In this document: in pieces, positions 1-64,000 of the stretch | Layout: each line of letters opens with the position of its first letter | How positions within the stretch are numbered: position 1 is the stretch's first letter | From: Siphonodentalium dalli | Lineage: Eukaryota; Mollusca; Scaphopoda; Gadilida; Siphonodentaliidae | DNA length: 64,000 bases | NCBI GenBank assembly: GCA_032622095.1 | Contig: CP136064.1 | Span: 132,067,129-132,131,128 of the forward strand | Reading direction: 5' to 3' | Position numbers and translations under genes: made by a program | Notes under the pieces: generated by a model | What the model saw: only the letters and a program-made list of their open reading frames with translations | The model's database searches: none | What the model was told of the DNA's origin: nothing

Positions 1-464
1 AATTAGACAAACATCCAATTTTGGAGGCACATTACTCGAAAAATACACAACGTATCTGGAATATGTTTTCTGTTCTGTAATAATGATTGCGTACTCAACA
101 AAATGGATATATAAATGGAAGGACATGTGAAATGATGTTTTTTTATAAACATACTTGAAAAGCTATAAATTGAGTCTTTTACCAAATTTTACCAAATTTA
201 TTTCACAAAATTTACCAATTTCGCCTTTCTTGATTCTTTTTGATTTTTAGTATGTTGTTTATAATTGGTTAATAGACATAATCCTGCTAAGAAACATTGT
301 GTTCCAATTAGTATGAGGTTTGGCACTTTTTTCTCATTAATGCACTGGACTAATAATATCCATTAGTAAAGTCGCGCGCTACGTTCACACTTGAAGAAAA
401 ATAAATATAATACATTGCAAACTGTTCTGAAACATGTTCCGAAACCATATATCTGAGACTCCAG
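1..464. other. AT-rich flank, no gene seen
   Basis: AT-rich sequence with no convincing ORF, splice-bounded exon or recognisable repeat. It is the left flank of the tandem TIR-element array; the trinucleotide CAG at 462-464 borders the first element. Confidence 0.6.
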
Positions 465-3057
465 GGGTGCTATTCACCAAGCGAGACTATTTTATAAACC
501 AGGTAGTTTATATGGTAGCGGCTGAACGCAAAGGTATCTTTGCTTTAGCGCAAACGACACACGCTGTCGATGGTGTGATTGATCCAATCTATCAGATTTG
601 TCACCTGTCAATTGACGCCGTCTTACGACTAATTCACGAACACTCACCGGCCACAATCGGCATGTATAGCGGTATAATTTTTGGGTATAATTGTGTGGAG
701 ACTCATGCTTGCGTTTATATATCTGCAGAATGAGTTTCAATGATATTAATGAGGTTTTTTTAATTAGCACAGTGTGAAAATGAAGAGCCAAGAAGATAAC
801 GTCTCAGAAGAATTTTGTTTGTGTTTTGGTTCTGCAGTTTGGATATTTCCCTGCTATTTCCAAAGAAATTTCTTTCCATGCATCATTTTTCAGGCGCTGG
901 TGAATGGTGCAGGTTTCTTTGTTAGTTTAATATTTTGATTCTTCTCTCCACAATGGCCCAAAAAAGTGTTACGCTCATCGGCAGTGGTGGGGGGGGGGGG
1001 GGGGGGGTCTGGAAAACAATTGCACATATAGGGCTCAAAAAGGTTTTTTCCGACCCCGAGGAACCCACCACCCCATTTGTGCAAATTTGTTCCTCCAAAT
1101 GTTAGGGACCCACCCCCTTTCTCATGTTTTTATCAAAATTTCAGAGTTTTTTAGCCGTTCTTCAATAACTGTGTTAACTGCGAAAAATAAACTGTATTTC
1201 CAGGTGTTTCCTGGTGTTTCCAGTATCTAACAACAATAATAAAGCATTGTGTAGGTACACTGTGTGTCACAAATTGCCCTAGACCGCATTATAGCCTTAA
1301 TATATCGAGCGTGTTTAGTCTGACAGAGAACACTGGCCAGTGTAAATAGTAGTAAACAGGTCAGGGGTTCTACAATTATTTGTGCATGATCAAAGAACTC
1401 TTTAGTCTTATTTACCAGGGTGAGGAATTGTGTTGGTTAGGTATACACATAGATATATGGTTATTATACCCCCGATATTAGTCGGCGGGTATATAGTTGA
1501 CGTCTCGAGCCGTCCGTGTGTCCGTCCGTACAAACATTTTGCATCATAACTCAAGAGTCGGTTGTCATATTTTGATGCTCTATGACATGTGACGGACCAG
1601 AAATGGGGAACGAATATGCATAATATCACGGATTGTGAGTACCAATGCCTACCAGAGTTATCCATGGGCCCTGTTTATGAAATTAAATCCGTACAAAGTT
1701 TTTGCCATATAAGTTGAAGTGTCGGTTGTCGAATTTTGAAGTGGTTTGGTATGGTGATAGACCTGAATGATACGGGAATGATGTGTGCAGATATTACTGC
1801 ATATCACAGGTTTTGCCTGTCGATGCATACCAGAGCTACCAACTTGGTTCTATCCGTAAACACATTTTGCATTATTATAACTCAACCATTTGTATGTATA
1901 TTTGTGCAGTATAGTCTCAGTCAGATTTTATTCTTGATTTTAGTTTGAACTTTGAAGACATTGAAGAATGTCATTTCTCAAAGCATCTGAATGCATCACA
2001 TTATTTCAGTTCATATATTTGTAAGCGATAACAGTATACAATTAGTATTGTAGTTTAGTCTTGTTGAGCAGTATTTAAGCTTCAAGATGAAGTTCGTCAA
2101 TTCAAGGAGAATAGCGTCACCTTCAGTTGGGATTGTCTGAACAATAAACAGTAACGGCCATTCATTATAACCAATTCAGTTTTATTTGGATAAGTGCTGC
2201 AAATTAACATTACTTGCAATCATTAAAAAGATGAGAAATAACCAGAAGGAATGAAATTGATTGCATGCCAGAACAAGACAGTATTTCAGACATTAGAAAT
2301 TTATGAGACACCCTTTTCAATTTCATGTTATGCAACAATCGGGTCAATGATATCTAGTCATCATTGAGTATGCACCATGTAGTATTTGTGATACAGTTTT
2401 TTTTATTTTATTACTTTTATTCGGGTAATATATGGTATGCTTTAATGAACTCAATCGTGAGTCAACACGCATTAGAGTTGCCAAACATATTTACACTGGG
2501 TAATACATTAATTTTTTTTAATAAATTACGGTTTTCCACTGAGAAGTGGGACGGGATCCTGTGAAATCCAGAATGTTGCTAAATCTGAGGCTAAATAGTC
2601 ACTATAGATGTCCATATAGCCATATGCCAACAAACATGATACTAGCATGCTTACAAACAACATTACATGGTCAGTACTTGTAAATTGTTTGAAAAAAACC
2701 CATTTTGGAAAAAATTATTACAAGCACGATTGTTTCGGCCTCTGGACCACCCACCCACCCCGGCCCTATATACGGATTTGTTTTGTAGACCCCCTCATGT
2801 CGTCGGTGGTATATTTTGCCCCACGTCCTTTTCCTCGGTTGCTCATTGTTGAAATGTGTACAAACGTGTACTGCTACACGCAGCATGTTTATGTGACCGG
2901 TGGTCAATCTATGATTGACGCCAATCACCTTGATTGGATAATCCTATATGGCGCGGCGATGTCTTCCCATCGATATGTCCACCGATAGCTTCGCATTGAG
3001 CGTCGCCTCGTAAAACTACCTGGACTATATTATAAACCCAGCCGGTGAATAGCACCC
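465..3057 (+). mobile_element. TIR element, array copy 1 (subtype A)
   Basis: A ~2.6 kb non-coding unit that starts GGGTGCTATTCACC and ends with its inverse GGTGAATAGCACCC. The inverted similarity continues imperfectly for about 45 bp, both ends reaching a CCAGGTAGTTT-like block. The unit is bordered by CAG on both sides (462-464, 3058-3060), read here as a 3 bp CWG target duplication. Compared with the next copies it lacks about 97 bp near 1177. It contains a long G run (about 988-1006) and a block around 1470-1600 with a GATATTAGTCGG core. No transposase is encoded, so it would depend on an enzyme supplied elsewhere. Superfamily not assigned. Confidence 0.75.
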
Positions 3058-3060
3058 CAG

Positions 3061-5706
3061 GGGTGCTATTCACAAAGCGAGACTATTTTATAAACCAGGT
3101 AGTTTATTCGGTAGTGGCTGAGCGCAAAGGTATCTTTGCTTTAGCGCCAACGACACACGCTGTCGATGATGTGATTGATCCAATCTATCAGATTTGTCAC
3201 CTGTCAATTGACGCCATCTCACGACTAATTCGTGAACACTCACCGTCCACAATCGGCATGTATAACGGTATCATTTTTTTGGGTATAATTGTGTGGAGAC
3301 TTATGCTTGCGTTTATATATCAACAGAATGAGTGTCAATGACATTAATGAGGTTTTTTAATAAGCACAGTGTGGAAATGAAGAGCCAAGAAGATAACGTC
3401 TCAGAAGAATTTTGTTTGTGTTTTGGTTCTGTTTGGATATTTCCCTGCCATTTCCAACGTCATTTCTTTCCATGCATCATTTTTCCGGCGCTGATGAATG
3501 GTGCCGGTTTCTTTGTTCTTTAATATTTTGATACTTGTCTCCACAAATCCCAAAAAAGTTTTACGCTCGTCGACAGTGGTGGGGTGGGGGGGGGGGGGGG
3601 TTTCTGGAAAAAAATGCACATATATGACCCAAAAGGTTTTTTCCGACCCCGAGGAACCCACCACCCCATTTGTGCAAATTTGTTCCTCCAAATGTTGGGG
3701 ACCCACCTCCTTTCTCATGTTTTTTATCAAAATTTCATAGTTTCTTAGCCGTTCTTCAATAACTGTGTTAACTGCCTTTCAATCCCATTCCACTATCCTT
3801 TTCTGGTGCAAACTGTGTAAAATTAAGACTCAAGCAATAACATGCTTAATCGGTAAAGCACAGGTCAGAAAAAAACGAAAAATAAACTGTATTTCCAAGT
3901 GTTTCCAGTATCTAACAACAATAATAAAACATTGTGTATGTACATTGTATGTCACAAATTGCCCTAGACTGCATTATAGCCTTAATATATCGAGCGTGTT
4001 TTGTCTGACAGAGAACACTGGCCAGTGTAAATAGTGGTAAACAGGTCAGGGGTTCTACAATTACTTGTGCATGACCAAAGAACTCTTTAGTCTTATCCAC
4101 CGGGGTGAGGTGAGGAGGGGAATTGTTTTGGTTAGGTTTCCACATAGATATATGGTTATTATACCCCCCCCCGATATTAGTCGGGGGGCATATAGTTGAC
4201 GTCTCGAGCCGTGCGTACGTCCGTACAAACATTTTGCATTATAACTCAAGAGTCGGTTGTCATATTTTGATGCTCTATGGCATGGTGACGGACCAGAAAT
4301 GGGGAACGAATATGCATAATTATTATAACGGGTTGTGAGCACCAATGCCTACCAGAGTTATCCATGGGCCCTGTTTATGAAATTCACTCCGTACAAAGTT
4401 TTTGCAATACATGTATAAGTTGTCGAATTTTGAAGTGGTTTGGTATGGTGACAGACCTGAATGATAGGGGAAGGATGTATGCAGATATTACTGCATATTA
4501 CAGGTTTCGCATGTCGATGCATACCAGAGCCACCACCTGATTCCATCCGTAAACACATTTTGCATTATTATAACTCAACCATGTGTATGTATATTTGTGC
4601 ACTATAGTCTGCAGTATAGTCTCAGTCAGATTTGATTCTTGATTTTAGTTTGAACTTTGAAGACATTGAAGAATGTCATTTCTCAAAGCATCTGAATGCA
4701 TCATATTATTTCAGTTCATCTATTTGTAAGCGATAACAGTATACAATTAGTATTTTAGTTTAGTTTTGTTGAACAGTATTTAAGCTTCAAGACAAAGTTC
4801 GGAAATTCAATGAGAATATAGCGTCACCTTCAGTTGGGATTGTCTGAACAGTAAACAGTAACGGTTATTCACCATAACCAATTCAGTTTTATTTGGATAA
4901 GTGTTGCAAATTAACATTACTTGCAATCATTCAAGATGAGAAATAACCAGAAGGAATGAATTTGATTGCACGCCAGAACAAGACAGTATTTCAGACATTA
5001 GAAATTTATGAGATACCATTTTCAATTTCATGTTATGCAACAATCAGGTTAATGATATCTAATCATCATTGAGTATTCACCATGTAGTATTTGTGATTCA
5101 TTTTTTTTTTTTTTATTACTTTTATTCGGGTAATACAACTGGGTAATATATTAATTTTGTTACTAAATATTTCTTCCGTTGATCAAATGTTCCTGAACGC
5201 TATTACGGTGGTCCACTGTGAAGTGGGACGGGATCCTGTGAAATAGTCACTCTTGCTGCCTATAACCATATACCGACAAACATGGTACTAACATGCTTAC
5301 ACACAACATTACATGACCAGTACTTGTAAATTGTTTGAAAAAAATACCTATTTTGGAAAAACAATTACAAACACGATTGTTTCGGCCTCTGGACCACCCA
5401 CCCACCCCGGCCCTATATACAGAATCTTTTTTGTAGACCCCCGCACTGTCGTAGGTGGTAGATTTTGCCCCACGTCCATTTCTTCGGTCGCTCATTGTTG
5501 AAATTAACAAAACGTGTACTGTTACACGCAGCATGCTGTTTATGTGACCTGTGGTCAATCTATGATTGACGCCAATCACCTTGATTGGATAATCCTATAC
5601 CGCGCGGCGATGTCTTCCCATCGATGTCCACCGATAGCTTCGCATTGAGCGTCGCCTCGTAAAACTACCTGGACTATATTATAAACCCAGCCGGTGAATA
5701 GCACCC
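3061..5706 (+). mobile_element. TIR element, array copy 2 (subtype B)
   Basis: Second head-to-tail unit, 2646 bp, with the same termini as copy 1. It is almost identical over its full length to copy 3; the visible differences are homopolymer lengths and a few substitutions. It differs from copies 1 and 4 at many positions. It is joined to copy 3 through CTG at 5707-5709. Small ORFs inside it are antisense or cross the TIR and show no protein-family resemblance. Confidence 0.8.
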
Positions 5707-5709
5707 CTG

Positions 5710-8358
5710 GGGTGCTATTCACCAAGCGAGACTATTTTATAAACCAGGTAGTTTATTCGGTAGTGGCTGAGCGCAAATGTATCTTTGCTTTAGCGCCAAC
5801 GACACACGCTGTCGATGATGTGATTGATCCAATCTATCAGATTTGTCACCTGTCAATTGACGCCATCTCACGACTAATTCGTGAACACTCACCGTCCACA
5901 ATCGGCATGTATAACGGTATCATTTTTTTGGGTATAATTGTGTGGAGACTTATGCTTGCGTTTATATATCAACAGAATGAGTGTCAATGACATTAATGAG
6001 GTTTTTTAATAAGCACAGTGTGGAAATGAAGAGCCAAGAAGATAACGTCTCAGAAGAATTTTGTTTGTGTTTTGGTTCTGTTTGGATATTTCCCTGCCAT
6101 TTCCAACGTCATTTCTTTCCATGCATCATTTTTCCGGCGCTGATGAATGGTGCCGGTTTCTTTGTTCTTTAATATTTTGATTCTTGTCTCCACAAATCCC
6201 AAAAAAGTTTTACGCTCGTCGACAGTGGTGGGGTGGGGGGGGGGGGGGTTTCTGGAAAAAAATGCACATATATGACCCAAAAGGTTTTTTCCGACCCCGA
6301 GGAACCCACCACCCCATTTGTGCAAATTTGTTCCTCCAAATGTTGGGGACCCACCTCCTTTCTCATGTTTTTTTATCAAAATTTCATAGTTTTTTAGCCG
6401 TTCTTCAATAACTGTGTTAACTGCCTTTCAATCCCATTCCACTATCCTTTTCTGGTGCAAACTGTGTAAAATTAAGACTCAAGCAATAACATGCTTAATC
6501 GGTAAAGCACAGGTCAGAAAAAAACGAAAAATAAACTGTATTTCCAAGTGTTTCCAGTATCTAACAACAATAATAAAACATTGTGTATGTACATTGTATG
6601 TCACAAATTGCCCTAGACTGCATTATAGCCTTAATATATCGAGCGTGTTTTGTCTGACAGAGAACACTGGCCAGTGTAAATAGTGGTAAACAGGTCAGGG
6701 GTTCTACAATTACTTGTGCATGACCAAAGAACTCTTTAGTCTTATCCACCGGGGTGAGGTGAGGAGGGGAATTGTTTTGGTTAGGTTTCCACATAGATAT
6801 ATGGTTATTATACCCCCCCCCCCGATATTAGTCGGGGGGCATATAGTTGACGTCTCGAGCCGTGCGTACGTCCGTACAAACATTTTGCATTATAACTCAA
6901 GAGTCGGTTGTCATATTTTGATGCTCTATGGCATGGTGACGGACCAGAAATGGGGAACGAATATGCATAATTATTATAACGGGTTGTGAGCACCAATGCC
7001 TACCAGAGTTATCCATGGGCCCTGTTTATGAAATTCACTCCGTACAAAGTTTTTGCAATACATGTATAAGTTGTCGAATTTTGAAGTGGTTTGGTATGGT
7101 GACAGACCTGAATGATAGGGGAAGGATGTATGCAGATATTACTGCATATTACAGGTTTCGCATGTCGATGCATACCAGAGCCACCACCTGATTCCATCCG
7201 TAAACACATTTTGCATTATTATAACTCAACCATGTGTATGTATATTTGTGCACTATAGTCTGCAGTATAGTCTCAGTCAGATTTGATTCTTGATTTTAGT
7301 TTGAACTTTGAAGACATTGAAGAATGTCATTTCTCAAAGCATCTGAATGCATCATATTATTTCAGTTCATCTATTTGTAAGCGATAACAGTATACAATTA
7401 GTATTTTAGTTTAGTTTTGTTGAACAGTATTTAAGCTTCAAGACAAAGTTCGGAAATTCAATGAGAATATAGCGTCACCTTCAGTTGGGATTGTCTGAAC
7501 AGTAAACAGTAACGGTTATTCACCATAACCAATTCAGTTTTATTTGGATAAGTGTTGCAAATTAACATTACTTGCAATCATTCAAGATGAGAAATAACCA
7601 GAAGGAATGAATTTGATTGCACGCCAGAACAAGACAGTATTTCAGACATTAGAAATTTATGAGATACCATTTTCAATTTCATGTTATGCAACAATCAGGT
7701 TAATGATATCTAATCATCATTGAGTATTCACCATGTAGTATTTGTGATTCATTTTTTTTTTTTTTTATTACTTTTATTCGGGTAATACAACTGGGTAATA
7801 TATTAATTTTGTTACTAAATATTTCTTCCGTTGATCAAATGTTCCTGAACGCTATTACGGTGGTCCACTGTGAAGTGGGACGGGATCCTGTGAAATAGTC
7901 ACTCTTGCTGCCTATAACCATATACCGACAAACATGGTACTAACATGCTTACACACAACATTACATGGCCAGTACTTGTAAATTGTTTGAAAAAAATACC
8001 TATTTTGGAAAAACAATTACAAACACGATTGTTTCGCCCTCTGGACCACCCACCCACCCCGGCCCTATATACAGAATCTTTTTTGTAGACCCCCGCACTG
8101 TCGTAGGTGGTAGATTTTGCCCCACGTCCATTTCTTCGGTCGCTCATTGTTGAAATTAACAAAACGTGTACTGTTACACGCAGCATGCTGTTTATGTGAC
8201 CTGTGGTCAATCTATGATTGACGCCAATCACCTTGATTGGATAATCCTATACCGCGCGGCGATGTCTTCCCATCGATGTCCACCGATAGCTTCGCATTGA
8301 GCGTCGCCTCGTAAAACTACCTGGACTATATTATAAACCCAGCCGGTGAATAGCACCC
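5710..8358 (+). mobile_element. TIR element, array copy 3 (subtype B)
   Basis: Third unit, 2649 bp, near-identical to copy 2, which points to a recent duplication of a whole unit. It ends at AGCACCC and is followed by CAG at 8359-8361 and then immediately by copy 4. Contents match copy 2: a G-rich run near 6234-6247, the GATATTAGTCGG block near 6820, and a CCACCCACCCACCCC-type tract near 8045. Confidence 0.8.
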
Positions 8359-8399
8359 CAGGGGTGCTATTCACCAAGCGAGACTATTTTATAAACCTG

Positions 8400-10327
8400 G
8401 GGCCTGTTTCATGAAGCAATGTCATAAGATTATCTTAAGATGGACTTAATCTAAGATCTAAGGTGGATCTTATGATGTAACTTTTCCGTTTCAAGAACGC
8501 GTTTCACAAAACAAGATTAAGTCCTACTTAAGTAGTAATTTAAGTTCGCGCGCTTTTAGACTGGCTCTCGACAATTTATTACAGCTATGCACAGAAAATG
8601 TTGGTTCTGTGTGTGTTATATGCCTAGGTACAGTGTCTGGTGACATATACTAGGGCGTGTCTAATAATAATTATGATATTTTAATGCGAGGGCGATAATC
8701 AGTATAATGACTGGTGCATACTTAACTGCACGAGCGCGCTTTTTAACTGTGTTTTCGCGTCAGACCCCATCCACACATAGCTGCATGCTTCCAATGCCTA
8801 TTTTATACAAACGTATCGAGCTCAAATATATTATTTCAGTTATTAAAGGGACTTATAAATCCTAACTCAGAATGTGAACCTTCACACATATAACATGCCA
8901 TTAAGGCGACGCGAGACATATGTTCGCTCCTTTCAATGCGGATATTAGGTTCTAATACATTATACGTCTTTGAAGCATCTATAATACCAGGAAACCGAAT
9001 ATGTCGCCACGACGGCATACACATACAATACACCACAATGGAAGCACTGAGCTAAACGCTCTTTATTGATGGTCAACATTCATGGAATACTAACACAAAA
9101 CGCTCTTTATTGATATTGCTATAATGTGAATAGGACTTCATATCGTGCTCCAAATAGACTTATTTCCAATCTGAGACATACTTGTAGAAGCCATATATAA
9201 ATGATGTTAGTGCCATTTGCTCTGGTTCTGTTGACAAATGTGCTAAACGCCTGTTATAATTCACAAACTGCGTATGAACTTCGAAAGTACGTTACGTTGA
9301 ACGACATTCTGCATATATGTTTTAATAAAAACCAAATCAACGACTTCTAATAAAGAGCGTTTATAATTAACAACACGTGAACAGACGGCCGGTTCACAGG
9401 CCCCTGGGGAAAATTACTAAATACCAATATAGACTATACCACTGGTACAGTCTATATTGGTATTTTAGTAATTCCCCCAGGGGTCTGTGGGCCAGTTCAC
9501 AGTGATATTATATGTTCTTTCGCGGATCCCGGTGTGCCCGCGCGGTCCGTATACTATATACATGCTATATATCTTTTTATTTCATAGTTAATAGATTATG
9601 ATAATATACATAATAATAATAAAATGACACATATTATGTATTATTATCTTGTTGATATATATACGGGGTACATATACAATACATTTTTACAATCAAATTA
9701 TAACATAATAATATAGAAAGGCAAGTAAATAATAATAATAATAGCTGACATATGCATTTATAAAAAAAACTGAGTATAGATCATTCACTATTATCCTCGA
9801 TGTGAAAATGTTCGGACTAATTGTCTCAACATGATTATTGTCTACAGTGCGATTGGGTTATTTGAATCGCAAATGATGTTCAACTCTATGTAAATATATT
9901 ATTTTTGTTACAGCAATTAGAAATGTATATATAGTCCGGTCTTGGTGGTTTACAGTTAGTAGCGGACACCCCGCCAATCTTGCAACCACTGGCCACGTCA
10001 CTGCTATAGCTTACCAGTTGGTTATTAATTACTACCATTTCTGAAACACCCCTCCGTGCTAGCAAGGTGTTATTCAGTTAAATGTGTTTATAATAATATA
10101 TACATGAACTAGATCCCATCCACATTTCGGACCAACTGCGGATCACAACGTAGGTCTTAACTTTAAGATTATCTTATGACACATCACACCAGTCTTAAAG
10201 TTAAGACCAAAGTTAAGACCATCTTAGGTTAAGACTTTGTTCGTGAAACGCACTTATGACTGAAGTTTGAACTTATGACCATCTTAAGTCCCAACTATGT
10301 CATAAGTTGCCTTCATGAAACAGGGCC
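8400..10327. mobile_element. 1.93 kb TIR element nested in copy 4
   Basis: Termini are GGGCCTGTTTCATGAAG on the left and the inverse, reading GGCCCTGTTTCATGAAGG, on the right. Inverted similarity continues as diverged CTTAAG/CATAAG-rich blocks. CTG at 8397-8399 and CAG at 10328-10330 flank it, inside CCTGG/CCAGG; the undisrupted copies read CCAGG here, so the empty site is known. The duplication is either 3 bp CWG or 5 bp CCWGG. No transposase ORF. It contains three copies of the AACGCTCTTTAT motif (near 9053, 9098 and, inverted, 9350) and a 98 bp palindrome. Confidence 0.75.
9394..9491. repeat. 98 bp near-perfect palindrome
   Basis: The arms read CACAGGCCCCTGGGG, then a run into CCAATATAGACTATACC, mirrored on the right by GGTACAGTCTATATTGG and CCCCCAGGGGTCTGTG. 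The loop is only a few bases. It could extrude as a cruciform, or be a small foldback insertion within the 1.93 kb element. No coding content. Confidence 0.8.
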
Positions 10328-12027
10328 CAGGTAGTTTATATGGTAGCGGCTGAACGCAAAGGTATCTTTGCTTTAGCGCAAACGACACACGCTGTCGATG
10401 GTGTGATTGATCCAATCTATCAGATTTGTCACCTATCAATTGACGCCGTCTTACGACTAATTCATGAACACTCACCGGCCACAATCGGCATGTATAGCGG
10501 TATAATTTTTGGGTATAATTGTGTGGAGACTCATGCTTGCGTTTATATATCTGCAGAATGAGTTTCAATGATATTAGTGAGTATTTTTTAATTATCACAG
10601 TGTGAAAATGAAGAGCCAAGAAGATAACGTCTCAGAAGAATTTTGTTTGTGTTTTGGTTCTGTTTGGATATTTCCCTGCTATTTCCAAAGAAATTTCTTT
10701 CCATGCATCATTTTTCCGGCGCTGGTGAATGGTGCCGGTTTCTTTGTTCTTTAATATTTTGATTCTTTTCTCCACAATGCCCAAAAAACTGTTACGCTCG
10801 TCGGCAGTGGGGGGGGGGGGGGGGGGGGGGGGTCTGAAAACAATTACACATATAGGGCCCAAAAAGTTTTTTTCCGACCCCGAGGGACCCACCACCCCAT
10901 TTGTGCAAATTTATTCCTCCAAATGTTAGGGACCCACCCCCTTTATCATGTTTTTATCAAAATTTCAGAGTTTTTTAGCCGTTCTTCAATAACTGTGTTA
11001 ACTGCCTTTCAATCCCATTACACTATCCTCTTTTGGTGCAAAGTGTGTAAAATTAAGACTCAAGCAATAACATCCTTAATCGGTAAAGCAAAGGTCAGAA
11101 AAACGAAAAATAAACTGTATTTCCAGGTGTTTCCCCGTGTTTCCAGTATCTAACAACAATAATAAAGCATTGTGTAGGTACACTGTATGTCACAAATTGT
11201 CCTGGACCGCATTATAGCCTTAATATATATCGAGCGTGTTTAGTCTGACAGAGAACACTGGCCAGTGTAAATAGTGGTAAACAGGTCAGGGGTTCTACAA
11301 TTATTTGTGCATGATCAAAGAACTCTTTAGTCTTATTCACCGGGGTGGGTGAGGAGAGGAATTGTTTTGGTTAGGTATAATACACATAGATATATGGTTA
11401 TTATACCCCCGATATTAGTCGGCGGGTATATAGTTGACGTCTCGAGCCGTCCGTGCGTCCGTCCGTACAAACATTTTGCGTCATAACTCAAGAGTCGGTT
11501 GTCATATTTTGATGCTCTATGACATGTGACGGACCAGAAATGGAGAACGAATATGCATAATATCACGGATTGTGAGTACCAATGCCTACCAGATTTATCC
11601 ATGGGCCCTGTTTATGAAATTCAATCCATACACAGTTTTTGCCATATAAGTTGAAGTGTCGGTTGTCGAATTTTGAAGTGGTTTGGTATGGTGATAGACC
11701 TGAATGATACGGGAAGGATGTGTGCAGATATTACTGCATATCACAGGTTTTGCCTGTCGATGCATACCAGAGCTACCAACTTGGTTCCATCCGTAAACAC
11801 ATTTTGCATTATTATAACTCAACCATTTGTATGTATATTTGTGCACTAGAGTCTGCAGTATAGTCTCAGTCAGATTTTATTCTTAATTTTAGTTTGAACT
11901 TTGAAAACATTGAAGAATGTCATTTCTCAAAGCATCTGAATGCATCACATTATTTCAGTTCATCTATTTGTAAGCGATAACAGTATACAATTAGTATTGT
12001 AGTTTAGTCTTGTTGAGCAGTATTTAA

Positions 12028-12998
12028 GGACTTTGCTAACCCAATTTTCCCCAAATTTAATGGAGTCCAAAACAAAGGTTTATGTTCACTTTTATTAGTA
12101 ACTGCAGTAACCAAACCCATGAATGCAACATTTTAAGAGTATAATTCATGGTAGATTATGTTAGAAATTCAAAATGTGGAATTTATAGAAGTTTTTAAAA
12201 TAAATTTGTTCGAACCCAAAATCAACAAGCACAAAGTCAATATCAAAGAAAAAATATGGCAATATGTACTGAACACTGTGAAGAATGATGAACAATAAAG
12301 ATATACTCACATTTCTTTAGTTTCATTAAGATTTTTGGCTTGGAAGCAGTTGTTTACAGATGGTAGCTTTCATTGCTCAGAAAAGCTATTTGGGAACTGA
12401 ATTTGATGGGTTAAGTTAATGTTCACTCAAGCCAGCTAAGATTATGACCAGCAGGACAGTCCAGGTGCTTGAGCCATGACAAGATTACATCCTGATTCAG
12501 GATGATTGGCGACCTAGTTTCTGGGTTATGGGGTACCCAGAGATTAGGGATTAATCATTACACAGTTCTTTTGTCAAGAGATTCACAACACACCACTGTC
12601 CACACAGTTATTAACACTTAACTGTCACCTCACTTCAAGGGATGTCAGGCAAGTTACTCAAATATTTGTAAACAATTGGTTCTTAGTAATTTTATCAAAG
12701 AATGCTTGATAAATATGAATATTATTTTATTGTTCATCATTCTTCAGAGTGTTCAGTACACATTGCCAAATTTTTTTCTTTGATATGGACTTTGTGTTTG
12801 TTGATTTTGGGTTCGAAAAAATTGATTTTAAAAACCTCTATAAATTTCACATTTAGTATTTCTAACAATATTCCACCATGAATTATACTCTTAAGATGTT
12901 GCATTCATGGGTTTGGTTACTGTGGTTACTAATAAAAGTGAACATAAACCTTTATTTTGACTCCATCAAATTTGGGGAAAATTGGGTTAGCAAAGTCC
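12028..12998. mobile_element. 971 bp MITE with TTAA target duplication
   Basis: Begins GGACTTTGCTAACCC and ends with the inverse, GGGTTAGCAAAGTCC. The inverted arms are about 270 bp each (12028-12300 and 12726-12998) and highly similar. TTAA stands at 12024-12027 and 12999-13002; the other array copies have a single TTAA here, so this is a clean insertion. A TTAA duplication is typical of piggyBac-type transposases, which is the only basis for that assignment. No ORF of note in the ~425 bp centre. Confidence 0.85.
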
Positions 12999-14104
12999 TT
13001 AAGCTTCAAGATGAAGTTCGTAAATTCAAGGAGAATAGCGTCACCTTCAGTTGGGATTGTCTGAACAATAAACAGTAACGGCCATTCATCATAACCAATT
13101 CAGTTTTATTTGGATAAGTGCTGCAAATTAACATTACTTGCAATCATTAAAAAGATGAGAAATAACCAGAAGGAATGAATTTGATTGCATGCCAGAACAA
13201 GACAGTATTTCAGACATTAGACATTTATGAGATACCCTTTTAAATTTCATGGTATGCAACAATCGGGTCAATGATATCTAGTCATCATTGAGTATTCACC
13301 AATTTTTATTACTTTTATTCGGGTAATACAACTGGATAATACATTAAGTTTTTTTTTTACTAAATTACGGTTTTCCACTGAGAAGTGGGACGGGATCCTG
13401 TGAAATCCAGAATGTTGCTAAATTTGAGGCTAAATAGTCACTATAGCTGTCTATATAGCCATATGCCAACAAACATGATACTAACATGCTTACAAACAAC
13501 ATTACATGGTCAGTACTTGTAAATTGTTTGAAAAAAAACCCATTTTGGAAAAAAAATTACAAGCACGATTGTTTCGGTCTCTGGACCACCCACCCACCCC
13601 GACCCTATATACGGATTTTATTTGTAGACCCCCCCCCCCATGTCGTCGGTGGTATATTTTGCCCCACGTCCTTTTCCTCGGTTGCTCATTATTGAAATGT
13701 GTACAAACGTGTACTGTTACACGCAGCATGTTTATGTGACCGGTATTCAATCTATGATTGACGCCAATCACCTTGATTGGATAATCCTATATGGCGCGGC
13801 GATGTCTTCCCATCGATGTCCAACGATAGCTTCGCATTGAGCGTCGCCTCGTAAAACTACCTGGACTATATTATAAACCCAGCCGGTGAATAGCACCCCA
13901 GTTGTTTAAGAAAACAACCATTATTTCAATATATGCGCATTATATTATGACGAGAGGATTGATCTTTGTCGAAATTATGCATACACGACTTTCATCCAAT
14001 CAAACGAAACATTTCCTTTAAGAAGCAGAGCGACCAAAATTCCACTATTTATAGCCTAAATAAATAACGTACATAGCTAAAACAAAGCGTTTCGAGCAAC
14101 CTTA

Positions 14105-14973
14105 GGGTACGTTCATACACTGGCAAGTTTGCACGGTATGGTTTGCAGGCATTTTGTCATAGAAAACGATATGGTGCCATAATATGAACGGAAACAAGCA
14201 TATAAAGTGCGTCTATACCACAGTTAACTACATGCTTAAGGAATGCTTTATTTACTCAATCATGAATTAACATGAAATTAGAGATGAATGTGAACATATA
14301 TACACTATTTACAACATAGTCATGCAGTCATCATCATCGTCGCATCATCATCATCATCACCATCATCACCACCAATATCATGCAATTATCATAATCGTCA
14401 ACTACTCGTCATTTCATCATCGTCATTCATCACCATCGTCCTCATCGTCACCATCATCAATCATCGTCGTCATTATCAGCATCACCTTTGCTATCATCAT
14501 CATCGTCATCATCAACAACATCATCTTCGTCATCGTCATTATTATCGTAATCGTCCTCATAATCCTCAATATCATCACCGCGGTCGTTATTTGTCGATCC
14601 TTTTCAGTCCTATTTTAATTAAAATACCTAGACATTTCTGAAGTTCGGGGTTGCTGGTAGCTAATAGTTTATAGAATTTCCATCTAGATGCGAGGTAAAA
14701 TATAGTAGTTCCACTAGTAACGATGATACCGGAATTAGCCTGTAAATATCATGCAATTATCTCGCAAGAATAAATCATACAGGTATTTGAAGGCAAATTC
14801 CAATAGCACTGTTACAAGTGGAATTAGATAAATGTTCCTCCTCATGTCTTTCGCTTTGGTAAAGATGCATGTTATGTACACGGTTCCGTTCATATTCTGG
14901 CACCATGTGGTTTTCTATGACGAATTCACTGCAAAAACATACCGTGCAAACTTGCCAGCGTATGAACGTAGCC
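14105..14973. mobile_element. 869 bp MITE, TTA duplication (Harbinger-like)
   Basis: The left end GGGTACGTTCATACACTGG and the inverse of the right end, GGCTACGTTCATACGCTGG, match and stay similar for about 95 bp. The trinucleotide TTA borders both sides (14102-14104, 14974-14976), as expected of PIF/Harbinger-type insertion. The interior is non-coding and holds a long degenerate ATC microsatellite. Confidence 0.7.
14320..14580 (+). repeat. Degenerate (ATC/GTC)n microsatellite
   Basis: Runs of CATCATCATCGTC with interruptions. A 98-codon ORF through it encodes only Ser, His and Ile runs and is an artefact of the repeat. Confidence 0.9.
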
Positions 14974-14976
14974 TTA

Positions 14977-16139
14977 TCTATTCAAGAAGAAGACAAATAA
15001 CAAATATGTCGCTGTACAACGTCATATTGCTCGGCAACTTCTAGAATATCTAGTTCGGAATACAGACGAAACACACCAGCCCCAGAAACTCATTCCCGGT
15101 ATTCGAATAATTTCTGCTATCTTGTAATTTTAATGTATTTTTTCAATTCAGACACGAGGATCCGTGCAATTGCTTCAATTCCATTTGTATTTGTAACTAT
15201 TTTTCAGATACATTAAAATATTCTTAAATTAAAGTAAAAGTCGGAAATACACATGGTACTGATAGTTTGTACTTTTCGGTATATTATGGTGATAATTTTC
15301 GCTACAAACCTTCAGCGGGACATGGCTAACGACATGGATGTTGATTCATTACTTGACACTATCTCAATAGACTTCTCCGGTGCTCGACAACTCAGCGCAC
15401 TTCTGGTAAGGATTAGATTACCATTAACTATGTCTGTGTGACGATCGGATCGTGCCACGGAAATCGATATGATATTCCACCTGGGGTTGGCTAAAACATC
15501 GTGTCAACGGCAATACATCTTACAAAGCTCATGAAACCCGAAGATTCTCTGATCGGCGCCGGGAATTCCCATGAATATGAGCGCGACAGTCGGAGACAGA
15601 TCGATATATTCCACAGTTGGCGAATGATATTTAAAATGCAGCATCATGCCAACAAGAACCCAGGACAACACGAGAACGCCATAAATAATGTCGACAAGAA
15701 ACCTTATTTACGTTAATATTTGACCGTGGTTCTTGTAGACATGGCCAGGATTTCTTTGTGTATCGTCCGCCCAGTGTCTACTCTTTCATATCGAAATGAA
15801 ATCAATAATGAATCGATTTCAATAACGTTAAGTAAGGTTAAATGGTTTGGGTTTTATGTCGCTTTTGAACATTTATATACATAACTGTCTACAATGTCCC
15901 GTTGGTGTCCATAATGCAGGCCACATATTTTAACAACCGTTCACAATAGGTAATTTATAAAACTTGCCAAGAAAAAAAATAAACTTTTCCTGCAGAGAAA
16001 TGTGATATGATCCAAATGTATAATATCATCAACCAGAAGGACATGGTCGTTCCCCCATCGTTGAAGAAATCACTCTAAAACAAATTAGAGGTCACACAGA
16101 AAAACAAAAATAATTCATAAAAACAATGTCACTGTAAAT
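14977..16139. other. Mostly empty stretch with one candidate exon
   Basis: No complete gene. On the plus strand 15316-15405 has an acceptor (CCTTCAG) and a donor (CTG|GTAAGG) around 30 open codons containing DMANDMDVDSLLDTIS, which looks like protein but is not recognised. On the minus strand 15508-15716 is open with a hydrophobic stretch, GVLVLSWVLVGMM, and could be an exon fragment of a membrane protein; the plus strand is also open here, so strand is ambiguous. Confidence 0.3.
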
Positions 16140-16265
16140 GACTTCATACCACGCAGCACGAACAACTGGAATAACCTGACAGCCATATGCATCACAGTAG
16201 CAGATGGGAACAATTTTAAATCCATACTGAACGACAAATGCAGAGGAAGAGCAAACAAATTTTAA
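16140..16265 (+). pseudogene. 3'-terminal fragment of a LINE reverse-transcriptase ORF
   Basis: Forty-one codons plus a TAA. They begin DFIPRSTNNWNNL and continue to a short Lys/Arg-rich tail. The pattern F-x-P-R-[TS]-x-x-x-W-N-x-L is the characteristic C terminus of CR1/L2/Jockey-type LINE ORF2 proteins. Everything 5' of it is missing or unrecognisable, as expected of a severely 5'-truncated copy. Confidence 0.6.
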
Positions 16266-16931
16266 TAATGAAAAACCAAAAATTATTTTGTTTTAATATG
16301 TATACATATAATCAAGTCGCCAGATACCACAGATAGTAAACATTGTGCTAAGAACTACAGCAAAGGTCAAGATCACAGATAAATCACAGGTAAAATAGAA
16401 ACTACTCGTGAAACCCCTCAATGAAGATGGCTCGCAATTCTTCAGCTGGGTGACAAATTTGTAAAGCCATAACACCAAATTCAGTTCTTCGGGAGGAATA
16501 TTTCAATTTCACTATATTCACCTTGAGATCACAGATAAGCTCTCAAGAGTTTTAAATCATAATTAGTTTTGTACAAAGTGTTATTATTACTTTGTTTTAA
16601 TAATAACTTGTCTATGTCCGCATCGTACTCAGATTCATGATTTTCCACAGTCGTATGCTGGCTCATAACTATAACCACCACCCCCACAAAGCTGCAATAC
16701 TAACGTGAACAGCAGGATGATTTTGAATCAATGTTAATCTTTCAAACGGAACATTTGTGCGCAAATCAATTCATGAATGTTGACGATAGTTTTCGTTTTA
16801 TAGTTGAACCCATCAATTTTCACGCAATTCATATGATAATCAGTGTTACTCCTCATCTCAACCCTATCAGCAACAAAATGAGAGCGTCATGAGAATGTAA
16901 AGGCATGCCATTAATGCAGCATAATCCCTGT

Positions 16932-17425
16932 CGGTTTAGGTTTGTACTTTTTAAGATGGCGGCGCCCAGTGGTGAGGATATATATTGGTGTATATTGTTT
17001 TCAAGCGTCAATCAACGACATCTTTCTGAGACCCAGCTTTGCACAGTTTTGTGGGAATTGGCAGCCAACCATCAAATAAGATACGTTTCGCATGACAATC
17101 AATTGAAATGTGGCATTTGGAGTAAAATTGTCATAATATTTTGAAATTGCCTCGAGGCGACGAAAGACAGCTTTTTCGTAATTTTTTGGGCCTGTCTTCA
17201 TGGATCCGAAAATCTATGTATTGGCATGTGTAGATTATGTTACCAGAAATCTTCGGAATACAAAACCGGCGATATTTGTATTGTCTACTTTGATAAACGA
17301 CCTTTGAATATTTCAAAAGGTTCAGGTTCAGATTCACAATATTTCCGATGATTTTGTTCAGGTTCAGACAATTTTTGTTCAGGTTCGGACAATTTTCGTT
17401 CAGGTTCGGACACATCAAAACGTCA
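16932..17425 (+). repeat. Dispersed promoter-like repeat, copy 1
   Basis: Shared with 48605-49140 and, inverted, with 63555-64000. It starts GGTTTAGGTTTG, contains AAGATGGCGGCGCCCAG (a YY1-type core, AAGATGGCGGC), and about 400 bp further on carries tandem ~21 bp units of the form GTTCAGGTTCGGACAATTTT (17339-17415). Those units give spurious frames reading FRSGSDN repeats. It may be a dispersed 5' region of a gene or a LINE. Confidence 0.65.
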
Positions 17426-17584
17426 CCGAGAAGTGAAATGGCGAGATGCAGTCGCGTTGTGTTTGTGCGTATTGTTTATCTTCTATTCTTTAAAAAAAAA
17501 ACTGGCATTGCATGGTCATTGAGATTATACTGGTATTCACTGGTAATGATGTAACATTTATTTCGGAACTGAGTTAAAGCATTC

Positions 17585-17893
17585 AATGATTTTTGCTCTG
17601 GATACTTCATTTCATAAGGATAGAGACAACATATGTGATCGGTGCGGAATGTCATTTCTCACGAGCAGTGGGGTGCGGAAGCATTTGCTCCATAAACATG
17701 GAGGCGACATTAACATGTGAGGATTGTGCATGGGACTGAGTTCATCGACAAGGCTTCGTTAACAGTCCACTAATCGACCAAGCAAAATAAGGAAGCGCCT
17801 TTCGCCTGTGACAAATGCAATCATGCATTTGTACGAATGACAACTTTGAGACGACATTTTAAGCGTCAGCATGAGGCGGAAATACAGAACTGA
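17585..17893 (+). pseudogene. Broken three-finger C2H2 zinc-finger gene
   Basis: From ATG 17585 the frame gives a complete first finger, NICDRCGMSF...VRKHLLHKH, then stops at TGA after GGDINM. A second finger is recognisable only by changing frame (TCEDC, then GTEFIDKASLTVH). A third, complete finger, FACDKCNHAF...LRRHFKRQH, ends in TGA at 17893. Three spaced C2H2 modules with one frame change and two internal stops indicate a decayed gene or exon, not a chance ORF. Zinc-finger proteins of this type bind DNA; the target is unknown. It lies just downstream of the promoter-like repeat at 16932-17425; whether they were one transcription unit is unproven. Confidence 0.6.
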
Positions 17894-19918
17894 AATGCAA
17901 ACAGTATTACAGTTGAGTTTTTTTTAGATATCTTGATTTTTCGGAATTGTTCAAATTCTGACGCATTTCCATTAGGCCATATGCGAATGCAGTCATGTGT
18001 AGATCAAGTAATGCCAAATTCATAATTCATTGATATATATACAAATAAGTAAAATGTATATCCCAAAATGGCCGCCAAAATGGCCAAAATAGAGTTAAAA
18101 TAAAAAAACATTGCAAAATCGAATAGATACTCGCATAAAAGTGACAAAAAGTTCGAATTATGTGAGGAAGAATGATTGCAGAGTATAAGACAAACATGTT
18201 ATCAGAGATGTACGAATTCTATCTAATATATCTCGCGAGAGATATAGCGAAAAGCAATGTCTCGTACAATGGTTAAATCTGGACGTTTTGGGCGCAAAGA
18301 AACGGAAGAATAAGGCAATTTTTTCTGCACTATTGATCTTGAACCGTGTGATATATGTACACCAAACTGTAAAATGAAATATAATAGCGATGAACTGATT
18401 CTGTTACCTTAATTTAAGAGAAGCCGAAATATATGTGCTCATAGCAGTCTCACGAATGTGACCAGTCATCGTTTCTTTTGATATATACACCATCAAACCT
18501 TGCAAAATACACTGCTATATATAGAGCAGTACGAGAGATATTCATAGAGTAATGGGTGAAATGTGTAGATTATATTGTCCGCGTCTTAAAATATTAGTCA
18601 TTGTTGCCTGCGATCAAGTAATAAAACGCGAATATTTCGCTTTAATCAGACGAATGCGTGGTGGTATACTATGAACTCAATTTATCAAAACACAAAGTAG
18701 TACCATATACTATATTCACAAAAATCTAAAGTTTACCAAAATTGCCTACATACTCAGAGATTGTCTTTATACCTGGAAATAATACTTGGTTATATCCACC
18801 AATGTGACATATATACGCGAAGGTACTCTATTGTCTGCAACCGCATTAACGTGTGTATGCCTTCTCCCTAATGTTACACATATCTGCTGGACTCACAACC
18901 ATAAATAGCAACATTGAGTCAATGGTCAACGCTGAAATAACAGCTTTAAGCACTGATCACCTGATATTTTGTACAAGCTCATGGGTGGTTTTGGTAAGAT
19001 ATTTTAAAATGACAAGATACTGAAATCTAGTATTGCATGTACATTGCGTAATAGCATATTCCAATTGCAAGTTGCCAATGAAGTAATTTGAACAAAAGTG
19101 TCTACTAACACAACGGTTTTGGAAACAGCAAGAAAATTAGTCTTATATAAAATGTGCGATGTACTGTATATTTGATCTGGTGAGACAGAGTGCTGATTTT
19201 TTAAAGAGATGGCGGATTCTTTGCAATATAATAAGCATTGCAACATATGTGAATGGTATATTATCACGGACAGTGCTGAAAATTCCGGAAATGTAGCTAT
19301 TATTTATACCGCAAGGATTTGCATTTAAGTTTCTGCGTTATACATTCAACAATTAATCATCACACCGAAAGCAACTACCATACACTGTGGGGCGAAGCAT
19401 TACTTCGTGTGTTGCATGCCCGAAATTATTATTTTTGGGCCCGACTGTAATAAGAAAACCCGGAACTTTTAAAGACGTAAACAATTAGGTTAGACTAGCA
19501 TTGCAATGACGATTAATCTTCCAGATGGATCCGTTTTAATGATTTGTGTACCTTTAAAGATATTTAACAACAGACTTGTATATTACCAATACGTATTTTA
19601 CCTACTAGGTGATTATACAATATGTTGCTTTCGTCGTGGCATGGCGGTTGCGGCTATTTTGACAGTCATTTCATTAGCACGATTGTATTATTCTGACCAT
19701 GTCACTATATTCGCTCTCGTACTCATATTTAACATAAACTGGTATAACTGCGTAATTCATATGACTAGGTTAGACAAAATAGAATAGCAAAATATGATCA
19801 GGTCGTAGACAACAAAGTTTTGGGGTAGGGTTATGTTTTTATACGTTTTGACCACTTATGATATGCGTACTCGTTAATTCTGCCTATTATAGCGAAGGAG
19901 TGGTGTCTGTTCATTTTT
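17894..19918. other. AT-rich stretch without a supported gene
   Basis: AT-rich with dispersed short repeats, including ATGGCCGCCAAAATGGCC near 18068. A 93-codon plus-strand ORF at 19506-19787 begins with ATG and is hydrophobic, but it has no family resemblance and no supporting splice or promoter signal, so it is not called as a gene. Confidence 0.5.
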
Positions 19919-20866
19919 TTTCAAATTCAAATTCAAATTCAAATATTTATTCTCAAACCAAATATATATGGTAATAGAGACACAATATATCAACATGCCC
20001 CCCCCCCCATAATTTTATTTTCATATAAAATATTCATGTATAATTATGCATTTTCATTAAACCGAAGTAACTATGTTCACATGGGGTGAGCGATGCCGAT
20101 AGCTATTAGTTCGCATGCGCCGGCAAACATATAATACGTCTATTTTATATAAACGTGAGTGTTATTTCCATTAACAGTTAAATTTTTTATCAATGTGGCT
20201 AGATAGAGTCGTTCTAGTGTGACCAAAATGTATGAATATACATCCACACACATTTGATTGTATAATAATTGCGTTAGTTCTTAAAAAAAACCTCACTTAT
20301 ACATGTATCTACCTTTTACATAGTGACGACCCCCTCCCCCAGACACCATCCCACCAATAATCCAATAAATTCATTTGACACCGTTCGCAGCCGGTGGGAG
20401 AGATGTTCTCAGTGCACGTGCTAAGCGTTCAAAAACAAACTCAGGCGACACCGATGGACGCATCTCGATATAAACATTTCAGATCTCTTTAGGTCAGTGT
20501 CGCGAAGTTCGACTTGGGTTCGGATTGTGTTTTCGTGATCTACGTGAATTTCTGCATTTCATCGTTTACCTCCTTATTGCATGGATATATTAGCACCCTG
20601 GCACTTGGCTACTGAGAACAACCTCCCAGCGTAACGGTACATATGATAATAAGAGATGGGTGAGTATGACTTGTTACTGTATAGTCGGCAACTATGACGT
20701 CCACTTTGAAACATATATGAATACAGTCACGAACAAAACATGTATAACAAAATAAAATATGAATAGATCGGGCGACCCCAATATTGCCACAGACTATTGT
20801 TCCATCAGTATATGGTTGTATAAACGACTTGTTTATTTCATGTTTAAAGTTATATATAACGGTTTT

Positions 20867-23800
20867 CTAGGAATCTTGCATTAGGGCACTGAAAATACAG
20901 GAAATAACTTTGCACAAGTTTCGTAAAACCTTTGGCTTATTGTTATTCATCAATTGATTCATTTTCACCATTGTCGGTCTAGTATAGTAATATGGTGCGA
21001 TAAATTTGCGTCTCTGATACTCGAATTTATCGCAAATAAGTAACACATGTAGTTCATCGCCGATTTCGCCGGAGTAACAAAAGCGACACGAAGAAGGGTT
21101 TTCATCAGCCCAATCTCCCGTTTCAATCGGTAATCTGTGGTTTCTCGTTCTGAATTTGAGAAGTGTATGTGCTTCTTTTCTGCTTAGACTGTTAAAATAG
21201 CTTTCATACCCAAAAGCGGGCTTAATGTTTTTATACAATTTACATTTACTTGATGTGTTTAATATGGTCCACCATTCTTGAGTGTATTTGTCTTGAACCG
21301 CAGTCTGCATAACCGTATTGAAGGCCTTAATTGAACTTACATCATGTGTTTCCCACATATGGCTATGTCCGAGTGAATTCAGCAGGTTATTAACGTAGTT
21401 TATCCATATCGATTTGCTGCGGAGCTGTCTGTTCTGACTGAATCGCGTACACAATGACCAATAGAGTAGATAACTTATTTTCTGGCGTTTGCCACTGATG
21501 AGTTTCGCCCAAAATTTCAAGATTCGTAGTTCGATTTTGGTTTTTATCGGATATAGTCCTAGCTCTCCATACACGAATGCCGTTGGTGTACTAGTTTTCA
21601 TCTTCATGACATATTTCAAAAACCACAGCTCTGTTCTCTGGATAATATCATTGTTGTAAATACCCCAGATTTCTGACCCATATAATATAATTGGGACGAC
21701 AGTTTTTTCATAGATATCAATTATGCATTCAACGGATAAGTCAAATTGTCTGATCTTGCAAATTAACGCAAACATTGCTCTCTTTGCTTGTTCACATCGA
21801 GACTTTTTCTCATTTAAAAAGGAGCCGTTTTTATGGAAAGTTACTCCAAGATATTTGTATCCATCAGTTACTTCGATATGTTGATTATTGAACGCGAAGG
21901 ACTGTGGAAGTTTATCTTTTTTTCTGTGACGACCGAATATGACAACATTACTTTTAGAATTATTGATTTTTAATTTCCAGAGTTCACAATATTCTGCATA
22001 ATCATTTAGCATATGTTGTAGCCCCTGGGGTGTGAATGAGAATAGCACTGTGTCGTCGGCATAAAGAAGACAAAATAATTTCAGATAATTTTCATTCAAG
22101 TTTTGAAAATCGGTTATATGTATGCCATTTTCAGAATTAGCGCCAAGTTTCATCTCCAAATCATTTGTATACAGGGAGAATAACACGGGTGACAGATTTT
22201 CACCTTGTCTAACACCAACTTCACAATCAAATAGATCGGAATATTCATTATCTGAGATGACACACGATTTTATACTTTCGTACATATTTCTGATAACTAC
22301 AAGAATTCTACCTGATATTCCTACCTCTATCAGTTTTCGCCAGAGTGCAGCCCGCCAGACGTTGTCGAAGGCCTTAGATAGGTCTATAAATGCGCAATAT
22401 AACTTTTTCTTTCTAGCTTTCGCTAAGTCTATCACAGCGTTTAGAGTAAAGATGTGATCGACAGTGGAGTAGTCCTTTCTAAAGCCTGCCTGGTTTTCAA
22501 AGAGTATTGCATTTTGGTCCAGAAAAAGCTGGATCCGTTCGCTAATTATCGATGTGAATAACTTCGCAATACAACTTACAAGCGTAATTGGTCGATAATT
22601 TTCTGGGAGTTGCGAATCTTTACCCTTGTATAATGGTTGTATAACGCCAATGCCCCATTCGGTGGGAATGATGCCTGTTTTTAAAATTAGGTTGAAATAT
22701 AATTGTAGAAATGGCTTCAAAGGGGTTGCCATTTTGATATATTCATTCTTGATACCATCAATACCTGGGGCGCGCCCAAATTTAAGTTTTCGGAGTGCTT
22801 CGTCGATTTCATCAAGTTTAATATCGTAGTCTAGCGCAGACGTTTGAATATCTGCCACGTTACTCGTTGTGTGATCGGTGATATCTACATCTGAATCTGA
22901 ATGGTTAAGTGCAGCAAAATAGTCATGAAAATCCTTCAAATCGGGTACTCGACTGGGCCGGGTTTGTCTTTTGCCGCGTCCAATGTATCTCCAATATCCG
23001 CGGGGGTTTCGGGATCTCAATTCGGATATTTTCTTACCGGTGTCTACTTTGTATTTTAGTCTACTCCGCCTTATTGTCGATTTGTATTCACCTCGGGATT
23101 TCTCAAGGCATTGTTTATTTGTGTTATTTTGATTCAATCGGAAACGTTTATATGCTTTGCGATACTGACGTCTTGAGTTGGCACAGTCTCTAGAGAACCA
23201 CGGATTTTTTACTCGCATGTTTGTGGCTGCATGTTTTCGCTTTTTGCTCGTCCCCATACTCGCGGCCGCGCTACGTAAGAAAATAGTTTTCAGCTTATCA
23301 TTTACATCATCTATATCAATGCGGGACACGTCACTTCTCATATGTAATGAGAAAATGTCTTCATTCAAATCAGTCACTAATTTTGGATCAATGTTTTCTA
23401 TATACTCACGTTCGTATTCATTGTTCCACGGTTTGATAGTTTCATGGTTTGAGTTTTCCGACACTAATGATATTGGCTTACCAGTACTCGGTGCTACAGT
23501 TGGACTACTCACAGACACTTCAAATGAGATCTTACAGTAAATATGGCTATGTACATCACTAAGGAGGTTGTTAAAATCGCCCACACAGAACTCGCTAATC
23601 AATGGCATGAACAGATATGCCGCGACTGCGTAGTCCACTACACTTACATTTCGACAAGTTACTTTACCAATTCCATCGTCACTACCAACTCTACCATTTA
23701 CTATGAGGGATTCCACAGTCTTGCACATGTCGACCAATTTATACCCATAATTATTCGTTTTTGTGTCTTGTGATGACCGTTTGGAACATTCAAACTGTTC

Positions 23801-24310
23801 ACCGGGGAAAGGTTTATCAGGGGTAACAAAATCAACTAGGCGAGCTGTCCTAGCATTGAAGTCGCCCATCAATATAATATGTTCACTAATCATTCTAACT
23901 TCAACAATGGAGGCATGGATTTCATTGAAGCATGTGTTAGAACTGAACTTTGTACCTTCCGGTGGTATATAAACATTTCCAAAAATCAAAGATAAATTCG
24001 GTTCTGCTTTGAATCTAAACCAAGCAACAAATTCATTTTTAATATCAAGTGGCTCGGTAAAATCTACCAAATTATTTTTAACTAGAACACATAAACCTCC
24101 CGATCTGTATCTAGAAATTGTTTCTCTATTTTGTTGTATTAGTGTTTTGAAACCAGGTACCTCTATAACATCCGCTTCGTCGGTTTTGGTTTCTTGTATA
24201 CATAGCACATCAAATTGTTCAATGAAACTTATGAATTCTGGCTCGTTTTGCTTACTCATTATTCCTGCTACATTTAGAGAATATATTTTCAGTTCCATCT
24301 CATGCTTCAT
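20867..24310 (-). CDS. LINE ORF2: AP endonuclease - reverse transcriptase
   Basis: 1147 codons, uninterrupted. Residues ~5-240 are an exonuclease-endonuclease-phosphatase (APE) domain that nicks the target DNA: SLNVAGI at the start, QETKTDE with the catalytic Glu, then LMGDFNAR (D-x-N) and a C-terminal block ending SDVHSH. Residues ~490-790 are the reverse transcriptase: APGIDGIKNEYIK, NYRPITL, QAGFRKDYST, then FIDLSKAFDNVW, GVRQGENLSPVLF and the catalytic LLYADDTVLFS. The C terminus (~1040-1110) has a cysteine-rich block (CRFCYSGEIGDELHVLLIC). It performs target-primed reverse transcription of its own RNA. ATG at 24310 overlaps the ORF1 stop. All catalytic motifs are present, so activity is plausible. 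Confidence 0.93.
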   Translation of the reverse strand: MKHEMELKIYSLNVAGIMSKQNEPEFISFIEQFDVLCIQETKTDEADVIEVPGFKTLIQQNRETISRYRSGGLCVLVKNNLVDFTEPLDIKNEFVAWFRFKAEPNLSLIFGNVYIPPEGTKFSSNTCFNEIHASIVEVRMISEHIILMGDFNARTARLVDFVTPDKPFPGEQFECSKRSSQDTKTNNYGYKLVDMCKTVESLIVNGRVGSDDGIGKVTCRNVSVVDYAVAAYLFMPLISEFCVGDFNNLLSDVHSHIYCKISFEVSVSSPTVAPSTGKPISLVSENSNHETIKPWNNEYEREYIENIDPKLVTDLNEDIFSLHMRSDVSRIDIDDVNDKLKTIFLRSAAASMGTSKKRKHAATNMRVKNPWFSRDCANSRRQYRKAYKRFRLNQNNTNKQCLEKSRGEYKSTIRRSRLKYKVDTGKKISELRSRNPRGYWRYIGRGKRQTRPSRVPDLKDFHDYFAALNHSDSDVDITDHTTSNVADIQTSALDYDIKLDEIDEALRKLKFGRAPGIDGIKNEYIKMATPLKPFLQLYFNLILKTGIIPTEWGIGVIQPLYKGKDSQLPENYRPITLVSCIAKLFTSIISERIQLFLDQNAILFENQAGFRKDYSTVDHIFTLNAVIDLAKARKKKLYCAFIDLSKAFDNVWRAALWRKLIEVGISGRILVVIRNMYESIKSCVISDNEYSDLFDCEVGVRQGENLSPVLFSLYTNDLEMKLGANSENGIHITDFQNLNENYLKLFCLLYADDTVLFSFTPQGLQHMLNDYAEYCELWKLKINNSKSNVVIFGRHRKKDKLPQSFAFNNQHIEVTDGYKYLGVTFHKNGSFLNEKKSRCEQAKRAMFALICKIRQFDLSVECIIDIYEKTVVPIILYGSEIWGIYNNDIIQRTELWFLKYVMKMKTSTPTAFVYGELGLYPIKTKIELRILKFWAKLISGKRQKISYLLYWSLCTRFSQNRQLRSKSIWINYVNNLLNSLGHSHMWETHDVSSIKAFNTVMQTAVQDKYTQEWWTILNTSSKCKLYKNIKPAFGYESYFNSLSRKEAHTLLKFRTRNHRLPIETGDWADENPSSCRFCYSGEIGDELHVLLICDKFEYQRRKFIAPYYYTRPTMVKMNQLMNNNKPKVLRNLCKVISCIFSALMQDS

Positions 24311-25893
24311 GTCCCCTTGTCCCGTCCCTGTGCCAGAGGGACCACAGGGGTGGGACCGGGGGTTATATCCACGGCTTCATCTGCTGTAACACCCAATGCA
24401 TCCTGTCCGGATGTTGCCACTAAGCCCGGTTGTGGTACACCAACCACCGGAGGTCTGGCTGAGCTTTCACCTCCTCTGATTGGTGCACGTCCCTGGGGTG
24501 GCCTAAAATGGTCACTCACCGAGTTCATTGGCTTACCTGGGTACCGAAATTCATCCTGAGTATCAGGTTGCATTTCAATATCCGGTGTTTTCACTACAGG
24601 GCAGGATGCAGGGGCAGGCATTCTTGGGCGGACAGAAATTATGGGCGGTACTTGTTGTCGAAAACTGTTGTTTCCTGCAGTGTTCGCATAATTTGATTGT
24701 ACTCTAGGTTGGGAAAAATTCCCTGCTGCTGGGTCAATCGGGGACTCAATCAGCCTATAGTTCATATTACGAAAGTTGGTTTGTTGTATCATCGGCACAA
24801 GGGGGTAAGACCGATCGGGATTCCATCTGTACATCGGTGGGTCATCAGGGCACACTTGATAGTTATTCACAAACAGTCTGTCACCTGCAACGACGGCTTT
24901 TTTGCCACTGCTTCTGGCACTCTTTGCTACCGGGAATAGAATAGCTTTCCTATAATCGTCAATCTCTTTCGGATATTGTTCGGTGATATAGAATTGTTGG
25001 TCTCCCTTATCGCGGACTGCCCTTTTAACATCTTCACGCTGACGGAATTGTACGAATCGTGCGATGACGCGCCTTGGTTTGTTGGGAAAGGTACCTCTCA
25101 GGCGGTGAACATTCCCGAATTCCATTCTTTCATGAATATCGAGCTCGTCGCGTATGAAATCGCGCAGTATGTCCTCGGTGGTAGCATCCTGGGATTCCGT
25201 TTCAGTTATTCCGGAAAATATAAGGTTACATTTCATACCACGTGATTCAAGATCAATGACCCGTTCGTTTGTTTTTGTCTGCTGACCGGATAGTGATTGC
25301 AGCTCATGATTTATTCGATTGAAGTGGTGCACAAGCTGATCAATAGATTGGCCCATTTCGAATTGTTTTTGTGTTATGTTTCCCATATTACACGCACTTT
25401 GAGCCGCGATTGACTTCGTGTGTTGTATTTCTCTACCCATGTTTGTGACTATATTCTCCACACTTTCCAGCCTCTGGCCAAATTGACTAACATCTGTATG
25501 CACTTGGTCCAGTTTGTCTAATCTAGTGTTCATTTGTTGCAAAATTGAGAATATTTTATGCACGTCTGATTTGTCATCACTTGATTTGTTGTTGGGCCCT
25601 GCATTGACAGGGGTTTTGGGATTAGTTTGGTCATCGAAAATGATCCTGGAACGGATGGGTGCGCACAGTTCACTCGATCTGTCCTGATTTTTGACAACTT
25701 TGTCTATACTTCTGGGTTGAAACGTGATTGGCGTATTTTCGGGATCTAGAATATTATATGATTGGGTATAAACAGAAGCGATCTCACCCATGCTGCTGAA
25801 GTCTGGTGTTGACGCCATGTTTGGTTCCTTTGCTGGAGGAGGTGTGAGTTCTTGGCTTGCCTTCCTCTTTGTAATGTCTGTTACACCTTCCAT
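24307..25893 (-). CDS. LINE ORF1: RNA-binding chaperone-like protein
   Basis: 528 codons from ATG 25893 (MEGVTDITKRKAS); the open frame runs further upstream but without an ATG, so this start is preferred. Residues ~125-220 form a predicted coiled coil (MNTRLDKLDQVHTDVSQ to NHELQSLSG). They are followed by an RRM-like fold typical of L1/CR1-type ORF1 proteins: KCNLIFSGI, then DILRDFIRDEL and RRVIARFVQFRQREDVK, ending near GDRLFVNNYQV. The C-terminal third is Pro/Gln-rich and likely disordered. Known relatives trimerise and coat LINE RNA. The TGA stop at 24309-24307 overlaps the ORF2 ATG, implying translational coupling. Confidence 0.85.
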   Translation of the reverse strand: MEGVTDITKRKASQELTPPPAKEPNMASTPDFSSMGEIASVYTQSYNILDPENTPITFQPRSIDKVVKNQDRSSELCAPIRSRIIFDDQTNPKTPVNAGPNNKSSDDKSDVHKIFSILQQMNTRLDKLDQVHTDVSQFGQRLESVENIVTNMGREIQHTKSIAAQSACNMGNITQKQFEMGQSIDQLVHHFNRINHELQSLSGQQTKTNERVIDLESRGMKCNLIFSGITETESQDATTEDILRDFIRDELDIHERMEFGNVHRLRGTFPNKPRRVIARFVQFRQREDVKRAVRDKGDQQFYITEQYPKEIDDYRKAILFPVAKSARSSGKKAVVAGDRLFVNNYQVCPDDPPMYRWNPDRSYPLVPMIQQTNFRNMNYRLIESPIDPAAGNFSQPRVQSNYANTAGNNSFRQQVPPIISVRPRMPAPASCPVVKTPDIEMQPDTQDEFRYPGKPMNSVSDHFRPPQGRAPIRGGESSARPPVVGVPQPGLVATSGQDALGVTADEAVDITPGPTPVVPLAQGRDKGT

Positions 25894-25930
25894 TTTGGCG
25901 AAATTATCGAAAAACACACACACAAATGTT

Positions 25931-26718
25931 CCTTTTATTATATATTTGAAGTTACGTCCTGGAATTTAACGATAAATAAAAGGATTTAGGCGGATTCTAT
26001 AATAGATAGAAAATTTTCACGGAGCGTCGAGATTTTTCGACCAGCTCTACCGGCGCATGCGCAAAAATTGGTAGGTTGTCAATGTTATTAGAAGCCCGAG
26101 CAATCCGACATCGAATACAACAATTTGCCTTAAAAATCGTCATTATTTTGGCTCAGTGTTTTATTTCATATCCATATCTGCGAAATGCACCCTTTGAATG
26201 GGTGTTTTTGGTTCGAGAATTGTGTATCGAACAATATTGAGTGCCTTTTGTATATGTTTCGGCTGAAAAATTGTTACAGCATCCAGTTATTTCCAAGATT
26301 GTGAAAAAAAAAAAAAAAATTAATTATATGGAAAAAATGGTGTAACTCAGAAAGCTCAACCCGGATTTTAGGGGACTTTTCGTGACGCGTCCGCGATGTT
26401 ATGGCCTAAATAATATTAAAAAATCGGCTTTTCCCGATTTATTTCCTTACTTTTCCAATTTCATGTCTAATGTGCCTGGACTTGAGCCTGCCACTCCTAG
26501 CTGAATCCATCAGACAAAAACATAAGGATTGAATGGCATTTTTGAGATTATTTTCGCTAGGGAATTGCAACAAGATATGGGTAATGTATATCTTTATTAT
26601 GTGTCCACGTGGAGCAACAGCTGGAGACAATAAAATTTTGTATGGGAAATATCTATGGAAAGGCTTTTCTCGATTTGGCAAAATTGAGTGACTGCCGTTA
26701 GCCCCACCCTTGTCAATT
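25931..26718. other. LINE 1 upstream region, no gene
   Basis: Probably contains the rest of the LINE 5' UTR up to about 26060-26100, including a GCGCATGCGC palindrome near 26052. The remainder has an A run at 26306-26320 and AT-rich DNA. An 80-codon minus-strand frame at 26439-26681 has no family features. Confidence 0.4.
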
Positions 26719-27060
26719 GGTCCTACTAATGTTTTATGATGCGGTTGGGTCCTGTTGAATTGATATGGTGCTGATAGGGCAAACTGCTGCTGTTAACAAA
26801 AAGTACCGTTATAGTTTTTTAATTTGTTCTTTTCGCGGTGTTCCGATAATCTGAAAATATCCAGGTAAAACCATTATGCGTATCAAACATTCAAAAACAC
26901 ATGCATGGTTTGTTCTCAAATCGCTCGGATTATAGCTAAACACCGCGAAAATAACAACTTAAAAAAAATAACGGTACTTTTTCGTAACGGCATAAGTTTG
27001 CCATAACAGCATCATAGCAATTTAGCAGGACCACACGCATCATAGCATATTAGCAGGACC
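26719..27060. mobile_element. 342 bp MITE with ~150 bp inverted arms
   Basis: Outer left GGTCCTACTAATG and inverse right GGTCCTGCTAATATG. Each arm contains an internal direct repeat of the GGTCCTGCTAA...TATGATGC block and then shares AAAAAGTACCGTTAT and TTTTCGCGGTGTT. The flanks TGTCAATT (left) and the inverse of the right flank, GGTCAAGA, are also similar, so the true ends may lie about 10 bp further out. No ORF. Superfamily not assigned. Confidence 0.75.
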
Positions 27061-27620
27061 TCTTGACCAGTGGTGAACCCGTTCATGTCGTGGGCTATTG
27101 AGCTCCGAATACCGTTTTTTTATTTTGAAGTCTCCACTTACGTACACCTATCATTCCCGATGTCAGTTAGGGACATGGCATAATTCATGCATAGGGAGTT
27201 AAAGTGAAAATGCAAAACATATTTATTTGTGATAAAACCTCTCTTTCAAGTTTATTTATCGCCCCCCCCCCCCCCTGATAATTTCGGAGAACTATTGTAA
27301 TCAGCGGCGTCTGTTCATTCGCGCGTCCGTTCGTGTGTCCGTCCGATTTCTTGCCAGGCTGTTAACTCCAGTTCAAATTATCCGCTCGAAACGACACTTC
27401 GTATGAGGAATGACAATTACATTATTGAGGTAATTTTCAGTTATGGTTCTAGTCCGATGGTCTTTTTCTCTGATTTATGACTCTTTTTTTAACTTAGAAA
27501 TTGCTATTTTCATGCTGTCCGGATAATAATATCCGATCGGAACGATACTTGGTATATATGTGTAATAAACATTACACTAATGAGGTCGATTTTCAATATC
27601 GTTCCGATCACATGATTTTT
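27061..27620. other. Unassigned, no gene
   Basis: Contains a C run (27264-27277) and a block with GTCCGTTCGTGTGTCCGTCCG like that inside the 465-13898 elements. No ORF, splice signal or RNA gene recognised. Confidence 0.5.
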
Positions 27621-29238
27621 ATTAGAATAGACTAGAATTGTTTATTCTCAAATCGCCGGACGTGTCCGGTATAACAGAGATTAGTTATGAACACACTTCA
27701 ATATGTACATATAGATAATATTGCAAATGAAAACAATATATAGGTCAATAATCGTGTATATACGCGCGGAGAGGGTGGGGAGGGGTTTTGGGTGAGGTGT
27801 GTGTATAGGGGACTAACATCGGGTCTGGCATAAATCACTGGGGTAAGGTGACATTCGTGTTGATCATATTTGTTTGCCTCCCGTATAATTTCGCTGTATG
27901 TGAACGTACGTGAGATGATTTAGGTGGGGGTGCTTCAAGGTTCGCGTTGTTATGCCACAGGGGGCTCCATTAGGCGAAGGGCGTCTCGGATGAACATGCT
28001 AAGATTGGTGAGGATTCTTTTATTTGTGCACGTGAAATGGGCACTGAGTTTGTGGGCATTGGGACGCGTGTAATAGTATGATTTAAGATATTTTCGTCTC
28101 AAATCGCGTAGTTTTTCACATTTGAGTATGATATGGTATTTATCACCAAGTTCAACGTCGCATAGCGTGCACTTTCGATCGGAGTAGTCTTTTTTTGCCC
28201 ACGATCCTGATTCGATCGGTAAGTTATGATTTCTTGTACGAAATTTAATCAGACGCGTTACTACTGTTTGATTTTCTAAAGAGAGATATATTTCCTTTGA
28301 AAAGTCAATCTTGATGATTCTGTAGAAGGCACATTTATTGGATTTTATACTATATCACCATGCCATGATTATACAAATGCGTCTTGTATTCGACCTATGA
28401 TGAGTCTGTTGAAAGATGGTGGGTTGATAGTTGCTTGGTCTATCCAAATATTGGATAGGCCGAGATTATTTAGGTTATTTTGTATAAAGTCAGTCCAACC
28501 ATTTCTCCAGTTGTTTGTGCAGTGATAGCTATACAGTACATAATAGAGTATAAGTGGGAGTCTATTGCACTGCATGTTCATAAGTTTATTCCAATATGTT
28601 AGACATCGAAATTGTATCTTTTGCGCAATTGGGCATATACCCGTCTCCCCATAAACAAAACATGTATTTGTGGTTTTGCGCAGGTTAAGTACAAATTTAA
28701 GGAACACAATTTCTAACTTTTCTAGGCAGGTGGTGTTTTCAAAACCCCATACTTCGGCTCCATATGTCATTATGGGGTTATTGCTTTTTCATAAATTTCA
28801 AGAACGCTGTCATAAGAGAGGTTATTTTGTCTGGTTTTACTTATGAGTGCGTACATAGCTTTCTTTGCATCTTTGCATCTTATGTTTCGTTCCCTGCTAA
28901 ATGTTCCATTTTTACTAAACCACGTGCCCAGGTATTTGAAGCTATCCACAATCTCAATTTCGTTACCGTTTATTTTGAATGACATTGATTTTCTACCAAG
29001 AACCATGATTTTAGTTTTGGAGGCATTTATGCTTATCTTCCATGTGTCACAGTACGATGCGAAGTGATTTAAGGCATTTTGTAATCCGGAATGGGAGTCT
29101 GAAATTAGAGCTGTATCATCTGCGTATATTAATAGGAATAACTTCATATATACCCCTGGTTCATGGCCAACAATTTTGTAGGTATTCCTCGACATCGTTG
29201 ATGTACATGGCGAAAAGTAGCTCGATGAGAGACAATCA
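27621..29238 (-). pseudogene. LINE 2, 3' part (RT to C terminus), decayed
   Basis: Minus-strand remnant related to LINE 1 ORF2. From 29195 the frame carries LLIYADDTALIS, SINASKTKIMVLG and SFKYLGTWFSKNG. It breaks near 28770 and resumes with YGAEVWGFENTT and CFVYGETGICPI. The last part, 28370 down to about 27980, is out of frame but clear: KFRTRNHNLPIESGSW and KCTLCDVELGD. Another frame change lies between the LFAMYIND-equivalent and MSRNTY near 29180. The 3' UTR ends near 27621 in TTTATTCTCAAA. The upstream part lies 12.3 kb away at 41536-41742, separated by the MULE insertion. Confidence 0.85.
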
Positions 29239-29245
29239 CCTTATT
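29239..29245. repeat. Left target-site duplication of the MULE
   Basis: CCTTATT, repeated at 41529-41535 where it continues as CCTTATTTTAG. Removing the element and one copy restores the LINE 2 sequence, whose reverse-transcriptase frame then reads through LIGLK, a TAA in place of Gln, and GDCL. MULEs usually make 8-10 bp duplications; two T residues may have been lost from the left copy. Confidence 0.8.
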
Positions 29246-31050
29246 AGAGTGGCTAAAATGCAAGCTTGGCGCCAAGCTTGGCAGTTTTTAAGGCAGGTGA
29301 CTAAAAGACAAGCTTGGCGTTTTCAAATTTTTTAAAAGCCTTTTAAACGCAGTTTTCGGGTGAATTATGCGGGAATAGCACCAGTTAATTACTTATATGG
29401 CCCATTTTCGTAAATTAATCGACAATAGTGGCAGTAATGTCCCCGATTGGTTGGTTAATAGGGGGCGTGGTCACAAAATCAAAACATCGTCTTTTTACGC
29501 AGATTTCTTGTCGGTTTTTGGTCGATTTCTCTTTTTAAACATCAGTTGGACTCAGTTTTTTATTCAAAACATGTTGAATGGTTATCATTTATCACTCTCA
29601 TAGTCGAGCTTGGCGGTTTTGAACATTATATGCGAAGAATTTTTGACTTTTAGATGACCGACCACCGAACCGCCAAGCACGAATAAAAAATCTAAATATT
29701 AAGCTGAATTTTTGCCGATTTCTCGTTTCTAAAACACGTTGCATCTAGTTTTTATGTAAAAACGTGTAAAATGATTATCATTCTTCACATATATAATCGG
29801 GCTTGGCGGTTTTGAACATTATATACAAAGAATTTTTTACTTTTAGATGACCGACCACCGAACCGCCAAGCTCGAATAAAAAATCTAAATATTAAGCTGA
29901 ATTTTCGCCGATTTCTCGTTTCTAAAACACGTTTCAGCTAGTTTTTATGTAAAAACGTGTAAAATGATTATCATTCTTCACAAATATAATCGGGCTTGGC
30001 GGTTTTGAACATTATATACAAAGAATTTTTGACTTTTAGATGACCGACCACCGAACCGCCAAGCTCGAATAAAAAATCAAAATATTAAGCTGAATTTTCG
30101 CCGATTTATCGTTTCTAAAACACGTTCCATCTAGTTTTTATGTAAAAACGTGTAAAATGATTATCATTCTTCACAAATATAATCGGGCTTGGCGGTTTTT
30201 AACATTATATACAAAGAATTTTTGACTTTTAGATGACCGACCACCGAACCGCCTAGCTCGAATAAAAAATCAAAATATTAAGCTGAATTTTCGCCGATTT
30301 CTCGTTTCTAAAACACGTTTCAGCTAGTTCTTATGTAAAAACGTGTAAAATGATTATCATTCTTCACAAATATACTCGAGCTTGGCGGTTTTGAACATTA
30401 TATACGAAGAATTTTTGACTTTTAGATGACCGACCACCGAACCGCCAAGCTCGAATAAAAAATCTAAATATTAAGCTGAATTTTCGCCGATTTCTCGTTT
30501 CTAAAACATGTCCCAGCTATTTTTCATGTAAAAACATGTAAAATGATTATCGTTCTTCACATATATACTCGAGCTTGGCGGTTTTTAACATTGAGTACTT
30601 AGAATTTTCGACTTTTATATGACCGCCCACCGAACCGCCAAGCCAAGGCAAAATGATACCCAGACCAAACCGAGGCAAAATGATACCCACCAAATATTGT
30701 CAACGTGTACCCATTAATGATCGTCCATGCAACTAATCAAACTTGTTCAATTATGTTATGTTCTTGTTTCGATGTAGCATTGTGATTTAAATGGCACGTG
30801 TCTGGAACGGTCACAATGATAATATACATGAATTCCAGAGGGCAAACTGTAATATAATTTAATTCTCCATCCACATTAAATTATTATTATTATTATTTGT
30901 TTTTTTGGGGGGGGGGGGGGGGATTTGACCCAGGAGGATTTGAAAGGACCTGAGACGTCATTCTTTCTTTCTTTTTAGTGTAAACATATTTTTATTTCCA
31001 ACATAACATAATATACAGATGATACAAAATTAATATGCAAAATAGAAGAG
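29246..31050 (+). repeat. Left TIR of the MULE with six ~193 bp repeat junctions
   Basis: The outer end contains CTTGGCGCCAAGCTTGGC. It is followed by a unique ~350 bp block and then tandem ~193 bp units; AACCGCCAAGC occurs at about 29671, 29863, 30056, 30249, 30442 and 30635. Each unit pairs GCTTGGCGGTT with its inverse AACCGCCAAGC about 70 bp apart, a likely transposase-binding arrangement. The inner end runs through a G run (30907-30922) and a (TTTC)n tract to AATAGAAGAG at 31041-31050, matching the right TIR in inverse. Confidence 0.85.
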
Positions 31051-31218
31051 AATCAGAATCAGAATTCAATTAATCTCAAATCGTCGTACATGTTGACATA
31101 ACAGAGACAAATATATGTCACTCACATCAGTGCTATAATAAATAATATTTAGTAAAATGTCCGAAATATGATCTCGTAAAGTATAGCAAAATAAACCGAC
31201 TTGACACATATTTTTGGT

Positions 31219-33344
31219 TTATATTTTCTCCACACTTCCAATCTGCTCGGGGAGAATGTGGGTAGGGCAGAGGACGGTGTGCCTTTGACCGTTTCTGTAA
31301 AGTTGTATACTCTTAAACATCTTCGTCTTTAAGAAAATAGCAGCGGTGTACTTCTTCTTCACATTTAATCCTGGAAAAAATATATTTACATGTAAATGGT
31401 TACTATATATGACACACTGAATTTGCATATTATACAAAAGTGATTGGGGCAGTCGCATTGAGATATATAACATGATTTGAGTTAGGGTGGAACAAAAAGG
31501 AAGCAGATAGTGTTGCACTGTGTTCGGGACAGCAAAATGCATAGAAAGAAGAAACTGAAGAAGGAGAAAGGAAGTAGAAGAGATATGCACGAGACGATGA
31601 CAATGGTGGGGAATTTTCATTATGTGTTCACAATAAGATTTGGTTGTTGCGTGAGTAAAACTGATGCTCGTATGCGGTTATCGACATGCGTCGGACGCCA
31701 TGTGTGTGGGGGGGGGGGGGGTGTCACTCATACTGTAAACAGTTTGCATCCATATAAAATAAGTAAATAAACATTCAGTTACTGTGGCGATACATACTGT
31801 TTGCACCACGATACGATTATCGCCATGTCTCTATACGACAATGAACTATACAAATTCACATTAAGCACATGGACATGCTTTCATTTCTTTATTAAATAAC
31901 TATTGATAGTTTGGATTACCTCTTATTACACGGTCAAGTGCCGATCGTTCACACGTGATTAAGTGCACATACGTTCTACCCATCTTCTTCACGCCAACAT
32001 CGAGAATGGACAGAACATTCTCCCATTTTGTCATATGGACTAGCTGGTCCGTTCTTTTTGGTTCAAAGATGGTGTATTCCATCTCTACTGGGTTTACCTG
32101 AAACGAGAGAATAACAGTTTTAGAAGTAAGACATGGCAAGTACATTGAAGTTCAAAGTGATATATTCACAAAATAATGCACGACTGTACATGATATCGCT
32201 CTCGTTTACTAATATAATTCAATTTCATTCGAATATTCTGATACAGCCCGACTGTAAGCGGCACATTATTAACTTTAGATCTGTACATGCCCGAATATTT
32301 GATATAGCCAGGTAAGTTGTTCCAACATCTATGTTTGTCTGATAACAATGAATACTGGTAACTATCGTGTGTGGTCTGAAATATTAATGGTCTATTGGAT
32401 TGAATGCATGCATTATGCAATGTATACCTTAACGGTGTGTCCCTGTTCTGCTCTGAACCATATCTGTCCGTGTTCTCTCATAATTGTCACTCTTTCACCA
32501 AGATATCCTTGATAAACTACGTCGACGAGGTTCTGACAGACAATTAGTTTCCTGCAATTTCTGGATATAACTGATGCAAGGTGGTTACCTTCCAGGCGCC
32601 CATCAGCTAAAAAAAATGGAAGATGTTGTTAGTCGTTTTCCTGGTTATTTCGATGCCAGTTTATTTCTTCGTAGTATGCCAAATCCAACACAATAGAGTG
32701 TCGGGCAATGATTGAATCAATAAAGGTTTATTCCCCATTCATTTTCGTGTAGTTATACACGAGAAATGTGGATACAACTTTCGCATTTGCAACATCAAAT
32801 AAACAATGTATCATCGTCTTTCTCTCGGATATTTTAGTTGGTCGCAGATAAAAACTGAGAGTCTGCCAAAGTCGCGCCATGCACGATGAGTGATTACAAT
32901 ACATCAAAGTTTAAAGCATTGAAACATATTAAGAATGTCAGATTGAACTGTATGACCGTATACTAAGCGAATAGCCGTGTTTTGTTAGCAATCGCTGTAA
33001 CAATTTTGTTTACTTAACGGTTTTAACACAAGATATTATTTTATTGGAAACATATCAACAACGAATCTACTTCTCCGTGTTCTTCGAAATGGTGCTATCT
33101 TACATACTTCTGTATATTTGCACATTCAATTAATACTTCTCGTAATACAAGCTTGACGTGGTGTTGAAAAGTATATGTATTTATATGGCGGGTCGGCTTG
33201 GAATTTGTTTCCATTACAATGTTTTTTTTTATTTATTTACAGAGAAAATAACTTACTTGGTATCAAGTCTTTGTTGTGTCGTAAATTCCACAGCAATTGG
33301 TCGGACATAATTTGATAGAAGCGTTCGCCATATAATCTATCCAT
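31219..33344 (-). CDS. TRPT1: Tpt1/KptA-like RNA 2'-phosphotransferase, four exons
   Basis: Spliced CDS 33344-33257, 32606-32428, 32097-31920 and 31370-31219, 198 codons. Splice sites are all GT-AG (GTAAGT, GTATAC, GTAATC; acceptors TTTTTTTAG, CGTTTCAG, TTTTTTCCAG) and phases agree. Family marks: LLWNLRHNK near residue 20 with the catalytic Arg22-His23, FRAEQGHTV with Arg81, and KKMGRTYVHL with Arg130; these are the four Arg/His positions conserved in Tpt1/KptA. The usual HGT motif reads HMT (110-112). Tpt1 removes the 2'-phosphate left at a tRNA splice junction, using NAD+; some members can also ADP-ribosylate nucleic-acid terminal phosphates. Length fits the family (about 200-250). The gene lies inside a transposon and is divergent from the SGNH gene, so cargo is the best reading. 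Expression is not shown. Confidence 0.82.
32230..32400 (-). pseudogene. Possible LINE ORF2 tail inside intron 2
   Basis: In the second intron of the Tpt1-like gene, the minus strand reads HDSYQYSLLSDKHRCWNNLP and continues without a stop for some tens of codons. It resembles the YKYSFFPRTxRxWNxLP C terminus of CR1/L2-type LINEs. The match is short and could be coincidence. Confidence 0.35.
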
Positions 33345-33802
33345 AGTGACGGTGATTATGTTTTGAAACGTTATTAGGCACTTGGGAAATGACCCGGAAT
33401 GATTTTAGTGTGATGCGATATGGTCTATATAGTAAGTACCTTGGCGTCCGTTTGGCTTCCCATTACGTGATTGACGTCTTTCCTGAATACCGAATTGTTC
33501 TTCTCGCAAAGCAACACCGACAATGAAAACAATTAAAACAAGCGATGTGAGAATAGATCTCACTGGGCTTCATATCATGTTTGCATAGAAGAATCGCGGT
33601 ATGCCATGAAAGGTCACGGTAACCAAACTGATATCAACTTGAATTACCGACAAACGGAGGCGTCATGTTTATTTTAGGGTATCCAATCAGAGCCTGTTGA
33701 TCATACATGGGTTTCCGACAGGAGACGACTTTAAATGAAGGCTCGTATTGCACGAAGCAGATCATTCTGTTCACTTAAACTATTGTTTAACTAAGTTTCA
33801 CC
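33345..33802. promoter_or_regulatory. Shared divergent promoter region
   Basis: 458 bp between the start codons of the Tpt1-like gene (minus) and the SGNH gene (plus). On the minus strand, CTATATAG at about 33425-33432 lies ~80 bp upstream of the Tpt1-like ATG. On the plus strand, TTTAAATG near 33730 lies ~70 bp upstream of the SGNH ATG. Divergent placement with a common spacer suggests co-expression; no experimental support is available. Confidence 0.45.
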
Positions 33803-34375
33803 ATGGATAATTCATTCAAGTATGCTTTGCTTGGTAGCAGCTATATAAAACGCCTAGCAATGTATAACGACCACGACATGAATGTGATAGGTGCTCGTGG
33901 AATGATTTTCTTCAAAGGCGGTATGCGGATTGACACTCCAAGAGAAATAAAACATTATCGACACTACCTAGATTTGCTGAAGGTATGGGGGCCCAAGGTT
34001 GTGTTCCTGCAGCTAGGAGGAAACGACATTTCTCCAGATATGCCTGGCGACGAAATAGCCAAAGTTCTTCAAAGCATCGTCAACGAGATTAGAGAAACTG
34101 GGGCAATTGTTTATGTCGGAGAGATCCTGTGGCGCGGAAACACCGATAAGGTTCCGGGCCTGACACCCGAAATGTTCCAGAAAAAAAGAAAACGGATAAA
34201 CGCCCTGATGAACAAATACATGGGACGCGATTTCATTCTTTTCAAAAAGATCAAGCCTGCGGATTACAGCGACGATATGATCCATCTGAAAGAACCAGCT
34301 GACGACTCCAACGTTGGGATCAGAAAATATTTCTTCGCTGTGCAAAGATTGTTTTTCCGACACAACACACGCTGA
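33803..34375 (+). CDS. SGNH/GDSL-type hydrolase domain protein
   Basis: 190 codons, single exon, ATG in a strong context (TTTCACCATGG). Conserved SGNH blocks are visible. Block I is ALLGSSYIKRL, with the nucleophile Ser13 (GSS instead of GDS). Block II Gly is in IGARGM (30-33). Block III is FLQLGGNDI with Asn74. Block V is DDMIHL, giving Asp158 and His161. SGNH enzymes hydrolyse esters (lipids, acetylated sugars). Small SGNH domains also occur in transposon proteins, for example ORF1 of some CR1-type LINEs, where their substrate is unknown. No signal peptide, so probably cytosolic or nuclear. Lysine/arginine-rich middle (FQKKRKRINALMNKYM, 125-140). It starts 459 bp from the divergent Tpt1-like gene. 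Confidence 0.8.
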   Translation: MDNSFKYALLGSSYIKRLAMYNDHDMNVIGARGMIFFKGGMRIDTPREIKHYRHYLDLLKVWGPKVVFLQLGGNDISPDMPGDEIAKVLQSIVNEIRETGAIVYVGEILWRGNTDKVPGLTPEMFQKKRKRINALMNKYMGRDFILFKKIKPADYSDDMIHLKEPADDSNVGIRKYFFAVQRLFFRHNTR

Positions 34376-34447
34376 CCTTCGATGACCTATATATATATAC
34401 ATACACATTTTTTGTCTTTATTACATTGTTCATGTTTTTACCGGTAT

Positions 34448-34876
34448 AAGGCGCTCATAAATTACTATTTCTTTGGCTTCGGGGGTAAAACAAAATATTT
34501 GACTCGAGTCGAGGAACATACCCGTCAAAGCTCAGAGTGATCAGATATTGATGATTGAGGTTAGTTCAATTGTTTCTAGCCCAGAAACTCGAGTTCAAAC
34601 GGACGTTTTTGTAGAAATATATATATATATATTCGGCATCGTTTCTGTAAAGATCGATAGCACTAAAATTAAGTGGTTATCATTAGCACTCGATTTTAGT
34701 TATCCACATTTAGCTGCAAGAACGTCCGTTTGGACTCGAGTCTCTGGGCTCGTAACAATTGAAATCCCAAAAATCGATATCTGATCACTCTTGAGCTTTG
34801 ACGGGTAGGTTCCTCGACTCGAATCAAATATTTTTTACCCTCGAAGCCAAAGAAATAGTAATTTAGGAGCGCCTGA
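34448..34876. mobile_element. ~430 bp MITE with ~165 bp inverted arms
   Basis: Left end AGGCGCTCATAAATTAC mirrors the right end, whose inverse reads AGGCGCTCCTAAATTAC. Arms stay similar through CTCGAGTCGAGGAAC and CCCGTCAAAGCTCA to AAACGGACGTT. Central AT-rich spacer. No ORF and no clear target duplication. It sits between the SGNH gene and a transposase fragment, which it or a later event appears to have truncated. Confidence 0.75.
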
Positions 34877-34879
34877 TCG

Positions 34880-35195
34880 GATTGAGTACCTTTAATAAAA
34901 GTTATGCATATTATGGAGTTCCTTTTCGAAACAATAAAAGAAAAGATTCCCAACCTTTGTAAGTCGTCAATTCCGATCACGCTAGAAAGTGCCATCACAA
35001 ATGCGGTCAAGACGCATATGCCAAATTTAACAATTCTATTTTGTTGGAATCACATCAAGAGGGATTTCAGATTTAATATCAAACAACATTTAGGGGCTCA
35101 ACCGAAAGAGATCACCGTGTATTTGAATGACCTTGCAGTCATACTTAAATGTAACAATGTTTATTTACCATTCAACGTTATTAGCATCTGCAGAG
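34880..35195 (+). pseudogene. Fragment of a second MULE transposase
   Basis: The plus-strand frame contains LFETIKEKIPNL, then ITNAVKTHMPNLTILFCWNH and IKRDFRFNIKQHL. This parallels the minus-strand transposase in the same element (LFEAVREKIPNL, CWNHLKRDLHRYL), including the CxxH motif. The second catalytic Asp equivalent is replaced (ITLESAI against VFDREDA). It is truncated on the left by the MITE and on the right by the Helitron fragment. It is either an inverted remnant of a related MULE or part of an internal rearrangement. Confidence 0.75.
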
Positions 35196-36258
35196 AGATA
35201 TACTCGGAAACGGGTGGAGCTATCGACTTGAAATTTGCTATGTGAATGTATCTTGCCCCGGATACGAATTTTATCGGGTCGCCGAGCCCGTGCGACGCAA
35301 GCTTCGCGCATGCGCAGACCAGATCTCGGAAACGGGTGGAGCTATCGACTTGAAATTTGGTTACCAGATCTCGGAAACGGGTGGAGCTATCGACTTGAAA
35401 TTTGGTTTTTGAATAGCCCGGACAACGGGCTCATCTGCTAGTCTATTATATATATTTGGAAGATCTGTGTGTGTCTGTCTGTGTGATCGCGATGAACTCG
35501 AAAACGACCGAGCCGATTTCGATGAAACTTGGTATGTGGGGGTATTTTTGGCCGGGGACTGGCATAGGCATATTAATTTGTCCGTGCGACGTGACCTTGG
35601 CCTTGACATCGGGTCATTTCAAGGTCAAACGTCCGAATATCACGGGATTTCGATGAAACTTGGTATGTGCGGGTACTTTCGTCCGGGGAGTGGCATATGC
35701 CTATTAATTTGCCCGCGCGACGTGACCTTGACCTTGAAATAGGGTCATTTCAAGGTCAAACGCCCGAATATCACGGGATTTCGATGAAACTTGGTATGTG
35801 GGGGTACTTTCGGCCGGGGAGTGGCATAGTCCTATTAATTTGCCCGTGCGACATGACATTGACCTTGAAATCGGGTCATTTCAAGGTCAAACGCCCGAAT
35901 ATCACGGGATTTCGATGAAAATTAGTGTCTATGGATACTTTCGTATGGGGAGTCTCATAAGCCCGTGTGACGTGACCTTGAAATCTGGTCAATTGAAGGT
36001 CAAATCGCGAATTTTGATGGGATTTCGACAAAATTTGATACGTGGGTTACTTTTGTCCACTGAGTGTTTTGGACGGGTCAAAGCGTGACCCCGACCTGAC
36101 ATTGACCTTAAAAATGATCAATTCGAGGTCAAATCCCACCAAATATCCCGGGATTTCGATGAAAATTGGTGTCTAGGGATACTTTCGTATGGGGAGTATC
36201 ATAAGCCTATTCATTTGCCCGTGCGACGTGACCTTGACATCGGGTCAATTCAAGGTCA
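35196..36258 (+). mobile_element. Two partial Helitron units with 131 bp repeats
   Basis: The first unit contains three copies of a CTCGGAAACGGGTGGAGC block and ends with hairpin GCCCGGACAACGGGC, then TCATCTGCTAG at 35441, a typical Helitron 3' end. A second unit starts directly with TCTATTATATATATTTGG at 35442. It consists of about six ~131 bp repeats (GATTTCGATGAAACTTGG at intervals of 131), each carrying TGACCTTGACCTTG-type direct repeats. It stops at about 36258 inside the transposase 3' region. The family is the same as the array at 49431-56340. Confidence 0.7.
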
Positions 36259-39200
36259 TTCCTAATGACATGTCTACGTTAGGCGCAAAAAGTGTGTCCT
36301 GAAATCCAAGAAACCATGGAAACTGGTCGGCGAGAATAGTCTGAGAGTCCCTAATTATACTGTCACAGAGCCACTGACCCGTGCTGATAGTCATTACTTT
36401 ACTGGGTGTCAATTTATGAACAGTATGTTGCGTCCTTACCGGAGATGATTGTTGTGATGACATTTTCGGCGGCGGCGACGCCGGCGAAAACAGCCTTCTA
36501 CGCTTTGCGGTGGATATAGTGGGCAGAATAATCGGTTGATCCGGTGATAAGACTGGAGAAACTGTGGGTGAAGGTGAAAGTTGGATATCGGTGAATACTG
36601 CCGGATTTGTTTTTGGTGATTCAGAACGCTCTGGTGTAAAAGACACGTTTGTCGGAGAACTAGAGAGTATCTGTGTGAAATCAGGCAATTGTGATGTATT
36701 TCCCTGAGATGCAGGGAGCGGAGGAGTTGTAGTCAATGGTGTAGACATTTTTGAATTGGCGGCACGAATTGTGGTTATAGGATGAGTTCGGGTAACGTTG
36801 AAAGTTATCTTCTGGTTGCCATGTCTTGTCTTTTTTAGACAAGATTTTGGGGGAGTTGGTGTGGTTATCGCGACAACTTCCGGTGATGTTCTGACAGGTG
36901 AGCTCACATTTGATGCGGTCACAGAAATTGGTCGAGGTGACTGAGACTGCTCTGGTGTAGTCGGAGATGAGCTTACAATTGATGAGGCCAAAGAATCTGA
37001 TGCGGGTGTACTCACAGATCAAAGAATCTGGTGCGGGTGTGGACAGACGATCATAATCGTTTTTTCTTGGCTTCTTGTTGCCAGATTTTTTATCCTCACG
37101 CGAGCGACCGCGTTTCCGGAGAACCGTCAGGTTAACAGGCCTGGTTTCTGGGTTATCAACTCCCATGCCGACGAGTAATCTGGCGGCTAAAATGTGGTAA
37201 CATGTGGCATTTGATGCACAACCACATGTCTCTTTGGGGAAGAGTTTTATGCAGTAGTTGTCGCCTCTGCTGCCAACTACACAAAATAGATGCTGTTCGG
37301 GGACAAACGATATTCTGTTTGACCTAATAACTTCATTAGCGAGAGCAATCTATATATATATATTTGCTCGTCGTCACCATCAGAATCATCCATATTGAGA
37401 CGACCATTCCTTGTTTCCTCGACAATGTCACGCCAATGTGTTACTCCTGGAGGCATTATACACTCTCCATCTTGGAGTCTGGCTGACTCGTAAACCTCTC
37501 TTAGTACAAAGTTGCCTACTCCAAGTCGTCCTCTTTTGTATTCGTAAAAATAAAATTTACAAAGAAAATACAAAGAAAGTACAATTGCGTCAATCGGAGC
37601 CTCTTTCCAACCTTGCAACTGTTTCAAGACAACATTGAATGACTCAGACTGATTGTTTGTGATGCCAGAGAGAGAGTCGTACACTTTATGTGGACGGAGC
37701 AACCAGGCACCAGCGCCTCGTTTGATGTCGCTTTTCATATTTCTATCAAAATAAGATTTAACTGACTGTGTCCAATTAGAAGTGAGGTCTTCGTACCTCT
37801 TCTCAAAATCATCCTCAGAATTTGCCTTCAACAAAGATATCAAGTCCTGCTTATAAATGGCAATTTCGTCTACATTAGCCTTGAGTTCAGTTTGTAAATA
37901 TCGATGGAGATCCCTTTTGAGATGGTTCCAGCAGAAAAAAATGGGCATACTTGGAAAGATTGTGCTCACAGCATTCGAGAAGGCGTCCTCTCGATCAAAA
38001 ACTATGGGGATTCGACTTTGAAACTTTGCAAGGTTTGGGATCTTTTCCCTCACCGCCTCGAAAAGACGAGTATGTGGCTTTTGATATTTCCGCTCGTGGA
38101 TGAGAAACGCCAGTGGAAAAACAGGAGAACCTTCAAACAAAATATTTCGAATGACAAGAGATGAAACGTAGAAGTCACCAACGTTGAATGTTGTGTCATA
38201 ACCGAGAACGAATCGACGAGAATCCTGGTCAATTTCGAGAAGATCATTTACCTCATTGGACCATTCTGGGTAATGAAGAATGACATACAGATCGTTGTCA
38301 AGGTAGCAAACTTCAGGTAAATGCTTCAACTGATGTGCCATTTGCAAAAGGTCCCTAATGGGATCTTTAGACCTTGTGCCCGCAACTACATGCGCCTTTG
38401 AATTCCGTACCTGTTTCGTATTTCTTGGATTGAGGACACCGTTATGATCTGGCTGAATATTATGATCTGACACGAGGCGTTGGTATATGGTATGGGGGTT
38501 GGATTCAGAAGATGTCACAGCTTCTCTGATAGAATGCAATGCAGAAGGTGCAGTTCGGTTGAATTTGGAACGACTATTTTTGGAATTGCCATGAGGGAAG
38601 CCAGAAGATAATGATTCGCTGCCCATATAATGGATCAGCACTTGATTTGAATTTTCATATAGGGTATACGCAGTGCGCACAAACGAGCCTGATCCTGTTC
38701 GATCACCAGCTCCCTGTTTTATATAGAACCGAGTTCTTGTGATAAGAGGGTCCTTCTTTGGAAAGTTGTTAGGCCCTTTGTTAACCCAACGATGCTGATC
38801 AGCTTTCCAATCGTCACGCTTAACTGGGTCATCATTTTTGTAGATATATAACGTGCCACCGATTGGCTTAACGGGTGGGGTGTTACCAACCTTGACCAGT
38901 CGATTTTGGTTTGATGAAAGTATGTCTATCGCATCGTCATTTGAAAGGGGACCGTCCCAGCTATCAAGTTCAGAATTTGGACTGGCTGCAGTTTCAGCAT
39001 CAGGATTTGTGTCTATCCCCGAATCCTGTAAAAGACAAAAGGTCAACGTTAAATACACGTTATTGCAATCATATTAGTTAAAAGATAAAATATACGATTT
39101 GATACTAGATCGTACGAATTTCAACGAAGTCTTAACGTTCGAATTGTGTTAGCCTATATTTATAAATTATAATGACCGTCTCATATAAAGAGCGTTCACT

Positions 39201-39568
39201 TTACCGTGACTTCATGTATTTTCTCGTTTTTTTTTTTGTAAAGTAAACTGAACAATCATTTGATATCGAATAGGACACCGCACATGAAACTACTAAATCG
39301 TAGTGCGATACAACAATTCAATTAGTGACAAATAGAATACATTCAAAGGTTATGATTTTATTTGTTGTCGTGGAATGATGTCGACATTAACTATAGTGTT
39401 TATATTAGGCTTTTCTAATATCACAATTATTTGCATCATCTAAATGTTTTTTCTTCACAATATACTGTAGAAAAAATATATTATTTGACTTCCCATGAAA
39501 AAACGGACCAATAACCGGAGTACAGTTGAATGCTATATACATATGCAATATTATATATTACTCACCAT
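36245..39568 (-). pseudogene. MULE transposase with SWIM zinc finger, frame-broken
   Basis: ATG at 39568 is directly followed by a donor (ATG|GTGAGT); the 540 bp intron ends TTTTACAG and exon 2 starts at 39025, giving MDSGIDTNPD. Spliced numbering: catalytic Asp278 in VLGYDTTFNVG, second Asp near 345 in IVFDREDAF, CWNH at 366-369, catalytic Glu462 in NNQSESFN. This is the DDE plus C-x2-H signature of Mutator transposases, which cut and paste the element. After a (TA)n run at 37350-37363 the frame shifts; the next frame holds a SWIM finger, CGCASNATCYHILAARL, and a basic stretch. An imperfect 31 bp tandem duplication near 37020 shifts it again into a Ser/Thr/Pro-rich tail ending GQWLCDSIIRDSQ...LADQFPWF. 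The stop lies in Helitron sequence, so the native C terminus is lost. Confidence 0.85.
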
Positions 39569-39612
39569 TGCCACTGTCTTTCTGGAACTGATGTTGTTCG
39601 CTCACCAGCGGG

Positions 39613-39620
39613 AATTTATA
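39613..39620 (-). promoter_or_regulatory. TATA box of the transposase gene
   Basis: TATAAATT on the minus strand, ~50 bp upstream of the ATG at 39568, which would place transcription start near 39588 and give a very short 5' UTR. Confidence 0.5.
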
Positions 39621-40310
39621 GCAAGAAGGCGTGTCTAAATCAACTCAAACGAAACCCATACCGTCGCACGTGCGTGTCACCGTTAACACTTCGCATGATC
39701 GGCGGCATGTACACAAAAGTGACGAGTGTTCTGTGGGGAAGCAAAAAAACAACCCTATCAAAACAGCGGCACATAGACGTGTCACTGAATAAACAGTTCC
39801 ACCACTTCACTTACCAATGCACTGTATGGTGTGTTTATGAGCGATAACAGTTTGTCCGATTTAGTAAGCGTCATGAATTGTTTTTAAAGCAATTGCTAGT
39901 CAATTGAGCTGTGTCAAAAAAAACTAAAACAAATCATGAGTTGGGGTTCAGATTCCCACGTTGAACCAACGCGTTTAGTTTGATAATTCTGACAGAGGGT
40001 ATGGATCTATTCTGTAACGGAGTTTTCGTGTCGATTATAATTCACTTCATCCTGGTGAGTAAACTACTCGAATTGCAACTAACCGGTTCTTGGCTAGTCA
40101 GTGATATATATAAAATAAATGAAACCTAAATTAATGGGGACGGATGAAAGAAAACTCAAGAAAGCTAAGAAAAAGAAACATTATCTCAAGCCTTTCCCAT
40201 CTGATCGATACCCCTCCCTCACTTATCGGGGAAGTGGCATGTCGCCAAAGAGGAAAAGACTTCATATAAGCCATCGGGCTTGTTGTCTGGTCCTCATTTC
40301 CATACATTAT
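39621..40310. other. MULE interior beside the right TIR, no gene
   Basis: No supported ORF. The 70-codon frame at 40119-40331 is lysine-rich and runs into the TIR. Probably 5' flanking sequence of the transposase gene. Confidence 0.5.
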
Positions 40311-41528
40311 CTCTTCTATTTTGCATATTAATTTTGTATCACCTGTACACGTGCATATTATGTTATGTTGGAAATAAAAATATGTTTACACTAAAAAGAA
40401 AGAAAGAATGACGTCTCAGGTCCTTTCAAATCCTCCTGGGTCAAATCCCCCCCCCCCCAAAAACAAATAATAATAATAATAATTTAATGTGGATGGAGAA
40501 TTAAATTATATTACAGTTTTCCCTCTGGAATTCATGTATATTATCATTGTGACCGTTCCAGACACGTGCCATTTAAATCACAATGCTACATCGAAACAAG
40601 AACATAACATAATTGAACAAGTTTGATTAGTTGCATGGACGATCATTAATGGGTACACGTTGACAATATTTGGTGGGTATCATTTTGCCTCGGTTTGGTC
40701 TGGGTATCATTTTGCCTTGGCTTGGCGGTTCGGTGGGCGGTCATATAAAAGTCGAAAATTCTAAGTACTCAATGTTAAAAACCGCCAAGCTCGAGTATAT
40801 ATGTGAAGAACGATAATCATTTTACATGTTTTTACATGAAAAATAGCTGGGACATGTTTTAGAAACGAGAAATCGGCGAAAATTCAGCTTAATATTTAGA
40901 TTTTTTATTCGTGCTTGGCGGTTCGGTGGTCGGTCATCTAAAAGTCAAAAATTCTTCGTATATAATGTTCAAAAACGCCAAGCTCGAGTATATTTGTGAA
41001 GAATGATAATCATTTTACATAAAAACTAGATGCAACGTGTTTTAGAAACGAGAAATCGGCGAAAATTCAGCTTAATATTTAGATTTTTTATTCGTGCTTG
41101 GCGGTTCGGTGGTCGGTCATCTAAAAGTCAAAAATTCTTCGCATATAATGTTCAAAACCGCCAAGCTCGACTACGAGAGTGATAAATGATAACCATTCAA
41201 CATGTTTTGAATAAAAAACTGAGTCCAACTGATGTTTAAAAAGAGAAATCGACCAAAAACCGACAAGAAATCTGCGTAAAAAGACGATGTTTTGATTTTG
41301 TGACCACGCCCCCTATTAACCAACCAATCGGGGACATTACTGCCACTATTGTCGATTAATTTACGAAAATGTGCCATATAAGTAATTAACTGGTGCTATT
41401 CCCGCATAATTCACCCGAAAACTGCGTTTAAAAGGCTTTTAAAAAATTTGAAAACGCCAAGCTTGTCTTTTAGTCACCTGCCTTAAAAACTGCCAAGCTT
41501 GGCGCCAAGCTTGCATTTTAGCCACTCT
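40311..41528 (-). repeat. Right TIR of the MULE
   Basis: Inverse of 29246-31050 but about 590 bp shorter. Three CTTGGCGGTTCGGTGG junctions (about 40720, 40914, 41098) against six on the left show loss or gain of whole repeat units. The C run, (GAAA)n tract and outer CTTGGCGCCAAGCTTGC end all match. The frame encoding MAHFRKLIDN occurs identically in both TIRs and follows from the repeat. Confidence 0.85.
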
Positions 41529-41535
41529 CCTTATT

Positions 41536-41742
41536 TTAGGCCAATTAGACTTGAGAAAAACCCAGATGACTCATCGGTCATCGCGCACATCTTTAAATTA
41601 TGGTACATACTCTTGATAGTATTCAGGATTTTTCCATTTACGCCAAAATGTAAAAGTTTTCTCCAAAGGCCTTCTCGCCAAACACTATCAAATGCTTGTG
41701 AAAAATCGATGAATGCGCAATATAGGTTTTTCTTAGAGCTAT
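41536..41742 (-). pseudogene. LINE 2, 5' part (RT domain)
   Basis: Minus strand: KKNLYCAFIDFSQAFDSVWR, then LWRKLLHFGVNGKILN and ending SSLIGLK at the MULE boundary. This is the reverse-transcriptase block that directly precedes the fragment at 29238. Similarity stops abruptly near 41742, the usual 5' truncation of a LINE copy. Confidence 0.85.
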
Positions 41743-44260
41743 AGTCCTTTTCATACCGTTGTATACGTGTTGTCCGGATAATTCAAGTTAATATCAACTG
41801 ATCCCAACTACTAACTTGACATCATGAATATCCATCACATTGTTCAAGTCAGCTTTGAATGTGGTTCAGATCTTCTGATTTTTTAAGGAGCTATCTCCCT
41901 TTTTCGACTACAAAAATAAAACTGATTCCTCATGTGCAAAATTCCACTCACATTGTGTTTTTTCTGAGCTTGTATCTCAAATGGTTGTATTAGCACACTT
42001 GGCGACATGCTTCCACGACGTCTTGATGTATGTATCTTCAGGTAAAACTTATTAGTTTTAAATCTGCATATATCTCACATGTTGTTTCGTTGTCCACCTG
42101 GACAGACTCTACAACGGGTGCAATCTGAAATGATGACAATTTAGTCAAAATGAATACTTCGTTCGCAATTTGTGCCATTCAAACATGCACACAGTACATG
42201 TGAAAGGCGCAATGAACGGACATCATTATGTGGACATGCATGGTGTAATCCTATTACTGACATGAATTGCAAATAGAACGGCCATGATAACCCCAGTGCA
42301 TGACTGATGTGGTAATGCCATTGCTGGTGAAATTATTGGCAGCTACGTTTGTCACACCCGCAGCATGCAGTTTCGGCGATTATTTATAAAACAAAATTGA
42401 TGACACCCACCCTCCCAACACCAAAGCGCTCCACATAGAGAGCATTTTGGACTATTCTATTAACGTTTATGGTCGCTGCCATCTATTTTATGTCACATGT
42501 CCTTACAGGATAACCCCGTGTAAATTCAAGAACCAACCCATTAATCTATAAATCTACATGTATATGTCCAATTTAAACAACTGACATTTGTTCAGGATGC
42601 AGTGATTGCAAAGTAGTCCCATTGCTGAACACCCCCTTAAATCAACCAAGGGGATCCATAATCCCATATCTGCAGGAATGATAAGAACAATTTATGGAAT
42701 AAAATATTTATATAGATAAATATTTATGTATAGATGAATAACTTTCATGCTCACAAGTTTATGATCACAACCAAATTTATTGGAAAAGGAAAACACAATA
42801 TTCCACGGCGTACCCACATTGAGTTCCCATATTTAGTTGTGCTTCTGTTTACATACCACAGCGCAATTATATTGGTTAATCACAAACAAATGGTATAAAC
42901 GCTCTTTGTTATTTCCATATCAGGAAAACAGTAACAAATAACGCTCTTTATTTGTATCATATCCGGATCTAAACAAAAGCCAGGTAACGTAACGTTTTTT
43001 GCCTTTGTTTACATAACAAAGGAAAAACATTTGATAATAACATACTGTTTGTGCCATATTTATGATTGGTATAAGAACAAGGTATGTCTATATTTTACTA
43101 TTCTTTCTGTTTATGGCGGTTTGTGACGGAGCTGACTATTTTAACAGCATACCCACCACCAACGCCGCCCGTATTTTAAACCTATAGTTTCTCGAACTCG
43201 GCCACTTACCATTCGCGCTTTCTTGATTTCTACAATCTTTCTACTTCTCTGAGGAGATAGCTCAACAAAAGCAGATATATGCTTGCTGCTATAGATCCTC
43301 TTCCACTTTTCTATTCTACTCATGTTTCCATCATCAAAATGTTGTTCATCATAAATGTAATATTAATTGAGCATCAATATTGTTTAAATCAAAATATGAA
43401 CAAAGCTATTGCATTGATGCATATATTCGTTGACCAGCATCTACAATATGAAGGCAAAACGTATACTTACATTGAAATGTTAATTGAGAGGAGCCAAATA
43501 TGTAAACCGTGCTGTAGTTCCGTGGAGCTGGAGCATCAAGGAAGGGCTTCATAAGTTGCAAAACATTTTGCCCTAACCCCTTTTGTATATTATAGATGTC
43601 AAATAAATTTCAAGTCAAGGTGGATCAATTGATCTTCTTAAAAACCTGGTCTGACTTCGTTTCAGCACATTTCGTTCTAGCGAATAACAACCAGGGGATC
43701 GGATTACGAGTTAATTCATCTTAAATGTAGTCAGTCGATCGTATTTATCTCGTTTGTTGACCTTTATCCAAAAAAAACACAAAATGTGTCGATTTCTGGG
43801 CTACGATGTTGTTTCTTTGTGGAAGGCGACTGCGCCAATTCGCACGACAGTAAATATATTGTGGTTTTAACATCTAACGTTTAAGTATGATTGTGTGCCA
43901 TACAAATTACCACCCCTTTCTTCGTGGTACAATCTCTTCAGGAACACATTGATGACTCAAAACAATTGAAGAGGGTGTATTAAATGAGAGGCGTTTTAGC
44001 TCTATTGATATTTTCCCGTGCAGGAACGCGCTGTCATTGAACAGTACTCCGAGTGCATTGAAGCGTTCAACTCTTCGTCGATAATCCACCAAGGCCATTG
44101 TATAGCGAACGTATTCAGCGAGAGACTTTGTCAAAATGATTACGCATTATTAATGAAATTGATAAAATTAAGTCCGGGAGCAATAGGGGTGAAGTAAAAA
44201 TTCTCTGCTAAAGTTTTTCTCTCTATGGATTGTGATTGTGGGTAGTGTGTACATCAATTT
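41743..44260. other. Unassigned region with two weak exon candidates
   Basis: No complete gene. Minus strand 43323-43210: ATG, 38 codons (MSRIEKWKRIYSSKHISAF...) and a good donor (AATG|GTAAGTGG), a possible first exon. Minus strand 44134-43908: open frame LAEYVRYTMALVDYRRRVER and onward to a TAA, plausibly a last exon but without ATG or a strong acceptor. Two AACGCTCTTT motifs lie near 42899 and 42940. Around 44190-44250 is a diverged repeat of the arm of the element that follows. Confidence 0.35.
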
Positions 44261-47200
44261 CACCGGAAATAATGTAGTAATTTTGCCAATTTTGTCTAAT
44301 CCAGAAGCAAAGGGCCAATTTTAGGGGTAAGTAAAGCTTTTTTCTCAGCGGATTGTGATTCTGGATGGCATGTGGTTCATTTTCTTGGTGGGTGTGTATT
44401 TCTCACCCTTGAGCATTTCCTATAATCCAAGATGGCGTCCAACATGGCCGCCGTAGTATATAATATGAACTAAATCAGTTTAATCTGTTGTTTTTGGAAA
44501 ATATATTTCACCGACCGTAATCAAATTTATATATTAGTTGGTTGCTATTACATTATACTTACTGATTGCAGAAAAACTGGCACTCTATTAGAAAGATGGC
44601 TGTCAAAATGACGACCGGATTGTAAAAAATATGACTTTTTCACTCATATCTCCTATATCCATTACTATTGTTTTGAACTGGTTACAATATATGCCTTGTT
44701 TTCTTATTATTCATATTGAATGCTTATTTGCTCGGTACTATGTGTTGTTCCTGCGGTCTCAGCCACTTCTAATCCCTAACCAAATTGATCTTACAGAACA
44801 TGGTATGAAAATTTCCCGAAAAATCAATATTCGGTTCCTGGCCATACTTTAATATGAACAGAACAGATTTGAAGGAATTAAGCGAGTGTGAGTATTACAT
44901 ATAAAATGTAATCTCATTAGGGACTGAAACGGTTACTATGGTTTATGATGGTAATCAAAATGGCAGAAAATTTATAGAAAAATATATATTTCGTCCTTGT
45001 ATGAGCTTGTATGTCTTGTCTGATAGATGCATGGAGTTGGATAATCTGCATTAGATAACTTATAAAAAAAACACTAAAAATTGGATAAAACAGAAGAGAA
45101 TAAATAAACAAGGGATATTACATTCACATGTGGTAATAGATATATATTGTAGAAGACCACAGACTCCTGCGCTATATTTTATTTATTCAAGATACAACCT
45201 TGTATGACCTCAACTATGTGGAGAATGAACACTCAGTGTAGGACGATAATATGACTGGTGCATACTGACGTGGTTAAGCTTGATCCTATGTACACGGCAA
45301 TTGTGTCATAATGTTATTGCGGGCAATGATATGAGTAAGTCTCAGACTAATTGAAATAAATATTTCAACATAAAATGTTGTCATGTCCTATTAAATCAAG
45401 GATATAATTTGATCACAGCATTATCAAAAGATGATACATTGGGCTGCCGGTACAATGTAACGGGGCTATCATGACATTCCATTATCACTCACACAATTCA
45501 GATGAGAGCTTCGAACCTTGTGGGAGTTTAGATTCCAGCGTGTATCGGGTGTCGTTGACCTTTTGGACCCCGAACTAACATTTATTCAACAGCCTCTTCA
45601 TGCACGAAGAACAATATAATTTATGTGTGCAATACGATTAGAGGGGATGCCATGATTCCTATTTTCACATGTACCAATCTATATACCTTGTGAAATCACG
45701 TAGGACAAGAACCTGAATACAATTGAATTTCAGCGACAGTTGGGAGACGTTGATTTCCCAATGAATGATATAACATACATAATGACCCGGATCCCAAAGT
45801 GAGTATGGTAAATATATTATAAACTGGTTGAAGCGTATAGCACACAATTGGTTGAATATATGCTACCTCTAGTCACGAAAGTGTGCAAATTTGGACTATT
45901 CATTGAAATAAAAATCAAACTGGCGACTACTGCCGGTTGCTATCTGTTGATAACTTTCAAAGTATGCCCAAGATAATTGTTGCTTGTAAGCAATATTTGC
46001 GGAGAAATTCGGGTCATGTGGAATAAACTTGAAGATAACCAGTAATATGCTAGGATATCAGTTTCTCTGAAGCAGTTGTTCGCCCATGGCACATCCCAAA
46101 TTCGGGTGAGTTTAATCAATTGTGGTCACAACACAGGGCATAATAATTATGACATTGGCACCAAAACGACTAGCTCCAGGCTCTGTTAGTATATTGCAAT
46201 ACTCAACGATTAGAGGTGATGGAAAACAATACCGGAATGAGAATTTGGGATTAGGAGCAAATGCACTTCTGTCTTAATTTTATATTCTAAGTGCAAATGT
46301 CTAAAACAACTTTTGTTTTCATACTCTGGACCTCTGTCCGTGATCTTTGTGAAATATACATGTTCTTGACGAAATGATGGTATTTAATTGTATTGCACGT
46401 CCGGTTATCAAAGATCGCGGTAGAGATTAAAAGACAAATTTACCAGGCGAAAGCTGGCAACTTTGAAGAATCAATATGAATGTACATGTACAGTGTTTCG
46501 AGAGCCATTGTAGACAATTATATATATCACCTCACCCAAAAATGGCGCCTTCTGATTGGTCGAGAGCTGTGTTCTAAATTGTGCTAAATTTAGCACACTA
46601 CTACACGAAACTAGCACAACAAACGCCATGGACAGCGGTTACAATCTCCAAAACAGGTATGCATGCCCACCAATTTGAATTTGAATTGTTCGGTGAAATA
46701 TAACAGAGTATTTCTTGTCGATTACTACGTGGATATAGTGTCCAATGGGGTGGGTGTAGTTTCGCATAGTCAACCCCAAGCCTTGCTCTATTTATTAAAT
46801 ATGACCTGTCCAAACAATCATCACCACAGTCTCCACTATATAGATAACATGGTTATGCTAAATTATATTTTCCGACCGACACACCACACTTGGTGTAGAC
46901 ACATTCGTACTGCATAGATATGCAACTAACTCTCTCCAGAACTCAACAAATTTATGCATTTTGGTTGGAAGTTTCAGACCCGAGAAGACCAGAGCGCAGA
47001 TTCAAAACAAAAACTCAAATTGTATGTCCTTCAAGTGAAGCATGCTTTCGAACAGTTCTACGTCAAGGGGTGGTGATAGTTACGTATGCCGTGGTGATCA
47101 TGATGGGTGCTACGTCAGTGTTCTGAAAACACAATGTGAGCAATAATCAGCCACCTTATAGCATTATTCAGTAGTTAGTGCGGCTTTCTATGAAATATTT

Positions 47201-48554
47201 ATCATTAACAATGTTACCAGAAAAAAAGTTAATTGATTGTTGATTATTTGTTTTGTCGTTTCAGTCGATAGACCAGACCACGACTAATACTACACCATTC
47301 CCACAACCAGGTTATGTTGAACTTTGACCATAATAGTTTTTTTTTGTATTTCCGTAATATATGAGCCATTTGATGATTTACTTCCTTAGCAGAAGACCGA
47401 ACTGTATAGCTTCTACAAAGAAGTGTCAATATTTGTCTCACTACTTATAAACATAAACGATGTCACAGTCCAGTCGTATAAGGCTAACTACGTATCTTAG
47501 CTGCCATTTTGATTGTTCAGGTATGTGTCACCAATCTAACACATCCGATACATTTGCCGCCATTTTGATTGATTGTATCGACCATCTCAAATTTTCAATA
47601 TTTTCAAGCACCAATGAGATTGAATTGTACAGGTACTACTAGTTTGTGTGTGACTCAGTTCATGTTCGTTTCACGTTACAATATGGCTAGAAACACGAAG
47701 TTACACCAATACAAATTTGTTTGGGATTGAAATGCACTGAGACCAAAGAAATAACAATTGTAATGTCTCCAATGCAGATTAGCCAACTTCGTGCATCAAC
47801 CACAACATCTAAATGAATAAGGACAAAATATTGAATTTTCCATAAATTTGGCTCCATTTTGACTCCATCATAAACCATATTAACAATTTCAGGCCCTAAT
47901 GCGATTGCATTTTGTCGGCAATACTTCCACTGGCTTAACTCCTTCAGGTTTGTTACTTTCACATTAAAATATGATTAGAAACCGAAAGTGAGTTTTCGAT
48001 GAAATATCATACTACATTCTTTAAAATAACTTTTTTTTAGGAATTGGAAGTAGCTAAAAACAAATGAACATCAAAATTCACTGCCCAAGTAATCATAGGA
48101 CATGAATAATAGGAAAACAAACAACAATTTATCGCCAGTTCCAAACAGCAGAAACGGATATAGAAGATATGATTGAAAATGTGTCTATTTTCCAATTCAT
48201 GTCACCATTTTGGCAGCCATCTTGCTATTGGAGTACCATTTTTTCCTGTAAAATGTAATACAATGTAATGGTATCCCAGTAATATACACATTTGCATACA
48301 TTATAAAAGATATTGTCTCAAACAAAATAGATTAAACTGACTTAGTGCATATTTTGTAACACTTCGGCCATGTTGGACGCCATCTTGGATTCTAGGAAAT
48401 GCTAAAGGATGTGAACTCCACACCCACCAAGAAATTGAACCACATGCCATCCAGAATCACAATCCGCTGAGAAAAAAGTTTTACTTACCCCTAAAATTGG
48501 CCCTTTGCTTCTGGATTAGACAAAATTGGCAAAATTCCTACATTATTTCCGGTG
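44261..48554. mobile_element. 4.3 kb foldback element with ~0.8 kb inverted arms
   Basis: Left end CACCGGAAATAATGTAG mirrors the right end. The first ~135 bp of the arms are almost identical, through AGGGGTAAGTAAA and CTCAGCGGATTGTGATTC; similarity continues with divergence to about 45070 and 47750, including CCAAGATGGCGTCCAACATG in both arms. The 45070-47750 interior has no recognisable transposase, only short frames and an 18 bp palindrome TGTGCTAAATTTAGCACA near 46577. No target duplication was recognised. Confidence 0.75.
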
Positions 48555-48604
48555 TCGGATATACACAGTGAATATCAAACACATTCATCAAATATCTCCA
48601 CTGT

Positions 48605-49140
48605 CGGATACCCGTTTAGGTTTGGACGTTTCAATATGGCGGCGCCCAGTTGACAGGATAAACGGTAAGTTAATATATTGTCTTCAAGCATCAATTAACG
48701 ACATCTTTCGGTGATATACCTTTAAACAGTTATGTAGGAATTTGTATGGCCAACACCCATGTAACATGCCTTTCGCGTGACAGGCATGCAAAATGTTGTA
48801 TTTGGCGTGTCAATTCGTCATAAATTTTCGAAATTTTATCGAGGCGGCGAAATGTTCGCTTTTTCGTAATGTTTTGGCCATGGGCTCATGGATCCGCAAA
48901 TTTATGTATTGTCCTGGGCAGATTAGGCTACCACACATCTTCGGAATGCAAAACCGGCGATATTTTGTATTGTCTAACTCCGAAAAACGACCTTTGAAAA
49001 TTTCAAAATGTTCAGGTTCAGGTTCGTAATATTTCCGATGATTTTGTTCAGGTTCAGAAACAATTTTCGTTCAGGTTCGGACAATTTTCGTTCAGGTTCG
49101 GACAATTTTTGTTCAGGTTCGGACGCGTCAAAACCTCACC
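48605..49140 (+). repeat. Dispersed promoter-like repeat, copy 2
   Basis: Matches 16932-17425 from CGTTTAGGTTTGGACG through ATATGGCGGCGCCCAG, GGATCCGCAAATTTATG and the tandem GTTCAGGTTCGGACAATTTT units (49010-49125). The YY1-like core is changed here (AATATGGCGGC). Directly right of the foldback element. Confidence 0.7.
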
Positions 49141-49354
49141 AAGAAGCGAAATGCCTAGCTGCAGTCGCGCTGTTATTGTGCGTGTTGTTTACGAACACGC
49201 ATTGTTATATCTAAAGATGTCAGCTGAAATTTCCAAATATAGGAGGTAATTTCTCCGAATGAGTGGGACAAAAGCCACAGTTAAATATTGTTGCCAATAA
49301 TCTCGACCAATGTCGGTTATACACCAGCTAAAGGGGAATGAAATTACATTGCCA

Positions 49355-49430
49355 TATTACATACATGAAAACCAATGTCAGAAATGGTAAAGATCATATA
49401 TTATATACCCATGATTGTAATTATAGAATA
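49355..49430 (-). pseudogene. Duplicated membrane-protein exon 1, distal half
   Basis: Similar to 63230-63304, part of exon 1 of the gene at 62812-63338. Minus strand here reads FYNYNHGYIIY but then shifts to DLYHF and a stop because about 10 bp present at 63255-63265 are missing. The fragment ends exactly at the Helitron array; the proximal half is at 56341-56585. Confidence 0.65.
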
Positions 49431-52400
49431 CTATCAGATTAGCGCGGGATTGGTCCCATGGCTTTGGTTGATCCATTAATTTTTGTTTTTCAAGGTAACC
49501 CCGTACAGACACGCCGACAAAAATATTCCCCGTCCCGAGTTGACCATACATAACAAATTTCACGTCGATGTCACCGCTGACGACCGAGATATCGCCCAAG
49601 GTCATTTGTGGGTACCCATTTCAAGGTCAAGGTCACCTCAGGCGGACAAACTGACCCGACGAAAATCTCCCCCGTCCCTCAGAAGCCCTAAGTAGGAAAT
49701 TTCTTCTCGATATCCCCTGTTTCCGAGACGGTCGATTGAGCCGTATTTATACTTGTGTATATAAACGCTCTTTAACAACGACACCGCAGATACGAACGCT
49801 CTTTAACCATTAACTCATTAACCCATCAATTGCAACGACGGTGGCAGGGCGAAGGGTGAAGGAGTGCTCGGACGTTCTCAGAAGGCTTTTTACCCTTAGA
49901 TAGCAAGTTTGGGCTCGACAAATATACGGAAGTCTCAAAATATATAGTAGACTAGCAGATTAGCCCGCCACTGGCGGGATTGGTCCCATGGCTTTGGTCG
50001 ATCCATTAAGTTTTGTTTTTCAAGGTAACCCCGTACATCGCTGCCACCGCTGATGCCCGAAATACCGCCCAAGGTCATTTGCGGGTACCCGTGTCATGTT
50101 GGGTGGACAAAATAACCGGACACAAATATTTCCCGTCCCGAGTTGACCATACATAACAAATTTCACATCGATGTCACCGCTGACTACCGAGATATCGCCC
50201 AAGGTCGTTTGTGGGAACCCGTTTCAAGGCCAAGGTCACATCGGGCGGACAAACTGACCCGACGAAAATCTCCCCCGTCCCGTGGAACCCCTAAGTACGA
50301 AACTTCGTCTCGATATCCCCAGTTTCCGAGACGGTCAAATGCCGTATATATATTCACTAAAGTATATAAACGCTCTCTATTAGCGGCGCCTCATAGACAA
50401 ACACTCATTAATTATCACGCAATTGACCCATCAATCCCCATTACGATGGCAGTTGAAGGGCGGAGGAGTGCTCGGACGTTCTCAGAAGCGGTGCGATGAC
50501 ACTTCCCGTTGTTGTTTTTTTACCTTAGATAGCAAGTTTGGGCTCAATCAGTCGATCCGTTTTCGAGTCTATAAAGGATATATATATTCCGTATGTCTCA
50601 AAATATATAGTAGACAAGCAGGTTAGCCCGCCACTGAGTTAATTGTGGATTTTTATAATTTATTTTTTGTTTTTCAATGAGTTAATTGTGCCTTTTTAAT
50701 TTACTGGATTTTACCCGATTTCACCTTGAATTGATCATTTTCAAGGTCAAGGTCAGGTCGGGGTCACAATTTAACCCGCCCATGACACTTCCCGTAGGTA
50801 GCAAGTTTGAGCTCAATCGGTTCGAGTCTATAAAGGACACACACATATATATCATTTGTGGGTACCCGTGTCAAGGTGAAGATCACATAGGGCGGAAAAA
50901 CTGACCCTATCCCCGTTCCTAGGAAGTGGTAAGTACGTAAGAATCACACAACACGCTCATGTCTGGTAACCGACGCTGACGCCCGTGTACAGACGTAAGA
51001 ATCACATTACGCACATACGCTCTTTATCAACTACACTGCGGATAGGAACGCTCTTTAACTATCAACGCGATTAACTCCGAAGTGCCGTTTTTTTGTGACT
51101 GGGAGTGAAGAACGGGTGGTCGGAGCTTCTCCATAACTCCGCGACGACCATTCCCGTGGGTTTCTACCCTTAGATGGGAAGTTTGAATTTTTTGTTTTTT
51201 ACCCGATTTGACCTTGAATTGATCATTTTCAAGGTCAAGGTCAGGTCGGGGTCACAATTTAACCCGACCACGACACTAGCAAGTTTGAGCTCAATCAGTT
51301 CGAGACTATAAAGGACACACCCATGTATATCATTTGTATCGATCTGACCAGCCGTTTTCGATTCTATAAAGTACACACATATATATATACGGAAGTCTCA
51401 AAATATATAGTAGACTAGCAGGTTAGCCCGCCACTGGCGTGGTTGGTCAGAAACATGACATTTTAAAAATTATTTTGTTTTTATTAAATTTTGTTTTTAT
51501 TTTTTAACATTTAATTTTGTTTTTATTTTTTTATATATATATATATTTTTTTAATTTAATTGAATTGAATTTTTTGTTAAATTTTATTCGGCCTTTTTTC
51601 GGGCGGAAAAACTGACCTGATGAAATCCCCCTTCCCTTCCTAGGAACGACAGCATCACACAACACGCATTTTTTTGTTTTTCATGAGTTAATTCATGGTA
51701 CCGTCCCTAAAAGACTGACCCGATGAAAAATTTCCCTGTTCCTAGGACATACAGACATAAGAAAGACACAACAACTCATTGTACGATATAAAAAATGTAG
51801 AGTTACGCCTCTTATATCAATTCTGCCTTTTTAATCGAGATAATTGCATTTCGCGTTTCTCATCCGTATTTCGTATGCATGGGGTAGTCGTTTAGCAATG
51901 TCGATTGCGATAAAGAGCGTTCGTCGTTAACAACTCCGAATATGGTAAATATAAAGATCGTTGATGCCTTAACCCCCAAAGTGGCGTTTGCGGTGATTTT
52001 GATGATTGGGAGTGAAGAATCAGTGCCCAGAGCTTGTCCAAAATGCGACGTCGACGATCCCCGTGGGTTTATACACTTATATACGAATTTGAGTTCAATC
52101 TGTCCACGCGTTTTCGATTCTATGAAGTACCCACATATATATACACACATATATACGGAAGTCTCAAATTATATAGTAGACTAGCAGGTTAGCCCGCCAC
52201 TGGCGGCATTCGTCCCATGGCTTTGTTCGAAAAAGCAATTGCAACAGGTTCCGAGACACTTGTGCTGCATTTGCAGCAAATTTCGGCAATAGTCAGAAAC
52301 ATGACAATTTTAATTTAATTTTTGGTTTTTCAATGAGTTAATTATTTTGTTTTTCAATGAGTTAATTGTGCCTTTTTAATTTTTTAATTTAATTTTTTGT

Positions 52401-52904
52401 TTTTAAATTTTACCCGATTTTTTTTGGTTTTTCAAGGAGTTAATTGTGCCTTTTTAATTTTGTTTTTCAATTTTACCCGATTTTTTTTTGTTTTTCAATG
52501 AACCCGTCCATGACACTTCCCGTATTTAGCAAGTTTGAGCTCAATCGGTTCGAGTCTATAAAGGACACACACATATATATGACACTTCCCGTAGGTAGCA
52601 AGTTTGAGCTCAATCGGCATTCCCTGGAATTTCCCAGTCAATATTTAGCAAGTTTGAGCTCAATCGGTTCGAGTCTATAAAGGACACACTCATATATATG
52701 ACACTTCCCGTAGGTAGCAAGTTTGAGATCAATCGGCATTCCCTGGAATTTCCCAGTCACCAACGCGGCGTAATTTTGGTACATATATAGAGACCAATTG
52801 TCCATCGGCTGTCATGTGTAGTAAAGATGTCTTATAAGCCGACATTGCCGTGAGGATGCCCGTTTCTACACGCGTTTTCGATTCTATGAAGTACCCACAT
52901 ATAT

Positions 52905-52918
<14 letters not shown>

Positions 52919-52977
<59 letters not shown>
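52919..52977. repeat. (TA)n microsatellite
   Basis: About 29 uninterrupted AT dinucleotides near the 5' end (minus-strand sense) of one Helitron unit. Confidence 0.95.
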
Positions 52978-52979
<2 letters not shown>

Positions 52980-53051
52980 TCTCAAATTATATAGTAGACT
53001 AGCCGATGAGCCCGACGTTGTCCGGGCTATTCATCCGGGCTGTTCAAAAAC

Positions 53052-53500
53052 CAAATTTCAAGTCGATAGCTCTACCCGTTTCCGAGATCTGATCTGCGCA
53101 TGCGCGAAGCTGGCGTCGCACGGGCTCGGCTACCCGATAAAATTCGTATCCGGGGCAAGATACATTCGCATACCAAATTTCAAGTCGATAGCTACACCCG
53201 TTTCCGAGATCTGGTCTGCGCATGCGCGAAGCTGGCGTCGCACGGGCTCGCCGACCCGATAAAATTCGTATCCGGGGCAAGATACATTCACATAGCAAAT
53301 TTCAAGTCGATAGATCCACCCGTTTCCGAGATCTCGTCTGCGCATGCGCGAAGCGGGCGCCGCACGGGCTCGGCGACCCGATAAAATTCGCATCCGGGGC
53401 AAGATACATTCACATAGCAAATTTCCAGTCGATAGCTCTATCCGTTTCCGAGATCTCGTCTGCGCATGCGCGAAGCGGGCGCCGCACGGGCTCGCCAATA
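53052..53500 (-). repeat. 122 bp minisatellite inside a Helitron unit
   Basis: CAAATTTCAAGTCGATAG recurs at about 53052, 53174, 53296 and 53418, a period of 122 bp. Each unit contains TGCGCATGCGCGAAGC, an NRF-1-type palindrome, and GGGGCAAGATACATTC. The period is not a multiple of three, so the long frames crossing it are not proteins. Inverted relatives are at 35200-35400. Confidence 0.85.
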
Positions 53501-55091
53501 CGACAACGACGACCGCCTGGTCAAACTACACTCACGTACCAAGTTTCGTCCCGATCGGTCGTGAATCGTAGATTTGTATTAATGACAGACATACAGACAG
53601 ACAGACAAACAAACAGAGGTCTTCAAAATATATATGAGATTGGCAGATTCCAGTAGCTTTATAACGGTATATCTGGGGAGAAATCTGATGCTATATTCGT
53701 GATTATCTGGGATGATTTCGGTATATACCCAAGGTATATACTGTAAAAACAAAGCGCGCCATCCGTGCTCGCAGGGAATAAATTTCGAGCGATAACGTTT
53801 GCGTAAATACGAAATTGTGAGTGTTGGTTTGTAACCGGGATTTCTGAAAAGCATTATGCCTATAACTACCCCCCCCCCCCTAAGCCCTGACCTAAGTGTC
53901 ATACATTCTATAACAATGATGTTGTAAGAGCTCCAATAAATCTCCCCGCATAGGCAAGCACTCAATGTTCCCGTATATGACTCTGCATATGCTAATAACG
54001 TTGAATGGTAAACAGAATCTCTTTATAGAGATTTGTCAAAAACAAACGCTCATTAAATAATCACTTGATTAACCCACACCGTGCATTTGCGGTGATTTTG
54101 AGAGTGGAGAACGCGTGCTATGAGCTTCTCCAAAACGCCGCGACGACGATTCCCGTGGGTTTTTACATTTAGATGGGAAGTTTGAACTCAATCGAGCGAA
54201 CCGTTTTCGATTCTATGAAGTACATATATATATACGAAGTCTCAAAATATATAGTATAGAAGACTAGCAGGTTAGCCCGCCACTGGCGGCGTTCGTCAGA
54301 AACATGACAATTTTTATTTTTAATTTAAATTTTTTTTTCAATGAGTTAATATTATTTTTTTGTTTATAACATGAGTTAGTTGTGCATTTTTAATTTACTG
54401 GATTTTTAAATTATTTATTTCGTACGCAATATTTTACCCGATTAGACCTTATTTTACCCGATTAAGGCGTAGAAGACATAAGACTCAGACAACACGCAGT
54501 TCCCGTCCCTAAAAGAGGTATGATTTAAGGTACATCGGGCAGAAAAACTGACCCGATGAAAAATTCCCCCGTTCCAAGGAACGGCAGACATAAGAATCAC
54601 ACAACGCGCATTTTTTGTTTTCACACAACACGCAGTACCCGTCCCTAAAAGAGGTATGATTGAAAAAAAAACCCGTTCCTAGGAACGACAGACATAAGAA
54701 TCACACAACACGTTAATTCTGCCTTTTTAATCAAGATAAATTTCGCGTTTTGCGTCCGTAGTTTCGTACGCATGGTTAACCGTTTAGCAATGTCGATGGC
54801 AATAAAGAGCGTTAGTCGGTTAACAACTCCAAATATGGTCAATATAAAGATTGTTGATGCCTTAACCCCCGAAGTGCCGTTTGTGGTGATTTTGATGATT
54901 GGGAGTGGAGAATGAGTGCTCAGAGCTTGTCCAAGATGCGACGTTGACGATCCCCGTGGGTTTTTACCCTTATATACGAAATTTGAGCTCGATCAACCCA
55001 GCCGTTTTCGATTCTATGAAGTTCCCACATACACACACACACACACATATATATATATACATATACGGAGTTCTCAAAATATATAGTAGAT

Positions 55092-55239
55092 AGCAGGTTA
55101 GCCCGCCACTGGCGTGGTTGGTCAGAAACATGACATTTTTTTAATTATTTTGTTTGTAAACAAAATTAAATACAAACAAAATAATTTAAAAAATGTCATG
55201 TTTCTGACCAACCACGCCAGTGGCGGGCTAACCTGCTAG
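55092..55239. repeat. 148 bp foldback made from a duplicated Helitron end
   Basis: The unit end AGCAGGTTAGCCCGCCACTG, followed by GGTTGGTCAGAAACATGAC, is repeated in perfect inverse about 100 bp further on, ending CCTGCTAG at 55239. The loop is TTTGTTTGTAAACAAAATT-like. It suggests two Helitron 3' ends joined tail to tail. Confidence 0.85.
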
Positions 55240-56340
55240 TTGAATTGAATTTTTTTTTTTAATTTAATTGTTTTTTTTAAATTTTATTCGGCCTTTATTC
55301 GGCCTTTTTCGGGCGGAAAACTGACCCGATGAAACCCCCCCCCCCCCCTTCCCTTCCTATGAAGGACAGCCTAACACCCATTTTTTGTTTTTCATGAATT
55401 AATTCATGGTACCCGTCCCTCAAAGACTGACCCGATGAAAAATTCCCCTGTTCCTAGGACATATATGACACAGCAACCCATTCTGCCTTTTTAATCGAGT
55501 TGGTCAGAAAAATGACATTTTTTTTTATTATTTTGTTTTTATTTATATATTTTTTGAATTTTGAATTTTTATTTTTTTATTTTTAATATAATGTTTTTTA
55601 AATTTAATTTATGTTTTTTTGAATTTTTTAATATTTATTTAATTTTTATTCTAATTAACCTATTTATTTTATTTTTATTCTAATTGACCCGATGAAATCC
55701 CCCCTTCCTAGGAACGACAGACAACGCATTCTTTGTTTTTCAATGAGTTAATACATGGTACCCGTTCTAAACTTCCCTGTTATTTAACCTGCCCGTGGCC
55801 ATTGAGCAGCCCCTGACAGAGGTTGTCCACCCTTACAAGATGGTAAATAGTCCCCGAAAAGATCGGACAGTCAATTAATCCCGTCGTGACATCTCTCTGC
55901 GTAATATTTCGAGCGATAACGTTGCGTTGGATTGTAAACAAACGCTTCTTAGATCAATTCTGCCTTTTTAATCGAGATAATTGCATTTTGCGTTTCTCAT
56001 CCGTATTTCGCACGCATGGGGTAGTCGTTTAGCTATGTCGATTGCAATAAAGAGCGTTCGTCGTTAACATTTCCGAATATGGTCAATATAAAGATCGTTG
56101 ATGCCTTAACCCCCGAAGTGGCGTTTGCGGTGATTTTGATGATTGGGAAGGGAGAAGCGGTGCTCTGAGCTTGTCCACAACGCGACGACGCCGACGATTC
56201 CCGTGGGTTTTTACACTTATATACGAAATTTGAGCTAAATCCGTCCACGCGTTTTCGATTCTATGAAGTACCCACATATATATATATATACACATATATA
56301 TACATATATATATACGGAAGTCTCAAAATATATATATAGA

Positions 56341-56585
56341 TAAAATATATTGGTTTCACGAATGACCAACTCATAATTCGTTAAAACAACTAATCCTTCA
56401 AATTATTACAACTGTTTCTCTGAAGGTTTCTCATTCATCTCACCAGAATTCCCAACTACATCTTTTACCGGACTCAGCCTCCGGGTTGCAGTTCTACTTT
56501 TAATCCGTCCCAAAAAATTCCATTTCTATATAAAACGCACATGCATGACCCATGCATACCAAGAATCAGCGAAACATTATATTCG
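56341..56585 (-). pseudogene. Duplicated membrane-protein exon 1, proximal half and leader
   Basis: Matches 63305-63550 (the start of exon 1 and its 5' leader) with about 90 percent identity by eye, from TAAAATATATTGG to AATCAGCGAAACATTATA. Together with 49355-49430 it forms one copy of the exon, split by the Helitron array. Confidence 0.7.
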
Positions 56586-56954
56586 CACTATTAACAATGG
56601 AACTATATATACGCGATATTCCGCGGAAGACAGGGGGGTGGGAAAAAATTTGCAGGCACGTATGCTGATTTTTGACTTTCGACCCTTGTTGGGACCCACC
56701 CACCCCTGCGTCGAAATTTTTTTCCGTTTTTGGCAGTTTTTTCCGACCATTTTTGGACACCCACCCGCTTTTAACACTAAAACAGAGATTTGCGTGTGGA
56801 AATTCACAGTAAAAGTAGTACAGGAGGCTCGTTGACTCCACATCTAAAAATAGATTTTGTGGCGTGTAAAATTGTTTGTACTAAAATATTAAAAAAACAA
56901 AATTCAAAACCTAATTTTCTTTTCTCCAAAATTTTCAAAAACAAAAGTTTAAAA
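56586..56954. other. Spacer left of the ATPase element
   Basis: Two pyrimidine/purine-rich tracts with GGGACCCACCCACCCCTGCG, similar in style to tracts in the 465-13898 elements and at 62460-62510. No gene. Confidence 0.45.
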
Positions 56955-57936
56955 AAATCTCAAAAATTTATAACGAGTTTTCGGTCTCTTACCCAAATAT
57001 CGGCCGACTATTAAATGTAGAATGTTTTTTAATTATTTGCGTTGCGTGTAATATCTTTTTAATATCTTTTGTTATTGGCCAACTATTTTTGTTCAAACAA
57101 ATTTTAAATATTTTTCATGAAACTCTGTTAATTTTATTAATCGATGTTTAGAAATAGCTTTATACCAATTATATGTGTATGGACTGGTCCGAGTCGCTGT
57201 AATCTTGGCCATTGACACTATAGGTATGAATGCATACATTCCAGTGTTTATCATCAGACACAGTCTCGTCTATTACATCATATAATTGTCTCCACAATAC
57301 CTGAAATAATTTGACGCCATTACACTTACATAAATAATAAAGAGCGTTTATTCTTTACTTCTCTATCACGATGAAGTTATTGAGTATATGACACGTGTGC
57401 ATTATCGCGAATTATTGGAAGAATTATTGAGAGATTGTACTATTTTGAAAGCAGTCACGATCGGACGAAGAGCGTGATGCGAAATTACAACCCGAATGAA
57501 CTGACATATTCTATGGAACAAATTTTCAATTATGTACACACACATATTCACACGCGTCAATGGGGTAACACTGTATAGGTCGAAAAGAGTGACACCTTGG
57601 ATAAATTTACCAAATGACTGGTATTATATCTGTTGACAGCTATGTGTGGTCCGACTCGTTCAATTAAGTTATCGATAGCTTGTCTGAACATCATTACCCG
57701 TTTAACGGGATATGATCACGTAAGGTTGATAAGCTGTGTCATTGTTAACATTAACGCGATAATTAGTTATCAAAAATATGCATACATAATACGTACATGT
57801 GATAAGACACTCAATAATAGAAGTTACTTCGGTGTTATTGTTATAACAACATTACGTAATAACCACTTATCGACCTATTCATACTTACGCTCATATATAA
57901 TCTTATATAATGTTGCCTCATCGGTGCTAACTATGT
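56955..57936 (+). repeat. Left ~982 bp TIR of the ATPase element
   Basis: Near-identical in inverse to 61149-62130; differences are single substitutions and small indels. It contains ATAAAGAGCGTTTATT at about 57346. A 98-codon frame occurs in both arms and is a by-product of the repeat. Confidence 0.9.
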
Positions 57937-59063
57937 TAGGGAGTTATGGTCTACAAATATCTATGACGAAGCTTCCTTTGACAGCTATGCATGTTCAGAC
58001 ACGCTTTCAATTAAGCTATCGATAGCGTGTCTGAACATCATTAGTTGTTTAACGGGATTTGGAAGAATTATTGGAAGAGCGTACGTTTATAGAGTTATTG
58101 TTCTTAGAACGTGATCAGTAAGTGTGCCAATCGGGTATCCACCGATGCCTGCAATGTTTTATTTGCAATAATTGGACATTATAATCTCACGTAAATAACA
58201 AGGAGCGTTTATTCATTACCTCTCTATCACGATGAAGTTATTAAGCATCGTGTAGCACTATTTCACCAAAGGTCACATGTTAGACGTACACACGTATACA
58301 TACGTAATATCAGACTAAACAAAGCTGTTGATATGTTTCTTTCATCTTTTATATGATAGCGCTATATGTTATATACTCGATAGACCTAGTTACAGTCACA
58401 ATCGCACATAAGCGAAACAAACGCTCTTTATTTAAATAACAGGGAGGCTACTCTAACACTCTTAGTTTTTCCAACAAAATAGTTATCAAATTCGATCACC
58501 AATAGAACTGTCTGTGAAACAACGATGACTTATAACAATCTTTAACTTATTTATCGATCTATGCTAGAACATGGCCGCAACAAAATCATGACCATAACAA
58601 AAAACATTACCTTACCATTACGCATGAATATAAATTTACCATGCGTAAATATTGTCAGATTATCGTCTGATGAGCAAATCCTATGTTTACATTATACTTA
58701 ATCTCAGGTATGACTAGAATTGTATCATGTGTACACATGGCATCATTAGAAGGGGCCATACACTCAAGGAGTTAAAGTCACACGAAACAAGGGACGTGAT
58801 GCAATATTGGTGTTTGAATATTAAAGGAACACAAGAAACTCTAAAGGGACACAAGACACTCATTATGAATGAATGTTAACAATACAAGCGCAGTGGTTGA
58901 AAGTTAAAATGACACAGAACAATATTTAAAGTTCAAATTTTCGGGCACTTAATGCACCTTTTATCATTACGTATTGTTTCTCACTCTACAATTCCCAATA
59001 ATCCACTCACTCTCTCCCCGCTTATAGATATATAACGAAAACGAGAATATCATGTTGATGAAG

Positions 59064-59069
59064 TTTATT
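59064..59069 (-). terminator. Poly(A) signal of the ATPase gene
   Basis: AATAAA on the minus strand, starting six bases after the TAA at 59077-59075. The tight spacing makes a very short 3' UTR. Confidence 0.6.
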
Positions 59070-59074
59070 GAAAT

Positions 59075-60775
59075 TTAATCGTCCGAATTGTCATCACTTT
59101 CGTCAGAAGTGTCATTTGTTTCGTCCATGAATTTTTCTAGCATCGGTTTGTACTTTAATATTGACATTTTCAATGCATCACATTCTCCATAACCATTATT
59201 CAAATATTTGTCGACTTTATCCATGACTCTGTTGTGCAGAGTCCCATTGCGCAGCTGCAGATACGTCAATATTGTCATAGCATAACCAGTCATAAATTGC
59301 TTCATATCTTTACTTTTAAGGTCCTTGTCAGCTTGTACTCTTGCTTCTGTTTCTTTCGAGCCATTTTCCTTATACGTGCCCACTATATCACTCCATTCCT
59401 CACGTGTTTTATCTCTACTCTCATCACACAAACTTTTGAAGTATTCATCTTCATTCAATTTAATTTTCTTATTCTGACTATCATCCGTGTCCTCAGTTAA
59501 TTTTCGTTTTAACTTATTTTCTTGACACCAGTTTTTTACGTGTCTCTGAACATCATAATGATCTTCGAACAAAAGCCCGCAGTCATTACAAGGGTACGAC
59601 ATGTCTTCTCGAATGTCTATGTTTTGACGGTTCTTCTTATTAATTTCATCGAGCTCACCAGGTGGCCTTATGTCGTTAGTATAGTCATTATGTTGACCCT
59701 GGGGCACAATATAATTATATGCTATGCCCTTCTGTTGACCAGGGAGTTCTCTGTCATCGTATTTCATCGCATTCTGTTGACCCTGGGTCTCAGTGTCTTT
59801 TGTATGTTTTTTCATCCCATTCTGTTCATCTGTGTGTTCTCTGTCTTTTTGGAGATTATATTTCATGCCATTCCATTCACCCATATGTTGGTTCGTGTCC
59901 TCTTTTAGTACATTCTGTCGCAGACGTAATGTGTCCGGTGTTGCGGCTTTTAAATCCACCAGTAGGTAACCGTACGGTTCACTCGTCGCTTCCGAAAACT
60001 CTCGAACCATACGCTGAGGACATTCAGGATACATCTGTCTTGATAATGTTGAAATTAATCCCTTGTCGATTGGGTTATTGAACAATACCAAATATTGACA
60101 ATTTCGTCGTTGCGTTGGATCTTTGTTGTAGTAGAAATTCTGGTTCAAACTTATCAAAGATAAGTTCAAATGGTGACTTCCTTCGGAATGCAAATCATTA
60201 ACTCTCTGGTCTTTTGATGAAGTTTGCATCAAGTCATCGAGTATAACTAGATTTTTATACCGGGGGTTGATAAGAGAATCCAAGTTTGCTGGTATTCCTC
60301 GTATAAAGTTGACCTGAGGGGTGACGGTATACTTTATTTCGTTATATAGGGGCTGCCAATATTTATAAAACCATATTATTCTGTCAGGTGCGGGTGATAT
60401 TTTTGAGGCAGACTTTTGTAGCAAGGTTTTCACGAAGTATGTCTTACCACTAGATGTCGGTCCACTTACACATGCCGTGAATGGATGCTTGAAAATAAAA
60501 TCTTCTTGGACATTGGCCATTGGATCATCAAAGCAGGATGTTAAGTCGCTTTGTTGATGTTTCCCCTGCTGGTGTTGTAGTATCTGGTGTTGCTGTAATG
60601 GCTGTTGTTGTGGCTGATGATGCTGCTGCCTGTTGCTGCTACTGGTTGTTGCTGATGCTTGGTGCTGCTGCTGTGGGTGTCGGTTAACAAACTCAGTGTG
60701 CTTAGATTGTACATGTCTTATCAAATCATGGTTCCGCACATACTCACTAGAGCAAATTGAACACTGGTGCTTCAT
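59075..60775 (-). CDS. Zinc-finger fused to A32-like (FtsK/HerA) packaging ATPase
   Basis: 566 codons, intact, single exon. Residues 5-26 are a C2H2 finger (C5, C8, H21, H26). Residues 34-77 are Gln/His-rich. Residues ~95-290 are a P-loop ATPase: Walker A GPTSSGKT (105-112), Walker B NLVILDDL (175-182), then SEGSHHLNLSLISL with a polar sensor-like block, and RQMYP. This matches the A32/FtsK-HerA ATPases that pump DNA into poxvirus, Polinton and related capsids. Residues ~298-380 are degenerate 14-20-residue repeats (NGMK, NAMK, GQQ). A second, C2HC finger is at 396-417 (C396, C399, H412, C417). The C terminus is Lys-rich, then acidic. Zinc fingers at both ends suggest DNA recognition, perhaps of the TIRs. 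No viral partner gene is present. ATG 60775 is the first Met after a TATA box. Confidence 0.85.
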   Translation of the reverse strand: MKHQCSICSSEYVRNHDLIRHVQSKHTEFVNRHPQQQHQASATTSSSNRQQHHQPQQQPLQQHQILQHQQGKHQQSDLTSCFDDPMANVQEDFIFKHPFTACVSGPTSSGKTYFVKTLLQKSASKISPAPDRIIWFYKYWQPLYNEIKYTVTPQVNFIRGIPANLDSLINPRYKNLVILDDLMQTSSKDQRVNDLHSEGSHHLNLSLISLNQNFYYNKDPTQRRNCQYLVLFNNPIDKGLISTLSRQMYPECPQRMVREFSEATSEPYGYLLVDLKAATPDTLRLRQNVLKEDTNQHMGEWNGMKYNLQKDREHTDEQNGMKKHTKDTETQGQQNAMKYDDRELPGQQKGIAYNYIVPQGQHNDYTNDIRPPGELDEINKKNRQNIDIREDMSYPCNDCGLLFEDHYDVQRHVKNWCQENKLKRKLTEDTDDSQNKKIKLNEDEYFKSLCDESRDKTREEWSDIVGTYKENGSKETEARVQADKDLKSKDMKQFMTGYAMTILTYLQLRNGTLHNRVMDKVDKYLNNGYGECDALKMSILKYKPMLEKFMDETNDTSDESDDNSDD

Positions 60776-60812
60776 TTATACTTGACTAAAATGTCTCGGT
60801 ATATTGATTTCC

Positions 60813-60818
60813 TTTATA
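60813..60818 (-). promoter_or_regulatory. TATA box of the ATPase gene
   Basis: TATAAA in GTATAAAGG on the minus strand, 38-43 bp upstream of the ATG, implying a 5' UTR of only about 10-15 nt. Confidence 0.5.
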
Positions 60819-61148
60819 CAAATGTTCCTTATAACCTAAAATATGTCCTGTCCGTATGTTTGATAACTTTATGTAGATGAAATAGTCTGCGGAGAAGCAC
60901 TGTGTAGACGGGGAATCTACAGGTCTTACGGTAAGAGAGTCAGACGAGAAGTGAAGTCTCGGCTATTAAAACATAGTAATGCGATAACGAACATCAAACG
61001 AGTCTGGACACGCATATCTGTCAAAAGATACAATAGCCGTCATTGGTCAATCTATCCTCGGTATCACTTTTCGATTTACAAAATCAATTTCACCGAGAGG
61101 TTCCCTCGTCATTGGTAGTGACGTAATTGCGGCGTTTTGCGGTATTTT

Positions 61149-62130
61149 ACATAGTTAGCACCGATGAGGCAACATTATTTAAGATTATATATGAGCGTAA
61201 GTATGAATAGGTCGATAAGTGGTTATTACGTAATGTTGTTATAACAATAACACCAAAGTAACTTCTATTATTGAGTGTCTTATCACATGTACGTATTATG
61301 TATGCATATTTTTGATAACTAATTATCGCGTTAATGTTAACAATGACACAGCTTATCAACCTTACGTGATCATATCCCGTTAAACAGGTAATGATGTTCA
61401 GACAAGCTATCGATAACTTAATTGAACGAGTCGGACCACACATAGCTGTCAACAGATATAATAGCAGTCATTTGGTAATTTTATCCAAGGTGTCACTCTT
61501 TTCTACCTATACAGTGTTACCCTATTGACGCGTGTGAATATGTGTGTGTACATAATTGAAAATTTGTTCCATAGAATATGTCAGTTCATTCGGGTTGTAA
61601 TTTCGCATCACGCTCTTCGTCCGATCGTGACTGCTTTCAAAATAGTACAACCTCTCAATAATTGTTCCAATAATTCGCGATAATGCACACGTGTCATATA
61701 CTCAATAACTTCATCGTGATAGAGAAGTAAAGAATAAACGCTCTTTATTATTTATGTAAGAGTAATGGCGTCAAATTATTTCAGGTATTGTGGAGACAAT
61801 TATATGATGTAATAGACGAGACTGCGTCTGATGATAAACACTGGAATGTATGCAGTCATACCTATAGTGTCAATGGCCAAGATTACAGCGACTCGGACCA
61901 GACCATACACATATAATTGGTATAAAGCTATTTCTAAATATCGATTAATAAAATTAACAGAGTTTCATGAAAAATATTTAAAATTTGTTTGAACAAAAAT
62001 AGTTGGCCAATAACAAAAGATATTAAAAAGATATTACACGCAACGCAAATAATTAAAAAACATTCGACATTTAATAGTCGGCCGATATTTGGGTAAGAGA
62101 CCGAAAACTCGTTATAAATTTTTGAGATTT
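61149..62130 (-). repeat. Right ~982 bp TIR of the ATPase element
   Basis: Inverse of 56955-57936. Contains AAACGCTCTTTATTAT at about 61737. The inner end, ACATAGTTAGCACCGATG, matches the left arm exactly; beyond it the sequences are unrelated. Confidence 0.9.
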
Positions 62131-62811
62131 AAAAAAAAACAAACAACTGTATATGAATTTCTGTGCATACTATTAGTCATGGATGTTAACATTGACATGT
62201 AAATAGGAACAAGTCATTTTGGGGTCATTCGGTCCAAAAAAACATGGCTGCCAGCCGCCATCTTTGATTTCAAAATTCAATCCATTAGCATGGGCTACAG
62301 GCTATACTGTTTGTCTTATCATCATGAAATTTGTCAGTTATGTTAATATTGACATATATATATATATGTGTTTTAAGCCAAACTCATTGCAAAAACAGTC
62401 AAAAAGACTTGCAGGAAAAATATGTTTGAGTTGCGGAAAAAAATGTTTGTTGGTCCTATCGACCACACACCCACCCCGGCATACGTGCCCGGAAAAATCT
62501 TTTTTCCACCCCCCTGCGGAAGACTGAAAATAGTTCATTACTGTGATAAGTTCTAAAGAAAACAAATGATCCTGTTTTATTACGTATTCAGCTGTTATTT
62601 GTCTTGATAATTGATTTTCTGGGTGTAATATTTAACCATTGGGTAGGAACTATTCTTTTAGGCGCAAGTAGGAAACTTTCCGCCCAAATTTAGTGATGCG
62701 TAATTTGCCAACGGAAACAGCTGATATTGATTGCATTAGTTTCGCTACTTCGGCGTCTAAATTCTTGTTTCGATAGACATATAATACTTGTAGTTTTGCA
62801 GAATTACTTAC
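62131..62811. other. Spacer right of the ATPase element
   Basis: AT-rich, with (TA)n near 62356 and a CCACACACCCACCCCGGC tract at 62463. The rest may be intronic sequence of the membrane-protein gene to the right. No ORF supported. Confidence 0.45.
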
Positions 62812-63338
62812 CATAATCATAACATAAAGAGAACATCTATGGTTTCTCGAGTAATATATTCCTGAAATATCACCGCTCGTGAAGATTCGCATATTGCAGG
62901 TAGTATTCGGGAAACCATATTCTCTATGTTCGCATAGCGTTCGCGCTCTGATTAACCCTGTTTTGCAGCTTGGAATGTTACATCATCACCAGTGAATACC
63001 AGTCTAATCCCAATGGCCATGCATACTTAACATGTAACAGGAAGATGTATTGACAGTTGTGGACAGTTATCTGATCATCTACCTGCGGCGACCTTATTGA
63101 CCTCGTATGCGGGCTGGGAGGGGAACCACGCAATATGAAAATCCGCCAAAATTATTCCGAGTGCATGCATGGCTAAAACCATGCCACGTATTCCCCGTTT
63201 ATCGTGTTTGTTTTTTACGAATAGAGACAATAAAAACAATGTCAGAAATGGTAACGCGCTCAAGATCATATATATTATATACCCATGATTGTAATTATAG
63301 AATATAAAATATATTGGTTTCACGAATGACCAACTCAT
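62812..63338 (-). CDS. Unidentified membrane protein, first two exons
   Basis: Exon 1 63338-63083 (ATG, 85 codons plus one base; donor GCAG|GTAGAT) and exon 2 62861-62812 (acceptor GATATTTCAG, donor TTATG|GTAAGT); phases fit. The protein so far is 102 residues. It has hydrophobic segments at about 19-40 (HGYIIYMILSALPFLTLFL) and 53-70 (GMVLAMHALGIILADFHIAW) around a short basic loop (KNKHDKRGIRG), so at least two membrane spans. No family recognised. Later exons were not found; the ATPase element lies in the expected direction at 61149-62130 and may sit in an intron or may have cut the gene. A damaged duplicate of exon 1 is at 49355-49430 plus 56341-56585, which supports this being real gene sequence. 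Confidence 0.5.
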
Positions 63339-63554
63339 AATTCCGTTAAGACAACCAATCCTTCAAATTATTACAACTATATATACAGCTTATCACTGAA
63401 GGTTTCTCATGCTTCTCACCAGAATTCCCAACTACACCTTTTACCGGACTCGGTCTCCGGGTCGCAGTTCGACTTTTAATCCGTCCCAAAAATTCCCATT
63501 TCTATAAATAAAACGCCCATGTATACCAAGAATCAGCGAAACATTATACATGCG

Positions 63555-64000
63555 GAGAAAGCAACACGCAAAATAACAGCGCGACTGCAGCTGGGGCATT
63601 TCGCTTCTCGGTGAGGTTTTGATGCGTCCGAATCTGAACGAAAATTGTCCGAACCTGAACGAAAATTGTCCGAACCTGAACGAAAATTGTTTCTGAACCT
63701 GAACGGAATCATCGGAATTATTGCGAATCTGAACCTGAACATTTTGAAATTTTCAAAGGTCGTTTTTCGGAGTTAGACAATAAAAATATCGCCAGTTTTG
63801 CATTCCGAAGATGTGTGGTATAGCATAATACATAAATTTGCGGATCCATGAGCCCATGGCCAAAAAATTACGAAAAAGCGAACATTTCGCCGCCTCGATA
63901 AAATTTCGAAAATTTATGACGACTTGACACGCCAAATACAACATTTCGCATGCCTGTCATGCGAAAGGCATGTTACATATGTGTTGGGCATACAAATTCC
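63555..64000 (-). repeat. Dispersed promoter-like repeat, copy 3 (inverted, cut by window end)
   Basis: Inverse of 48770-49190: the tandem TCCGAACCTGAACGAAAATTG units at 63630-63700 and the GGATCCATGAGCCCATGGCC block near 63841. It begins directly upstream of the leader of the membrane-protein gene and could contribute a divergent promoter. Confidence 0.7.

Follow-up and report, generated by a model that had tools for sequence, protein, structure and literature searches.

Why should a DNA transposon carry two small enzymes besides its transposase? The 64,000-nucleotide stretch analysed here (the window, C4:132067129-132131128 in a host genome of 2.23 Gb and nine contigs) holds a Mutator-like element (MULE) that includes a gene resembling the RNA 2'-phosphotransferases of the Tpt1/KptA family and, facing it, a gene for an SGNH hydrolase. 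We consider it probable that the element is a damaged-transposase copy of an animal MULE family with an old, selected Tpt1/SGNH module, whose predicted activity is NAD+ chemistry at nucleic-acid ends. Taken by themselves, the parts of this reading differ in strength: it is very likely, judging from conserved gene arrangement, that the pair is a helper module of the MULE lineage, and the mechanism, argued from analogy, is put forward tentatively.

The element occupies positions 29246-41528, inserted within a LINE; it is bounded by long terminal inverted repeats (TIRs) and flanked by a target duplication. A preliminary description had noted perfect outer TIRs, a 7-bp duplication and a LINE reading frame that resumes over the insertion; all three are borne out, with arms longer than first noted. 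The 16-bp tip AGAGTGGCTAAAATGC occurs at 29246-29261 (+) and 41513-41528 (-) with no mismatches. These ends are the tips of far longer inverted arms, with blocks of 516 and 573 nt at 99%, that carry tandem units: 5.6 copies with a period of 193 bp (29557-30643) in the left TIR (29246..31051, + strand), and 2.4 copies with a period of 183 in the right TIR (40310..41528, - strand), which is shorter because it has fewer units. The duplication CCTTATT lies at 29239..29245 and 41529..41535. With the element and one copy of the duplication removed, the interrupted LINE can be aligned with the LINE at 20867-24310 and keeps a single frame through the junction, the one exception being an in-frame stop at the junction itself. 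The LINE at 20867-25923 (- strand) has two long open frames of 538 and 1147 aa. Inside the element are also a palindromic, MITE-like repeat (34446..34877), which is present in the copy at C7:31.34 Mb too, and a 131-bp tandem repeat (35515..35920).

The exact TIR end occurs 447 times genome-wide (228 and 219 by strand), and a reversed-sequence control gave 0 and 0 occurrences. Seventeen other copies, each bounded by two exact ends and taken from the places listed on C1 and C2, were examined. Six have an exact 9-bp duplication and three a 9-bp duplication with one mismatch; the remaining eight lack a matching duplication and are probably nested or rearranged. The 7-bp duplication of the window is therefore atypical. 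A whole Tpt1 or SGNH gene is absent from all 17 TIR-bounded copies read, which were picked for two exact ends close together, a choice that favours deletion derivatives. One internal junction, skipping the Tpt1/SGNH part relative to the window, is common to five of them. A 5.4-kb element with its own target duplication (L018) retains Tpt1 exon 4, and DNA with part of the Tpt1-like gene has therefore moved. A MULE of about 36 kb or more was also seen at C7:151805345 to ~151841135; its arms contain 205-bp tandem units and are at least 4.3 kb long, and its right end was not reached.

The window transposase, on the - strand, is broken. Its main exon up to the loss of frame (37277..39025) contains a CG-1 domain (~38624-38944) and the MULE catalytic domain (~37916-38209); the frame is lost at a TA repeat (~37340-37365), and a Ser/Pro-rich stretch and the truncated start of a protease part occupy 36245..37015, the protease part being cut off at 36245. 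The original call of a DDE/SWIM transposase holds for the catalytic domain (PF10551, 30.8 bits; cut-off 27.6), but the frame is broken, the SWIM-like motif CGCASNATCYH, read by eye at 37167..37235 (- strand), lies in another frame, and the CG-1 domain (PF03859, 25.8 bits; cut-off 23.5) had been missed. A transposase-related fragment (34904..35245, + strand) lies opposite to the transposase and matches PF10551 only at E 0.031.

Relatives give a fuller picture of this protein. At C7:31.34 Mb a 1165-codon frame has CG-1 (23.9 bits; cut-off 23.5) and MULE domains over their cut-offs, while matches to PHD (16.6; cut-off 24) and to a protease type (17.4; cut-off 27) fall below theirs. The homologue at C7:151.8 Mb has the MULE domain over cut-off, Peptidase_C48 at 20.3 bits, just below 20.7, and its CG-1 part in a different frame. 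Across a family alignment of 55 members (that of the window plus 54 from the database), with matches counted at E<=0.01, PF10551 is matched in 51, the window protein included, SWIM (PF04434) in 11, CG-1 in 8, PHD in 2, Peptidase_C48 in 2 and a macrodomain in 1; PF04434 has no match in L052 or L049 at that threshold. The macrodomain (E 2.5e-34) is at the C-terminus of P0012 (849 aa), where it replaces the protease and PHD part. An AlphaFold2 model of the transposase (mean pLDDT 84.2) has ISCth4, of the IS256 type, as its closest solved fold. We discarded a NAC-domain reading of the CG-1 part, a part that the alignment rows barely span, as the Foldseek match to 3swm (target TM 0.47, E 0.048) proves nothing. 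Named relatives come from the bivalves Crassostrea, Pinctada and Mytilus, with one labelled as uncultured Candidatus Thioglobus, which makes a mollusc the probable host; a search of viral contigs turned up none with the transposase.

Animal MULE types include Phantom and Rehavkus. The element resembles MULE/MuDR transposons in its catalytic domain with an IS256-type fold, its long TIRs with tandem units and the 9-bp target duplications of other copies. The SWIM zinc finger expected after a MULE catalytic domain is matched in 11 of the 55 family members and in the window is a by-eye motif in a shifted frame. What sets the element apart is an N-terminal CG-1 domain, a protease-like and PHD-like stretch at the C-terminus and the Tpt1/SGNH pair. 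A partial literature search returned no description of the element, of a CG-1/protease/PHD transposase or of a Tpt1/SGNH pair, which does not establish their absence from print.

The Tpt1-like gene, on the - strand, is intact, with four exons (33257..33344, 32428..32606, 31920..32097 and 31219..31370, the last including the stop), GT/AG introns and 198 residues. The protein matches PF01885 at 47.6 bits (E 2.6e-12; cut-off 26). As first described, all four catalytic Arg/His positions are in place: comparison with PMC6333775 gives a complete Arg-His-Arg-Arg tetrad, with Arg-His in LRHN (exon 1), the third residue in FRAEQGH (exon 2), and the fourth in exon 3, which contains HMT and MGRTYVH. The third position is Lys in one group (L057/L059) and Cys in one copy (L056). 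Domain and tetrad are shared with Tpt1/KptA/TRPT1 enzymes, yet HMT/HLT stands where the canonical domain read has HGT, and the window protein is encoded by a four-exon gene within a transposon beside an SGNH gene and scores 36 bits against NCBIfam NF002013, far below the equivalog cut-off of 231, so its substrate may differ from that of an RNA 2'-phosphotransferase. A protein-database search returned no homologue at E<=0.001. Matches in its own genome number 144 at that threshold (best 150 of 205 candidates scored), with near-identical copies dispersed over several contigs. The frame was read at 15 of the 20 loci returned, covering 11 copies: all four exons are visible in nine, and eight of these keep the full 198-codon frame, although one (C9:52.3 Mb) has lost a splice acceptor. 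The ninth, at C1:101.5 Mb, has a 10-base gap and an altered acceptor at exon 4.

The SGNH/GDSL hydrolase gene (33803..34375, + strand) is intronless and head-to-head with the Tpt1-like gene. The divergent SGNH gene first noted here is confirmed by a PF13472 match over cut-off (34.0 bits; cut-off 32.9) and by Ser, Gly, Asn and His blocks. Across the SGNH groups the motifs are GSS, GGND/GAND and a His block; the first is missing from the L058 row, and the L055 group has Asn three residues before His. SGNH/esterase domains do occur in transposons, for example in the ORF1 esterases of CR1-type LINEs. Those share the Pfam GDSL/SGNH domain with its Ser, Gly, Asn and His blocks, whereas here a DNA transposon encodes the domain in a gene of its own, which stands head-to-head with one for a Tpt1-like protein. 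A possible SGNH fusion to the transposase in P0067 was rejected, since a profile comparison of its first 211 residues with the SGNH alignment found no match (probability 0.4%). By eye only, a short stretch at the start of P0017 resembles the end of an SGNH protein.

How regularly the two genes travel together was read from genome searches in which the best candidates were scored (Tpt1 150 of 205, SGNH 150 of 200, transposase 75 of 545 and 74 of 497), so absences are weak evidence. Among the matches listed, a first clustering gave 72 Tpt1, 118 SGNH and 62 transposase clusters. A recount of neighbours used 57 of 126 SGNH matches, with weaker rows dropped, and a hand-made union of both transposase searches (72 clusters); its Tpt1 counts agree with the first clustering, and its SGNH counts beside transposases are lower bounds. 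Among the matches listed, an SGNH match lies within 8 kb of 28 of the 72 Tpt1 clusters, where an even spread of SGNH clusters would give 0.085. All 28 pairs are head-to-head (27 by script, the last by nearest SGNH), with the SGNH gene on the 5' side in every case. In the six groups of pair read, identity to the window proteins is 32-55% for Tpt1 and 37-59% for SGNH. Exon 1 with LRHN and its donor site is found in the window, C7:151.8, C9:111.1/C2:147.0 and C6:183.1/C1:112.4 groups and could not be placed in L055 or L058; intron positions are identical in the four groups with all exons placed.

A transposase of the family lies within 20 kb of 23 of the 72 Tpt1 clusters and accompanies 12 of the 28 pairs, in four lineages (among the matches listed). 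Eleven Tpt1 clusters beyond the window are accompanied by SGNH (within 8 kb) as well as by a transposase (within 20 kb); other copies thus carry both genes. At three loci (C6:183.1, C1:138.87 and C2:147.02) transposase and SGNH genes share a strand, unlike in the window, and gene order has therefore changed while the pair has not. Counted from the transposase side, 24 of 72 clusters have Tpt1 or SGNH within 20 kb (23 Tpt1, 13 SGNH, 12 both; among the matches listed). On the recurrence that the preliminary description asked about, the two genes do occur repeatedly with the family transposase in this genome-wide neighbour count, though not universally.

Neither gene was found within 20 kb of the other 48 transposase clusters among the matches listed. 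Either the pair is dispensable for some members, or it is too diverged to detect, or it lies more than 20 kb away. Long open frames occur among these transposases (at C3:73.78, C5:34.85, C5:129.03, C5:134.74 and C5:222.50 Mb); that at C3:73783486 is 99% identical to the window transposase over a 1167-codon frame, and that at C5:222496041 is 100% identical to the C7:151.8 transposase over 409 residues. For the transposase at C1:262.95 Mb, Tpt1 is 33 kb distant. Giant elements were considered for the transposases at C2:146953036 and C3:138181413, which lie about 68 kb from SGNH/Tpt1 pairs; the idea was dropped for C2, where a nearer transposase match lies less than 1 kb from the SGNH gene, and stands as a candidate for C3. 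From the Tpt1 side, no SGNH match was found within 8 kb of 44 of the 72 clusters, 24 of which are single matches (among the matches listed); C4:158.28 and C7:20.18 have four Tpt1 exon matches and are still without SGNH.

Selection across copies, raised by the preliminary description, is visible between lineages and not within the window family, where there is too little change. Within that family Tpt1 has 5 variable sites in 597 coding positions versus 29 in ~1,520 intron sites, too few changes for selection to be testable; for SGNH, L032 was unusable because an insertion splits off the gene, and L046 stops short of it. Between the window and C7:151.8 families, pN/pS is 0.28 for SGNH and 0.46 for Tpt1; for the transposase, represented by the C7:31.34 copy, it is 0.44. 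These values are rough, as SGNH and the transposase are saturated at silent sites, leaving dS undefined, and Tpt1 has a dS of 1.58. Over all 15 pairs, SGNH pN/pS is 0.28-0.57. Frames that stay open at such distance indicate purifying selection.

These results bear on how the pair came to be in the element. That the Tpt1-like gene is simply the TRPT1 of the host, with TIRs unrelated to it, might be suggested by its PF01885 match and conserved tetrad, but this is virtually inconceivable. Rather than one fixed locus, the genome has 72 Tpt1-like clusters among the matches listed, near-identical copies on several contigs adjoin transposase and TIR ends, and all five window-family Tpt1 clusters on C1, the only contig with all exact TIR ends listed, lie, by eye, no more than 15 kb from an exact TIR end. 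The gene is dispersed and multicopy, and it is this copy number that refutes the reading. MULEs are known for gene capture. The two genes might accordingly have been picked up from the host by chance, in the manner of Pack-MULEs, and carried as passengers, which would fit their absence from the 17 TIR-bounded copies and from the 20-kb surroundings of 48 of the 72 transposase clusters listed. Such capture sits poorly with a head-to-head pair maintained in six groups whose proteins are 32-59% identical in amino acids to those of the window, with identical Tpt1 intron positions in the four fully placed groups, and with frames open though silent sites are at or near saturation; we regard it as improbable. 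On the sequence evidence, the pair is an old, recurrent and non-universal module, neither host TRPT1 nor chance capture. Its conservation in diverged groups supports a helper function, as had been proposed for an animal MULE lineage.

A selected pair could also act against the host. The Tpt1-like protein would then ADP-ribosylate small RNAs, piRNA precursors or a host factor, blunting silencing, with SGNH balancing it. The pair is conserved, and Tpt1 enzymes can ADP-ribosylate 5'-phosphate RNA ends, according to PMC8883491 and PMC7050489. Any target is purely hypothetical, however. Moreover, we know of no SGNH enzyme that removes phosphate-linked ADP-ribose, and we think the anti-host role unlikely. 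A further, still more doubtful idea is that the transposon comes equipped to heal RNA or to cap RNA ends by itself. Any host transcript hit by the element could fold at the very long inverted repeats, and animals are reported to excise DNA transposons from mRNAs and reseal them (SOS splicing, PMC13247085). The Tpt1-like enzyme might complete a 2'-phosphate-type ligation or cap the ends, the SGNH protein and, in the relative, the macrodomain might process the ADP-ribose product, and sparing the host gene would spare the transposon.

In the helper-module reading that we favour, some longer members of the family combine a CG-1/MULE/SWIM-like transposase, with its C-terminal protease-like and PHD-like part, and the head-to-head enzyme pair. 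The predicted Tpt1-like protein would use NAD+ on phosphates at nucleic-acid ends or junctions arising in the cycle of the element. It would either clear the 2'-phosphate that remains after RNA ligation or add ADP-ribose as a cap to a 5'-phosphate. The SGNH protein may be a co-expressed deacylase, and the macrodomain of P0012 would suit an ADP-ribose theme. Of these steps, the NAD+-dependent action on phosphate ends is possible rather than likely, and is modelled on known enzymes. As described in PMC8883491 and PMC7050489, Tpt1 enzymes take two steps to remove a 2'-phosphate, and they can also attach ADP-ribose to 5'-phosphate RNA and single-stranded DNA, a modification that macrodomain enzymes and others reverse. 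Animal tRNA exon ligation leaves no 2'-phosphate, according to PMC7050489, and PMC6333775 reports no phenotype for Tpt1 loss in mouse or E. coli. A Tpt1-like gene kept under selection in a transposon lineage would be a natural setting in which to seek a Tpt1 substrate in animals. If the mechanism is right, NAD+/ADP-ribose chemistry joins the helper functions of eukaryotic DNA transposons. The CG-1 DNA-binding domain in the transposase may also bear on the origin of CAMTA-type transcription factors.

Other Tpt1 domains are present in the host genome. A PF01885 search, to which MULE-borne genes with their short exons are mostly invisible, yielded 83 matches; 22 fall within open frames of at least 850 codons. 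In the one match read (L063, C1:272068500-272073500), a canonical, intronless Tpt1 domain (163 bits) shares an open frame of 1447 codons or more with a TatD DNase domain (110 bits). Immediately upstream of this frame is an ORF that terminates in a PHD finger. The frame has the look of an additional ORF in an LTR retroelement, the upstream ORF resembling by eye an integrase end; with the MULE-borne genes, the host genome thus has Tpt1 domains in two or more kinds of element. Local Tpt1-like clusters with no SGNH nearby were seen at C3:81.82-81.86 Mb and C6:168.57-168.85 Mb, the latter of which may hold the host TRPT1. Elsewhere in the window, a 566-aa ORF (59075-60775, - strand) has ends like zinc fingers and contains the Walker-A ATPase stretch GPTSSGKT; by eye it resembles the packaging ATPases of Polinton-type elements.
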